A stretch of 64,000 nt of DNA, taken from NCBI GenBank assembly GCA_021018995.1, contig CM037589.1:12229001-12293000 (forward strand), in the 5' to 3' direction. This stretch comes from Chloranthus sessilifolius. Lineage: Eukaryota > Streptophyta > Magnoliopsida > Chloranthales > Chloranthaceae. The notes beneath the pieces were generated by a model, which did no database searches, was not told where the DNA came from, and saw only the letters and a program-made list of their open reading frames with translations. Of the stretch, positions 1 through 64,000 are shown one piece after another. Position numbers and translations under genes: made by a program. How positions within the stretch are numbered: position 1 is the stretch's first letter; the number at the start of each line of letters is the position of its first letter.

Positions 1-40
1 ATCAATAAACAAAAGAAATAGCAGCAAAATTGATACATAC

Positions 41-3000
41 GAGGCTCAAGGCACAAGGCTCTGCATACAGAATTCATGCCTGGAACACCAACATATTTCT
101 CACTAAATTCGTTCTGAAAGTGTAACATCAAATATTCAAATTGGACATTAGCAAGTAGATGAAAAAGGTACCACTGATATTTTGCAGTCACTGAAAAGCT
201 GTACCCCATAGCTGACATCATCTGAAAAAAATGGAGGTGTTGCGTGAACTCAATCTAAATAGATTTCGGTGTTTCATGGCCAATCTACACCATTTTTACT
301 TTTTCGCGGGCTTTGCAAATATCACCCTCCAAAGCTCCATATTTATAAAACCCACCCTCAACTTTGCATATTTATTATAAAAAAGTCCATAGTAGTTTTG
401 TGTCTAAGTACAGTCAGAAATCATTTTAAATGGGGTATTCTTAAACTTTTTAAGACAGTTTTACCCTTATTATATTACAATTAGCATTTGTCAAGCCTAT
501 ATCAATAACATTTCCCCTTTATTGAAAATGGGTTTTAAGCTTACAGTCATCATTTTAAGATGAGTTTACCCTTTTTGGAAATGAAATTTTGAAGCTCACT
601 TTATATAAGAAAATTTTACCCTTATTGAACGAGTCTTCTCAATCATACTTTGCATTAAATTAAGACAATTATACTCTAGTTATAAACTGATGAATGCTTT
701 AAAAGTTGAAGGGGTAGATAGTCATAAAGGAATGATGAGGCATATTCAAGAAGAGATGTAAATGGGTAAGCAAAACTGTAAGTGTTGAGGGGAGTAATTT
801 AGTCGTTTTACAATGTTAACCAACGAAGTTAACATTAACCATGCTTGTGTAATGCGGCATGACTGATAGTAAGGGGTTTTTTTAACTAAAAAATCTATAA
901 TCCTAGGTTTTTATCAATACACAGTTTTTTTTTATCAGCAATCAATACACAAAGTTGAATATGAAACTTTGGAGGCGGGGGTATTTGCAAAAACCATTTT
1001 TTTTCATGGGTAATTGCAAAGTTACTTAGTTCGTTTGTTCACTCTTTGCGAATTCGGCCTAGCAATTCCCAATTCACTACTGTCAAATAAACCCGATTCG
1101 CTCAGGGTAGGATGAGTTTTACAATTTTCTATTAATTTTATAATATAACCTCGCACTCTTTTATAAAAGAAATGCAAATGGCCACTTGGTTAGTTATAAA
1201 ACTTAAAAATCACATGGTCTTAAATTCAAATCCTCTCTCTATATATTGTTAAAATTTTGTTTAAAAATAAAATAGTTAACATTAACCAATAGTCCGCTTC
1301 TCATGCCTAATTGGACCGAATGGAACTGTGAATTAATTCGTTATACCCAATTTGCGATTCGCTAGGTGAATGAACGAATTAAGTAACATAGGATAATTGA
1401 TCTTGTGACCTCAAGGTTACAATATTTTTAACCTTTGAGTTGAGCTACAGGCCCAAGCCCATCCAACCCCAAAATACAAGGGACAAAAAAGGAAAAATAC
1501 GATATTTATCATCTAGCTTTTATCATAAACCTTTTCCAAAACGACAAACTGGGGGCACAATTCCATCCACAGATCTAAATCCATCATCACATCTGCACAT
1601 TTGTGTTTATGTAGGTTTACATGTTGTACACTAGTGGGTACTAGATTATGTATTCCTTAATGAAGTTTAAAAGATTAACAACTGAAATAAATATGAAGAG
1701 CACGAGCATGATAAAGATTTATACTGTAAAAACTAAAAAGGAAAACTAGACATTTATCAATTGGGTTGAATTATAAACCTTCTCCAAATCTACAAATTGG
1801 GCACCCATTTGATTAAAACATCCGAAAGTCACTTTCCATTCAGCTATAAGCCCTCTTTCTTCCCATCCGCTAATGAGATCCCTAACCTCTTCGTCGTTCA
1901 CAGTAAAGAAAGGAGCACCGTGATCGAAGAAGAGCTCCTTTCCATCTTCAGTTATCTCTCTATATCAAATAAATTTCAACAAATGCTCAATTGCATAAGA
2001 GAAAACAGCAGTGACAAATGATTAGGTGGATTGAGTATGGTAAAAATAACAATTTTTTTGTACCAAAAAAGGGACAATAAATTCCTGAAATTTATGCAAA
2101 CTTGCCCAAATTCCAATTTGAAGAGATCTAAGGCTACTTTTATTTTTTAAAACAACATCCAGTAATTAAAAATCCGATCACTTCAATTAAAAAATTAACT
2201 ATAGCATTGAACAAACAAACGGTATAAACCACCTATCAGAAAATTGCCCAAAAAATACAAATTCGCTCATTTTATAAAAATAAACAAAAATATTAACTGG
2301 TAGAAATAGAATCAAACCAATACCTAGAGAAGTCATCACATCATTAAAAGTAAAAGATGGAATCTGATAAATTTGGACGTCGCACTCAAAACCAATTGGC
2401 AACGAGTGGAGAGGTCCTTGATCTTATAAGAGAAGAGACAAGGCTATGACTATCTATTATGGGACTAAACTCAACACGCCCCCACACGTGTGGGTGGGCT
2501 GAACCAAACCACGTGGAGAAATGAACTGGGTGACGTGGAGCGGAGAAAGGCCTGCTTTGATACCATGAAAAATTTGGACATCCAACTCAAAACCAATTGG
2601 CAATGAGTGGAGAGGCCCTAGATCTTACAAGAGTAGATACAAGGCTATGATTGTCCAATATGGGACTAAACTCAATAGAATCAACTGGACATGTGCTCAC
2701 CCTGTTACGACCCCAAAGTAATAAGGAATTAAATTTTTGCTCCACTAATGCCTATGCATTTTTGGAGTATCACTGAGGCCCTTAACAAATGGTATCAGTG
2801 TCAGCTTCAGCGCCAACACAACGTCTCGAGTTCAAGCCATGAAAGGGGCGACCTAGACACCCCAAAGAGGTGTACCAGAGTAAAGTCCGCCGTGGAGCCT
2901 TCGAAGGGGTGACCTGAGGAAAGGCCTACCTGTTGGCCTTAAGGGGGTACCAGAGTGAAAGCCGCCACAAAGTGGGTTGCCGCGGACGTCGGTTGGTTAT

Positions 3001-3923
3001 GACCCCAAAGTAATAAGGAATTAACTTTCTGCTCCACTAAGTCCTAGGCATTTATGGAGTTTTAGTTAGGACCTTGTTCCAAAATAATAATGGCTGCATA
3101 TGGCATAGCTCTCTGGTAGCCCCTGCTATAGCAGAGTTCACCTGCTTTGGCAGGTTCCCATCCTCTTTGCTAACATCATGCTACCTGTTTTAGCAGGTAC
3201 CCCTTCTCCTTGATAAATCCTTGCATAACAAGAGTTTATAAAAGAGTTACCTGCTCAACAGCTCTACCGTCCTCTCTACTCACTCCTTTCCATAGCAGTT
3301 TTTATTTGCCCCGGTAGAGAGTTAGTAGAGAGCAGGGAGGTTGCTGGTAGAGCAAGTAAATCCTCCTTTGCAAGGAGTTAGAAAAGATAATAGCAACCAA
3401 CTAAAGCAGGTGAACTCTACGGGGCTAGCAAAGATCTATGCTAACACCACATGTCCCATCCAACTGGATGGGTTAAATGACATAATTATTATTATTATTA
3501 TATTATAATAGCAATACTAAATTTCTAATTCCAACAAATCTTCATTTATTAAAAAAATGCAAAACAAAAAACACCGCAAAAACCGCTAAGGCAATTCTCA
3601 ACAAATAAAACGGGAAGGAAAAAAACAGAAACAGACACATATAAAAGTATGAAACTGAATAAATTAAACTCAAAAAAATAATCATAAAAAAATACCTCCT
3701 TTGAGACATTCGACCACCTGCACCTCTTCCTGTCTCGAACACGGTGACAGAAACTCCTTTCCCGGCCAGAGTGGACGCACAAACGGCGCCGGAAACTGAC
3801 CCACATCAATGCAATTTTGTTAATATTTTATTCTTAATAAAATATAAAATAAAAACAATTGCCTTCTTGGGCTTACTTACTTCCACCTCCGATGACGGCA
3901 ACCTTAGCGGCGCTTTGTAGCAT
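41..3923 (-). CDS. Renalase-like FAD/NAD(P)-binding oxidoreductase, 5' half (4 exons)
   Basis: Seen: four minus-strand exons at 3881-3923, 3696-3795, 1779-1959 and 41-113, each with GT/AG borders and matching phases (43, 100, 181 and 73 nt), with no stop. Exon 1 starts at the first ATG and gives KVAVIGGG. Exon 2 completes the Rossmann FAD motif (GGGISGAVCASTLAGKG) and has GRGAGGRMSQRR. Exon 3 has DGKELFFDHGAPFFTV and GLIAEWKVTFGCF. Exon 4 has KYVGVPGMNSVCRALC. Known: these blocks are typical of the plant renalase/amine-oxidase-like flavoprotein family (Arabidopsis At3g04650 type), about 450 residues, with FAD bound at the N-terminus; the physiological substrate in plants is unclear. The catalytic C-terminal half lies beyond the left edge. 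Start choice: no earlier in-frame ATG was seen, but a short extra N-terminus cannot be excluded. This is the only host gene here that looks functional. Confidence 0.9.
1178..1290 (+). mobile_element. tRNA-derived SINE trace
   Basis: A GGCCACTTGGTTAG block resembles an RNA polymerase III A box, and GGTCTTAAATTCAAATCC about 40 bp on resembles a B box, followed by an A/T-rich tail. The spacing fits a tRNA-derived SINE head. It is degenerate; no target duplication was found. Confidence 0.4.
1396..1470 (-). mobile_element. tRNA-derived SINE trace, minus strand
   Basis: On the minus strand, CTGTAGCTCAACTCAAAGG (A-box-like) is followed by AATATTGTAACC and a degenerate B box GGTCACAAGATC. The same order with a better B box occurs at 26622-26721, so both belong to one SINE family. 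This copy sits in intron 3 of the host gene. Confidence 0.45.
2365..2677 (-). mobile_element. TRIM retrotransposon with 5-bp target duplication
   Basis: Two direct repeats of 112 bp (2365-2476 and 2566-2677) flank an internal segment of only 89 bp. On the minus strand the sequence next to the right repeat reads TGGTATCAAAGCAGG, a primer-binding site of the initiator tRNA-Met type. The element is bracketed by GAATC at 2360-2364 and 2678-2682. It has no coding capacity, which defines a terminal-repeat retrotransposon in miniature. A further single LTR-like copy lies at about 44191-44297. Confidence 0.8.
2703..3079 (+). mobile_element. Second TRIM-like element
   Basis: An 85-bp terminal repeat (2703-2787, starting TGTTACGACCCC and ending TTAACA) recurs at about 2994-3079. 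TGGTATCAG directly after the first copy looks like a tRNA-Met primer-binding site. The roughly 200-bp interior is non-coding and repeats a short ACCAGAGT-AAAG-CCGCC phrase. The right boundary is blurred and no target duplication was seen. Confidence 0.6.
3090..3470. mobile_element. Foldback MITE (CATAGCTCT family), copy 1
   Basis: The ends are inverted repeats of about 50-60 bp: the left arm runs through CTAGC-like words into GAGTTCACCTGCTTT, and the right arm is its reverse complement. A second copy of about 370 bp lies at 42520-42890 in the same orientation. The termini could not be fixed to the base, so the superfamily is open. Confidence 0.55.
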
Positions 3924-4458
3924 TTCGTCGGACAGAAATTAAAACGAAAAATGAAATAAAATAAAATAGTTTTTTGTGTTGTATTTTCTCTTTGGTAATA
4001 TAACTTTTCAGAAAGAAAAAAAAAAATCGTTTTTAACGTTTTCTGAAGCGAAGTGGCTGTTCAATAAAAGACCTGGAGCTATAATTTTAGGATTGTTTTA
4101 CCTGGGAGGGTGCAACCTTTCAGATATTTATCTGGGAGGGTCCAACCTATTTCTTATTGTATCAGAGAATCTCAGATTTCGGAATTGTCACGGAGCCTTG
4201 AGACAGAGATATCTCACTGTCTTGGCGAGATGGCCTGAAATGTAAAATGTGTTAAAATATGTGTTTGATCGGACATCATTAAATCATACTTCACTGATAT
4301 GCCATGTGACAAATATTTTAGATCAATCTAAAAAATCAAGTATTTGTTCATGATTGGAATACATCTTAGTTAAAAAATCACACCAATAAATTAATTGTGT
4401 ATCGTTCGATCAAAGATTTTTAATACTAGTCGTTAAAAAATAAAAAGAATAGTGACAT
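3924..4458. promoter_or_regulatory. 5' flank of the renalase-like gene
   Basis: This is the immediate upstream region of the host gene, so promoter and 5' leader should lie here. I see no clear TATA box at a standard distance. The stretch near 4100-4170 carries GGGAGGGT-CAACCT phrases that recur near 5590-5660, which suggests an old dispersed repeat. Confidence 0.4.
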
Positions 4459-4467
4459 TAGTGTGCA

Positions 4468-4764
4468 GAGCACCTTTAAATCCACCCACTGAATCTTTGA
4501 GTTCACCCACGCTAAAACCCATTGACTGCTTTTAATTTGTGGCTGGAGATCATTTTTCATCCCAATCTTTCACATGATGAATGGATTTTGAGTTCATGGG
4601 CGTACCATCATAAAATATTTTTTATTTCACATGGTACACATACCAAAAAAGTGTCTTATTTGAGTATGATAAGTTCCAAGTGATGTTAAGGCCACTTTTA
4701 GGGAATGGATATTGTGTGAAATAAAAAACAGATGGTGGATGAGTGGGTGGATTTAAAGGTACTC
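4468..4764. mobile_element. Mutator-type foldback MITE (family A) with 9-bp TSD
   Basis: Terminal inverted repeats read GAGCACCTTTAAATCCACCC on the left and its near complement, ending GGTACTC, on the right. The perfect 9-bp duplication TAGTGTGCA lies at 4459-4467 and 4765-4773. The 297-bp body is largely self-complementary: the GATCATTTTTCATCCCAATC half pairs with the other half. A 9-bp duplication with G-starting TIRs fits a Mutator-derived MITE. Family A recurs throughout the window. Confidence 0.85.
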
Positions 4765-5362
4765 TAGTGTGCATAGATTTAGACACGCCATGATAGTCAT
4801 TCATAAGATCATCACATAACAAGATATGTTAAGATAAGATAAGATAAGATAGTATTGTGTATACAAAGAAAATGAGTAATACACTTTTAATAGTGCACAA
4901 GTCTAACACTTTATATAAACTGTAATATAAATATAATATTTTTGATATTTTTTCTCCTAATGAATCACACAAGAATCTTGTCTCATTGGAGCCAGAAACG
5001 AGAGAAGTTTCGCCTTGGGCAAGATTTCAAACCATGCCTCAATGGGATTCAACATGGGTGAACTCAAAGACTCGGTGGGTGGATGTAAAGGTACTCTAGT
5101 GTGCATAAATTTGGACACACCGTGATAGTCATTCACGAGGTCATCACATAAGAGGACATGATAAAATAAAATAATGTTGTGTATACAAAAAGAATGAGTG
5201 ATACACTTTTAATAGTACACAAGCTTAACACTTTATATAAATTATGATATAAATATAATATTTTTTATTTCTTTCTCGTAACAAATCACACAAGAATCTC
5301 GTCTCTTTGGAGCCCGAGATGCGAGAAGTTTTGCCTCGAACAAAATTTCAAACCATGTCTGA
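4741..5362. repeat. Tandem duplication carrying a MITE end
   Basis: Two direct copies at about 4741-5047 and 5073-5362, offset 332 bp. Each begins with the right end of the family A MITE and the TAGTGTGCA duplication and runs through the same 290 bp of unique-looking flank. The second copy is preceded by extra MITE sequence (GGGTGAACTCAAAGACTC) that the complete MITE upstream has lost. Confidence 0.8.
4828..4852 (+). repeat. (AAGAT)n microsatellite
   Basis: Four to five AAGAT units in the first duplicated flank. The second copy of the duplication lacks the expansion, so it arose after the duplication. Confidence 0.8.
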
Positions 5363-6229
5363 GAGGGTCCAGGACCCATAACTTGTTCAAAAAATAAAAA
5401 GGTCAGGGATTCAAATGTATGGTAGATCCATGCATTCGAATCAGGTGGGGTCCATGTGGCACCCATCCAAAAGATTGGGTGTCACAGAACTTGCTCAAGG
5501 ATGATTAGGTTCATTAAAAAAATCTAATTAAAAAATATTTACTTGGAAGGATCTAACCTATCACTTATTACTTGAGAGAGGTCCATAGATAAAATTTCTT
5601 CGAAGGATGCAACCTTTTACATATTTACTTGGCAAGGTCCAACCTATCTCTGATTAGCCGAGAGGGATTAGGACTCAATTATTCTTTGAAGAATAATATG
5701 CATTGTGCATTTTATCTATTGTTTTTGTTGGACAAATATATAATATTAAAAGCATGTGCATATTTATTTTCATGTAAGACCCATTAGTCTCGTAAGAGAC
5801 ACTCAATCGATTGCCGTGACTCCAATAGTCATGTACATAGACTTTGTGGCTTTATATGAGACTGTTTAATTTTATGCTTTTAATAAAATAGGCTTTTCGC
5901 CTATTAGAAGTGGATAAACAAATGCTTTGTAGTTTTTTGAAAAAGGTAAATATACAAAACGCTCTCAAATAATAAGAGATTGATTAAACCCCGTTAAGAA
6001 AAAAGTAAAAGGCTCGAACCCTTATTGGAAATTCGCCCAAAATTTTAGTGTCCATTATGTATCGGGCTCATAAAGGTTGATGTTGACCTCTCGTCTCTGG
6101 TCCTTAGAAGCGCCACGAGAGCAATATCTTCAAAATGCTGCTAAACCGGACCGGACCAAGTGTTGGGGCTGGAGTCAACTGAACCGGTATTTGTATCTGT
6201 TGGGCTTGCACGTGGCAAAATTTCGAAGG
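5363..6229. other. Intergenic, no gene seen
   Basis: AT-rich sequence with old repeat traces: GCAACCTTTT / GGTCCAACCTATC phrases at 5590-5660 (also near 4100) and a CTCGTAAGAGAC / ATGAGACTG phrase at 5790-5870 related to 56010-56120. No open frame has a recognisable family signature. Confidence 0.5.
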
Positions 6230-6790
6230 GTATCATCATTTGCATCCAAAACCATTGACTGCATTGTTGGAAATCATTTTTTGTCGGAGATCATGGGCGT
6301 ACATCTAACCAAGGTGTCAAACCAGGTATCGTATCACCTAATATCGGTATAAATCACTGATTCTGTTTGTAAGAAAAAAATCAAATAAAAGAGATATCGG
6401 CCAATACTCATTCCATATCGGCCTCGATACCTGTTCCATTTCGGCCGTACTAATACCTGATACTTATCGGCCAATATAGGTCCGTATCAGTTGAGACCAA
6501 TCCCCATACTGTATTGGGGCCGCTACATATCGGCTGCCCAAAATTCCGATACGTATTGGTATCGGACGCTACTTGAGACCTTGCATCTAATTTATTTCAT
6601 GCGGTACACATTTCAAAAAAGTGACGGAAAATGAAGATTAAGTTTGAATGTGATATGTATCACATGATTTTTCAATCACTTTTTTAGAATGGGGGTTTAC
6701 ATAAATTTAAATTTCGTGGGTAGGCCAATCTTTTCAAGTTCCGCTGTGTGAAATTAAGCTTGGGATTGAAAATGATCTGTTCAAAAATAG
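6230..6790. mobile_element. Family A-like MITE, split by a hAT MITE
   Basis: The left part reads from the ATTGACTGCATT word to ATGGGCGTA and the right part resumes with TTTATTTCATG-GGTACAC, as in intact family A copies. A 274-bp hAT MITE with its 8-bp duplication sits between them, so this copy predates that insertion. Outer ends are worn. Confidence 0.6.
6310..6583. mobile_element. hAT-type MITE, CCGATACGTATCGG body
   Basis: The ends are CAAGGTGTCAAA and its near complement ending GACCTTG. An 8-bp flank, CATCTAAC / CATCTAAT (6302-6309, 6584-6591), is duplicated with one change. The body is built of GATA-CGG / CCGATA words. It is the same family as 36315-36593. Confidence 0.75.
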
Positions 6791-6974
6791 TTGCATTTTA
6801 CTCCTTTTAACCTTTGCAATAATCGGTGTTGGTGAGAAAACAAATCTTAAATCTCAGCTTTTTCTTTAAATCTAAAATACGTAGATGATTTAAGATTCGT
6901 GATCTTGAATTCCTTCTTATTTAAAGTCATTGTATCATCTACATCAATTTATTTTTTTTATCTTGTTTGGCTCT

Positions 6975-7272
6975 ATGCATATCATGGTATCAAAACTTGA
7001 CCGTTTATATCAGTTTCGTCGAGAACCAATACCGATACCACCTTGATATAAGTATCGGGATAATATCAATATCAAACCGATACAGGTCAGTATCAATTGA
7101 TACTGTCTCGGATGTACTCTCTCAATATCGGCCGATACTAATGACACAAATATTTTTTTCTACTTTTTAAGCTTTTTCAAAAAATAAAATAAAAAATTGG
7201 CTTATGCCGATATTGTATTCATACCAGTCGATATGTATCGGTCTAGGATGGCGGCTTGATACCTTAGTGAGG
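6975..7272. mobile_element. Degenerate hAT-type MITE of the same family
   Basis: It starts near CATGGTATCAAAAC and ends near CTTGATACCTTAG, with a body rich in CGATACC, TATCGGG and ATCGGCCGATA. No convincing 8-bp duplication, so the boundaries are approximate. Confidence 0.5.
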
Positions 7273-7351
7273 ATGTGAGCTGGTGCGCCATTCATGCCGA
7301 GGTCAGCGTTTCTAGAGCCTGATCTGATGCATGATTGCGTGTTTTGTTCCT

Positions 7352-7480
7352 GGGAAATTTACTTGACCGGCCCTATCAGATGTACCTTTTACTGCAGAAG
7401 CCCTGTAGTTTCACCTTTACCCAAACCGACTCGCTGCGCGCCGAGTCGTCGCCCGCCCTTAGGAAATGCCCAAACTACCT
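7352..7480 (+). repeat. Left TIR of the MULE
   Basis: It starts GGGAAATTTACTTG and shares long blocks (CCTTTTAC, GGCCCT-type, CCCTGTAGTTTCACCT) with the inverted right end. Its inner part is CG-rich (GCGCGCCGAGTCG), unlike the matching part of the right TIR. The 9-bp duplication TTTGTTCCT abuts it at 7343-7351. Confidence 0.9.
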
Positions 7481-7728
7481 CCAAAGTAATAAATAGCCGC
7501 CCTTTTTTCAACTCTTCACTGTTTACCATTTTTCTACTTTTTTACTTTTTCATTCGAAGTCGGTGGAGAGTCGGTGCCGCTTCGTAGACGCTAACGTTCA
7601 GTTCTACAATCTTCAAGCTACCAAATTTATAAGTTGGAATTAAAATTACCTTCCATTGTTGTAGATTTTTTTTTTCTCCTTTCTTTGGTGCACATTTTGA
7701 CATAATTTATTAAGATTATCCTATATAC

Positions 7729-7882
7729 AATCGATATCGACTCTCTATGTAATCGATAACGATTACATATACAGTCGATATCGATTGTATATAGAGTCGA
7801 TATCAATTGTATTTGTAGTCGTAATCGACTATATAAATAGTCGATGACGACTCTATAAAAAATCGATATCGACTCTCTCTGT
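7729..7882. repeat. 22-bp palindrome array 1 (7 units)
   Basis: Palindromic cores start at 7729, 7751, 7773, 7795, 7817, 7839 and 7861, exactly 22 bp apart. Each is a variant of ARTCGWTAWCGAYT followed by an 8-bp AT-rich spacer. It lies between the left TIR and the protease gene. Confidence 0.95.
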
Positions 7883-8177
7883 ATATAATTAATACCCATC
7901 TTATGAATATAATTATTACCCATCATATTAACTCCTCGATGTCATAACCCATAATAAATCATACGAGGTTTTATATTTATCTCAGCCGACGTTTAATTTC
8001 CTTCAATTTATTTCCAACTACCATTTTGTAAAACCATTATGACAAATAAGCTTGGAAGGATGAGAAATTTTAATACAACGATTCGTATTCCACCATCTAT
8101 ACACTATAAATACAGGTTTAGTTCGTCCTTAACAAAATAAGTCCCTATCATCCCTACCAGCCCATCTTTCCCTATGA

Positions 8178-8384
8178 CAGACGATAAAAAATGATAAAAT
8201 AACTAACTATAACTCAATCAAGTTCTTTCCAATATGGGAGGACCCACCATCATTACCAGAACCAGATCCTCTACAGTTCCAATGGAACGAATACGAGGAA
8301 GTGCAGAAAATTTTGGCAAAGGAAGAAAAGAAAAAGAAGAAAAGAAAGAAAAAGAAAATTAAGACGGAACCACCCACCTCTTAA
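8178..8384 (+). other. Open frame with a lysine-rich tail, no start codon
   Basis: An open stretch of about 69 codons ending in TAA at 8382-8384. It runs FFPIWEDPPSLPEPDPLQFQ, NEYEEVQKILAKEE, then a run of lysines and arginines and KTEPPTS. No in-frame ATG precedes it. The acidic-then-basic composition looks coding and resembles a nuclear-localisation tail. It could be an exon of a lost element gene or of the leader of the protease gene. I recognise no family. Confidence 0.3.
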
Positions 8385-8576
8385 TCTTAGAAGCCTAGGA
8401 CCGATCTTTATCGAAGAATCTTCTATCAGACGTTGCTGTCAGAGTCTTACTTTAGTGTGTCCAAATTTCATTTTTAACTGTAAATGAAATATTTTGAATA
8501 TAAATGAAACATTTTGAGTCGATAGAGACTTCATGAAATATTTTGAGTTTGTAAATTAAAAAATGACTCTAAATGT

Positions 8577-8787
8577 AATCAATATCGACTCTATATGTAA
8601 TCGATATCGACTCTAATTGTAATCGTTATCGAATCTATATGTAATCGATAACGACTATAAATAAAAACGATATCAATTACCTTTAGAGTCGATATCGATT
8701 ATATTTAGAGTCGTTATTGATTATATTAATAGTCGTTATCGATTACATATACAATCGATATCGAATCTAATGTAATCGATATCGGTT
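8577..8787. repeat. 22-bp palindrome array 2 (10 units)
   Basis: Cores start at 8577, 8599, 8621, 8643, 8665, 8687, 8709, 8731, 8753 and 8774: nine steps, eight of exactly 22 bp and the last of 21. It ends about 100 bp before the first exon of the DUF1985-Ulp1 gene, so it lies in its upstream or leader region. Confidence 0.95.
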
Positions 8788-9753
8788 TTATATATAACAG
8801 TTCAGTTAACATTTAAACTATCCTTGTTAGTATGGGGCTCAGTCCTTTCTTTTTTATTACAGTTCATTTCAACTAGCTGTTAAGATGGTTGTACACCGAC
8901 CTGTTGCCAAGTGTTCCCCTAGTGCAATTTCGAATCTCTACGATAATGCTACCTCAACTCGAAAGAAGTTGTTGAGAGATTCAGTTTTCGGTGGAATATT
9001 TCAAATGCCTAATAGTGTGAAATTTCTTTTCGATGTGGTCGATGCGATATTGACGTTTTGAGTTGAAAAAAACTACTTTTGAATCGGGAAGACTAATGTC
9101 TATCTTCGGAAGTTGGACATTGCATTGACACTGGGCCTTGCCGTAGTTGGCCCAGAAAAGTATACGCCGTCCGTTAAATCACCGGAAGAACAAACTATTC
9201 GATACAAATACTTCCGTTGAACGCCTCTTGGAAAAATTCTCCGTTCTTATATAGATGTTGTAATTTGGAGAGCGAAAAGTGATGACGACTTCGTAAAGTT
9301 ATCTCTTCTATGTGTTATGTATATAGCTTTTTCCCGGGTCCCACCATCAACTGGCGGAAGACCACATCGACCTCATTGATGACGTCGAGAACTTTAACCG
9401 AACTCCGTGGGATCTCCACTTGTACCATGACATGATAGAGTATATAATGAAGGCCGTGGTGAATAGAAAGACTGCCGAGATGGATAAAGCCCTTAAGACG
9501 TACAACACATATGAATGCATATGCGTACTTTAATGGTGGGCTTACAAGATGTCGCCGATATCTCGCTTTTCCTCATTGTAGGCCTTTGAGGTCCCTTTCC
9601 CAATGCATCATTTAAAGGCGCAATCAAGGATAAGAGGTTACACACGCGGACAGATGTTAGACAGCAAGGTATGAGGTCTATTAAATAATTCAAATAAAAT
9701 GAGTAGAGAGAACCGATGTCGATTCAAAAAAAAAACTTGACGATTCATTCTAG

Positions 9754-10031
9754 AATCGATAACGAGTTATTATGGAATCGATAACGACTTACTAAATAGT
9801 CGATAACGATTCATTAAGTAATCGATAGCAATTCTGTAATGAATCGAGACCGACTATTTAATAAGTCGATAACGATTCATTACAGAATCGATAACGACTT
9901 ACTAAGTAGTCGATACCGATTCATTAAGTAATCAATAGCGATGCAGTACAGAATCGATAACGATTTATTAAATAGTCAGTCTCGATTCATTACAGAATTG
10001 ATAGTGATTTATTAAATAGTCGATACTTTGC
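9754..10031. repeat. 22-bp palindrome array 3 (13 units), intronic
   Basis: Cores start at 9754 and then every 22 bp to 10018, twelve steps with no indel. Spacers are of the CATTAAGT / TACTAAAT / CATTACAG type, different from the ATATATAT spacers of other arrays. It lies inside intron 1 of the protease gene (donor GTATGA at 9669, acceptor AAAAG before 10091). Confidence 0.95.
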
Positions 10032-10726
10032 ATTTGGAATATGTGAACAATTTAGTCTGTTATTTACCGTATTTTCTTTTCTTTCAAAAGGTTAGCGCTC
10101 CCCTCGTGCCTGCTGGCTTCGAATTAGAGATACCCGTCTTAAAAGAATATCTACGAGTTAAAAATATTATTGGGGGAAAAAGGAAAGAGCCTCATGAACT
10201 GGTCAAGAAAGTTGTGGAAGAGATGTGGCTGAAGAAGAAGAGAAATTAAATTCCGGTTGAGAATATTGACGAGGAAGAATGGGATGACCAATTGACGTCG
10301 GACAAAGAACCATCCTCGAAAAAGGGCCTCGTCCATGCAGGTGTAGAGCGGCCGAGAACTAGGGGGGCCACGAAGGAGAGCCTAGCTGTGAAAGGGAGCC
10401 CAACTGAACCGTCCACCTCCAATGAGTCGTTGTTGAGGAGGGTCGACGGTTTGACACTGGAGAACTTGAAGCTCACCCAAAGAGTGAGCGATTTGGAGGG
10501 AGAGAATAAGGTCATGGCGAAATGTTGTGCTTCCATAGAGAAACTATGCAACTCCTTGAATGAGCGGCTGAACTCAAGGGATGCGGAGTTGCAGAAGTTG
10601 AATCACTACAACTCGTTGGTCAGAAAGGGCCAAGGGAATATAAAAGAACTTCTTGAAAATTTATTGGAGGCAAGACCTAAGTATGTGTTGAAACGTGGTA
10701 TTTATGTGTTCAGATTTGTTAACATA

Positions 10727-10938
10727 AATCGATATCGACTGTATATAGAGTCGATAACGATTATATTGACAATCGCTATCGACTTTATATATAGTCGATA
10801 TCGATTATAAGTACAATCGATAACGACTGTATATTTAATCGTTATCGGCTATATATATAGTCGATAACGACTGTATATTGAATCATTATCGACTATATAT
10901 ATACTCGATAACGATTAAATGTAAAATCGATTTGGACT
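10727..10938. repeat. 22-bp palindrome array 4 (10 units), intronic
   Basis: Cores start at 10727 and then every 22 bp to 10925 without an indel. It fills intron 2 of the protease gene between donor GTATGT (10681) and acceptor TTCAG (ending 10974). Confidence 0.95.
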
Positions 10939-11669
10939 TTTAAAAATATTTTGCACCATTATTTCGATGTTCAGGATGGCGGTAATGAGGAGCTGATATC
11001 GAAAGTGTGCGACACAACGGTCGATGAGGAACCATCATCTCCCCTGCATCAGGATCCTCCCACGGGTGAGGTGACGACGGCTGCTGACGAGCAGCTTGAG
11101 ACTCAAACTGATAAGGGTCCAGCTGGTGAAGAGCAAACCTCTTCCCAATTGCCTCACCAACAAATTGATCCTCGCTTAAGACCTAGGCAAGAGAAACTCA
11201 TCAAAACAGATGTCGTCAATCTTAGGACACAGCAAAGGGTAGCGACGGTAAAAAAGCCTATAACCGAGAAGGCCATTGAAAGAAAAACTACTGAGCCTAG
11301 ACGGGTGACTAATGCTACCGCTGAGCCTGGGTCTACAGCTGATGATGCTACTGTTGTGCTGACAGCAGAGCAGAAATACATGCTAGAGATATGGAGCAAG
11401 TCTGAGAAGGAGGACGAGTAAGTTATTCTTCCCATGAACAAGCCTGAATCTTTCACTTTATTATTATAAATTTATAAATGTATTACGAAGATTAGTTACG
11501 TTGGCCTTTATTTATGCAGCGACTACGTAAGCACCGTCGGTAACTATACGCTGGTGGTGTAATCTTTCAGATGTTTGGCGAGCACGCAGTACATGAATAA
11601 TTTTGTAAGTAAAGTAAAGATATTGTAGGAACAAATAGACAATTTAAAGCTCTCGACAACTCGAAATAG

Positions 11670-11905
11670 AGTCGTTATCGACTCTACAATGAATCGGTAT
11701 CGATTCATTTGATAATCGATGACGATGACTTATATAATCATTATCGACTTTACAATGAATCGGTATCGATTCATTGTATAGTCGATGGCGATTATATATA
11801 TATAATCGTTATCGACTCTCTAACGAATCGATATCGATTCATTGTAAAGTCGATAACGATTATTTTTATAGTCGTCATCGACTATAAAATGAGTCGATAC
11901 CGATT
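11670..11905. repeat. 22-bp palindrome array 5 (11 units), intronic
   Basis: Cores start at 11670, 11692, 11714, 11736, 11758, 11780, 11804, 11826, 11848, 11870 and 11892: all steps are 22 bp except one of 24. The intron (11605-11950) is flanked by in-phase exons reading YMNNF | IMSVDLRHLK. Confidence 0.95.
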
Positions 11906-12915
11906 ATTTAACTCTAACTGTATATTTAACTCTAACTGCTTTGGTTTTAGATTATGAGCGTCGACCTGAGACACTTGAAAGTAATTAATGACGATATTCA
12001 TCCTGATGTAAAGAACAAAGGCTTCCTTATTAGCCCTACCACTATGACGTACATGTGCTTTGAACTGAATGATTTCAACAAGTTCCTTCTCGCTGAAAAA
12101 TTATATGAAGAATCGTTCGAGAGTCAAATTAAATGGTGGGCTGCCTATAAACAAGAACAGAGCCAAGGCAAGAAGCTGATAGAAAATTTCTTCTTCAATC
12201 AGTTTCAGAATTTGTGGGCTCACGAGTGCAGCACAGTATGCTTCTAACCTCTATAATTTTTCTATCATACCCTTTAAGATTATATTATTTTTTATAGATA
12301 TTTATGTCAATTCATTCACAACAATCATTACACTGGGCGCTTGCTATCGTGAAGGTAGTCGAACGATCGATAATGGTCGTCGACCCTATATTTAATAGGT
12401 CCTCTAAGAAAAGATATCCATCCCAATTAAAAACACTGGTAAGATATTTTACTTAGCATATCTTTCATCATTGTTAGCTTAGCATATCTGACATTCCTCT
12501 ATTTTGAAACAGACCCAATACTTTCCCGCGATTTTATATTCGTACAGTGACTCCACTGCACTGAACACGAAGACCTATCCTTGATCATCTAGTGACTATC
12601 GGGTCAAAGCCCTTCCCCGACAAACCAATTCGAGTGACTGTGGGGTGTTTGTGGTGAAGTATGTGGAGTACTTCATGTCGAGGAAGAAATTTGACTTTGC
12701 GCAATCAGATATGGATAGGATTAAGACTGAAATTGGTCATACACTGGCTGCATACGCCGGCGATGGGGGAGGAGAACTGGAGGAGGACGATAAAGAGGAG
12801 GAGGCGCAGCAGTAGTGTGGTTATAATATAAATGAAATATTTTGTAAATGTAAATGACACATTTTTTGTAAATGAAATATTTTTTAAGTAGCAGTGGTTA
12901 TAATGTAGAAATAGA

Positions 12916-13237
12916 AGTCATTATCAACTTTATATATAGTCGCCATCGACTATATAAATAATCGATAACGACTCTATTTAGAGTCTCTATCGACTTTATT
13001 TCGAGTCGTTATCGACTATATAAATAGTCGATATCGATTCTAAAATGAATCGATATCAACTTTATAGAAAGTTGATGACGATTCTGTATAGAGTCGCTAT
13101 CGATTATTTATATAGTCGATGGTGACTCTGTATAGAGTCGTTATCGATTATACATATAGTCGATGACGTCTCTATAAATAATTGGCAACGACTATATATA
13201 CAGTCGTCAACGACTATATATACAGTCGCTGACGTCT
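12916..13237. repeat. 22-bp palindrome array 6 (15 units), between convergent genes
   Basis: Cores start at 12916 and then every 22 bp to 13224, fourteen steps with no indel. It lies 100 bp after the protease stop codon and 150 bp from the transposase stop codon, so it occupies the shared 3' region of both genes. Confidence 0.95.
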
Positions 13238-13384
13238 CATTTGTACATTCTTGATTGCATGTTTCTGTATAACTGTATAGTAAAATTATAACTATTACGA
13301 ATCAAAAAAATCTAGATTTTAAATTTCTGAGCAAATATATATTCTCGTTTACATTCCATCTATCTTTATTAAAAATATACACTA

Positions 13385-16145
13385 TCAATCCATCGGTCCC
13401 ACTGCCGTGCAACTCCTGCTATTGTGACCATATTCACTGCACCTGCTACACTGTAGGGCTCTAACCTCACCCTTAGACCTTATCCTTCTCTTTCTCGGAC
13501 GGCCGGCTTGCTTTCGGCAATTATAAGGTGGTCTCACTTTCATATTTTCAGGGAGTTGCTCTGCTTGGAACTTCCATTGGATTTTATCGAGGGTGGAAAG
13601 TCATTGCTCATCGTATGTTTGTCTAAAGCAAGCGGTGAAAAATCACTTCTCACAGAAGTTATGATGGTCGTAACTTCTCCGATTGATGACCACCATGGCA
13701 TGGGAGCAAGACAAGCCATGAATGTGCCAACGGCGGCAACTACACGTCTTGTGTTCCAAGTCGACGTGAAGAATGAAATTTTCGGAGTTGACTTAGAATT
13801 GATCGCGCCCCTATGGTTGAGCTCTTTTTCTACCGGCCCATTGCAACACCTTTTTCATATGCTCGTCTGCTTTCAGGCAGAGGAGGGTGGTCCATTTCTC
13901 AGAAATCTGTCTGCGCTTTTGAAAATGATCAATGACTTTCTCTCTAGTAGTTCTGATTAAGTCGATAATTGGTCTCTCTCGAGCTATCTTTAGTACGCTG
14001 TTTAAGCTTTCGGCATTATTCGTAGTCAGAGAATCGTACTGCCTTCTTTCCATATGTGCGCGTGTCCAATGCTTCGGGTCTATTTTCGAAATATACCATA
14101 CGGCCCGAGGATCAGCATAATCTTTCTTCATTTCTTTCATAAAATAATTAAATCTCTCTACTGAATATGCATGCGCAGCTTTCCACCATAGATCCTTCAC
14201 ATTGTTCTTGGGATACTTGTGTGCTAAATTTTGTGTCATATGTCGCATGTAGTTGTTGTGATATGTGTTAGGGAAGATATGTTTCATCGTATTTATTAAA
14301 CCCTTCGACCTATCAGTGATAAAAATGAAATCTTCGTTAAACCCCCTGATCACGAACGCACCTACCCGTTCAAGAAACCACATTCATGTATCCTCTTCTT
14401 CTAGCTCGACGACGGCAAATGCTAACGGTAATATATGACTATTACCGTCTTACGCCGAGGCGATAAGTAGGATTCCTTCAAAACGTCCTCGTAGGTGTGT
14501 GCCGTCTACAAGCAATATGCGACGAAGTGTGTTGCGATAGCTTCAAATACACGGGCCAAAACTCTAAAAAAAATTTTGAAACTTTCCATCAAGCGTAAGT
14601 TGAAATGATATTTATACATTAGGATCTACCCTCTCCATCTCCTTCACGTAGGTCGGTAGATACACAAATTGTCCTTCCCAATTGCCTCTAATATTATTAA
14701 GGGCAAGTTCTTTTCCCCTCCAAGCGTTTGCATATGAGATTTGCATATTATAAGCTTTTGTAATATCAAATATTATCGACATCGGTATGTAATCGAATCC
14801 TTCCATAAGTTTATCCCTTACATAGTTGGCTACGAAGAAGATTATTGCATTACGATGATCGTGCGGTCTGATCTTAGCAGCCCCGCATGTGTGAGTACTA
14901 TTGAATGTCTTGATTTGGAAAGAATCGAGCCCAGTCAATTTAGACGCATGTATTCGCCACGAACAATCGGGTTCGTAGCATCTGGCTGTCACTCGATAAC
15001 TAGCAGTTTTCACAGGTCGAATTTGAAAGTTTTTCTCCACCGCGTGCTCTTTTAATGCTCTTTGAAATGTTTGTTTGTCTCGAAAGATCTCTCCAACTTT
15101 AAACATCTAATTTCGATATTCAGTTTCCACCTCTTCATCGGAGGAGTCGCCCGATGTCTCTAACACTTCGTAATCTCCGTCTACTAGGAGATTATCAATG
15201 TCTCTCACAAAAATTTTTGGATCCTCTTTTATAAACCCATCTAGTTCGCTTTCATAATCTTCTTCTAAGGTATCTTCATTAGTGGGTTGAGGATGACTAC
15301 GCCATTTACTAGCGGAATTCTCAGGTGGTTGACTAGATCCTTCACCGAAGGGGTTCTGATGTGATTGACTAGATCCTTCACCGAATCGATAATGGCGTGG
15401 TTGACTAGGCCCTTCACCGAAGGGGTGCTCATGTGTATGAACATGGGGTTGAGTTTCTCCGATAATTCCCATCGATGGCATGGTAGAACATAATTCGTGA
15501 GTAGACCAATTTGTCCATCCACCGGAGAAGATATGATTGAAATCGTCGGTATCCACCGCCTGTTCTGAAGTGTAGTCTAATCATTGACTATATTGTTGTG
15601 ACCAATGCATATATTTTAGTGGGTCATCATATGATTCAATCGGAGCATCGTTTAAATCAAGTTATTTTTCTGGCATTCATGTTCGCCGTAATATCGCTGT
15701 CATCGCCTAACGGGACGGTATCGTATACAGTTTCATCCTCAAACTTATATGGCTGAAATTTAGTCCCGCCAAGATTTACTTGTTCAGTTTCGACTCGGAA
15801 GGATGACGGTTCCTTAATGATGAACACCTTTATGGCGTCCACCCCGGATCTATAAAACATAAATAGGGTGGCCAAATCATCCGCGTCCAAAATGTCGGCA
15901 ACCACAGGGGTATTCACTATCTTCATATGAAGCTTTGTGGAAACTGTTTCATCCACCCTCGCAAAACTAACAGCAGACATTCGTCTCATGAATTGTTTAT
16001 AAGAAATACTTGTCGAAATATTAATAACCCTCCTCCGGCCACCTTCATACAAGCCATCATCATTTACAAGAAGGCCATTAGAGTGACAAAGAAGAGGAAT
16101 CTTCACTTCCGTCGTCGTCTGTTTAAGAATGAGAAGGAAGGTCAT
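13385..16145 (-). pseudogene. mudrA-type MULE transposase, decayed
   Basis: Minus strand, in one frame from 15556 to the TGA at 13387-13385, with the N-terminal part (15657-16145) in another frame. Order: PB1-like N-terminus (GLLVNDDGLYEGGRRRV), acidic and PFGEG-SQP repeat region, the MULE DNA-binding region (MFKVGEIFRDKQTFQRALKE, then C-x4-C...H-x-C), the DDE core (LLVDGTHLRGRF, FITDRSKGL, TTNNAESLN), the SWIM zinc finger (CSCRRWHIHGLSCSH) and a zinc knuckle (CSRCSEYGHNSRSC). All three DDE residues are present. About ten in-frame stops interrupt it, most explained by TGG or CGA to TGA, CAG to TAG or CAA to TAA, and there is at least one frame change. A TTAAACAG acceptor near 16122 suggests an upstream leader intron holding array 7. 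Confidence 0.92.
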
Positions 16146-16180
16146 AAGACTGATGAAACAAAAAAGAAAAGACTATATAC

Positions 16181-16430
16181 AATCGATTATATATACAATC
16201 GATACCGATTATATATACAATCGATATCAACTGTATATATAATCGATATCGACTCTATATACAGTCGATATCGATTTCAAACTATATACAATCGATATCG
16301 ATTGTATATATAATCGTCATCGACTTTATAGACAATCGTTATCGATTAAATATAGAGTCGATAACGATTATATTTGTAATCGATATCGACTGTATATAAA
16401 ATCGATGACGATTATATTTGCACTCGAAAT
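16181..16430. repeat. 22-bp palindrome array 7 (about 12 units)
   Basis: A truncated first unit at 16181, then cores at 16197, 16219, 16241, 16263, 16290, 16312, 16334, 16356, 16378, 16400 and 16422. All steps are 22 bp except one of 27. It lies directly upstream of the transposase gene, probably in its leader or first intron. Confidence 0.95.
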
Positions 16431-16814
16431 ATATACTTTTCAAAAAATGATCCAAGGATACAAAGACTTTCTTATACTGCATGAATAGGAGATCCTAACA
16501 AATTGAAAATGTGGACCAATAACTTAAATTATTTCTTATATTGCCCTATTAAGAGATCCTAATAAACTGAAAATGGGGTTTATGTAAGATACCTCGCGTC
16601 ATAAGGGCAAACTGCAGGGACTTCTTGTCACAATGGAGAAATGTACGGCTTCTACTCCCAAGCCTCTGTTTTCTTCTTCGAAATAGCAGATCGGAGCAGA
16701 TCAGACTAAGGAAGAAGACGTCATCACCTGTGACCTGACCCACCTGTAACTTTTTAGCAGATTAAAATGTGAAAGAGGATGATGCTTTGTGGGTTAAAGA
16801 AAGTCATAGAATGG
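16431..16814 (-). promoter_or_regulatory. Upstream region of the transposase gene
   Basis: Between array 7 and the right TIR. By position it should hold the transposase promoter and leader. A 64-codon open frame (16549-16743, minus) has an arginine-rich stretch but no known family. I see no clear core promoter. Confidence 0.35.
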
Positions 16815-16942
16815 GGTAATTTGGACTTTTTACTCTCCTTAGGGTTGGCTAGGCTTGGAGCTGGTCGATTTAGGTAGAGGTGAAACTACAGGGCCTCTGA
16901 CGTAAAAGGTGTATCTGACAGGGCCGATCAGGTAAATTTCCC
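16815..16942 (-). repeat. Right TIR of the MULE
   Basis: The reverse complement starts GGGAAATTTACCTG and matches the left TIR closely for about 80 bp (shared block CCCTGTAGTTTCACCT). It is followed by the second TTTGTTCCT at 16943-16951. Confidence 0.9.
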
Positions 16943-16951
16943 TTTGTTCCT

Positions 16952-17820
16952 TCACTTAAGAGGAAAGGAAAGAAGCATGTTCTTATGTTTCCAACGGAAG
17001 ATTTGGTATTTGCAACTGATACTTCCACTGTTAACACAATTGCTTGTCTTTCAAATTTTCTTTTGGTGGGGGGTAATTATGGTCAACTGATATTAATAGT
17101 AATTTTAACGTACATTTGGGGGCTTTATACACAAAAAAAACAAGAGTATATAAGAAGGGTATTTTATACATTTTCACAAGTTAAATGGGGCTAGAGCCCC
17201 CACATGTACAACTACGTGGCAACGCTAGTGACTGGCTGACTGCCTTCGGTCTGAAGATGGAGATCATTTTTTATCCCAAGATTTCACATAATAGATATTG
17301 AGATCATGACCCACATATGTACCCACCACATCCCCAAAGTGACCGAGATTATGGTCAAGCATATACTCTTGACCTGTCCGGTGGTCACACCATCGGGTTG
17401 GGCCAAGAATATGCCATTTTCCCTTGGGCAGCCAGAATTAGCCTGATCCGACCCATTGATACCGTGACTCCATTTGGATTGGTGGTAGAGGTGCAATAGC
17501 TTGATCATCCGAACTAAAAGAAGACTTCACTATATAGTGTAATGGAACTTTTCCAACTTAGATTGAGTGGGTCACTGATCTGGGACACGTGTAGTGAGGC
17601 ATGAGTGGAAGTGTTGATATTAGGATTTGATTTATTGAAGATTGTGTTAAAATACTTCGTTCGCCTGAATCATAATAGTCAAATACCTTTAAAATAAATG
17701 TCAAAAACTGATCTTAGAGATTTAAATGATAAACATTCATTTTAAAGGTTCTTTCCTTAAAATAAAATAAAAATAAAAAAACATGTTTTTCACTTTTGAA
17801 ATACTTTTTTTAAGGGACCG
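16952..17820. other. Intergenic, one MITE fragment
   Basis: No gene seen. A family A fragment with GATGGAGATCATTTTTTATCCC lies near 17253-17300. The rest is AT-rich and shows no repeat I can place. Confidence 0.5.
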
Positions 17821-18010
17821 ACTCTCCTAACCGTCATTTAAGCACCAAATGGTATTTAAACAATCTTACACTATTTATTAGCTTATGATCTTGGAAATTC
17901 ATACCGTCAAAATTCTATATCATCAATTGAAGGACAATAGGTAAAAAAATAACACTTTTTGGGAGATTTGAACCATCTGATATGTGTACTCTAATATCAT
18001 CGATTGTTCA

Positions 18011-18069
<59 letters not shown>

Positions 18070-18240
18070 CGGTTGTTCTTAATTTTGATGGCTAATCTTA
18101 AAGTTCACCAATTGGATGAGCCACACGGCGCAATGATAAATCGCACTTAAATAGTGTAAGACAAAAAGTGACATTTTAACGATGGATGATCATTTAAACA
18201 CCAATTGGTATTTAAATGTCGGTCAGGAGCCATCATCCAT
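17821..18240. mobile_element. Foldback element with a central AT microsatellite
   Basis: Both ends carry similar inverted words (CACCAAATGGTATTTAAA and CACCAATTGGTATTTAAA contexts) and the halves are partly self-complementary around the AT run. Related sequence flanks the AT run at 28961-29060. Boundaries and superfamily are uncertain. Confidence 0.4.
18013..18067. repeat. (AT)n microsatellite
   Basis: About 27 uninterrupted AT units at the centre of a foldback element. Confidence 0.95.
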
Positions 18241-18344
18241 TTTTTAATGCAATTGCATTAGTGATTGTGTACTTTCATGATTATTGGCGGGTGCCTAAAC
18301 TCAAAATCGTTGATTGCGTTGAATTGCACAATGGTGATCATTTT

Positions 18345-21300
18345 TGTCACGACCCGAAATTCTAGCCCATCCTGAGGGCCTAGAATTTTGAGTTATGACC
18401 CGCACATATCTCGGATATGCTAAACGGACATACACTTAATCAGAGTTCTCGCGCATATCTGGTTTCACGAAATCCGTAAAAGTCAATAAATAAATCTGGA
18501 ATATAAAAGCGGTCATGATACTGAATAAATGTGATAACATCCACAAATCCACCAAGAAAACGTAAATCGAAGTCGGAGACAAATCCAATAAAGGAAATCA
18601 TAAAATCAATGATAATAATAAAGACAAAATCCACTACCAAGTCTGTAATAATCAATATCCGACACTCAAATCGAAATCGGCACTGTAGTCACCCTGGTAC
18701 TCAGTTGCGTCACCCTCCCAAGGCTCCTGGTACTCAACGCTTACGGGATTAATGAAATCGGCGTCGGTAGGATCTGGATTGTTGGCGTCTACTCTAATGT
18801 CGTAATCACCTGCAGTTGTTAGATTATCGCGTGATAAGTTTACTCAGTCACATAAACTCAGTGGATACATCATCAATCCACCACATACTACTCAAGTCCA
18901 TTGTCAGTGCATCAAGTGAGTGATACACATAATATCTTAATAAAATTAAAAAAAGCATGACAGAATCAAGTATATATTATAAAACTCGTACCATGACGTA
19001 AATATAAATGTAAGACCATGATCTAAACACTCCTATCCTAACATACCTCACCATAACTCATAATATATCATATCTTATCATTATTCTCGCACATACGTTT
19101 GTACATCACATGCGCGTAACTAACATACTCATAAATTTCTAAACGACCTGTGCCAGATTCGCTGCTCGTGCTACTATATGAGGGTCAATATAGTATCTTA
19201 TCATCATATCATAATGTCTTCCATATCATACTCATACTCCACCATCCAGCCAATGGGGAGACATAATGGCTAAGGTAACTTATAAACATACTCATAATCT
19301 CTCCCAGAGATTCGTCTTGGCTGAAAGACATTGTTACCCTTACGGTGGCTACACAAGGAACGACATATACAGAAATTTAAGTTCTTAATCTTATGTTGGC
19401 CTACACAGCGATCTCTTATTATTGTACTCATATCATAACTTATTTTATCTCATACTCATAATATACTTTTATACTTAATTCTAAGACAAACTATAGTAGG
19501 ATAACTTTCTCAAATCATACTTCCCAAGGAAAAGGTTCCGTAGTAACATGAATGTACTTTGTGTGACAAACCATACTATCATACAGGGTTACGTCCGTAC
19601 ATGAACATCAATATTCTGAGTTTCACGTGACTGTAAAATAAACATTACCACAGCTAAAGCCTATGGTTGAACCTCATAACTTATACTATCATATTTGAAT
19701 TTAGGGTGATCGAGCTATCGTATATGCTACCGTATACGAGGTTACATTGAATTCACACTCACCCAACTCATCATAGGTCTCATTCCATCATGAGTTGTAA
19801 GGCATGTGAATACGGTGTATTCATCACTTAGATATCATCTCAGCGAATTACCACGTCCAAGCGTAAGCATGATCTCATACACTCTCGTACTCATGATCTA
19901 ACATATTATTAACTTGTATAACTTGATCAGAATGCAAGCACAGAAATATCACATGTACAGAACGGTTTAAACTTAGATTTTGATTATGTTTATACTTATA
20001 TTTATTTACATAACACACCAAAATAATTATAGAATAAGATTATAAGTGTGATTTCGATAACTTGAATGTCAGAGTTCGATTTTTACGAGGTATCGAATTT
20101 TCAGCACTTCGTATTATCGAAGTGGTCGCATTGCAGTGATAGAATGATACATATATAGTATACTATAATTAAATATTCAAATAATAGGACAGTGCAATTT
20201 AAAGTGGAATGCATCACAACCATCGATCGAAATCATCGAGTGATTTAAGGTGTATTGAGTTTTGATCGTGCAAGTGAAGTTATAGGGAAAAACAATAATA
20301 AAATATTGTTTGATGTCTGTTCGGACACAAGTCGATCAATCAATTTTGGAATCGATTAATCGATCTTATTTATCTTACATGAATTATTTAATTTGGATAT
20401 AGATCGATCGATCGATTTTTGAAATGAATCGATCGAATTTAAGGTGATTTTAAAATTTAGTAATGATTCGATTCCATATATAGTCGATCGATCGATCAGT
20501 GGAGTTGATAGATCGACAATAAAATATGCAAGTGGAACTAAATTTGTCTAGGTTCGATCAATCAATCAGTGGTGTCGATAGATCGATTTTAATAAAGTGA
20601 ATTTAATAAGGTATATGCAGTCGGTTTATTTAGGATTCGATGAAACCAATACAAGACAGAAAATAGAATCACACATGTAACAAAAAGGCATTTTCTATTA
20701 TATAAAAGGATGACACTTGAGTGGGCTCACGTGTATAGTAGTATAATAAATTATTTAAAGTAATGTTTATATTATTTTATTACTTCCTTGTATAAGTAAA
20801 GATAGAAACTTATATAATAATAATATTTTATTAGAAATTATATAGTAAATCTACTAATCATCATTACATTAAGTATAAAATAATATATTATAAGTCCATT
20901 GCCTTATAATATAATAAAATATTATATTAGATACTTTATTATAATCCGCTCGTCATCATTATATTACAAGGGTGATTCATTGATTAGGTGGGTCGATGGA
21001 TCGGATTTAAAGATGTCAGAAACATTCTTTCTTTGGAATGACTACTCCATTAATTTAATAATCAATGATACCCAAAATTGATTGATCGAGCATAAAGTCG
21101 ATCAATCGACTATATAATGCAGCAGAGCATCTAATTATTTTAATGGAAAATTTTTGGTCATGGTTTTGGATTAATCGATCGATCGATAATATAAATCAAT
21201 CGATCGAATGTCGCTAATTTAGAATGGATCTGAGTTCCGAAATAATTTAAAAATATATCGGAAAAATTCATAAAAATTATATTAATATAAGGATCAACCA

Positions 21301-21911
21301 TTGCATTTTAAAAGCAATTTTTATAGGAAAATAAATCTAGGTTCATTTATTAGCCTGTCGATATGCGATCGAATGTATCCTACGCGACGGGACCTGAGAA
21401 GGACGAGATGGATTAGCGGGTACCCACCTCTTGAAGCATGAAAGCAAATCAACGACGATTAGGACGAAGAGATCGACGTCCACACGATGGCCCGTTCATG
21501 ATTTCGCCTTCTTCTTTCTCCTCGATCTTGATGGTAGAAAATAGACCACGGTGATTCTTGTGGAAGAACACACAATATTTTTAGGGAAAAAGATCTAGAT
21601 GTTTAGAGAGGAGATGAGTGGAGAGGAAGATATTGACAGCTATGATTTTCTTAAGGAGAAGCAAAAAAAGAAATGACTAGGGTTTTTAAGAAGATTAAAA
21701 TGATAAGAGTTGTGCATACTTTAAACTTAAATAAGGTTTTCTTAAATGGGGTAGATTCCAGTGTGGAGTGCTACCACCAAATTTGGTACAAACACACATC
21801 TAACACCTTTAAAGTAAGATAAGAAGATTCGGTGTGGAGCGCTAACACCGTGCACGATGCGAAACACATCTAACACCACAATATTAGGTGCACTACAAAT
21901 CGGGTCGTTAA
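18345..21911. mobile_element. Solo LTR of a Ty3/gypsy-type element, 3.57 kb
   Basis: It begins TGTCACGACCCGAAATT and ends CGGGTCGTTAA, the imperfect inverted termini common in plant gypsy LTRs. ATTTT is duplicated at 18340-18344 and 21912-21916. No gag-pol signature, primer-binding site or second LTR was found inside, so it is best read as a solo LTR left by recombination, old by its worn ends. Confidence 0.65.
20330..21220. repeat. Cluster of TCGATCGA words in the solo LTR
   Basis: Words such as GATCGATCGATCGATT and AATCGATCGA recur about ten times (20330-20600 and 21060-21220) with irregular spacing. Unlike the MULE arrays there is no fixed period. Confidence 0.7.
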
Positions 21912-22369
21912 ATTTTTTATTCCATTCTTCCACACAGTGGATCTTCAGACAACGTGCGTGTCATCAAACGGTCAAGTTTTTTATTCCATGTTGCATAGAT
22001 CTCATAAAGTGTCCCTAAAATCACGCTTGAGCATAATGTGTGCCCTAAAAATGTACCCATCAGTGAATCAACAATCCAATCCAATCACTTTAATACAGAC
22101 ACTGTGTCATATGTTAACAATGGTTAATCTTAAATTTATCTATTTTTTTTAGGTATTTTTTTTAGTAGTATCTATCGTTTTTTTCTTAGTTTCTATGATT
22201 TTTTAAAATTTTGTTTTAGAGTTAGGGTTTTTGAGTTCAAAATACTTTTAATTTCTTTTAGGGATATTAGCATTTCATTTTTTTTTAACATAAGGAATTT
22301 CCAAAATGCCCTGTAAGACCAACAGTCACCCCTTTAATTCGACTCTATCGACTAAAAGAAGCCCCCTGA

Positions 22370-23155
22370 AGAATCAGTACATGATATCGGTATTATCGAC
22401 ATTGAAGTCATCATCATAATCACTATTATTGTTGTTGTGATCATCTTCATCGCCAGCATTGATATCACGTCAGCCTTCATTATTGTTGCATCTCTTATTT
22501 GGAAACTGAAAATTTGATGCCAAATGATTTTTGTGATTTCTAGAATTTCCCATAATTACCATTACCACAATCTTCCACTTTGATCTTTTTATGTCTGTTG
22601 ATAAATCTGCCCCAACTTTTATATGCTTTCAGTACTTAGGGAGAAGTAAGTTTTACTTGAAATAATCATGGGGGTTGTTTTTCATTGCAAAGATAGCAAT
22701 AAAGCAAAATAGAGGTGGATGCGTTAAAAAGTCGGAGCGGATTTATCAAATTTGATTTTTATTTAGTGTACTTTGGTCAACTTGAGTAAAAGAGATCAAA
22801 TTTAAGCTTGTATTAGGTATGTTTTATGATAGCAGCCATTGATTTTGTTCCCATAATTCTTGTGGTCTTGCAGAGATAATGTGGGGGAAATTGCGGAACA
22901 TTGAATCTTAGATATGTTTGATGGCCGAGTTTTGGGTGAGTTTGGAAGCCTGCTCTCATTAATTTTCCATCACTAACTAAAATATTGATTAGTTTCCAGT
23001 GAGGATTTCGCCCGTCCCTGAGTACCTTTTAGTGCATCAAATATCTCTAAGGTTTAGCTAAGTTCTTTATGGTGCTTCAAATTGCTCTTTATGCATAGCA
23101 TTTTGATGGGTTTTGTCAGATTATTGTACTTTGGGAAATATTTATAATAAGATTC
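22370..23155. repeat. 785-bp direct duplication, copy 1
   Basis: It matches 26933-27716 nearly end to end by eye, starting CATGATA-CGGTATTATCGACATTG and ending GGGAAATATTTATAATAA. On the minus strand both copies show an Asn/Asp-rich frame (RCNNNEG...DEDDHNNNNS), which suggests a piece of an unidentified gene. Copy 1 has a stop in that frame. Confidence 0.8.
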
Positions 23156-25286
23156 TTTTATTTCATTAGAAAATCATTCTTTGATCTATCTTTTTAATCC
23201 GAAAATCCTGCTTTTGGTTTTTTTTTTTTTTTAAAATCATAATATCTAATATGAATCGAACATTATCTCTAAATACCTTTTGGGCATTTTCTTTTATTAT
23301 GTCAAATTATTTCTGATTTTATACTTTAAATTGGAAGCCATTTTTAGTGCCCATCAAGCAATGGTTGAAATTTCCTGGTCTATTAAATTTGAGAATGATT
23401 CATCATTGTGGTTTGGGAAAAAGGCATTCATACTATTCCCAACCTGCTTGAAATTTTGGCTATAATCTCTCTTAATAATGAAATTAGTCGAGTTTATAAC
23501 AAAATGTATTCCTTTGTTACGGATCCTTATTTGGTAAATTGCTGGTATGCTGCTCTTTTATGACGAAATTATTTTGGACAACTTCTTAACTATAAGTGTA
23601 GTTGAAGCAATCTCCATTTTATGTCATAGCATACTCACGTAATCACCGGACTTCTTTATCATATTCTTTAGCGTAGCTCCTTCAAAAGAGTTTTGAAGTT
23701 GAACCCTTTTCTGTAACTTTGAGCAGTATCTGCCTACTAATGAAGCTTTACTTCAATAAGTCCTTCATTAAAAATACACCTATTTCTATCAAATTTATGT
23801 TTTAAATTGTTATTATTTTTCTTACATTTTTTCAGGAAATTGATATTTCTGATCTAGAGGCTGATCTGATTCAGTTTTTAAATTGATATTGCTGGTGCGT
23901 TATTGTTGAAAATGATCGTGTACTACTATTGATCTCTTTATATTACAAGTAATTGTTGCTTATAAAAGGTATGTCAATTATTTTCCTTTATTTGATAATC
24001 TAAGTGAATTTGCATGATTTTAAAGGTATGTCAACTATCTGTCTTCTTCCTATTTGTATATTTATTCTTAGTTGCTTGTTCCTTATTGATCAATTTGATC
24101 TTTTTTTTTTAATAGGTGGAAGAAGAACAAGAATTAAATGGTGAAGGCGAAAAACCATATAAGGAGAATAGAGAACACTCCAGGTAATGTTTTTAGTTTA
24201 TTTTGGTTTCTTTTTATAAGTCAGCTTAGGTTTTTGATAAATATTGTGCATCCTCAATCTTTAAACCAATAATTGCTTATGAGTATAAGGGTTATACTAT
24301 AATGTGTGTTTGCATCCACACTAAGATGAGGAGAGTTGAGTACACTCTAGGTCATGATTTTAGTTCATTTTGATTTCTTTTTATAAGCCAGCTTAGGTTG
24401 TTGATAAATATGGTACATCCTCACTCTTTAAACCAATAATTACTTATTTTCAGCAAGTGTCTATGTTCAGCAATAATGTAACTAAAATGTATGCATATTA
24501 CATAAGTTGGATGCAACTATTGAACAACTAACATAAGATATAATGTATGTTTGCATCCACACTCTTTAAACCAATAATTGATTATGTTCGGCAATAATGA
24601 TTGTAAAATGAACAAACCAAATGCGCAAATTTGCGATGCCGATGCATCTCTACAGGTTATATGTAAATCTCCAAAGTCTAATTCTCTCATAAACAAGATT
24701 AAATAGTAGGCAAATAATAAATGTGAGACTACCATTACTTACCACTCCAATTTTTTTATTCCACAATATATTGTGACCAACCAGATATTGGCACTATAAC
24801 CATTACCTAGAAAAAATGTTATTGCATTTTTTATTATTGATCAATACTTTATTGTTCGACAAACTGTATTAATTCGACCAATTTGTCTGATATGTTATTT
24901 AAGTGATTTTAGTTCAATAATCTAAGTGTCATAGATACATATATTTGCTTCATCGTGAGTGTCACAGAGGAGAAAGGCATCATGTCAATGTCAGTTACCA
25001 TGGTAATTTATTATCATGTATAGAGCTTCTTCTGTTAAATGTGAAATCTATATTAATTTCTTATCATGTATAGAGATGGTTTGTGCTGATCTTACTTTAG
25101 GATTACATCTGGTCTCCAATTTGATTTACAGGTTAGGTTTTGCAGGAGCGTGTTCTTCCGCTGCAGCGATATTCAACCAAACCCATCTACGCATAAATGG
25201 GCTTCGACCTGATTGAAAGTGGGATTCCCTCCCGCATTTTGAGGGTCGTCAAACCATTAATTAGTTGGAATAGGGAGGTATGTTAA
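23156..25286. other. Region between duplications, possible gene remnants
   Basis: No confident gene. Exon-like pieces on plus: 24116-24183 (AG before GTGGAAGAAG, GTAATG after CTCCAG, coding VEEEQELNGEGEKPYKENRE) and 23837-23886 (EIDISDLEADLIQFLN then a stop). A frame near 25190-25270 reads MGFDLIESGIPSRILRVVKP; I do not recognise it. A 100-bp intron-like segment (TAAGTCAGCTTAGG, CTTTAAACCAATAATT) is repeated at 24184-24290 and 24349-24450. Confidence 0.3.
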
Positions 25287-25625
25287 ACCCCAATTTGCTA
25301 TTTTTTTGTGCTTTTGCATGTAAATTTTCGATTTTGTTCACCCATTAGATCTTTATGTGTTTGTTTTGGGGACTTTACCATGTAATTTTTCATGGGTTTC
25401 TTTTATTCGTTAGAATTTATTATTGATTCTAATTATTATATCGAGGTGGAGTATATATATTAATCCAAAAATTGCTACTTTTTGGTCTCTTCACCTGCAA
25501 AAATTGAACTTTATTGACCCATTAGATCTTTTTGTGTCATGTTTTGGAGTTTTTTGTTGTTTAATTTTTGATGGGTTTGTTTGAATTAGATAGAATTTAC
25601 TGAATTAAGTTTTTATATGAGGAAG

Positions 25626-25682
<57 letters not shown>

Positions 25683-25920
25683 CCCAAAATTTGCTACTTT
25701 TTGGTGCCTTTTCCTGCACATTTTGGTTTGGTCCATTCAATATTTTTACTTTTTGTTGAGATTTTTGTCATTTTGCTTTTCTTGGGTTCGGTTGTAAAAG
25801 GATATGTTTTTTAATAAATTTGATTCTTATGTGAGGGGGGACGTACATATATGAACCCAAAATTAGTTATTTTTCTTGCCCGTGCCTGAAAATTTTCGAT
25901 TTTGTTGGCCCATCCTTTTC
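25287..25920. repeat. Tandem repeat, about 175-bp unit, 3.5 copies
   Basis: Units begin with AACCCAA-ATT-GCTA-TTTTT at 25287, 25462, 25680 and 25854 and share the ACCCATTAGATCTTT and TGGGTTTCTTT-type phrases. The third step is longer because an AT microsatellite expanded at the unit junction. Confidence 0.8.
25628..25679. repeat. (AT)n microsatellite
   Basis: About 26 AT units at a junction of the tandem repeat. Other junctions show only short AT runs (near 25451 and 25848), so this one expanded in place. Confidence 0.95.
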
Positions 25921-26621
25921 CTGCATTGACTATTGATCTGCATCTTCTGTTATCAACCAATTTAAGATGAGACCCACTCTACTGACAGTGTTTAAACAGT
26001 TAGTGTCATGACCTCCCACTCATATGCCACATGGAGGACATCTTTGATCAATCCAAGCAATCCACCTGGCAGCTCAACATGGGCACATATTTCAACCAAA
26101 AAATCATGGCCATTAGACGAGCAGAGCCATCTGATCAAGCTGCCTGTTCGAATGCATAAATTAGATGGTTCAAATCTCCCAGTAAATATGTTCTCTAGCC
26201 CCAGGCTCTGTCACAAAATTCTCCTAATTAATCAAAATTTTTGAAAAGTTCTCCGAATAGATGGTCAGCGAAACTTTTTGTCGAGCATTCAATTGATTCA
26301 TCAGTTCTCCGAACCTTTCTCGAATTGTTTCTGAGTTTGACCAACTTTTCAAATTTTTCTGAAATTTTTTATCACTATGATACAAGCTTTAATCTTTGTA
26401 TTGTTTTTTTATGAGTGTAAATTGTTAATGCATGCAAACTATATAATACACTTGTTTTATCATTCAAAGACATCATTTTAAACTTTAAATAGGTTAATAT
26501 ATATTTTTGCATATTTTATTAATTTATTACTATTTTTATAACACCAAAATTTTTCCTGAACCATTCTGAATTTTTCCGAATTAACCAAACTGACACCCAA
26601 CCGAATGATTACCAAGTGCAA
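25921..26621. other. Intergenic, no gene seen
   Basis: It includes a low-copy-looking stretch (26000-26240) with an open frame lacking any family signature, then AT-rich sequence with TTTTCCGAA / TTCTCCGAA words of the kind found in nearby small MITEs. Confidence 0.4.
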
Positions 26622-26721
26622 TTTTTTTTTTTTTTGTCATAGATAAGTTGGGCTCGAACCTGTGACCTTGCGGTTGCAATATTGTCAGCCTTCCATTGTG
26701 CTACAGCCCCAAGCCCCGAAA
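26622..26721 (-). mobile_element. tRNA-derived SINE, best copy
   Basis: Minus strand: GGGGCTTGGGGCTGTAGC, A box TAGCACAATGG, B box GGTCACAGGTTCGAGCC about 35 bp on, then a short tail ending in 12 or more A. Intact boxes and an A-rich 3' end mark a short SINE of about 100 bp. Confidence 0.7.
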
Positions 26722-26932
26722 TTGGTTACTATGGCCTTAGGGAGCTCCCAATAAGCGCTACCTTTTTTATGACTTGGATTACCCAACACTTATGCCACGT
26801 GGCCGATAAATGGATTAGTCATAGCCCAATCTGTGAAATGGGCTGTCATATAGTCATATTCCATTAGTCCATTTAAAATAACTTTTCTATGGATCATCCT
26901 CTGCAACATTTTGTTTAATTTTGTGAGTCTGT

Positions 26933-27716
26933 AATCATAACATGATACCGGTATTATCGACATTGGTGTCATCATCATAACCACTATTATTGTTGTTGTG
27001 ATCATCTTCATCATCAGCATTGATATCACCACAACCTTCATTATTGTTGCATCTCTTATTTTGGAAACAGAAAATTTGATGTCAAATGACTTTTGTGATT
27101 TCTAGAATTTCCCATAATTACCATCACCACAATCTTCCACTTTGATCTTTTTATGTTTGTTGTTAATCTGCCCCCACTTTTATATGCTTTCAGTACTCAG
27201 GGAGAAGTAAGTTTTTACTTGAAATAATCATGGGGGCTGTTTTTCATTGCAAAGATAACAATAAGGTAAAATAGTGGTGGATGCGTTAAAAAGTCGTAGC
27301 GGATTTATCAAAATCGATTTTTATTTAGTGTACTTTGGTCAACTTGGGTAAAAGAGATCAAATTTAAGCTTGTATTATGTCTGTTTTATGATAGCAGCCA
27401 TTGATTTTGTTCCCATAATTCTTGTGGTCTTGTAGGGATAATATAGGGGAAATTGCGGAACATTGAATCTTAGATATGTTTGATGGTTGAGTTTTGAGTG
27501 AGTTTGGAAGCTTGCTCTTATTTATTTTTCGATCACTAACTAAAATAATGATCAGTTTCCAGTGAGGATTTCGCCCGTCCCTGAGTACCTTTTAGTGCAT
27601 CAAATATCTCTTAAGTTTTAGCTAAGTTCTTTTTAGTGCTTCAAATTGCTCTTTATGCATAGAATTTTGACGGATTTTGTCAGATTATTGTACTTTGGGA
27701 AATATTTATAATAAAT
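26933..27716. repeat. 785-bp direct duplication, copy 2
   Basis: Same orientation as 22370-23155, 4.56 kb away. Similarity stops sharply at TTTATAATAA, after which the DGK1-like region begins. On minus its frame is open from NKRCNNNEGCGDINADDEDD to a stop just after NTGIML. Confidence 0.8.
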
Positions 27717-28220
27717 TACCACATCTTTCATTTTCAATGTCACTACGAGAATTAGGTTTTCTGCTTTTCCATAGCATCAATGGTGGGGTTATTAGGTAAT
27801 AGCCAATTTCTGATGAGACATGTTGAAGCTTTAATGTTGATCCTCATGGTTAAAAAGTTTAGTGAAGCTTCTGTTTGTGAGGAAGACTCATGAGGTAAAT
27901 GGAATGTGGGTGATGAACAAATTCCAAGGGAAGATGAAGGAATCCTTGCAAATGGATTCTACTATAACGTTGTTACACATAGTGAATTAAAGAGGAGAAT
28001 TTATTTATGATGATATATATTATGAACCTTCCTTCATGCTCTTTTTTATGGCTTTGGTGAACAATCACTGAGCAAAATCCTAAATCTTTTTGGGGTAGAG
28101 TAGTTTTATATATCCATCACTCGATTTATGTAGACGATTTAAACCTTACATTGAAGAATGGATGATTATAAAGAAACTTTGTGATTTTCACTTCTTATGT
28201 TGAGCAATAAGATATCATAT

Positions 28221-28556
28221 ATGGCAGATTCTTGTCTTCTCCTCGCTGCTTGTCTTATATCCGTTGTTGGAATACTATGGCCTACACCATTTTTCAATGG
28301 AGAAGAGACATAAGTCTAAGCTGGATGAATGTTGTGGCGAGGTCCAAAAAGAACAACCCGAAAGCAAAGCATAAGGTTCCTAGCAGTGCCTATACATGGA
28401 ATGTAGAATTTGGGTCTCGTGGTAAGAGCCTAAATTGTTGTGTATGTTTAAAGTCTGTTTCTCCACCTCAGCGTCTCGGGTAAATTATGGCTTCAGATTA
28501 CTTAATCCATCGTTGTAAAATTTGTGGTGCGACAGCACACATAAAATGCTCCCACT
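28221..28556 (+). pseudogene. Diacylglycerol kinase 1-like first exon, decayed fragment
   Basis: It starts with ATG at 28221: MADSCLLLAACLISVVGIL, the N-terminal membrane segment of plant DGK1/DGK2. A one-base frame change follows, then AYTIFQWRRDISLSWMNVVA, ARSKKNNPKAKHKVP, YTWNVEFGSRGKSLNCCVCL and KSVSPPQRLG. A stop (28481) lies in frame before MASDYLIHRCKICGATAHIKC. The Cys/His pattern is the first C1 (diacylglycerol-binding) domain. Known: DGK1 phosphorylates diacylglycerol to phosphatidic acid at membranes. Homology ends at an AT run; no kinase domain follows in the window. The 500 bp upstream (27717-28220) may be its leader. I infer a truncated gene copy. Confidence 0.8.
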
Positions 28557-28572
28557 ATATATATATATATAG
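28557..28572. repeat. Short (AT)n run ending the DGK1 homology
   Basis: About eight AT units exactly where the DGK1-like sequence stops. Confidence 0.8.
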
Positions 28573-28958
28573 GGCCATCATTTGCTTAAATCACTGGTGT
28601 GGAAGCAACACATTTTACTGTTCCTTTGTCAAACATGTGTATGCTATCTGTAATCGGGCCATAGGCACCTTTTAATCAAAGCTGACCAGGTTTCCCATCA
28701 CATATTCATATGTCATGCCTCGCTGCCCATGTTTTCTTTTCAGTACATAAATAAATACTACTGATTTTTCATGTTTACCGTGAAATTTTGGTGTTCTTTT
28801 TTTTATTTTTTTATTATTGATAAGTTGGACTTTGAAATGTTTGTGTTAATAATCAATTCCAATCTGATTTCTCTTTTGAATGACAAGTCTTGAATGAACT
28901 GTGCGTTTCAAGTAGAGGTGGTGCATGGATGTTGAAAAGTGGCGATAGTATACCACAA

Positions 28959-28960
<2 letters not shown>

Positions 28961-28993
<33 letters not shown>
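28961..28993. repeat. (AT)n microsatellite
   Basis: About 16 AT units beside a foldback-type sequence (GGTGTTTAAATGATC). Confidence 0.95.
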
Positions 28994-28994
<1 letters not shown>

Positions 28995-29142
28995 CTTGGC
29001 TAAATGGTGTTTAAATGATCTTTGATCAAATAATCTTACATCATTTATACCGGTCTTTAAGATCATTTCATTTATCTTCTGTCAAGTTCGCTGTCATAAG
29101 AATTATAATTATGATAAGTTACCCAGATCATTTCGTTTAATG

Positions 29143-29167
29143 ATATATATATATATATATATATATA
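29143..29167. repeat. (AT)n microsatellite
   Basis: About 12 AT units. With the run at 28961 it brackets a 150-bp segment. Confidence 0.9.
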
Positions 29168-29234
29168 AGTTGAAAAATAAAAAATGTGAACCAAAATTTG
29201 ATGTACTATGTGAACACAAAGCAAGTCTTTTCAA

Positions 29235-29400
29235 GTGATCTAGGTTTTGATTGATCTGACTTTTTTGATAATATTTTTTGATTTTGTGATTTGGTTTATT
29301 GGGCGACATGTTTGTTTAGGTGATTTTGTGATCTGGGTTATGATTGATCTTACTTTTTTTATAATATTTTTTGATTTTGTGATCTGATTTATTGGGCGTG
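29235..29400. repeat. Short tandem duplication, about 90-bp unit
   Basis: GATTGATCT-ACTTTTTT-ATAATATTTTTTGATTTTGTGATCTG-TTTATTGGGCG occurs twice in a row, the second copy starting near 29342. Confidence 0.75.
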
Positions 29401-30535
29401 GATGGAGATTCAATGAACTGGATTATTGTAATGGGTTTTAAGTCGTTTTTGATTGATTTATGTATGATTAATTCTTATAGAGTATTTTTTTTTTTCCCAA
29501 TTATCGGGAGATGTAGATGAATTTGGTGGAGTTAGTTTTCAATTCTGAGTCGTTTACGAATCAGAATGGGCAATTCAACTATCCAATACTGTTTAGTATC
29601 CCAAATTGGAGTTGTCTCGATCCAAACTACATGAGAGAGTAGTCCCAGTCGGCCTGTTATTCTATTTTTGATCCGGTCCCATTTAAAAACACTGTGCTAA
29701 TGTGATTTCCATTTCACTAGCAAAAGGAGATACTAATATCTCAAAGGACTATATATGAGATATGAGTTAGGGGAATTTTAGAAATGAAAATTGACAGAAA
29801 CTATTTTTACTAACTATTTTTTATTATAATTTTAAATTATACATAATGAAGACATATGAAACATAGTAATAAATTTTATTTTTTATTTTTTTCTTTAATA
29901 AATCATAAAACATAGTAATGAATACTTCAAATGCAATATGTTTTTATGTTCAAATCACCCTATAGATGTCTAAAAATCAAGTTCCATCTTTTAAAAATTC
30001 TAATGTCCACCTTTTTACTAGTTTTACAAAATCATAAGCAGTAAGATTATAGATAAAAAAAAAAAAGTGCAAATAAAGTTGGATACTATTCAAAATTTGG
30101 TGATGGAACCTATTTATTTAAAACTTCAACGGCAAACCTGACCCGTTTATGAGAGGTCAATAACCTCACCCACTTTGTTATGTCTAACTAAAGCTCATTT
30201 TAACAATTTTTAAAGTATGACGACGCAACCCCATAGGCCACAATAATTTCCTGTTATATGGGACTATTATATAGAGGCATTGAAATCTCTAGACGTCCAC
30301 ATTTGACTTATAACAGCCTCCAAAAGGCAATTAAATGAAGCTCCTGATGGAGCTCAGCCTCATGGAAGAGTTCTCTTCAAGTCCATTCAAGTAAAACCCT
30401 TGGAACAACCAATTTTAATGTTGATATCATGCATACACTAACATATGATCCTAATTAGGAATAACAACACTTTGTTGAGTGTTTACAGGTTAGAATCCTT
30501 TGGATAGCTCTACTTGCATCTACCAAATCTATTAC
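29401..30535. other. Intergenic, no gene seen
   Basis: AT-rich, no coding signature and no repeat I could delimit. A CACTG-ended segment near 29600-29700 may be a worn MITE. Confidence 0.4.
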
Positions 30536-30815
30536 GGCACCAATGTTTATAATCATTGACTGCTTTGACTCAAACGATGGAGATTATTTTTTGTTCTAAT
30601 TTTATATGCAATGGATCTTGAGATCACGGGTGGGAACCATATTTGATCATGCAGTCATTCCCAACTCACTTTTTAGGCTTTGTGTCACATGAAATCAAAA
30701 TTTGACCTTCTGATGTTATGCCCATAATATCAAGATCCATTGTGTGGAAGATTGGGATAAAAAATTATCTCCATTGTCTGATTTAAAGCACTCAATAATT
30801 TTCGGTGTTAATTAT
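30536..30815. mobile_element. Family A-like MITE, worn
   Basis: Self-complementary body with ATTGACTGCTTTGA, GGAGATTATTTTTTGTTC and AATGGATCTTGAGATC on the left and their complements on the right (CAAGATCCATTGTGTGG, AAAGCACTCAAT). Outer TIR and target duplication not resolved. Confidence 0.55.
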
Positions 30816-31867
30816 CTTAGACATTCGGTCGATGCAAATAGGGTGACCCGACTCCAGTTTTCCCGTATTTTAAAACAAGGTATACCGTTACAAGGTTCAC
30901 CCGGTTGGACCCATAAAACATTTTAGTTTAAAGTAATAAGTTTTTTTTGTTTTTTTAAAAAAGGTAAAGTAGATGGGTAGTAATAAAGATCATATTTATA
31001 GGTTATTTAATTTCTAACCTATAAAAAGAGGTATTAAAGTCGGTGGGTCCTATGATACAAGGGTCAGAAAATTGTTCATGGGCCACCCATGTTCATAAAC
31101 ATTGGTATACTCACAAAGAAGGGGGCTCAAGTCCGGCCCCATTTAACTCTTGAGTTTCTATTAAATACGTTTCTTATACAATTTTTGTTAAGCCTCTAAA
31201 TTTATGATGTAGAAGCCTTCAAATAGGCTCAAGCCTTCATTTAACTCTAAAATTTCTATTAATAATGGTTCTTATACAACCTTTGTGTGTGTATAAACCC
31301 CCAAATATATGATGTAGAAGCCTAAAAATCAATGATAAAATAATTTTTAATATTATATTTATCATTTGTAGGCTCCATACACCAACAAAAATTTATGACA
31401 ACCCCCCTATTTATAAATCAAAGGTGTCCAAGCGGTGGATCATCTGTATAGATGAAACTCTACTGTAACCAAAGATTTAAAGAACGATATAAATCGGCAT
31501 ACAGGCCTCAACCGATACGTATCGAATATATCATATACATATCGGCCACGTAGTATGGTATCACAGGAATGTGTGTTAGCAGTACTCAAAAGATCATTCG
31601 AATCATTTGATATAGGTACTTCGGTTTCATATTAAAGTCCTGGGAATGTATATATATGGTACAGATCCACCGTAGAATGTATTATATTAGATATTATATT
31701 ATTTGATGAAGCTCGATCACATGACATGTGGATGACTTGGATTGGTGAATAATAGAAGGTGCTGATGACATTGATTGATGTAGCCTTTAGGTGACTAAAG
31801 TCTGACATTAAAACCATTTCATCCATCAAGATATTTTTTATTTTTTATTTATAATGCATCCTTCAAA
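30816..31867. other. Intergenic, no gene seen
   Basis: It contains a CCGATACGTATCG patch (31490-31560) related to the hAT MITE bodies but without clear ends, and repeated AAATTTATGATGTAGAAGCC phrases (31198 and 31306), a small local duplication. Confidence 0.45.
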
Positions 31868-32145
31868 CATAGTGACAAATTTCGTTTTCGGGAATTTTTC
31901 GGTGGGGGGTCCTTTTAGTACATTTCGGATTAATTTTGATAATTTTCGAAAAAATTTTGGGAATTAAAAATATATATTTAATATTTTTTTTAATATTTTA
32001 AAAAAATTTACCGCAATATACCGATATTTACCGAAAAATATCGAAAATCAAAATTTTCCTAAAATTTTTCTGAAATTTTCATTTGACCCCCATTTCGCAA
32101 AATTTCACGAAATTTCACCTAATTTCAACAAAATTTGGCACTATG
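31868..32145. mobile_element. hAT-type MITE (CATAGTGAC family)
   Basis: The ends are CATAGTGACAAATTT and its near complement AAATTTGGCACTATG. The flanks CCTTCAAA / CCGTCAAA (31860-31867, 32146-32153) form an 8-bp duplication with one change. The body is rich in AAATTTTCG and CGAAAATT words. A sister copy lies at 48443-48751. Confidence 0.75.
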
Positions 32146-32806
32146 CCGTCAAATAGCTGAGTCGTATTGAAAACTGCCAAGAACGCAATGACAAAAATGG
32201 ACGATATTTTTTTTTTCTTCATATATTTGGTTTTTCTTCGATAAATAATACGCGGTCGAGGTTGGCGGCTTCCTCAATTGTTTTACAACGTTGGCTGAAT
32301 AATTGAATGGGCCAATCGACGAATTTCTACAGCGTCGGCTAAATTGACTTGTTAAGTGGGGTTGCATTAAATCTCGTTTTTGGGAGTTAAAATTTGTACC
32401 TAATAGGACAGACTTTATGCCACGTGAAATACCATCTTACTCGTCTCATATGAAAATCATGATGTTAAGATCTTTAAGCCAAAAAATTCGCACCAAATTC
32501 AATCTATATCATCTGGTTTGTAAAAGGCCTTCAATGGATGACTTTGACAAATGAGACTATCAAGGTCAGGTCATGTTTTATGCCAATTTTTTGCCTAAGA
32601 GGTCTTTACATTATGATTTTCAAATCTGACCGCTTAAAGAGAATCTCGTACGGACCAGAATTTGTGGTGGTATATAAAAGATTGATCTTCATGTTTGTCA
32701 AGGCCCTTGAAAGTTGTAAGTAGCATTATTCTTGTGAAAGACGTGTGGACTGCGATGTCTACTCATGATAGGTGGACACTCATTTTATACTAACTCTTAA
32801 AATAAC
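32146..32806. other. Intergenic, no gene seen
   Basis: It has several short open frames on both strands but no domain signature. Part near 32400-32720 looks low-copy. Confidence 0.4.
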
Positions 32807-33224
32807 GGGTACCTTAAATACACCCACCGAATCTTGAAATGCCCCCACGCCCTCACGCAAAAATCATTGATTGTTCTAAATGAGATGATAGAGATAGTGC
32901 TTCGCTCTAATCTTCCACACAAGATCTTGAGGCCATGAATGTATCATCATACGGATATTTTTTTTATTCCACATGACAGAGATCACAAAAAGTGGCCCTA
33001 AAGTCATGTCGCACACATCTAGCTCAAACATGACTTTAGGGCCATGTTTTGGGATCTATGACATGTGGAATAGAAAATTAAGTGTCTTATGATACTTTCA
33101 TGGACTCAAGATCCCTTCTGTGGAAGATTGGACCGAATCACAATCTCCATAGTTTGATTTAAAGCAATAGATATTTTTGGCGTGGACGCATTTCAAGCTT
33201 CGGTAGACGTATTTAAAGGTAACC
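32807..33224. mobile_element. Mutator-type foldback MITE (family A variant), 9-bp TSD
   Basis: TIRs GGGTACCTTAAATACACCC and, at the other end, the near complement ending GGTAACC. TAAAATAAC (32798-32806) and TAAAATAAT (33225-33233) form a 9-bp duplication with one change. 418 bp, self-complementary throughout. Confidence 0.8.
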
Positions 33225-33234
33225 TAAAATAATG

Positions 33235-33570
33235 GAGGGCGCCTGCATTGAAAAATCATTTATTGTGTTGAATCAGACGATGAAGATGGGTTTTCATTCC
33301 ATCTTTCAGATTGTGGATCTTGAGACTATGGGAGTATCATTAGACGGGCGGTCAATTTTTCTTTCCGCGTGCTTGAGACCTTGTGTGCCACATTATTTTT
33401 AAAGTCACTTTTGGGATTTATGCTACGTGGAATAGGAAATTGATTGTTTGATGAGCCACACATGGTCTCAAGTTCCATTGTGTAGATGATTGGGATGAAA
33501 ACACATTTCCATCTTCTGGTTCAACACACTCAATAGCATTTTAATATAGGCACCCTCGGTATTTACGGAG
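33235..33570. mobile_element. Family A-like MITE, adjacent copy
   Basis: Body words AATCATTTATTGTGTTGAAT, GGATCTTGAGACTATGG and their complements (CTCAAGTTCCATTGTGT) mark it as the same broad family directly after the previous copy. Ends not resolved. Confidence 0.5.
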
Positions 33571-34387
33571 GCACGAATAGAACCATGATTGGGCCATGAT
33601 CTAGAGATCAGTCTAGTATATTGGGCTGAAAAAAATCTCCATCATTTGATTCAAGGCAGTAAACGATTTTCACGTGTTTTGGATATTGATTATTTTCGCT
33701 CCAAATACAAATACACATTCATATGTTATTTTTTTAATTTTAATCAATCTTTAGTGCATAAGATTGGCATAAAATACAATATCTATTATCTGATTCGATG
33801 CATGAGCGTAAATTAATGCTTAGGCGCATTAAATCAGATGCCAGTGATTATGTTTCGAGCCAATCTTTGTATCAAAGATCTTTTGATCATAACTTTCAAA
33901 TCGGATGACTTAGATAGTGTTTTCAAGTGGCACAGGTCCCAACAATAGCCTTTGTTCTCAAGGATGGGTATGCAACTTTTCGGGGTGCAAATACTCACAA
34001 TCTACCTCAACCTAGATTAAAAGGTGACAATAAAAAATGAAATCCTAAGGCAGCTAAACCTCAATTATATGGCAAGAAGAAATAGAAAAACTAAAATTAA
34101 GTCTAAAAGTAGTCTGATTGGTCGCTTGCGGAGATGGGTTATTGGAGCTCCTTCTCAATCGCATCTGTCATGTTGTGACAATCATGTGCAACACAGATTA
34201 TAGTTGTAAGTTGTAACAAATAGAAAAGGACTTTCAGAAAAGTACGCATTATAAAATAAATGCTGTAAGTCCCAAGAGGACCTTTTAGGAGGACCCAAAT
34301 TAAACTAGGGTACCTTTACATGTGCGAATGAATATAGCTCCCTTTTTAACCTTTATTTGGATTCACTCTTTTTTTTAAAAAATCTTT
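33571..34387. other. Intergenic, no gene seen
   Basis: It has partial family A words at 33589-33700; otherwise AT-rich without signatures. Confidence 0.4.
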
Positions 34388-34562
34388 AAACACACCCACT
34401 TTTCTTCAACTCTACTAGTCGTGCAACAACCGCTTCTTCTTCTCCTATTTCTTCTCGGTTCTGATGATTCGTACAGCCTACTAATTTCAGTAATGCACTC
34501 ATTTCTTCATCATCCTTAGCTTCTTCTTTTCCTTCTTCTATTTCCTCTAGAATGAAACTCAC
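34380..34562 (-). other. Open acidic frame, coding-like, unknown
   Basis: On minus an open frame of about 57 codons ends in TAA just before 34380 and reads SFILEEIEEGKEEAKDDEE then MSALLKLVGCTNHQNREE, IGEEEAVVARLVELKKSG. It has strong Glu/Lys bias with aliphatic spacing, so it may be a coiled-coil gene piece. No family recognised, no splice sites obvious. Confidence 0.3.
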
Positions 34563-34809
34563 ATGAAATCTCCTTCTAAATTCTTTTTGAAACTTTGTTA
34601 AAATTATTGTGAAACCTACCTAAAATCCTCTTAGAGTTAAAAACCCTCTAAAAAGTTATTCTGTAAAGCTCGTGATCTTATCAATAAATAAATAAAGCTC
34701 GTGGCGGGAATCAATCTCTATGAAAGGGTTGTCTTCAAGTCCAACCAACTGTCATCTTACCATGTGATCCTATAGCATCCACACTTCGTTGTGTGCCGTC
34801 AGATTCTTA

Positions 34810-36205
34810 ACACAAATACCATCATAAATGTTTGAAAATAACGTTGTCTTTATATAGCTTTTCAAGTATTTTATGAGACTTTCTTCTGTTCCAGAGTTTT
34901 TTTTAGGTTGTGAGTTTTCCTTCTATTTTCTGTTGAAAGCTACAATTTATTTTCGAAGGTTTTTTTTATCAAGAAAGCTCTTATTCGGAGCTACCAATAG
35001 TATACTCCACCCAAAAGAATAGATAAGATCGATTCTAATGATCGAGTGTCAAGAAACATTAGTACCAGCTAATTGTCATTTAAATAGGTTGGTTTGACAT
35101 TTAAACAAGGAATGAATGGCATTTAAAACATCATTGCAACCGAATTAAGAACTCACATTAGAAATTTTATTTTTTGAATCTACCCGACAAAAGTCTTTAA
35201 CACATTACTGATTAAGAATATATAGAATTTGACAATCATCCGATCAGTATAATCGGTTCGAAAAACAGCATAAATACGTGCGGATTTAGCACATGCAAGA
35301 AGACATTACACTTTCTGGCATTTTCTTCAAAAAGTGAAGAACACGAGGAATTGTCAGAAACGGTAGGAAAATGAGGTGTTGGACAACTCAAGAACGCTCG
35401 CAAGGAAAATGACTTTCTGTGAATTTGAAGTTTCTACGTAGAATATGAGGAGCTCATTTTCTAGGGTTTTCTCGGGAAAGCTCTGAAATTGCCAAACGAA
35501 CAAGGCCTATAGCCTTGTTTGAGAGTCAAGTAAGTCTCCAAAACTAAAACTTTTCTGCGGAAAATGGACTTTCCGAGCATTTATGAGAATTTCTTCGAAA
35601 TTTTTTTTTGGGCGACGGGTTTTCCTTGCATTTTCAGCTGAAAGCGACAATTTGTTTTCAGAGTTTTTTTCTCAGGAAAACTCTGTTTGTGAGCTACCAA
35701 TAGTATACTTCACCCAAAGAAATGCATCGGATCGATTCTAATGAACAAGCGTCAGATAACGTTTGTACCAGCCAACTGCCAATTAAATAGGTTGGTTTGG
35801 CATTTAAACAAGGAATGAATGACATTTAAAACACATTGCAGCCGTATTAAAAATCAACATTAGAAAGTTTATTTTCAGAATCTACCTAGCAAAAGTCTTC
35901 AATACATTATTGTTTGAAAATATATAAAATTTGACGATCATCCGATCAGTATAACCACTTCAATGAACGATATAAATACGTGCGGCTTTAGCGCATGCAA
36001 GAAAACATTGCACTTTCTGGCATTTTCTTCAGAAAGTGAAGAACAGAAGAAAAGGTCAAAAATGATACGAAAATGAGTTTCTAAGCAACTCAAGAACGCT
36101 TGCAAGGAAAATGACTTTCTGCGAATTTGAAGTTTTTACGTAGAATCTGAGGCGCTCATTTTCTAGGGTTTTCTCGGGAAAGCTCTGAAACTGCCAAACA
36201 AGGTG
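34810..36205. repeat. Tandem duplication, 703-bp unit, 2 copies
   Basis: Copy 1 is about 34810-35512 and copy 2 about 35513-36205. The constant offset of 702-703 bp is checked at GCTACCAATAGTATACT and at CTCGGGAAAGCTCTGAAA. The junction reads CAAACGAACAAGGCC then GCCTTGTTTGAGAGTC, inverted words of the GGCCTTGTTCG kind seen at other MITE ends here, so two elements may abut. No coding signature. Confidence 0.8.
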
Positions 36206-36251
36206 AGAATCCATAAGATGTTTTAGTTTAAAAAGAAATCAAAATAAAAGA

Positions 36252-36258
<7 letters not shown>

Positions 36259-36299
<41 letters not shown>
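36259..36299 (+). repeat. Poly(A) tract
   Basis: About 41 consecutive A, interrupted by none. No SINE or LINE body was recognised upstream. Confidence 0.95.
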
Positions 36300-36300
<1 letters not shown>

Positions 36301-36314
36301 AAAGTAGCTAGAAG

Positions 36315-36593
36315 CAAGGTATCAAAAACTGACCGAAATCGATACATATCGGCGATACATATTGGTTTTTAGGCAAACTGATATGCATTGGCTCGATACG
36401 TATCGGTATCCCCACTCGGGTATTCGATACCGTGTCGACTGATATGGACTTGTATCGGCCGATACATCTCGGTTTCAACTAAGATGTAGAGTTTTCCTTC
36501 TTTTTTTTAAAAAAAGCCAATATGTATCGGCCGAGTCGTATGGTCTTGGGCAAATCAATACCCAAGACCGATACCGACGATTTTGATACCTTG
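36315..36593. mobile_element. hAT-type MITE, CCGATACATATCGG body
   Basis: The ends are CAAGGTATCAAAAA and TTTTGATACCTTG. The flanks GCTAGAAG / GCTAGGAG (36307-36314, 36594-36601) differ at one base. The body is built from GATACGTATCGG-like palindromes. 279 bp, sister of 6310-6583. Confidence 0.8.
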
Positions 36594-36601
36594 GCTAGGA
36601 G

Positions 36602-37817
36602 TGGTTGGATCAGAAATAAAGGCCATATTTACAAGTTATGTCTAATCTAACCTATTATTAAAGTCATTGGATCCTGCGGTGCATTGATCAAAAAAGGACT
36701 GTGTTATTAAATAATTTTACAGGCAGCATATGTGGCGCAACATGGCAGGCTGCACGTCCAGTGGGGCTCAAACAAGGAAAATTATAAACGGTGGACAGAT
36801 TTTGATAGACAATGCTAATCATGTCGTGCCACATAAGCATCCTGCAAAATTGTCCACTGTATAACATTGTCCTTCAACAATGCAGACAGTCACATCGGGC
36901 AGAAGCTGACTGCAAAATTGTCTATCAAAATTGTTCATATGCCATAAATATTTATAAATCCAAGGTCTCCAAGCGGCTAGCCATCTGTGACTGAAACTGG
37001 ACCCAAACCGACCCAAAAACCAAAATAACCACAAGCGGTGGGTTTGGTTGTGGGTGGCTGAAATTGAAAATCGGTTGCATAGATTTAGAAAACCAACCAA
37101 AAAATGGGGGTAAAGAGAATCGTACAAAAATTCCCAAAATTCGAAAAAACCCACAAAAAAATAAATAATAAAATATCAAAACCAAAATGGAATCAATTAT
37201 TTCAATTTATGTTTCAAGTTTTTGAAATTTAACCAAGCCAAATCGAGAACTGGTTTTCTTAGTTTCTGTTTCAAGTTTTCGAAATTTAATCAAGCCGAAT
37301 CGAAAGCCGAAATTTTATGATTTTGTATATGGGTGACACCACACGGATTTACATACAATGATGGGAGGTCACGGGTCCCCCCAAAGTTTTAAAGAAACTT
37401 TAAAAGGCCTTAAGGGCCACGGAATAGAGCGACACATATATTCATTAAAAAATCCCAACCTCCAAGCTTTTATGGGTGTGATAGGTTGGCCATGATCCCT
37501 AGATCTACCCTGTGGAAGATTGTAATGAAAAACAATCTCTATCGTCCGATTAAAGACAGTCAATATGCTATGTTTGGAACCATTAATTGTTGAGATTGAA
37601 TCTTGTTACCCGTTCCCTTAATTCAGTATGTTAAAGCCAGAAGAGAGAAATTAGGCATAACAAAATCATAAGGTTATTTGTAGCTGTAATTTTAAATATA
37701 CATTATACGGTTGCTAATAGTGGTAGGTACTCATTTAAAGCATGATGCCTCTTTTCTCACTCACTCATCTTGTACCTACAAAAAATCTCTCCCATAACTC
37801 ACCTATTATAAAGAGTT
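36602..37817. other. Intergenic, no gene seen
   Basis: A segment at 36720-36920 with CGTGCCACATAAG and ACAATTTTG words is related to 42240-42370, probably an undefined MITE family. The rest has no signature. Confidence 0.45.
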
Positions 37818-38286
37818 GGGTACCTCTTTTTGCGTCCACACAATCTCTCACGACGCTTATATTTGAAATTCTTAAACTTGTTGACTGCTTAGAATTAGAC
37901 GATCTAAATCATTTTTCATCCCAATCTTTCACACGATAGATCTTGAGACTGAACATACCATCAAACGATCTATTTTTTATTTCACATGATACAAATCCTC
38001 AAAAGTAGAGAGCAACTATTTGCACACGAGATGAAATTTCATATGACATACATCATGTTTAAACGGTATTTTTTACATTACGTTTAAGTGGTATTTTTTT
38101 GGGATTTGTACCACGTGAAATAAAAAATAGCCCGTCTGATGGTTCGTTCATGATCTCAAGATCTATCATGTGAAAGATTGGAGTGAAAAACAATCTCCAT
38201 CATCTGATTTGAAGTAGTTATCAAGTTTTAGGAGGTTTCGAACGTATGCGCTCTTAGAGAATGCGTGAGAACGATCAGAGGTACCC
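37818..38286. mobile_element. Mutator-type foldback MITE (family A variant)
   Basis: TIRs start GGGTACCTC and end GAGGTACCC. AAAGAGTT lies on both sides (37810-37817 and from 38287), with 8 of 9 bases matching if the duplication is 9 bp. The interior carries the family A words around CAAGATCTATCATGTGAAAG. Confidence 0.65.
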
Positions 38287-38354
38287 AAAGAGTTTTCCCA
38301 CTAAATACCATTATTTACACATTGTAAAATTGCAACCTTGTCCAATCTCTTCTA

Positions 38355-38785
38355 CTCATGCATAATGATGGACTATTTTGAATTAGACAATGGAGAACAT
38401 TTTTTGTCCCAATTTTCAACACAATGGATCTTGAGATTATAGGCGTACCATCACACTGTCAATTTTTTCTTCCATGTGGCACACACAAGGATCAAATTTT
38501 CGGGTATCATTTCGGTTTCGGAGGGGACCGAAACCAAAATTTTGGACTGAAATTTCGGCCGAAAACCGAAATTTTGGCCAAAATTTCGATCCAAATTATC
38601 TTATCGGTGGGGACCGAAACCGATAATTTCAACCGAAATTTTGGTCATTTCAGCAGAATTTTTGGTCCTTGGGCACACATCCCAAAAAATGACCCCAAAT
38701 CATATTTGAACAAAACGTGCTCCATGTGATTTTAAATGTGTGCCACGGGAAATAAAAATTGACTGTATGATCATATGCCCCTAAT
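38355..38785. mobile_element. Family A-like MITE split by a hAT MITE
   Basis: The left half ends TTCCATGTGGCACACA and the right half resumes GGCACACATCCCAAAAAATGA, as in intact copies. The 186-bp hAT MITE between them carries its own 8-bp duplication. Confidence 0.6.
38486..38671. mobile_element. hAT-type MITE (CAAGGATCAAA family), perfect TSD
   Basis: The ends are CAAGGATCAAA and TTTGGTCCTTG. GGCACACA is duplicated exactly at 38478-38485 and 38672-38679. The body consists of AAATTTCGG / CCGAAACC words. Confidence 0.85.
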
Positions 38786-38808
38786 TTGGGGAAAAAATTT
38801 TGAGCTGG

Positions 38809-39175
38809 AAGTAGGTTGTCAACGGGCTGGGGCGGGTTTTTCACCTGGCCCGTATTTAAAAAAAGAAAAAAGGGCTCGGCCCAGCCCATTTAGCTATCTG
38901 GGCCGGGCTCAACCCATTTTTAGAATTTTTCGATCCAAACCAGGCCCGATTAGCTATCCGAGCCGGGCCGGATTCTCACATTTTTTTAGAAAAAATCAAA
39001 AAATTTTTTTAAGGATATCGGCTAAACAGGCCAGTCCAGGCCTTACGCTTTGAAGTCCAAACCTAGGCCCATTTCTTATTTGAGCCAGGCCTGGCCCATT
39101 TAATAAAACTGAAAATTTTAGGACTGAACCTGACCCATCAAGGCCGGCCTCGGGCCGAAGCCCGGCCGTTGACAG
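38809..39175. mobile_element. hAT-like MITE, GGCCCGGCCC family, worn
   Basis: GTTGTCAACGGGCTGG at the left and CCGGCCGTTGACAGCC at the right are worn forms of the TIRs seen intact at 49240-49579. The body is made of GGCC-rich palindromic words. No clean duplication. Confidence 0.6.
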
Positions 39176-39498
39176 CCGAAGCTGGAAGACTATTGAGTGA
39201 CCCCTTTAGGAAAATTCTGTCCCCCACTGGGTGAGACATCATTGAATGACCTAGGTGATGAAAGTTGTCATCAAAACCACTTCAATCTGTCAAATGGTTA
39301 AGTGGCATGAAGCCCGCCAAAAATTCGACTCCAGAAATGGACGAATTTCTACAACATCGGCGAAATAAGGGACTTGTCTGTGTGGGCCAACGAAATAATG
39401 GACTTGTTTTTAATAAATGCGGCAGCTAGCTACTTGTATTATTAAGCTCTTTTTGTGTCCTTTCCTCGTAATCCTTAAAGAGAATTCGTACTAAAACT

Positions 39499-40085
39499 TA
39501 GGAGTGTTATCGAGTCGATTCGGATCGGTTTTCATGTAAAATCAAAATTGAACCGACAACTATCGGTTTCTATTTTATGAAACCGAATCGATAAGAACTG
39601 ATAGTTATCGGTTCAGTTGGTTCGGTCGATTTTCGGTTTCTAAATCTCATTTTTTAAAATTTTCTTTATTTGTAGCATTTAACTGAATCGAATCGATTTT
39701 TTCGATTTCGGTTTAGAGTTTTCTAAATTTATATAAACTGAACCGATTTATACAAACTTTTTTTGCAAACTCCTATGATTCAACTGATTTTAAGACTTTT
39801 GGTGATTAACAAACTAAAACAGCAACAGTTGGTTTTTTATAACAAGCCTCACACACTATCAAACTCAAACATAGACATACTATAATTCATATATACACCA
39901 CTATCGGTTTCTTATCGGTTTGGTTTTAATTTTTTAATGTTAAAACCGAAACCGAACTGGTAACTATCAGTTTCTATTTTTTGAAACCGAAATCGAACTG
40001 ATATATCCCAAAACCGAAATCAAACCGAAATTTCGATCGGTTTTAGTCGATTTGGTCGGTTCGATTGGTTGTTTGCACAGCCCTA
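39499..40085. mobile_element. hAT-type MITE, AACCGA body, perfect TSD
   Basis: The ends are TAGGAGTGTTATCGAG and, on the right, GTTTGCACAGCCCTA. CTAAAACT is duplicated exactly at 39491-39498 and 40086-40093. The 587-bp body is dominated by ACCGAAAC / GTTTCGGT words on both strands. Confidence 0.85.
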
Positions 40086-40326
40086 CTAAAACTTTTAGTG
40101 GCCTAGCTCCTAAACATGATTTATATAAAAATTGATATGCACATTTTCAAGGACCCTGAAATGTGTTAATAATATTATGCCTCTCAAGGACAGGAGGGGC
40201 CCTGGCGTGGTAATGCCACATCAATCGATCAATTTGTTAGTAGATGTCTTTCACTTTAAAAAGGATAGCTCTATTTACGGTATTAGGAAGCACCCACCTT
40301 GCACTAATAACAAGTGTACCCTCTAA

Positions 40327-40690
40327 GGCCTCATTCGAGAGTTAGAAATTACTAAGATTTCAAGCATTTTTCTTCGAAACTTCTTTTTTGAGGATTTACT
40401 AAGCTTTTCTTGTTTTCAAGAGTTTAGGTGAGACCCACTGAAAATTAGGCACTTTTCAAGTGTCGTACAAATTTGGTTTTCCAAATATTTTGCTTGGAAA
40501 GACTAAGGCCTTGTTCGGGAGCCAGATTTCATTTAGAATTTGAGTTGAAACTCGAAAAGTAGCAAGATTGAGTGATTTTCTGAGCATTTCTTATGTTCAA
40601 GAGTTGGTGTTGGGAACTGGGAATCTGATGACTTTTCGAGTGAAAATGACAGGTCTTCATCCGAACAAATTGCTCGGATTAACTAAGATT
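40327..40690. repeat. Tandem pair of GGCCTTGTTCG-type elements
   Basis: Two units of about 176 bp, each preceded by TAA: the first starts GGCCTCATTCGAGAG at 40327, the second GGCCTTGTTCGGGAG at 40505. Both end with GCTTGGAAAGACTAA or GCTCGGATTAACTAAG. TIR-like starts next to TAA recall PIF/Harbinger MITEs, but I could not prove termini. Confidence 0.5.
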
Positions 40691-40787
40691 TTAAGCTCAG
40701 ATTTTAGGGTGTTGTGTATATTGCAAGTTAGTATATATATGAGATCCAACCTCACCAACCAACGGTCATCAAAACAGCTACTTTAAA

Positions 40788-40826
40788 AACAAAACAAAAC
40801 AAACAAACAAACAAACAAACAAAAAA
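40788..40826 (+). repeat. (AAAC)n microsatellite
   Basis: About nine AAAC/AAAAC units. Confidence 0.85.
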
Positions 40827-40829
40827 TTG

Positions 40830-41239
40830 CAGATCGGAGAAGATGACGATGAGTTGAGAAAAACTTGCTGTCGCCGATACGATTTTATGGCTCACTGGAT
40901 TGTCACTGGACCGATACCAAACGATTCCCGGCGTCGAGAGCCATTGGCCAGTGTGTTGTACAGTTGATTTTGCATTGCTTACTCTATTAAGATTTCAACG
41001 CACCGTCATGAGGCACCTATCCAGTGCGTCGTTATATCTTGCGCTTCTGTTGTTTCTCTGTTACTCTTCTCTTTAGTATATAAGACAACAGACTAATATA
41101 TAATATAATATAATATATTATATTGATATACTAATAGCAAATACAAACAAGCAACCAACTTTAATATTAGACATCAAATAAAGGCAACCGACTTGATGAA
41201 TAGGGAGCCATTACTTGCAATCGCTTTGTAGAGCTGTTG
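40830..41239. other. Intergenic, no gene seen
   Basis: Low-copy-looking to 41070, then short TATAT / ATATT stretches. No signature. Confidence 0.4.

Positions 41240-41292
<53 letters not shown>
41240..41292. repeat. (AT)n microsatellite
   Basis: About 26 AT units directly against the left end of a family A MITE (GAGTACC at 41294). Confidence 0.95.
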
Positions 41293-41293
<1 letters not shown>

Positions 41294-41294
<1 letters not shown>

Positions 41295-41640
41295 AGTACC
41301 TTTAAATCCACCCACTAAGTCTTTGAGTTCACCCACGCGGAAACACATCAACTACATTGAATCGGATGATGGAGATTGTTTATCGTCCCAACATTTCACG
41401 CGATCGATCTTTAGATCATGGGTGTACCATCAGACGGTCGATTTTTTATTTCATGTGGTACACACCCATAAAAGGGACCTTAAAATCAATTTTAAGCGTG
41501 CACGTGATGTTAAGGCCACTTTTCTTAGATGTGTGCCGCGTGAAATGAAACATCGGTCGTCTGATGGTACGCCGATAATCTCAAGATCCATCGTGTGAAA
41601 GACGAGGATAAATGATTTCCATCGTCTGAATCAGATCGTC
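41294..41640. mobile_element. Family A MITE, right end lost
   Basis: The left TIR GAGTACCTTTAAATCCACCC is intact and the foldback body follows (GTGTACCATCAGACGGTCG and its complement GTCTGATGGTACG). The copy breaks down at a small duplication near 41620 and lacks the right TIR. Confidence 0.75.
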
Positions 41641-41769
41641 TGATTCAGATTTGAACAATAAACAATCTCCATCGTTTGAGACAGATCAGTCAATGGTTAT
41701 TGTCTAAACAGTATGTGATATGTTATGCTAATGTTCTTCATATGGCAACAAATTGAATAACTTTGCAAT

Positions 41770-42155
41770 TGAGTATTAGTGACCCATTTTAAAAGTAATG
41801 GTCATTAAATCAGATTTTTTTAAAAAAAATCCATCAAATATGTTCAGTCCCATCTCGATTGGTTGCCCGTAAATTTTGAGAGAAATCCGAGTACGACATA
41901 TAAATCAATGATTAGATTACGTTTCTACGGTCATAGCATAATCACTGATTGAATTGATTCTGAGAATTTTCTGAGAGGAACTTAAAAATAAAGGATTCTG
42001 AGTTTTATAAAAATCTGTCAGAAATCTGAGTAACTTAAGAACGCATATAAGAAAAATCAGGAATCTGAGTTTACTAAGAATTTGCCAGAAATTTGAGTGT
42101 TCAAAAATCTGAGCTTTCCTGGGAAAAATCAGGAAACACCTGAATAGGGCCTAAG
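41770..42155 (+). repeat. Dispersed 390-bp element, copy 1
   Basis: Homologous in reverse orientation to 58393-58770: TTTTAAAAGTAATGGTCATTAA, CCCATCTCGATTGGTTG and CAGAAATCTGAGTAACTTAAG all match. One end carries AGGGCCTAA, like the GGCC/TAA ends above. A partial copy lies at 43250-43450. Confidence 0.75.
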
Positions 42156-42519
42156 ATTCTAAGTCGTGGGTAGCATACAACACTTGAGGCAATGCATTGG
42201 AACATTGTCTCCACATGTGTTGCATCGGCTATGACGGATAGTGTTATATAGTAGACAATTTTTTATAGATAATTTTGTAGGCAACTTATGGGGCCCAAAC
42301 ACTACAGCCAATCACGTCGTGCCACATAAGGTACTTGTAAAATTGTCTATCAAAAATTGTCCACCGTTTATAATATTTTGGCTATGCCCAACATTTCCCT
42401 TTCCTTTATTTTTATTTTAAAAACCCCGTTAAAGAGGGACCAACTAAGAAATTGGTGAATTAGAGAGCTTTTACAGGTGTTGGCCTCTCTTCCTATGCGG
42501 ACCTACTTGAAGGGACATG
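42156..42519. other. Intergenic, no gene seen
   Basis: The segment 42240-42370 is related to 36720-36920 (CGTGCCACATAAG, AATTGTCTATCAAAA). No gene. Confidence 0.45.
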
Positions 42520-42890
42520 ACCTTGGTGGAGAGAGATGGCATAGCTCTATGCTAGCCTCGATTGTCATAGCAGAGTTCTTCTCATCCTCTTTATTAACAT
42601 CATACTACTTGCTTTGGCAGGCACTCCTTATCCTTGATACTCCTTTCATAGCGAGATTTTATGGAAGATTTACTTGTTCAGCAATTCTACCATCCTCTCT
42701 ACTCGCTCCTTGCTAAAGCAGATTTTATTTGCTCTGATAAAGAGTCAGTAGAGAGTAGCGGAGGTTGCTACTAGAGCAATTAAATCCTCTTTTACAGAGA
42801 GTTAGAAAAGAGAATGAAAATCAACTAAAACATGTGAACTTTCTTGTGACAGAGGCTAACAGAAAGTTATGTCATACGCAACCATAGTAC
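42520..42890. mobile_element. Foldback MITE (CATAGCTCT family), copy 2
   Basis: It matches 3090-3470 along its length (GGCATAGCTCTATG, CCATCCTCTCTACTCGCTCC, AGAGTTAGAAAAGA). Two copies 39 kb apart support a mobile family. Confidence 0.6.
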
Positions 42891-43497
42891 TAGGCCACCA
42901 CCCATAAGGTGCTCTTCCTCGAGCACGGGGGGATTTTTTATACTTTGTTGTTGTTTTATTTGTACGTTTTGGTAAGAATTCAGACAAATGTATGTTTTAG
43001 CCTACTGGACTTGTCTTTCATTTTTGAAAGTACCTTTATATTAATACTGCATATGATAATACCGGATAAGTCTTTTATGAAATAATGTAACCAAAAAGAG
43101 ACTTGTGAGACCGCTAGTATGCATATAAATAATTAGTATTTTAATTAGAGCATTTAAAAATCAGATTGTCAAATGTATTCATCGTCACTTGGATTGCTAT
43201 AATAGATTTTACAAAAATATGAGTACGATACGACACCGACCTTGAATAAAAGTATGGACGGCCAGAAAAAATTGGATTCTGAAAAGAACTGAAAAATGAA
43301 GGAAAAATCATAAAATTAGGAAACGCTAAAAATCTAAGCAACTTAAGGCCACTCTTTGAAAAACTAGTGCTCCAGAATCATAAATTTGACGTGTTAGGAG
43401 TTTGAGTTTTTATGAAAAAAGTCAGGAATTACTGCCCAAGGCCTAAAGGTGTAAAGTAAGCGTTCTTACGGTTTCTTTGTGTGTGTAAATATAACTT
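42891..43497. other. Intergenic with partial dispersed repeat
   Basis: 43250-43450 is a partial copy of the 390-bp dispersed element. No gene seen. Confidence 0.45.
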
Positions 43498-43936
43498 AAG
43501 TATCTTTAAATTCATCCACTATATGTTTGAGTTCACTTAAATTCATCCGCTATATGTTTGAGTTCGCTCACGTTGAAACACATTGACTTGATAGAATCAG
43601 ATGATGGAGATCATTCATCCTCCCAATCTTTCCCACGATGGATCTTGAGATCATGGGCTTACCATTATACGGTTATTGTTTTATTTCTCGTGACATACAT
43701 CTCAGAAAACTGACTTTAACATCACGTGTACGCTCAAAATTGATTTTAAGGTCACTTTTTTGAGTGTGTAACACATAAAATAAAAAATCAATCATCTGAT
43801 AGTACGATCATATTCTCAAAATCCATTGTGTGAAAAATTGAGACGACAAACAATCTCCATCGTCCAATTCAATATATTCAATGTGTTTCAATATGAGCAA
43901 ACTCAAAGATATGGCGGAGTGAATTTAACGGTACTC
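43498..43936. mobile_element. Family A MITE, full length
   Basis: Worn TIRs AAGTATCTTTAAATTC and GAATTTAACGGTACTC. The flanks ATATAACTT / ATAGAGCTT agree at 6 of 9 positions, so the duplication is only suggestive. The interior is a clear foldback with GATCTTGAGATCATGGGC words. A short internal repeat of CATCCACTATATGTTTGAG near the left end. Confidence 0.7.
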
Positions 43937-44190
43937 ATAGAGCTTTCTCATTGAAATTTGATCTAATATCGTAAACCTTGATAGATAGTTATTTAACTTT
44001 TGTGACCTACCGTCAAATTTCTTAAAAAATATCTTAAGGTTGAAAATCTGTGCCAGTCAACTTTGGTGTCAATGCGGGTAAAGGCATTTCCAACCATACC
44101 CCATAGATCCCCATAGAGAGTTGGGTTCAATTTCAACCGGTTTTCAAATCCTTGGATGGAAAAGGATTTTGACATGAAAATTATCTTTAT

Positions 44191-44297
44191 GATAAATTTG
44201 GGTATCTAACTTAAAATCAATTGGCAATAATTAGAGGGACATAATATTATAAGGGGAGAGACCAGATTATAATTACTCAATGTGGGATTAAACTTAA
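44191..44297 (-). mobile_element. Single LTR-like copy of the small TRIM
   Basis: It matches the 112-bp terminal repeats of the TRIM at 2365-2677 (TGATAAATTTGGGTATC, AATTGGCAATAATTAGAGG, TGTGGGATTAAACTTAAAC). Only one repeat is present, so it is probably a solo LTR. Confidence 0.65.
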
Positions 44298-45039
44298 ACT
44301 ATTTAAGCATATTCATTAGGAAAATTTTTTATATATAATCCACTTAAAGTTATTTTCCTAAATACATTTCATATTTTTTTTAAATCTAATGAACTCCCGT
44401 ATTTAAAACTTAGTGCACCAAAAGTACAATATGCCCATAAAATTCCTAATATATACCACATGAAAAACAAATTTTTCATGTCGTATCCTAATTTACACTT
44501 GGACTCCCAGTGGAGTGCAAACCTAAGTCGTCAAGCGATTGCGAGAATCACAGCGGCCTTATCAAATGACATTCGATTGTTTTGATTCAAATGACCTAGG
44601 GCACGTTTGATTGACTGCTTGTTTTCTAGCCGCGGCGTTACACGTCGCGACAATTGCATACAACAGTGTCCCCTCGTACCCAATTTTTGTATCTGTAAAC
44701 CAAAATGTGTTTTCTTTATGTCAATCAAACGATCACTTACGGTCAACCTTTCTGTTATAATCAAGAAAATACGTTTGGTATTGCAATCAAACGTGCCCCT
44801 AGTTTCTTATCTAAATTCTCAATCTTTGATGTCAAAGATCTTCAAATCACAGCGCCCCTATCAAATGACACGCATGATACACATGATGATTCCACATAGT
44901 ACAGATCCTAAAAAATAACCCAAGTATTGGGCACATGGCTCTCCCGCTTCTTACATGCTACTAACCCTTGTCAGCACGTTACCTGATGCAATCCGTTTCC
45001 CACCCATATTGGATCTTTCCAAGATTCTTCCTTATCACC
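44298..45039. other. Intergenic, no gene seen
   Basis: A region near 44560-44860 has GATTG-CTTGTTTTC and its complement spaced like a worn TIR pair (GGGCACGTTTGATT at 44600 and AATCAAACGTGCCCC at 44784), so a small TIR element is likely at about 44599-44800. The rest has no signature. Confidence 0.45.
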
Positions 45040-45310
45040 CTGAGTTTCTTGTGCTAGACTGCTTTGAATAAGACAAAGGAGGTCATATTTTTTTTACCAA
45101 TCTTCGGCACAATAGATTTTGAGATTGTGTGCCTCTCATCACATGGTTAGGTTTTGATTCCACATTTGATATATGCACATGATTGTGTTCACTTTTCGTG
45201 ATGTGTCCCACGTGGAATAAAAATGACCGTTTGATGGTAGGCCATGGTCAGAAGACACATTGAGTGGAAGTTTGGGATATATTCGATCTCCTTACGTGAA
45301 AGCCGAGTTG
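45040..45310. mobile_element. Family A-like MITE, worn
   Basis: GACTGCTTTGAATAAGAC, CACAATAGATTTTGAGATTG and the complementary half with CACGTGGAATAAAAATGACC mark a foldback copy. Ends not resolved. Confidence 0.5.
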
Positions 45311-45464
45311 AGAAAGAAGAATTTGGGCTTGTAAATAAGGGCAATGGTAAACCAATCCAGACAGTTTAGGCCAAAACCGATCAGGATCAGCAAAGATTTG
45401 ATACCATACCCACAAGTGAGAGATTAGAACATCTCCAATGGTGTATCCTATATCTAACGTGGCT

Positions 45465-45800
45465 GAATAACGGCTCTAATATGGGCCGGGTTCAGGCCCA
45501 ATATTTTAAGTCAGTTAATAAACAGGCTGGACCGAGCTAAGGCCGAATAAGAAACGGGTTCGGACTACAAAGTATAAGGTCAAACCCGGCCCGATAAAAT
45601 GAGGACCTTATAAAAAAAAACTCTTAAAAAATATTAGAAACCTGGCCCGAATAGCTAACCGGACCAAGTTTGAGCTACAACATTTAAAACCTGGGTTGAG
45701 CCCGACCCGGCCCGATTAGCTATCGAGTCGGGTTCAGGCTCTCATTATATCTTTTAAAAAAAGGTCCTATATAAAAACCCGGCCCGGCCCGTTGACAATC
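45465..45800. mobile_element. hAT-like MITE, GGCCCGGCCC family, worn
   Basis: It is rich in GGGCCGGGTTC and CCCGGCCCG palindromic words and ends CGTTGACAATCCTA, a worn TIR of the 49240-49579 family. It abuts the Pack-MULE-like element. Confidence 0.6.
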
Positions 45801-46044
45801 CTAATCATGGGCACTTTAGAAAAACAACCTTGGAAACCAAACATTTTAGCCTAATATACAGAACCTAAAAGTTTTCAAAAAAAAAGTTTTAACATTTTTT
45901 TGAAGTTCAGAGATCCGTGAGATCTCAAATACTCTACACATGTGGATTTAAGTGGATTTGTAAGTTTACAAATTTGTCTCTGATTGTCTTCTTAACTCAA
46001 ACCAGCTCCAGTGAGTTCCCCCCCTCGACGAACCAACTCCGACG

Positions 46045-46252
46045 AGTTCACCCCCAACAGCTCGACAAGTACTCCTAAACACATTAGCAAGAGAAGCATC
46101 AATCCCAATCAGATCAAACTCAATATCCTCCTCTGAAAGTCAAACTACTTCAACTCTAAAATTGTTGCACAAACCATCCAAGCGCAGACTATTAACAACT
46201 CCCATTGACGCATAAGCACCAAAGTATTGAATACTTTCTGCATTTAAAGGCA
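46045..46252 (-). pseudogene. Captured fragment of RNA polymerase I/III subunit RPAC1
   Basis: Minus strand reads ESIQYFGAYASMGVVNSLRL, DGLCNNFRVEVV, a TGA where Arg is expected, then LSEEDIEFDLIGIDASLANV and FRS. This matches the N-terminal part of RPAC1 (AC40; AAC42-type in plants), whose signature is NF-VEV...EFD-IGIDASIANAFRR. Known: RPAC1 pairs with RPAC2 to nucleate Pol I and Pol III assembly. The fragment stops at the FRR motif and continues into the element's own repeat. An AG (TTAAATGCAG) just upstream may be the original splice acceptor. Confidence 0.75.
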
Positions 46253-46314
46253 AAATTATGCTAGAACATGATAAATTTTTCAATGATGAAATCATCATAT
46301 AAATAAATTAATGC

Positions 46315-46480
46315 TCGCTAGAGACCAGAGCTGGTATCGTCGGGGGTGAACTCGCCAAAGTTGGTTTCGTCGGGGGTGAACTTGCTGCAGCAGCCGTAGG
46401 GGGTAAACTCATCGGAGCTGATTTCGTCGGGTGTGAACTTGCCGCAGCTGTCGGGGGTGAACTCGCCGGAGCTGGTATGA
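46315..46480. repeat. GC-rich tandem repeat inside the Pack-MULE TIR
   Basis: About five imperfect units, each with GGTGAACTCGCCGGAGCTGG or close variants joined by TTTCGTCGGG. Two inverted units lie in the left arm (46010-46075). It encodes a Pro/Ser/Thr-rich open frame on minus that is a by-product of the repeat, not a gene. Confidence 0.75.
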
Positions 46481-46776
46481 GTGGAGACGATAACCAAGGA
46501 CAAATTTGTAAACTCTCAAATTCACTTAAACCCACATGTATAGAGTATTTGAGATCACACAGATCTTTGAACTTCAAAAAAACGTTAAAATCTTTTTTTC
46601 TAAAACGTTTAAATTATGTATATTACGTTAAAATGTTTGAAAACCAAGATTGTTTTTCTAATTTCCCCTATAAGGTATCCTACGTGGATATAGAATACCA
46701 ACTTGGTATCTTATATATAGGATACCAAATTGGCATCCTATATTTTAATGGTAGTTTCTAGGATACATGGTTGGAG

Positions 46777-46943
46777 CAACAATCAAAATCTCGGATTTCG
46801 TTTCAATTTCGGTGGGGACTGAAACTAAAATTTTGAATCGAATTTTCGGTCAGAAATTTTGAATTTCGGCCGAAATCTTCCCCACCATACAAAATTATCC
46901 GAAATTTTGATATTTCGTTTCAATTTTTAAATTTTGAACCATG
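46777..46943. mobile_element. hAT-type MITE (CAAGGATCAAA family)
   Basis: The ends are CAACAATCAAAAT and ATTTTGAACCATG. The flanks GGTTGGAG / GGATGGAG (46769-46776, 46944-46951) differ at one base. The body is built of TTTCGG / CCGAAAT words. Confidence 0.7.
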
Positions 46944-46994
46944 GGATGGAGTCCATCATATCCTAAAACTGCTATATCCCAAAATTTAAATATA

Positions 46995-47394
46995 GAGTAC
47001 AATCAACCCCCTTAGTCTTTGTGTTCACCCACGGTGAAACACATTGACTGTGTGAATCAGACGTTGGAGACCATTTATCCTCCCAATATTTCAAATAATG
47101 GATTTTGAGAAAATGAGCATACCATCAGACAGTCAATATTTTATTTCGCGTGGCAAAAATCTCACAAAAGTGACCTTAACATCATGTGCACACTCAAAAT
47201 TAATTTTAAGGTCACTTTTTTTGTGTATACAACATGAAATAAAAAATCAACCGTATGATGATACGACCATAGTCTCAAGATCCGTCGTGTGAAATATTGG
47301 GACGATAAACAATCTCCATCTTCTGATTTGATGCAGGTAATGAGTTTTAGCATAGATGAACTCAAAGATTTGGTGGATAAATTTAAAGTTACTC
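46995..47394. mobile_element. Family A MITE with perfect 9-bp TSD
   Basis: The ends are GAGTACAATCAACCCCC and AATTTAAAGTTACTC. TTAAATATA is duplicated exactly at 46986-46994 and 47395-47403. 400-bp foldback body with TCTTTGTGTTCACCCACGG and its complement. Confidence 0.9.
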
Positions 47395-47403
47395 TTAAAT
47401 ATA

Positions 47404-48236
47404 ATAAACTAATAAATTTAGACTACACAATGGGATTCCTTACTTATGTGGCAAATTTGGGATATCAAAAATATAAGATGTGATGCGGTCTAACCATCTA
47501 TCTCAAATTTGTGATAAATATGCATTTACCATCCATTTCGATCGTAACCTGACTGACGCATATTATCAGGAGGAATCCCCACCAAGGATCAAAATTTTGG
47601 CCAAATTTTCAGTTTGTGCCTGAAATTTTGATTCAAATTTTTGGTTTCAGTCATGCTGGAAACCAAATTTTTTCCCGATATTTTGATCTTGATCCCTACA
47701 GTTTGTTATTTGACGGAGTAAAAACAATCTAACGATAAATGGTTAGCTTTTGTTGACATTGACCTTTCCTAATTTCGAGAATGAGTCCAAAATACTTTCA
47801 TTAGCTTGGAGCATGTGGTTCCCGCTAGAGTCCATTGTCATGTCATGAGTTTATATTAGATATCCTACCTGTGTCCTGCCCTGCGACCCTCCAAATTTGT
47901 ACATACATATTAATTATGGCAAAACAAGTGGCTATCGAAAAATATTTGTCACGGATTTGAAAGGTCATAAATATTAGTGGGTTTCCCAAAAATTTAACCA
48001 GTTTGAAGGAAAGAAGAGTACGCAGTGCATTGCCAATAGTGTAGTGGTCAGGTACCGAATAACAACTCATCTTATAATCGTCTCAATTTTTGCTCTCTTT
48101 GCTCTCAGTGTACGCATGGATCTAGACCATTCTCTTTCAATTCGACGGTTTTAAAAAAGTGACAATTTTTTCTCATTTCCACCCACAAAGAGAAAATAAA
48201 TAAACTTTTACGCTAGAGGGGTGTTTTTTTTTCTTT
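47404..48236. other. Intergenic, one small MITE
   Basis: No gene seen apart from the hAT MITE at 47583-47691. 47740-48100 looks low-copy and has no coding signature. Confidence 0.4.
47583..47691. mobile_element. hAT-type MITE (CAAGGATCAAA family), 109 bp
   Basis: The ends are CAAGGATCAAAATTTT and ATATTTTGATCTTG. The flanks ATCCCCAC / ATCCCTAC (47575-47582, 47692-47699) differ at one base. Confidence 0.75.
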
Positions 48237-48258
48237 AAAAAAAAAAAAAAAAAAAAAA
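48237..48258 (+). repeat. Poly(A) tract
   Basis: About 22 A followed by GAGTATTTATCTGGGAGGGTC, a phrase shared with 4110-4150. Confidence 0.9.
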
Positions 48259-48442
48259 GAGTATTTATCTGGGAGGGTCAATTTCTTTGTAAACCAGTGA
48301 AATATTAGACAGCACTGTTTTCAGTTTTACGTTACTGAATAAACATATGTGCATTAATTTAATACTAAACAGTAAAAATAAATAAATTAACTTTTTCGCC
48401 CAATCTTATTTGTCTTTATTTTAAATTTAAACTCAGTATAAG

Positions 48443-48751
48443 CATAGTCACCAAATGGGGGATTCTAATTTGGGGTGGTTAAAATTCGAAAAAACCTGGC
48501 AAATCCGGAAAGTTTAGGGAAATATTTGGAGGAAAAATCAGTGAGAAAAATAAAAAGATTTAAAATTATAAAAAAAATAAAAAATGTTAGAAAGTCACAA
48601 TTTTTTGAAAATTTGAGGGAATAATTTGCGAATTATTCGCGATTTTTTGTGATCAAATGAATTTTCAAAAAATTCAAGATAAATTCAGGGCACCTTAAAT
48701 TCGCGAATTATTAGCGAATTTTTTTAAAAGCCGACGATTTTTGTGACTATG
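48443..48751. mobile_element. hAT-type MITE (CATAGTGAC family)
   Basis: The ends are CATAGTCACCAAAT and TTTTTGTGACTATG. The flanks AGTATAAG / AGTAAAAG (48435-48442, 48752-48759) differ at one base. Body with GCGAATTATT / AATTCGCGAATT words. Confidence 0.75.
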
Positions 48752-49231
48752 AGTAAAAGTCCTAACAAGTTCCCAAACCCTTATCACTAGCTCCGGGCCG
48801 GTCCTTAAGTTTTTGTGGCCTATGTCGAAAATCTAAAATGCGGCCTATTGATATTAATATAAAAAAAATTGTAATACCTCTCAGAGTCGTCCCCAAGGAT
48901 ATGTGCCACATAGAATCAAGATTTTATTATCTAATAGGTGTGCCATGATCTCAAGACCTATTGTATAGAAGATTGGGACAAAAAAGTTCTCCATCTTCTA
49001 ATACAAAGTAGTCAACGATAATTTTTATGGTAGAAATGTGTGTGTTCTTCATAGGATAAACGAGTGCAATTAAGGTTACCCTTTCTAGAATTCCTGACAT
49101 TATTTCTTAGTAACCCGCACTAGTAGTTGAATAAGTGATTTGTAATACATAGGTTTTAAGTTCAAACCTTATTATATATAAGGTTCTCGTTTTTTTAATT
49201 TCAATAGAGCCTATACACCCTACATGGTATA
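48752..49231. other. Intergenic, MITE traces
   Basis: A family A half-copy lies at 48900-49030 (CATGATCTCAAGACCTATTG). A worn tRNA-like block near 49130-49190 (GGTTTTAAGTTCAAACC) may be a SINE B box. No gene. Confidence 0.45.
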
Positions 49232-49239
49232 GCCTCTTG

Positions 49240-49579
49240 TAGGGCTGTCAACGGGCTGGGCTTCGGCCCGGGCCCGACCCGAGTGGGCCAAGTTCGGGCC
49301 CAATTTTTTTGTATTTCAGCTAAACAGGCCAGGCCGGGCCAAGCTTGAATAAGAATCGGTAGGGCTCGGTCGCAAAGTGTCCTTGACCGTTTTTTGTTTG
49401 AATTTTTTTAAATGCCCTTAAAAAACTATAAGGCCGAATCGGCCCGGTCAAATAGTTAACGGGCCATGTTAAGACTATGGATTTCATAAGGCTCGGCTGG
49501 CCCAGATTAGCTATTTGAGGGTCTATTTTTGGTTTTTAAACGTAGGGTGAAAATCCGGCCCGACCCATTGACACCCCTA
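49240..49579. mobile_element. hAT-type MITE, GGCCCGGCCC family, perfect TSD
   Basis: The ends are TAGGGCTGTCAACGGG and CATTGACACCCCTA. GCCTCTTG is duplicated exactly at 49232-49239 and 49580-49587. The 340-bp body consists of CGGCCCGG palindromic words. TAGGGGTGTCAA-type termini with 8-bp duplications are widespread in angiosperms and of hAT type. Confidence 0.9.
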
Positions 49580-49587
49580 GCCTCTTG

Positions 49588-49917
49588 TAAAAGAAATATC
49601 TCCACAAATATTGTAGCAAAAAATTCTCACCTAAAATTAGTCTAAAAATAAGTACGAACAACCTTTAGGGTATCATTATTTGCACCTGTTTGCTTGTGAA
49701 AAGTAAACGCATTTCCATCACTAAACTATTGCCTACCATGAATAGGACGATAGAGATTTTGTTCGTCCTATCTCCCACACAATTTATCTTCAGCTCATGG
49801 TGCACCTATCAGACGGTCAGATCTTCAGATCATTTTATCAGTCATGTGTGTCATGCAGATTGGGGACCTATGTCCCATCATGTCGATGCCCTAAGCGGAT
49901 CGGGGCCTGTGGCTGTC
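49588..49917. other. Intergenic, MITE trace
   Basis: It contains part of a family A-like body (ATTTATCTTCAGCTCATGGTG, CCTATCAGACGGTCAGATC). No gene. Confidence 0.45.
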
Positions 49918-50627
49918 TGTCACGGAGTTACTCTTTCTGACTTAATCTCTCGTGTGGCAACTAGCTTTTTCGGTCTAGGTCAGTCTACTCACGTTTCAAA
50001 CATGTACGGTAACGCATTAGGTTAGAGACTGCGGATTTTCGAATGCAATTCATATAGCGATACGCTGCGACTATCATAGGGGTAGCCCCGCATCAGAGAT
50101 AGGTTCTCACCGTAGATGGTGGTCGTGTACCACCAAACACGATGGCTCTAGCGCACGATACGACTAAAGCGACCTAACACCCTTTGCGAGGCCCGGATGC
50201 ACGAACTCAAGCCCACAAGGCTATCGTACGCGTTCCGTAGGGGATCACTTAAGCCAGCGACACGTCACGTGACTGTTAGATCACTTCCCCATATATATGA
50301 TTTAAACATTAACATAGGCCAAATGATGGGAGGACCTCAAACGTATTGGTTTAACATACTTTACTGTTTACACTGCAACGCCCCGCATCGCTCCCCCCAC
50401 ATGACTATGTTGCGCCTGTGCCGCGACTGTGTCATGATCCATTCTGCCACCATGCCGCGCACCCTCATGGCCCATGACCAAAGCTCTCAAAGTACCTATG
50501 GCGAAGCCCTCATGGCTTGGTGACGTGCAGACGATGCCCCAGCTTCAACCCACCAATGTCTGACGCACTGGTGACACAAGTGGCCCTGCGGCTAACCCGG
50601 ATGGCCACGCCGCGAGCCAACGTCACA
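49918..50627 (-). repeat. 3' LTR of the chromovirus
   Basis: Shares its whole length with the 5' LTR at 55196-55890. It ends at TGTCACGGAGTTAC on the plus strand and is preceded, on the coding strand, by the purine tract. Confidence 0.85.
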
Positions 50628-50649
50628 TCCTCCCCTACTTAGTTGCATT

Positions 50650-52140
50650 GACGTCCCCATAGACGCACTTCCAGTACTTCTTCAGAGCGGCTTGGAAGGA
50701 TAGTTGGGTACTCTCAAGTTTCCAAGTAATTTCGGCCTCTGGTAGGCCTTTCCACATCAAAAGATACTCCACAGGAAATTCATTCTGACTCTCATCTTCC
50801 ATGTTACTACGTCAATGTGCAAGGATTTTTTTAACATGTCTCTTCAATTGTAAATCGATATCTGGTGTGACTCAAGTCGACAAACTTCTCCCTGGGTTAT
50901 TCGGATATCTTTTAAATGGCTTCAAGCAACTGACGTGAAATACAAGATGCATTCTCAGTCAGGGAGGAAGTTGCATTTGAAATGAGACATCATTAATCCT
51001 TTTCTTGATTGGAAATTACTCATCGTACTTGCGAACTAATCCTGTGTGTTTTCTTCTAAAAAATTTGAGTTGCTTCGGATTAAGCTTTACCAAAACTTCA
51101 TTCCCTACGTGCAACTCGATAGGCCATCGACTTGATCGGCCCACTTCTTCATTCGCTTAACGGCCTTTTACAGATAAGCCCTAGCGATCTCAGTATTTCT
51201 CTGCCACTCTTTAGAAATATGGTATGCTGCCAGACTCGATCAAGTATATCTCATAGTAATTGTATGCGGCGCCAACGATTGCTGGCCAGTTGCTAATTTG
51301 AATGAGCTCTTATTGAGGCTAAACTCTTCTGTAGATTATAACAAAACTGTGTCACGTCTAATAACTGAACCCAGTTCTTCTAGTTGGCACTCACAAAATA
51401 TCTCAAATATTATTCTAAAATAGCATTCACCCTTTCTGTCTGACCGTCTGTTTGAGGATGCATGCTGGATGAAAAGTTCAGTTTCGTCCTCAGGAGCTGA
51501 AATACTTCCGACCAAAACTTGCTAGCAAACTGTGGATCCCTATCACTTACAATCACTTGCGGCACTCCCCAATATTGTATAATATTACTAACAAATAATC
51601 GTGCAGCCTACTCTGCATTACAGTTCAACGGTGCCAGAATGAATATAGCGTACTTAGAGAACCGATCCACAACTACCAGGATGGACCCGAGTGTCCCTAC
51701 TTTTGGCAATGCAGATATGAGATATGAAGTCAAGGGAGATGCTCTCCCACGGTCGAAATGGCACGAGTAAAGGCTGTAAGGGTCCAAATGGTTTGGTTCT
51801 TCCCACCTTGTCCTGCTATCATATCAGGCAAGTCCTGGCATATCCCTCTACATCATCCTCCATCTTAGGCCAATAGAAACGCCTCTCCAACATGGCAAGC
51901 GTGCGATAAATTTCAGGATGACCAGTTCACAATGTGTCATGACATTCTTTAAGGAGTTCTTTCCTAAGTTCTCCCACTTTCGGTACATAGAAACGGCCCC
52001 CCTTGGTCACCAACAGTCCAGAACCGTCGTATTCTCCCCTCTTGTATCTGTTATAGGATGATCCTCGCGAGAGGATCAAACTTCAACCCATTGCGCAACT
52101 GGTCGAGGATAGTAGAGCTGACGCGGCTAGCTACGGCCTA
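50650..52140 (-). other. Integrase and chromodomain region of the chromovirus, broken
   Basis: Recognisable integrase word HPQTDGQTERVN near 51430-51470 and a chromodomain-like EYLLMWKGLPEAEITWK near 50700-50780, which places the element among chromoviruses. The coding frame is not continuous. Confidence 0.8.
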
Positions 52141-52149
52141 TTCTTTAAA

Positions 52150-53556
52150 TTTTTATGCTGCTAACTGAACTTTCAAGGCTGCCAACTTCGCTTTAAGGCT
52201 CAAAGCGTCTGCAACTTGGTTGGTTCTGTCGGGCTTGTAAACCAAGTCCATATCGAACTCAGCTAGAAAGTCTTGCCAACGGGCCTGCTTCGATGATAGT
52301 TTTTTCTGTGTCTGGAAGTAGCTAGTTCCAACATTATCGGTCATCACTAGAAACTCGGACCCAAGTAGGTAGTGTCTCCACATCCTCAAACAGTGTACTA
52401 CCACTGTCATCTCCTTCTCTAGAATTATATACTGCCGCTCGGTATCGTTCAGCTTTCTGCTCTCGAAGGCTACTCGATGTTCTTTCTACATTAATACTCG
52501 TCCTATTGCATAGTCGAAAACATCCATGTGTACCTCAAATGGCTTGGAGTGATCAGGTAGTTTCAACACGGGATCACTCATGACCACCGATTTCAAATCT
52601 TCGAATGCCCTCTGGCACTTCTCCCACCACTTCCACAACCGATCTTTCTTCAAAAGGTCTGTCAGTGGTGCTACACGGTGTGAATAATTCGGAATGAACC
52701 TTCTGTAATAATTGACATGGCCTAAAAATGATCGTAGCTCAGTCAATCCTTCTGGCATTCTCCACTCTTAGATTGCACGAACTTTCTCGAAGTCTATGCT
52801 GATATTTCCTCTTCCAACACGGTGTCCCAAAAATATGATTTGCTCTTGCGCAAATAAACACTTCTCTTTCTTCACATAAAGTTGGTTCTCTCGCATAATA
52901 TTGAAGATGGTTTGGAGGTGGGCGAGGTGTTCTTCCAAGGTGTTGTTGTATACAATGATATCGTCCAAATACACCACCACGAACTTGTCGAGGTATGGGT
53001 GGAACAACTCATTCATCAGAGTGAAGAATGTGGCTGGGGCATTAGTCAACCCAAAGGGCATCACCAGAAACTCAAAAGCCCCATACCTTGTCACATAAGT
53101 AGTCTTACTTTCATCTCCCTCAACGATCCGCACCTGATAATAGCCAGATCTCAAGTCCAGCTTAGTAAAGTACCTCGCACTGCCCAACTGATCAAACAAA
53201 TCTGCAATCAATGGAACTGAATACTTATTCTTGACGGTGACCTTATTTAATGCTCTGTAATCAATACATAATCGAAGGCTACCGTCACGCTTCTTCTGAA
53301 ATAGGACTGGGGCACCGAATAGAGCTTTAGACGGTCGAACAAACCATGCCCCTAATAACTCATCTAGCTGTCGACGCAACTCAGCGAGCTCTGGAGGAGC
53401 CATCCTATAGGGGGATTTAGCCTGCGACTTCGCACCTGGTTCCAACTCGATGGTGATCCACTGATCTCCTAGGTGGCAACACTTTCGACAACTCTGACAG
53501 CATGATATCCTGAAATTCCCTGAATAACCCTGACACACTCTCTGGCATAAGTTCAA
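52150..53556 (-). other. Reverse transcriptase and RNase H region of the chromovirus
   Basis: RT shows LRLCIDYRALNKVT, FGLTNAPATF and the active-site block VVYLDDIIVY (52970 region). RNase H shows FLVMTDNVGT and a long SSKQARWQDFLAEFD block. These define a Ty3/gypsy polymerase. Fossil; several breaks. Confidence 0.9.
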
Positions 53557-55175
53557 CTGATCCTGTCGTGTTCTCTTCTATCAATATAGTAAGAAATATA
53601 GGTTCCCCCCTCTTCAGTCCCTTCTTAAGTTGAAGCGCCAAAATAAACTCAACACTCTCCACTTCTTTGCCTTTCTGAATGACGAGAATCATGCAAGGAT
53701 TTTCCTCTCCAAACATGCACAATGATCTGAGGTACGACATGGGTACGGCTTTGGCCTGGTGCAAGAGTTCCAACCCAAGAATAACTTTGAAACCAGTCCA
53801 CAACCCTATCTGCACAGGTACACCCTTTGCTATTCCAGCAATTGGGCGCGCTTCAGAGTTTACAGCCTTTATCCGGTTGGAGTCTTGCTCCAGTTTCAAT
53901 CCTAAGCGACGTGCTTCTTTCTCTGCGATGAAATTATGCGTCGCTCCAGTGTCAACCATGGCACGAGTTATTTTTTCGTTGATGCACGCCTCTATGTACA
54001 TCAGCCCCTTGGGCGCGATCGTCTTTCCCTTCTCTACCTGCCCCTTTATAACATTCAGCAACCTGAGTGCCCCCATTCTTGGTTCCTTCACAACAGGAGG
54101 TGTAGGAGCACTTGTAGTGGCCCGAAGGGCATTCAAAGATTATTTCTGTGGACAATCTTTAACTCGATGAGGCCCTTCGCACAGGAAGCAACCCTACTTC
54201 GGCACGTATTAGCGAACTCAGTTGACTTGGCATGTGATTCTTTGCTATGCGTCTTCTTTTCATGCGTGCCACTCTTATTTTTCTTATTAGCTTTTGACGG
54301 ATTCTTCGAACCACTCTTATTCTCGTGCGGCCTCTTCTTATTTTTATCTGATGGCTCATAGTCCATTAATCGCTTTGTAGCAGCCTACACGCCTACGCGG
54401 CTATAAGGTCTTATAGTCCTCTTCCGTTTAACTTGGTTTGCGACCATGACTTGAGGCCTTCAAGAAAGTAGAATAATTTATCTTTCTCGGACATATCCTT
54501 GATGTTCAATATCAAGGTGGAGAACTACCTCACGTATTCTCTCGTTGTGCCTGTGTGTTGCAGCTTTTGTAACTTATGTCGGGCGATAAAGTCAACATTC
54601 TCTGACAAGAACTAAGCTTTCAACTCTTCCTTCAGATCTTCCCACGTGTCTACGACGCAACGTCTACTCTGAATCTCTTCGTAGCGTGTATGCCACCACA
54701 ATTTAGCATCCCCCTCAAGATACATGGTCGTTGTCACCACTTTCATTGCTTCGGTGGCAGGTGAGACGACACGGAAATACTGCTCTATGTCCCACAAAAA
54801 AATCTCCAATTCCTTGGCGTCGGGAGCTCCCCCATAGCATCGCGGCTCGGGTATTTTGACCTTCCGTTGGGGAACTTCTAGCTGCTGAGCAGCCCCAGAA
54901 CCAATCGCGCTTATCATGACGTTTATCTTGGTGGTCAGGTCATCGATCTGTAAACGAAGGGCTTCGACGGTGCCCCTCGTATCCTCGGTAAGGATCTCCA
55001 CGTTCTCAACTAACGTGGCATGGTTTGCAGCCAACATGGCATGGTTTTGTTCCTGCTTGCTTAACCGTTTTACATGGCCAGCTACAAGCGAAACCACTGT
55101 CTCAAACAATTCTGCCTGACCTTCTAAACGTTCCCTTGTACGTCTGCATGTATCACTACTAGTCCCCTCTGCCAT
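53557..55175 (-). other. Gag and protease region of the chromovirus
   Basis: Gag starts near 55175 (MAEGTSSDTCRRTRERLEG) and has a helical N-terminus and YFRVVSPATEAMK. A CX2CX4HX4C zinc knuckle (CFLCEGPHRVKDC) lies near 54145-54190. The aspartic protease motif VDTGATHNFIA lies near 53930-53960. Confidence 0.85.
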
Positions 55176-55195
55176 CTCTAAGCTCTGATACCAAA

Positions 55196-55890
55196 TTTCA
55201 CGGAGTTACTCTTTCTGACGTAATCTCTCGTGCGACAACTACCTTTCTCGGTCTAGCTCAGCCCACTCACATTTCAAACCTGCACAATAACGCATTAGGT
55301 TAGAAACTATGCAGATTTTCGAATATAATTCATATAGCGATACGTTGCGACTATCATAGGGGCAACCCCGCATCAAAGATAGGTTCGCACCGTGGATGGT
55401 GGTCGTGGACCACCAAACATGATGGCTTTAGCACACGACGCGACTAGAGCAACCTTTGTGAACCCCGGATGCACGAACTCAAGCCTATAAGGCTATCGTA
55501 CGCATTCTGTAAGGGATTACTTAGACCAGCGACACGTCACGTGACTGTTAGATCACTTCCCTATATATATGGTTTAAACATTAACAGAGGCCAAATGACG
55601 GGAGGATCTCAAACGCATTGGTTTGACATACTTTACTGTTTATACCGCAACGCCCCACATCGCTTCCCCCACATGACTATGTTTCGCCTGTGCCACGACT
55701 GTGTCACGATCCATTCTGCCACCATGCTGTGTACCCTCATGGCACACGACCAAAGCTCTCGGAATACCTATGGCGAAGCCCTCATGGCTTAGTGACGCGC
55801 CGACAATACCCCAACTTCAACCCACCAATGCCTGAAGCACAAGTGGCCCTGCGGCTTACCCAGATGGCCACGCCGAGAGCCAACATCACA
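55196..55890 (-). repeat. 5' LTR of the chromovirus
   Basis: About 700 bp, paired with 49918-50627. A purine-rich tract (AAGTGGGGCGGCA on minus) resembling a polypurine tract lies just outside its upstream end. Confidence 0.8.
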
Positions 55891-56316
55891 TGCCGCCCCA
55901 CTTGACACTCCCTAGGGCCGCCTTGCACATGCTTACCCTCTACATCTTGCAATAATCTCTCTCCCAACCTCCCAGCACTAGTTTTCCTGTTCACGCATTG
56001 TCTCTCATCGGAGACCTCAAGAGATTGGTCCTATAAGTGATAGCGACAGATTGGTCTCGTATTAGATTGGTTAGTCTCATATAAGACTGAGACAAATTGT
56101 TCTCATACAAGACCAAACTATCAACTGCAGTCTCATATGAAATTGATAAATTATGATATCTTACAAGACCTGATCAATCTCAATTAAAAATAAATGCACA
56201 CTTTTAAAGAAGAATTATAGGGTTCTAAACCTCTAATTTAATAAGAGATAGGTAGATCCTTGTAAGGTAAATATGTGAAAGGTTGAAAAGGTCTTTGAAA
56301 ATTAAATTCTTATACC
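55891..56316. other. Intergenic, old repeat traces
   Basis: A GTCTCATA-AAGACTGA / GTCTCATATGAAATTG phrase repeats several times at 56010-56130 and is related to 5790-5870. AGAGATAGGTAGATCC / AAGGTTGAAAAGG matches the CAACCT repeat near 5600 in reverse. No gene. Confidence 0.5.
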
Positions 56317-56478
56317 CAAGGATCAAAATAGCGGTTTCATTTTCATTTTCGGGAACCGAAATTTCACCCCCATTTATTTGTGGACCAAAATTTTGGTTTA
56401 ATGTTTTGTTTCGGTGGAGACCGAAACCAAAACGTTTCGGCCAATAAATTAAATTTTCGGCCGAAATTTTGATTCATG
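56317..56478. mobile_element. hAT-type MITE (CAAGGATCAAA family)
   Basis: The ends are CAAGGATCAAAAT and ATTTTGATTCATG. The flanks CTTATACC / CTTCTACC (56309-56316, 56479-56486) differ at one base. Body with CGGTTTC and ACCGAAAC words. Confidence 0.75.
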
Positions 56479-56663
56479 CTTCTACCTATTCGTGGTGCGT
56501 ACCACTAATCTATAGTCACTTTTCTAGATTTCGGATAACCAAATCTATGATTGTAGATAGAGCATAAAAATGATAGTACTTCGTCCTTGTTTCCACCATA
56601 AACTGTCAAATCACATTTATGCTTCACTATTTAAGAGGAATGACGAATATATATCAATTCATG

Positions 56664-56757
56664 GGCTTGAGCCTTTAGCACAATCGATGGTTAAAAGTAC
56701 TGGAACCTCACAGTTGCAAGTTCGAGCATAGTTTACCCATAAAAAATAAAAAAATCT
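56664..56757 (+). mobile_element. tRNA-derived SINE
   Basis: Plus strand: GGGCTTGAGCCTTTAGC, A box TAGCACAATCGATGG, B box AGTTGCAAGTTCGAGC, then an A-rich tail. Same family as 26622-26721. Confidence 0.6.
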
Positions 56758-57094
56758 TTATATATCTAATATGTTATTTAACGATTTTTATTATTAAAAA
56801 AAAACGATTAACAATTTTATCAGGGTTGTCACATAGATCAGGCCGGCTTATCGTTTGGACCTAATTTTTTAACCGAGTCAGACGCATAAATTTGACATGT
56901 AGAATTTGGCGGGCCATGAAGTTGAGGCCGGAGGGTAATCAAGTTGGGTCTAATTAATCTCACCATGAAGCAAACCCAAGTTGTACGTAGCACTATAGGG
57001 TACCCCTATGGAATTTTTTGTGAAGAATACTATGTGTGCAAATGGGTAGGGTCGACCTCACAAAATTTTCATCCCCAAGGTGTTATAAGTAGAA
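56758..57094. other. Intergenic, no gene seen
   Basis: AT-rich, then a CAGGCCGGCTTATCG stretch that recalls 30830-30920. No signature. Confidence 0.4.
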
Positions 57095-57483
57095 GAGTAC
57101 CTTTAAATTCACCCACTAAAGTTTTGAGTTCACCCACGCTGAAACACATTAACTGCATTAAATCAAACAGTGTAGATCGTTTATTGTCCCAATCTTTCAT
57201 ACGATAGATCTTGAGATCATGGGCGTACCATTAGATGGTCGTTTTTTATTTCATGTGGTACACGCCCAAAAAAGTGACCTTAAAAATCAATTTTGAGGTC
57301 ACTTTTCTGAGATGTTTGTCATGTGAAATAAAACATTGAGCATCTAATAGTACGTTCATGATCTCAAGATCCTTCATGTGAAAGATTGGGAGGATAAACG
57401 ATTTCCATTGTCTGATTCAATGCAATCAATGTGTTTCAGTATGGGTGAACTCAAAGATTCGATAGGTGAATTTAAAGGTTCTC
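57095..57483. mobile_element. Family A MITE with perfect 9-bp TSD
   Basis: The ends are GAGTACCTTTAAATTCACCC and TGAATTTAAAGGTTCTC. TAAGTAGAA is duplicated exactly at 57086-57094 and 57484-57492. This 389-bp foldback is the cleanest family reference copy in the window. Confidence 0.92.
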
Positions 57484-58392
57484 TAAGTAGAAAACTCGAG
57501 CTATTGAGTTTGGTTGATTTGAAAACCTTGATCGGTTACAAAAACAAGTCAAGTTCAGATTATGCCTAATCCTAATCTAAAAGACCTACTACTTGTTTGC
57601 TATAAGACATATATGGATAGGGTATAGGGTGTATTGGTATTTGCAACCGAGGGTTTGATTTTCATAACTAGGGTTTTTGCACTTAATAATTGTTAACTAC
57701 CTTGAATTAGATGATGGGGGTCATTGTTATCAATCTTCCATAGATCTAAAATATAGATCATGTCTAACCTATCAAATGGTTATCATTGATTCCACGTGGC
57801 ACACATCCAAAAATGACCTGAGAAACCCTTCTCATGGTACACTAATGATCATAGTCATTTAGGGGGGATGTGTGTCATGTGGAATCAACAACTAGTCGTT
57901 TGATAGGTGAGCTGTGATCTAAATTAATATCAATTTTCTAAAAGATTAGGACGAAAAATGATCTCAATCATCTAATTTTCGAAGACCTTAGTTGTAGATA
58001 TCGAACTTCAGTTCCACATACCAGTACTCATACATGCGTTATATTTTAATAGATCCAGGCAAGGACTTAAAATGGTTAACAAGTCAGGTCCAAATTACAT
58101 TAAATTAGACAAGCAAGTCAAGCTCCTTACACTCGGGCTGCATGCAGGTCTAGGTCTAAGTACTAGTCTAGTTTAGATTGGTGTTACTGCCCCTCCACTT
58201 TATGCTACAACCGCCTCACTCATGCAAAGTAAAAAAGTCACTTGACGGCTTTGAATCAAATGATGAAAATCACGTTAAATGGGTCAAACATCAAATAGTC
58301 CGATGTTGATTCTATGTGGCACATTTCAAAAAGTGAGTTGACGTCAACATTTTGGAATGTGTGCAACATGGAATTAACATACAAGTATCTTA
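57484..58392. other. Intergenic, MITE traces
   Basis: A family A-like foldback, worn, lies at 57690-57980 (GATGGGGGTCATTGTTATC and complement) and a half-copy at 58230-58390. No gene. Confidence 0.45.
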
Positions 58393-58770
58393 AGCCTCGT
58401 TCAGGTGTTTCTTGATTTTTCCCAGAAAAGCTCAGATTCTCGGACACTCAGATTCCTTACAGATTTTTAGCAGACTCAGATTCCTGATTTTCCCAATATG
58501 CGTTCTTAAGTTACTTAGATTCCTGACAGATTCTTATAAAACTCAAAATCCTTTGTTTTTAAGTTTCTCTCAGAAAATCCTCAGAATCGATTCAATCAGT
58601 GGTTATGCTATGATCGTAGAAACGCGATCTAATCATCGATTTATGTATTGTACTCGATTTCTCTAAAAATTTACGGACAACCAATCGAGATGGGGGTGAA
58701 CATATTTGACGGAATCTTTTTTTGAATCTGATTTAATGACCATTACTTTTAAAATGGGCCACTAATACCC
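58393..58770 (-). repeat. Dispersed 390-bp element, copy 2 (inverted)
   Basis: Reverse-orientation partner of 41770-42155. It starts next to TTAA with GCCTCGTTCAGGTGTTTC and matches almost end to end. Confidence 0.75.
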
Positions 58771-59321
58771 AACATAGTTACCAAATCGGGGTTCGACAAT
58801 AGTTTTGCGAGGTTAAAATTCAAAAAAATCTAGAAAGTTCGGGGAAATATTCGAAGGAAAAATCCTAAGAAAATTATAAAAAAAATTAAATTAAATTAAA
58901 ATTATAAAAAATATCTACCATTTAATTCATTTTAAATGAATGCCAGTGTTGGAAAATATCTAGGGTTGTGCAAAAAACCGACTAAACTGACTAAAATTTC
59001 AGTTCAGTTTCAGTTTTGGGACATATCGGTTTCGGTTTTGATTTCGATTTCGATTTCAAAAGATAGAAACTGATGGTTATTGGTTCGGTTTCGATTTAGA
59101 ATCAACCTCTCCAAAATGGGGATAAGGCTGCCTACCATCTACCTCTCCCAGACCCTGCTGAAAGCGGGAGCCTTGTGCACTGGGTACGACCTTTTTTTAT
59201 GATGTTCATATCAATCTATTATGTGTCTTTGCATCTACCATTGTGATCTACCTGCTGTTAATCCCTTGAAGCATGTTCTTGTAGTGTTTTGGTCATTTGC
59301 AATTATCAATTTAGAGAACTT
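58771..59321. other. Intergenic, hAT MITE pieces
   Basis: A CATAGTTACCAAATCGGGG start at 58777 is a left end of the CATAGTGAC family. A TTTCGGTTTTGATTTCG-rich piece at 58960-59110 resembles the AACCGA-body family. No clean duplications. Confidence 0.45.
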
Positions 59322-59333
59322 TATATATATATA

Positions 59334-59391
<58 letters not shown>
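59322..59391. repeat. (AT)n microsatellite
   Basis: About 34 AT units with one ATCTAT interruption near the left end. Confidence 0.95.
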
Positions 59392-59394
<3 letters not shown>

Positions 59395-60090
59395 ATTCGT
59401 CTGCTTGATGGCTTGAATCGAGAGTTTAATTATATTAATATAAAGAATCCTAGTAATGACTCAATTTTTTACTTACTTTCCAAGTTGTACAACTGTTTAC
59501 AGAAGCAAACTTGAATTCTAATGCTAGTAATTCAGCCATGCCATCAGTCAACGCAGAGGGTATCAAAGGAGCTTGGTCAACTTCCAATACTCAATTATTT
59601 CCAAGGATATTGACTCTGGTGCAACATATCATATGGCTTGTTCTTTTATTCTTTATTGGCATCCCTCCACTTCACTACCGTTTCTTCTGCCTATCTTGTT
59701 GATGCTTCTGCTCTTTCAATTGTTGAAAGGAAATACACATTTGTCCTAATGATCAGGTGCAACCAAACAACACATCATATATCTAGTTCTTCCTCCTTCC
59801 TAGCCCTTCATTTCCCTAGTGTTTCTTCTATCTATCTTGCTGATCGTTCCTTTTTTTCAATTGCTGGAATAACATGTTCTTTTGTATGCTAGTTCTAAAT
59901 TAGCTAATGTTTCTCATATTTATGGCTTTGAGAAAAGTATTGTTTTGGTAGAATTTCTCATCATTTCAAACATTCAAACCCAAAATACATATTATTGGTT
60001 ATTCTTGTTTATTACTGAATTATTATCAAGGATGGTGAAAGCTTATCATTCTAAATTACAAAGTGCGGAGGAAAATATATATGGCTAGTC
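59395..60090 (+). mobile_element. Ty1/copia remnant (gag to early pol), heavily decayed
   Basis: Plus strand shows the copia gag word LLDGLNREFN near 59400, then the protease-region DSGATYHMA near 59610 and YLADRSFFSIAG near 59840. The last segment occurs twice in diverged form (about 59640-59740 and 59785-59880). No LTRs were identified and several breaks are present; it is an old fragment. Confidence 0.7.
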
Positions 60091-60103
60091 ATCACCGAAA
60101 GGA

Positions 60104-60480
60104 AGAATCAAATCATATAATTAAGAAAATCTGTATTAAGAGCCTATACTTTAGTTGGCATATTTATAATGATTTACAAATCGATTCGTCTCGAAACTAG
60201 AATGTGAGATCAATCAACATCATCCACATTATCCACTTGTCCCATCTATTTGGAATGACTAAAATAGCTAAAATCACAATAAATTCAGCATATCCTTTAG
60301 ATCCAAAAAATCAAATAATTAAGAAAATTCGTATGAAGAGCCTCTATTTTAGTTAGTATATTTATAATAATTTTACTAATTGGATTTGTCTTTAAATCAT
60401 CATCAATAGCATCCACTTGCCCCATCTATTTGGATTGACTAAAATAGCTAAAATCACAAAAAATTAAAAATACCCATCGG
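60104..60480. repeat. Tandem duplication, about 200-bp unit
   Basis: Two diverged copies, 60104-60300 and 60308-60480, share AATTAAGAAAAT-TGTAT, AGAGCCT and CCCATCTATTTGGA-TGACTAAAATAGC. Function unknown. Confidence 0.75.
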
Positions 60481-60623
60481 ATCAAAAGAACCCCCAAACA
60501 AATCAATCAAACCCAAATTAAAAAAACAACCAAAAAACCATGATAACTTCATAACAGTAGTAAAAAAATAAAATAATAAAGCAATCAAATCCCATTAATA
60601 ATCAGGTAAAATACCAACCATAC

Positions 60624-60970
60624 CTGATATCAGCACCACCTTTCCCCACATATCTTGACACATTTTCCCTAACTCATGCATCAGATAACGCAGTAGAAAA
60701 AGCCAACCCACCTAACATATCATTTGGCACTCCCACCATCACCTCAATCCCACTCCTCATTAGAGATCTAAGAACATCAGAGTCTGCATAAAAAATCTTC
60801 ACTTTCCCAATATTGTTTAGCTTCAAGAGATCTACAACAACTGAGGGTGGTGGCTTGTGAGAAGAGATGGTTCCCCAGTTGACACCTATTAAAGATTCTG
60901 ATACCAAAATGGAGGTTGAGAAGAGGAGAAGAAGAGAGAATAGAGTAGCTGTTTGAGGAAGACAACAAAT
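60624..60970 (-). pseudogene. GH17 endo-1,3-beta-glucosidase, first exon only
   Basis: Minus strand reads a signal peptide (TATLFSLLLLFSTSILVS), then SESLIGVNWGTISSHKPPPS, VVVDLLKLNNIGKVKIFYAD, DVLRSLMRSGIEVMVGVPND, MLGGLAFSTALSDA, a TGA in place of Trp, and VRENVSRYVGKGGADI. It ends at AG|GTATGG, the position where plant GH17 genes have their conserved intron before RYVAVGNEP. Known: GH17 enzymes cut beta-1,3-glucan (callose) in walls and plasmodesmata. No in-frame start ATG and no catalytic second exon are present, and copia debris lies where it should be. I infer a truncated gene copy. Confidence 0.85.
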
Positions 60971-61375
60971 ACCTACTTCAGTTCATGACCGTTGACGGTT
61001 GAGTTTGGATCGGCTGCATACATTGGGAGAAGTATTCTTCATCGGCCAAAATCTGAGCTCAGAATCTGAGCTAATCCGAGAGGTTTGCTCAGACGTTTAA
61101 ACATCATTGTCACTCGGAAAAAACTTTGATTCCCACTTCCCAAAAAAAATTCCCGAACGTGGGCTTCCCTCAGATTTTTGGTATTTGTCTCAGAATTTGG
61201 GCAAATTCTGGGCAAAAAAAACTCCCGAACGAGCCCTTAGTGTAGGCCCGTGCCCTTAAGATCTATTAATGTGAAATATTTGGACAAAAAATAATCTATA
61301 CTATCTAATTCAAAGCAATCGCTCTGATTTCTACTATGCTAAAATTATGTTTAAACGTCATGCTTGTCGTATGAT
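60971..61375. other. Intergenic, TIR-like MITE end
   Basis: AACTCCCGAACGAGCCCTTA at 61225-61240 is the inverted form of the TAAGG-C-CGTTCGGGAG end type seen at 40327 and 40505. A second CCCGAACGTGGGCTT lies at 61153. The element's other end is unclear. Confidence 0.45.
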
Positions 61376-61478
61376 CAAGAATCAACATTTCGGCTGAAAT
61401 TATCGGTTTCAGTGGGAACTGAAACCAAAATTTCGGTCCCCTCCAAAACTGAAATGAAATCCGAAATTTTGATCCTTG
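61376..61478. mobile_element. hAT-type MITE (CAAGGATCAAA family), 103 bp
   Basis: The ends are CAAGAATCAACATTTCGG and CCGAAATTTTGATCCTTG. The flanks CGTATGAT / CATATGAT (61368-61375, 61479-61486) differ at one base. Among the shortest members. Confidence 0.75.
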
Positions 61479-61486
61479 CATATGAT

Positions 61487-62369
61487 TCAAAGGCCTTTTT
61501 GTGTGTATCTATCACACTTGAAATGGTAATTACCATCAGATAAGTGCGCCCTGGTGTAAAGATTGATGGTCGATGCGACAAAATCAATGATTTTCAAGGG
61601 TATAAGACGTGGGCGTTTTGAGAGGTACCAGACCTCTAATATTTATTCCTCAACAAGATCAAGTGGCTGATCCTGTGTCACCGCGAAATCAAGGCTTCTC
61701 AATTTTTGAAAAAAAAAATTAAGGATTCTCAATCTCTTAGCAACCGAGTTGGCAGCATGGATCAAAATCTTGGCCGAAATTTTAAAATTTCAGCCGAGAC
61801 GTTTCGGTTTCGGTCTGGACCGAGTCAGAAATATATAAAAAATCGCCCCCTCCCAAAATACAAGATTATAATCTTGGAAAAACAAATTATCGGCCGAGAC
61901 TTGTTTTCCATTTTTATTTTTTTAATGGGTATAAAACCCATTGTTTGCAAAAATTTGGATTCTTTTCTTCCTCCTCTTCCTCTTTCGCAAACCACCTTTC
62001 TTCTCGCCGGAAACTCGCCGGAATCCTGCCGAATCTCTCTGGGTGGCTGCGTTACAAAACAAGGAAGAAGAAGAAAGAAGAAGCTAACCTCTTCTAATCC
62101 AACAAAGTGGACTTTTCTACTGAGCTGTGCAACACCATCTGTCTTACTTGCTTTCTTCTTCTTCTTCTTCTTCAATGGCTTTGCTGGCATCTCTAATTTC
62201 TGAAACCTGTTTTATGAGACGCTTTCACATCAACATTTTCCATCAACCAGATGGTGTAAAGTGGCGTTATCTCATTCGTTGCATGCCTCGTTTTCATCCA
62301 TTACCCTCGATAAACGTAATTTTACTTAGATCACATACTATAAAGGCAGCGTGCAATCTGTTTTGCCTC
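61487..62369. other. Intergenic, no gene seen
   Basis: A GCATGGATCAAAATCTTGG start at 61755 is a left end of the CAAGGATCAAA family without a clear partner. 61960-62200 has CT-rich and CTTCTT-rich tracts that create low-complexity open frames on both strands. Confidence 0.45.
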
Positions 62370-62705
62370 CACTCGATCACGTTTTCTGATTGATTCTGAC
62401 CATCGAACCTGTCAATCGCACCATGTTGATGGTTCAGGCCAAGGCTGAAGGTCAATATTAACAAATGTTTTCAGTCAACTTTTTGGCTGATCAAATGGAT
62501 GAGATCAACTGATAAGCTAGATGTAGGTCATTAGACTCGGTAACGTTTTCTGATTCATCCAGACCACCGAATCTGTCTATCACACCATGTTTATGAATCC
62601 GGACAGGGTTGAAAGTCAACGTTATCAAATAATTTCAGTCAACTTTTTGGCTGATCAAATGGATGAGATCAACTGATCACCTAGACGTAGGTTATTAGAT
62701 CCAAC
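62370..62705. repeat. Tandem duplication, about 165-bp unit
   Basis: Two copies, near 62370-62538 and 62539-62705: ACGTTTTCTGATT, TCGCACCATGTT / TCACACCATGTT and CAACTTTTTGGCTGATCAAA recur in order. Confidence 0.8.
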
Positions 62706-62942
62706 GCATGCATGCTATGCTTATGGATATGAAGCGAGTATATTCACTCATATCCCTCTCTATTTGTGCCTATCAGTTTATTGATCGGCACATATATTAA
62801 AAATTGTTGATCGTATTGACTGTGATAGGTGCGACATTCTCAAGATCCGTGAAACACGATCTCCATTATTTATTTTAAAGCAATCAATGGATTTAAAGGG
62901 GTTGCACATATGGGCACTTTTAGAAATTGCATGAGCGGTAAT

Positions 62943-62948
<6 letters not shown>

Positions 62949-63002
<54 letters not shown>
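62949..63002. repeat. Compound (AT)n(GA)n microsatellite
   Basis: About 18 AT units followed by about 9 GA units. Confidence 0.95.
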
Positions 63003-63009
63003 GAACCCA

Positions 63010-63540
63010 ATATTTCACACAATAGATCTTGAGATCATGGATCAAAATATCGTCCGATACCGATACGTGATACCGATACGTATCGGACAATACGTATCGG
63101 TATCGGAGGTGAACGATACGGTACATTCAATGTACCGTATCGTTCACTTTATATGGAAAGCCCGGACGATACATTCAATGTATTGTCTGATTTTTTACTG
63201 TTCCGATACGTATCGGTTTTGAGCTCGGACGATACGTATTGGATACCCAGTATTTTAACCCATGCTTGAGATCATAGCCCAACAAGCAGATGGGTCAGAT
63301 CTTGATTCAACTAGCTGACTGCCAGATCTTGATTCCAAAGTGACCCTGATCATGGGCGTATCATGAGAAGGGTTCTCAAGTCACTTTTGAAATTTATTCG
63401 ATGTGGAATCAAAATATGACCGTCTGATATGTTTTGCATGAGCTCAAGATCTATTGTGTGATCGATTAGGAGAAAACATTATCTCTATCATTGGATTCAA
63501 TCCAATCAACAGCTCTTCGGGTGTAAATCTCAAGTTTCCC
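63010..63540. mobile_element. Family A-like MITE split by a hAT MITE
   Basis: Left piece TTTCACACAATAGATCTTGAGAT (63013-63035) and right piece CTTGAGATCATAGCCC onward with AGATCTATTGTGTGATCGAT bracket the hAT MITE, whose 8-bp duplication is part of the family A word. Confidence 0.6.
63036..63264. mobile_element. hAT-type MITE, CCGATACGTATCGG body, perfect TSD
   Basis: The ends are CATGGATCAAAATATCG and CAGTATTTTAACCCATG. CTTGAGAT is duplicated exactly at 63028-63035 and 63265-63272. The body has at least six GATACGTATCGG-like palindromes and a larger hairpin around GTACATTCAATGTAC. Confidence 0.88.
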
Positions 63541-64000
63541 TTAATATTCAGTTGCAAATATCGATACCCTTCTAAAATGCAAGTGGGTCCCACGAAAATT
63601 AGCCTTACTAGTGTAAATATGTGTTCTAATAATGTTAAAGAGTTTTAAAAAATAAATAAAATAAAGTTCGGTAAAGTTCGAAGCATATTTTCAAAAAAAC
63701 CCAAAATTTACCGATAATTTAATCGAAATTTGACCAATTTACGGTTCGGGGCATGAACGAAACCGAAATCGAGATTTTTGATTAATGATTGGCAGCTTTT
63801 TGTATTGGATGTTGGATAACATGCCTCATAAAGGCTCTATGCCACGATTAAAATTACCATAAAGCCACTAACCCAACATACCCAATTTTTCGATGGGTAC
63901 CGGTCATCGCAAACCGAAGGAGAAGGTCTATCCAATTGATAGTTCTACCTTTAACACTATTGACTGTCTTGAATAAGATTATAAGATCATTTTTCATCCT
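63541..64000. other. Right edge, MITE traces
   Basis: A TTTACCGATAATTTAATCG-rich piece (63690-63770) resembles hAT MITE bodies. A family A start (ATTGACTGTCTTGAATAAG, ATCATTTTTCATCC) is cut by the window edge. No gene. Confidence 0.45.

Follow-up and report, generated by a model that had tools for sequence, protein, structure and literature searches.

Overall organization of the element

A Mutator-like element (MULE) of 9.6 kb spans positions 7352-16942 of the window, the 64,000-nucleotide stretch of DNA that was analyzed. The element is bounded by a 9-bp TSD (TTTGTTCCT) and by 79-bp TIRs, whose alignment consists of 77 columns with 11 mismatches and a leading GG that was read directly (Table 1). 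The earlier note had identified the element as a MULE, and the TSD, the MuDR-type transposase and the long TIRs (which are typical of MULEs, although not universal) all confirmed this identity. VANDAL elements are characterized by degenerated or absent TIRs; the TIRs of this element are intact, and it is therefore not classed as a VANDAL. The non-TIR trait of Kaonashi (KIU) carriers is likewise not present.

The element contains two genes. In the gene on the + strand, an Ulp1 protease follows a DUF1985-like domain and a coiled-coil region, a build like that of the VANC and Kaonashi genes of Arabidopsis MULEs. The transposase gene is located on the - strand, so that the Ulp1 (C48) gene and the transposase gene are arranged in the opposite orientation seen in Kaonashi/KIU elements. 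Seven arrays of a 14-bp palindrome occupy the element's non-coding gaps, and nearly all of their steps are exactly 22 bp. Dense tandem arrays of short motifs in non-coding element parts are a feature of VANC/VANDAL systems.

Table 1. Features of the element (positions in the window)
Feature	Position	Strand	Remarks
TSD, left copy, 9 bp	7343..7351	.	identical to 16943-16951
TIR, left, 79 bp	7352..7430	+	68/79 identical to right TIR
Array 1, 7 units	7725..7880	.	between TIR and + strand gene
Array 2, 10 units	8573..8791	.	upstream of + strand gene
DUF1985-like exon of VANC/KIU-like gene	8885..9668	+	frameshift-broken in window copy; GT donor by eye
Array 3, 12-13 clear units	9711..10031	.	intron after DUF1985-like exon
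Coiled-coil exon, basic stretch ahead	10091..10680	+	weak sub-cut-off Pfam matches to coiled-coil families
Array 4, 10 units	10723..10942	.	intron after coiled-coil exon; borders by eye
Variable exon	10975..11417	+	32-65% identity to window in other copies; no Pfam match
Array 5, 11 units	11666..11909	.	intron after variable exon; borders by eye
Conserved exon ahead of Ulp1 exons	11951..12247	+	no Pfam match
Ulp1 (peptidase C48) exons	12298..12815	+	PF02902, E 7e-5 and 7.5e-11, both above cut-off
Array 6, 15 units	12912..13241	.	between 3' ends of two convergent genes
MuDR-type transposase gene	13385..16172	-	frameshifted in window copy
Array 7, 10-12 units	16181..16417	.	upstream of transposase gene
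TIR, right	16864..16942	-	alignment to left TIR
TSD, right copy, 9 bp	16943..16951	.	TTTGTTCCT

VANC/KIU-like and transposase genes

Long open frames of the DUF1985-like exon are found in two other copies of the element (L017 and L022). The homologous exons of four other copies matched PF09331 with E values of 5.5e-7 to 2e-5, all four below the curated cut-off, and the two exon pieces of the window copy itself gave no Pfam match. A comparison of this exon (P0001) with PDB chains yielded no match at E values up to 1. In the coiled-coil region, the heptad score of the window copy exceeds those of 200 of 200 shuffles, and the coiled-coil signal is weak in two (L016 and L022) of the three copies scored in the right frame. 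The Ulp1 catalytic set of His, Asp, Gln and Cys is fully present in the window copy, and His, Asp and Cys are complete in 12 of the 18 tabulated copies. The transposase gene matched PF03108 (E 3e-16, 59.3 bits) and PF00872 (E 1.3e-5, 24.7 bits) above the cut-off and PF10551 and zf-CCHC below it.

Structure and spacing of the arrays

The core RRTCGWTAWCGAYY is found 72 times in the element with two or fewer mismatches and seven times in the ~54 kb of the window outside it; as a control for the 72 cores, 100 mononucleotide shuffles averaged 1.2 cores and never exceeded 4. When no more than one mismatch is allowed, the window has 58 cores, every one of them in positions 7700-16450. The seven arrays described in the earlier note were all recovered where it had placed them, together with its off-period steps of 21 bp (8753-8774), 24 bp (11780-11804) and 27 bp (16263-16290). 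Its total of 78 units compares with about 75-78 in our recount, in which the counts of arrays 1, 2, 4, 5 and 6 were reproduced and those of arrays 3 (12-13) and 7 (10-12) varied with the inclusion of decayed end units.

In the window element and 20 fetched 10-kb stretches, 737 of the 780 steps of 12-33 bp (94.5%) are exactly 22 bp. The phase from array to array within one element is not constant modulo 22 (five copies). TRF also detected higher-order periods of 44, 66 and 110 bp, which suggest that the arrays grew by blocks of several units. In the part of the copies that was examined, 736 of 743 cores (one or no mismatch) lie outside protein-matched bases. The intron that holds array 3 is bordered, as judged by eye, by the donor GTATGA and the acceptor TTTCAAAAG.

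Confinement of the arrays to one MULE family

The arrays are confined to the non-coding DNA of one MULE family. All 20 array loci sampled on contig C1 bear the TIR and/or proteins of the family, and each of 14 loci on other contigs, which were picked by their TIR, has an array within about 3 kb. These loci bear out the expectation that the arrays reside mainly inside this family. A free satellite was rejected, as none of the 20 sampled array loci lies outside the family. The arrays are also carried by sibling copies; they are thus neither free nor missing from siblings, the two observations by which the earlier note would have recognized a chance capture. A non-autonomous copy (L013) has kept its TIRs and two arrays and matches none of the proteins of the element.

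Conservation of the core

Constraint on the core was assessed in 342 units selected without regard to their own match. Eight core positions are 90-99% fixed in these units, and differences amount to 11.5% at these eight key positions, 34% at the other core positions and 43% in the spacer. The core frame is common to the subfamilies, between which the coiled-coil segment is 38-54% identical. The core center varies between subfamilies A and B: TTAA is present in 3 of 214 units of subfamily A and 14 of 128 units of subfamily B, ATAC in 1 and 25 units, and CTAT in 18 and 1 units, respectively. Many array units are perfect palindromes. The two outer variable core bases are not strictly paired, and A..C, G..T, A..T and G..C are all common. 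A generalized half-site code, ARNCG, gave no exact pairs with either N = A or N = C.

Rates of change were compared in eight sibling pairs, with some copies common to several pairs. Cores show 0.088 substitutions per site and 11.0 indels per kb, spacers 0.145 and 15.6, other non-coding DNA 0.083 and 15.9, and coding matches 0.080 and 9.6. Fewer indels or substitutions had been expected in the arrays than in neighboring introns, and such slower change was not seen in these eight pairs; the cores are substituted no more slowly than nearby non-coding DNA. Transitions number 92 in 1368 CpG positions versus 51 in 1368 T/A positions, and the absent slowdown may be due in part to CpG decay. The lack of slower arrays among siblings suggests that constancy, if selected, would be maintained in the active lineage and not in individual old copies. 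The interpretation given in the earlier note is supported in part: core fixation, the contrast between core and spacer and recurrence in siblings support selection on phased sites, and the sibling-rate test gave no support for slower change in the arrays.

A second DUF1985 family with a changed half-site

Another DUF1985 family of this genome carries arrays of a related palindrome, GAAGCGnnnnCGCTTC (motif 2), with a changed half-site. The motif-2 pattern has 1247 matches genome-wide and none in a reversed control. Motif 2 with a 3-bp center gave no matches and was rejected; the center is 4 bp long. In the locus L046, the DUF1985 domain lies above the Pfam cut-off (50.7 bits) and shares 38% identity with P0001 over 148 residues. 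L046 contains 26 motif-2 sites (three or fewer mismatches) and lacks motif-1 sites; where its motif-2 sites form runs, most steps measure 21-22 bp. No Ulp1 was seen by eye in the 6 kb fetched for this locus.

Six of the 14 matches to the L046 DUF1985 domain on C1 lie within 10 kb of the motif-2 pattern, compared with 0.05 expected, and around the remaining eight no exact copy of that pattern occurs in this range. None of the 11 other DUF1985 matches on C1 is found within 10 kb of the motif-2 pattern. In the part of C1 with complete lists for both motifs, none of five motif-2 places is near a motif-1 place, and among the matches listed, none of the six PF09331 places on C1 below 52.8 Mb is near motif 1. 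Neither array type is present within 6 kb of four of the five DUF1985 loci fetched.

Proposed function of the arrays

VANC proteins bind to motifs that are repeated in tandem in non-coding DNA of the TEs encoding them, and they induce methylation loss and relieve silencing (Hosaka 2017, PMC5735166; Sasaki 2023, PMC10398659). The arrays of this element are probably cis-acting landing pads for an element-encoded protein that counters silencing, the likeliest being the VANC/Kaonashi-type product with its DUF1985-like, coiled-coil and Ulp1 regions. We infer the identity of the binding protein, its dimer state and the anti-silencing outcome. The coiled coil would hold the product as a dimer, and the dimer would read both inverted half-sites (ARTCG..CGAYT). 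Dozens of such sites, two turns apart, would be presented on one helix face, and the bound protein would cover the element's non-coding gaps. There it would remove or prevent DNA methylation and silencing directed by small RNAs, and both genes and both ends of the element would stay active. The confinement to one family, the non-coding placement, the core constraint, the build of the + strand gene, the second DUF1985 family, L013 and the VANC precedent speak for this reading. The sub-cut-off DUF1985 matches, the DUF1985 loci that lie far from either motif, the sibling rates, the weak coiled-coil signal in two copies and the differences from VANC21 and VANDALs in motif and TIRs speak against it.

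The arrays could instead bind the transposase, either for end synapsis or for transposase-driven activation, like the subterminal TnpA sites of Spm. The transposase is the better conserved protein (in subfamily B, its segments share 67-86% identity with those of the window), as the core is conserved, and L013 retains arrays and TIRs only; moreover, PMC10398659 describes a correlation between TnpA activity and Spm demethylation, and a decrease of TIR methylation by MURA. However, arrays 3-6 are located far from the ends, three being intronic, with no obvious use in end synapsis, and another DUF1985 family, sampled here apart from its transposase, has a motif of its own; the transposase is an unlikely partner. 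A host transcription or chromatin factor that used the arrays as enhancers for both genes is distinctly unlikely. The upstream and intronic positions suit enhancers, but array 6 is flanked on both sides by the 3' ends of genes. Two element families of one genome have different motifs, and subfamilies A and B have different centers; such differences are expected of a co-evolving element factor.

A neutral by-product, in which a captured 22-bp unit was duplicated in tandem and spread by slippage and gene conversion, would agree with the block duplication suggested by the higher-order periods and with the sibling cores, which change no more slowly than other non-coding DNA. It predicts equal divergence of core and spacer, whereas the key positions and the spacer differ markedly (11.5% versus 43%), and the design recurs in seven gaps of the element, in both subfamilies and in the second family; a neutral origin is very improbable. 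It is barely conceivable that the palindromes act as RNA or DNA hairpins (in splicing, as a small-RNA source or as cruciforms) and not as protein sites: perfect palindromes are frequent among the units and introns hold three of the arrays, but the inferred coding spans do not include arrays 1, 2, 6 and 7, and the two outer variable bases are not kept as strict pairs.

Extending the landing-pad reading, we tentatively propose a class of TIR-MULE anti-silencing systems in which a dimer on one helical face might read a palindromic CpG code. Methylation of the core could block binding, and the array would then be a methylation-sensing switch; sister families would be separated mainly by a half-site position (ARTCG versus AAGCG) within a common frame (4-bp center and 21-22-bp period). 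If true, TE-encoded sequence-specific anti-silencing extends to TIR-bearing MULEs in another plant, and the code is unusually clean, with two coexisting systems that combine a near-identical frame with different half-sites. It would then become testable how a transposon protein recognizes the copies of its own element, and whether the regular spacing and the CpG of the site matter to the undoing of silencing.

Comparison with known systems

The VANDAL21/VANC21 system of Arabidopsis is reportedly the subject of Fu 2013, and Kaonashi (KIU) MULEs and Ulp1-bearing VANC genes are said to be that of Sasaki 2022 (EMBO J). Spm sites are known only from subterminal positions, unlike the arrays here, and TnpA is not known to be related to the protein proposed here. 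A literature search over titles and the starts of abstracts, in which Sasaki 2022 was not included, found no palindromic arrays in MULEs.

The Ulp1 domain in a VANC-type gene is a likeness to Kaonashi and other Ulp1-bearing VANC genes (PMC13317346), and its reversal relative to the transposase is a likeness to KI-MULEs (PMC2528002), although the Arabidopsis KI-MULEs are non-TIR in the sections consulted. Those sections of PMC13317346 and PMC2528002 do not mention arrays of this palindrome. TIR-MULEs of melon and grapevine also carry Ulp1, in either orientation (van Leeuwen 2007, cited in PMC2528002); the sections consulted mention no array in them, and the word 'tandem' occurs 0 times in the main text of that paper. 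Many short sites for an element protein that relieves methylation, as predicted here, are also known for TnpA of Spm/En; PMC10398659 mentions the demethylation.

The earlier note knew of no element with such arrays, which is wrong in kind: Arabidopsis VANDAL elements have comparable tandem motif arrays in similar sorts of places (PMC5735166, in part). Like VANDAL21 and VANDAL6 with VANC21 and VANC6, the element is Mu-like with a second gene, here with a DUF1985-like region that scores below the Pfam cut-off, and has dense tandem short motifs in introns and upstream of the transposase; as in VANDALs, the motif is largely confined to the family and related families have different motifs (PMC5735166 and PMC10398659, sections consulted). 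In the same sections, the VANC21 motif YAGTATTAY is without CpG, non-palindromic and in a single orientation, whereas the palindrome here has two CpGs and a fixed 22-bp step, and the 79-bp TIRs differ from the degenerated TIRs of VANDALs. Relative to the published VANC motif, the palindromic CpG-bearing core, the strict two-turn phasing and the intact TIRs are new.

Structure of the element and its arrays

The window lies on a contig (C6) of a 2.17-Gb assembly and contains a Mutator-like element (MULE) whose two genes lie on opposite strands, with seven arrays of a 14-bp palindromic core (motif 1) in its gaps. No Pfam match was obtained for the conserved exon of the second gene. The coiled-coil evidence is good for the window copy and weak for two other copies. 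Both genes contain frameshifts, and the window copy itself is therefore probably dead. The element contains 72 cores at ≤2 mismatches, whereas mononucleotide shuffles average 1.2. The unit counts and off-period steps that an earlier note had read from the seven arrays were reproduced on recount.

Features of the window and of fetched stretches (L) elsewhere in the genome
Feature	Position	Strand	Description
Mutator-like element	7352-16942		Terminal inverted repeats (TIRs) of 79 bp, identity 68/79; 9-bp target-site duplication TTTGTTCCT
MuDR-type transposase gene		minus	PF03108 and PF00872 above cut-off
Second gene		plus	Exon order DUF1985-like, coiled-coil, variable, conserved, Ulp1 (peptidase C48)
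Array			Near left TIR
Array			Upstream of second gene
Arrays			In three introns of second gene; intron borders judged by eye
Array			Between converging 3' ends of both genes
Array			Upstream of transposase gene
CCGATA/TATCGG words	6500-7260		Just left of element; 8 and 7 in kb bins 6 and 7
CCGATA/TATCGG words	63000-64000		Window end; 9 in kb bin 63
Open frames	52771-55205	minus	Resemble retrotransposon polyprotein, by eye
Tandem repeats	46329-46474		30 and 57 bp, within open frame with many repeated GGELA-type words
164-bp unit	62371-62699		Twice, head-to-tail, 84% matching
L035 array	960-1410		Enlarged, 21 cores
L040 array	1200-1718		Enlarged, 24 cores
L047 tandem repeat	1465-1598		55 bp, perfect (2.4 copies, 100% match)

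Distribution of the arrays in the genome

Motif scans covered this one plant genome, in which a two-unit motif-1 pattern has 2498 matches and the reversed pattern none. On another contig, C1, the places listed up to 28 Mb group into 24 clusters, and 10 kb was taken around 20 of them. TIRs and/or proteins of this MULE family were present at all 20 loci. The fetched stretches of three loci (L017, L024 and L026) contain family proteins and no TIR, and that of L027 contains only a partial TIR. L013 has two arrays and TIRs ~2 kb apart, and showed no match to the proteins of the window element. Because the C1 loci had been picked by the motif itself, a second sample was picked by TIR. It consisted of 14 loci outside C1, drawn from the 40 best TIR matches, with ~3 kb taken at each; every one of these loci, which are close to the window's subfamily, carries at least one array. 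The 150 transposase matches listed, out of at least 150, are all ≥85% identical and many have long open frames, which makes this a large family with some less decayed members. Compared with like copies, which mostly have about 10-15 cores, the enlarged arrays of L035 and L040 suggest growth by whole units.

Apart from L013, the window and C1 loci form group A (the window and 8 others) and group B (11). B proteins are 38-54% identical to those of the window in the coil segment, 47-59% in the Ulp1 end and 67-86% in the transposase segments. The core frame is common to both groups, with the palindrome lengthened by C..G in B. The centres differ between B (128 units) and A (214 units): TTAA occurs in 14 and 3 units, ATAC in 25 and 1, and CTAT in 1 and 18, respectively. 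The motif changes along with the element.

Constraint on core and spacing

In 342 units selected solely by a match of both neighbours, T2, C3, G4, T6, A7, C9, G10 and A11 are fixed at 90-99%, and spacer positions carry 0.09-1.09 bits, highest at the T and A meeting mid-spacer. When these units are compared over distances of up to 350 bp, differences amount to 11.5% at the eight key positions, 34% in the rest of the core and 43% in the spacer; for units selected by their core match, a similar count yielded 12%, with 21% over the whole core and 45% in the spacer. With cores at ≤2 mismatches, 780 steps measure 12-33 bp, and 737 of them are exactly 22 bp. Perfect core pairs with a free gap of 0-30, searched genome-wide, are spaced by 22 or 44 in 48 of the 50 listed from 789.

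CpG reaches 2.87-fold of expectation in arrays and 0.91 elsewhere, but the arrays were found by a CpG-bearing consensus, so CpG retention in the unconditioned units is the better measure. CpG transition is the most frequent decay (92/1368, compared with 51/1368 transitions at T/A positions), an excess that would be expected from methylation of old copies.

The expectation that arrays change more slowly than nearby non-coding DNA failed in a comparison of eight sibling pairs, some sharing copies. Substitutions per site were 0.088 in cores, 0.083 in other non-coding DNA, 0.145 in spacers and 0.080 in coding matches; the corresponding indels per kb were 11.0, 15.9, 15.6 and 9.6. Since cores are no slower than other non-coding or coding DNA, the comparison, which the earlier note had proposed, does not show selection between inserted copies and counts against the anti-silencing reading given below. 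Array divergence may be inflated through alignment across shifted units. Many copies are broken and the CpG-rich cores are quick to mutate; selection, if any, would act in the active lineage.

A second DUF1985 family and its motif

The genome contains at least 150 matches to DUF1985 (PF09331), of which five were examined with 6 kb around each; four of these lack arrays of motif 1 or of motif 2, GAAGCG-NNNN-CGCTTC. At L046, which represents a second family, motif-2 arrays flank the DUF1985 exon on both sides (34 sites at ≤4 mismatches; shuffle mean 10.3, maximum 19). In a single comparison, this exon is 38% identical (E 3e-32) to P0001, the DUF1985-like exon protein of the window's family. L046 also contains a leucine-rich, coiled-coil-like stretch, judged by eye, with one stop. 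A spaced motif-2 pattern has 1247 genome-wide matches and the control none. Among 50 listed of 202 perfect pairs with free gaps, 28 are spaced at 22, 12 at 44 and 10 at 18-46; the spacing within L046 is mostly 21. On C1, the exact pattern lies ≤10 kb from 6 of 14 matches to the L046 DUF1985 (expected 0.05), is absent within 10 kb of the remaining 8, and occurs within 10 kb of none of 11 other DUF1985 matches.

Motifs 1 and 2 have in common a 4-bp centre, flanking CpGs and an outer A, and differ mainly in T versus G (ARTCG, AAGCG). No exact pairs were found when this variable half-site position was set to A or C. The L047 repeat might be a third target type; it lies close to a DUF1985 match that has no palindromic arrays.

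Relation to known anti-silencing systems

Motif sequence, density and helical periodicity reportedly determine specificity (Sasaki 2022). Arabidopsis VANC proteins (DUF1985) bind short motifs that stand in tandem in the introns and upstream regions of VANDAL elements of their own family and cause methylation loss, and families differ in both motif and VANC (PMC5735166, PMC10398659); a similar action is described for Kaonashi, the Ulp1-bearing VANC genes, in a review (PMC13317346). The window element has a like gene type, array type and placement. By this analogy, we infer that its DUF1985-like/coiled-coil/Ulp1 product would bind the palindromes as a dimer, which the palindromic core fits, at sites phased two helical turns apart, and would counteract silencing of the element. 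VANDALs have degenerated TIRs, whereas those of the window element are intact, so it is not classed as a VANDAL. TIR-MULEs with Ulp1 are already known from melon and grapevine (PMC2528002). Relative to the published descriptions cited here, the new features are a palindromic core that contains CpGs, strict phasing at 22 bp, intact TIRs and the presence of two related codes within one genome.

Elsewhere in the window, the CCGATA/TATCGG clusters are possibly another repeat with a short CpG-bearing motif.
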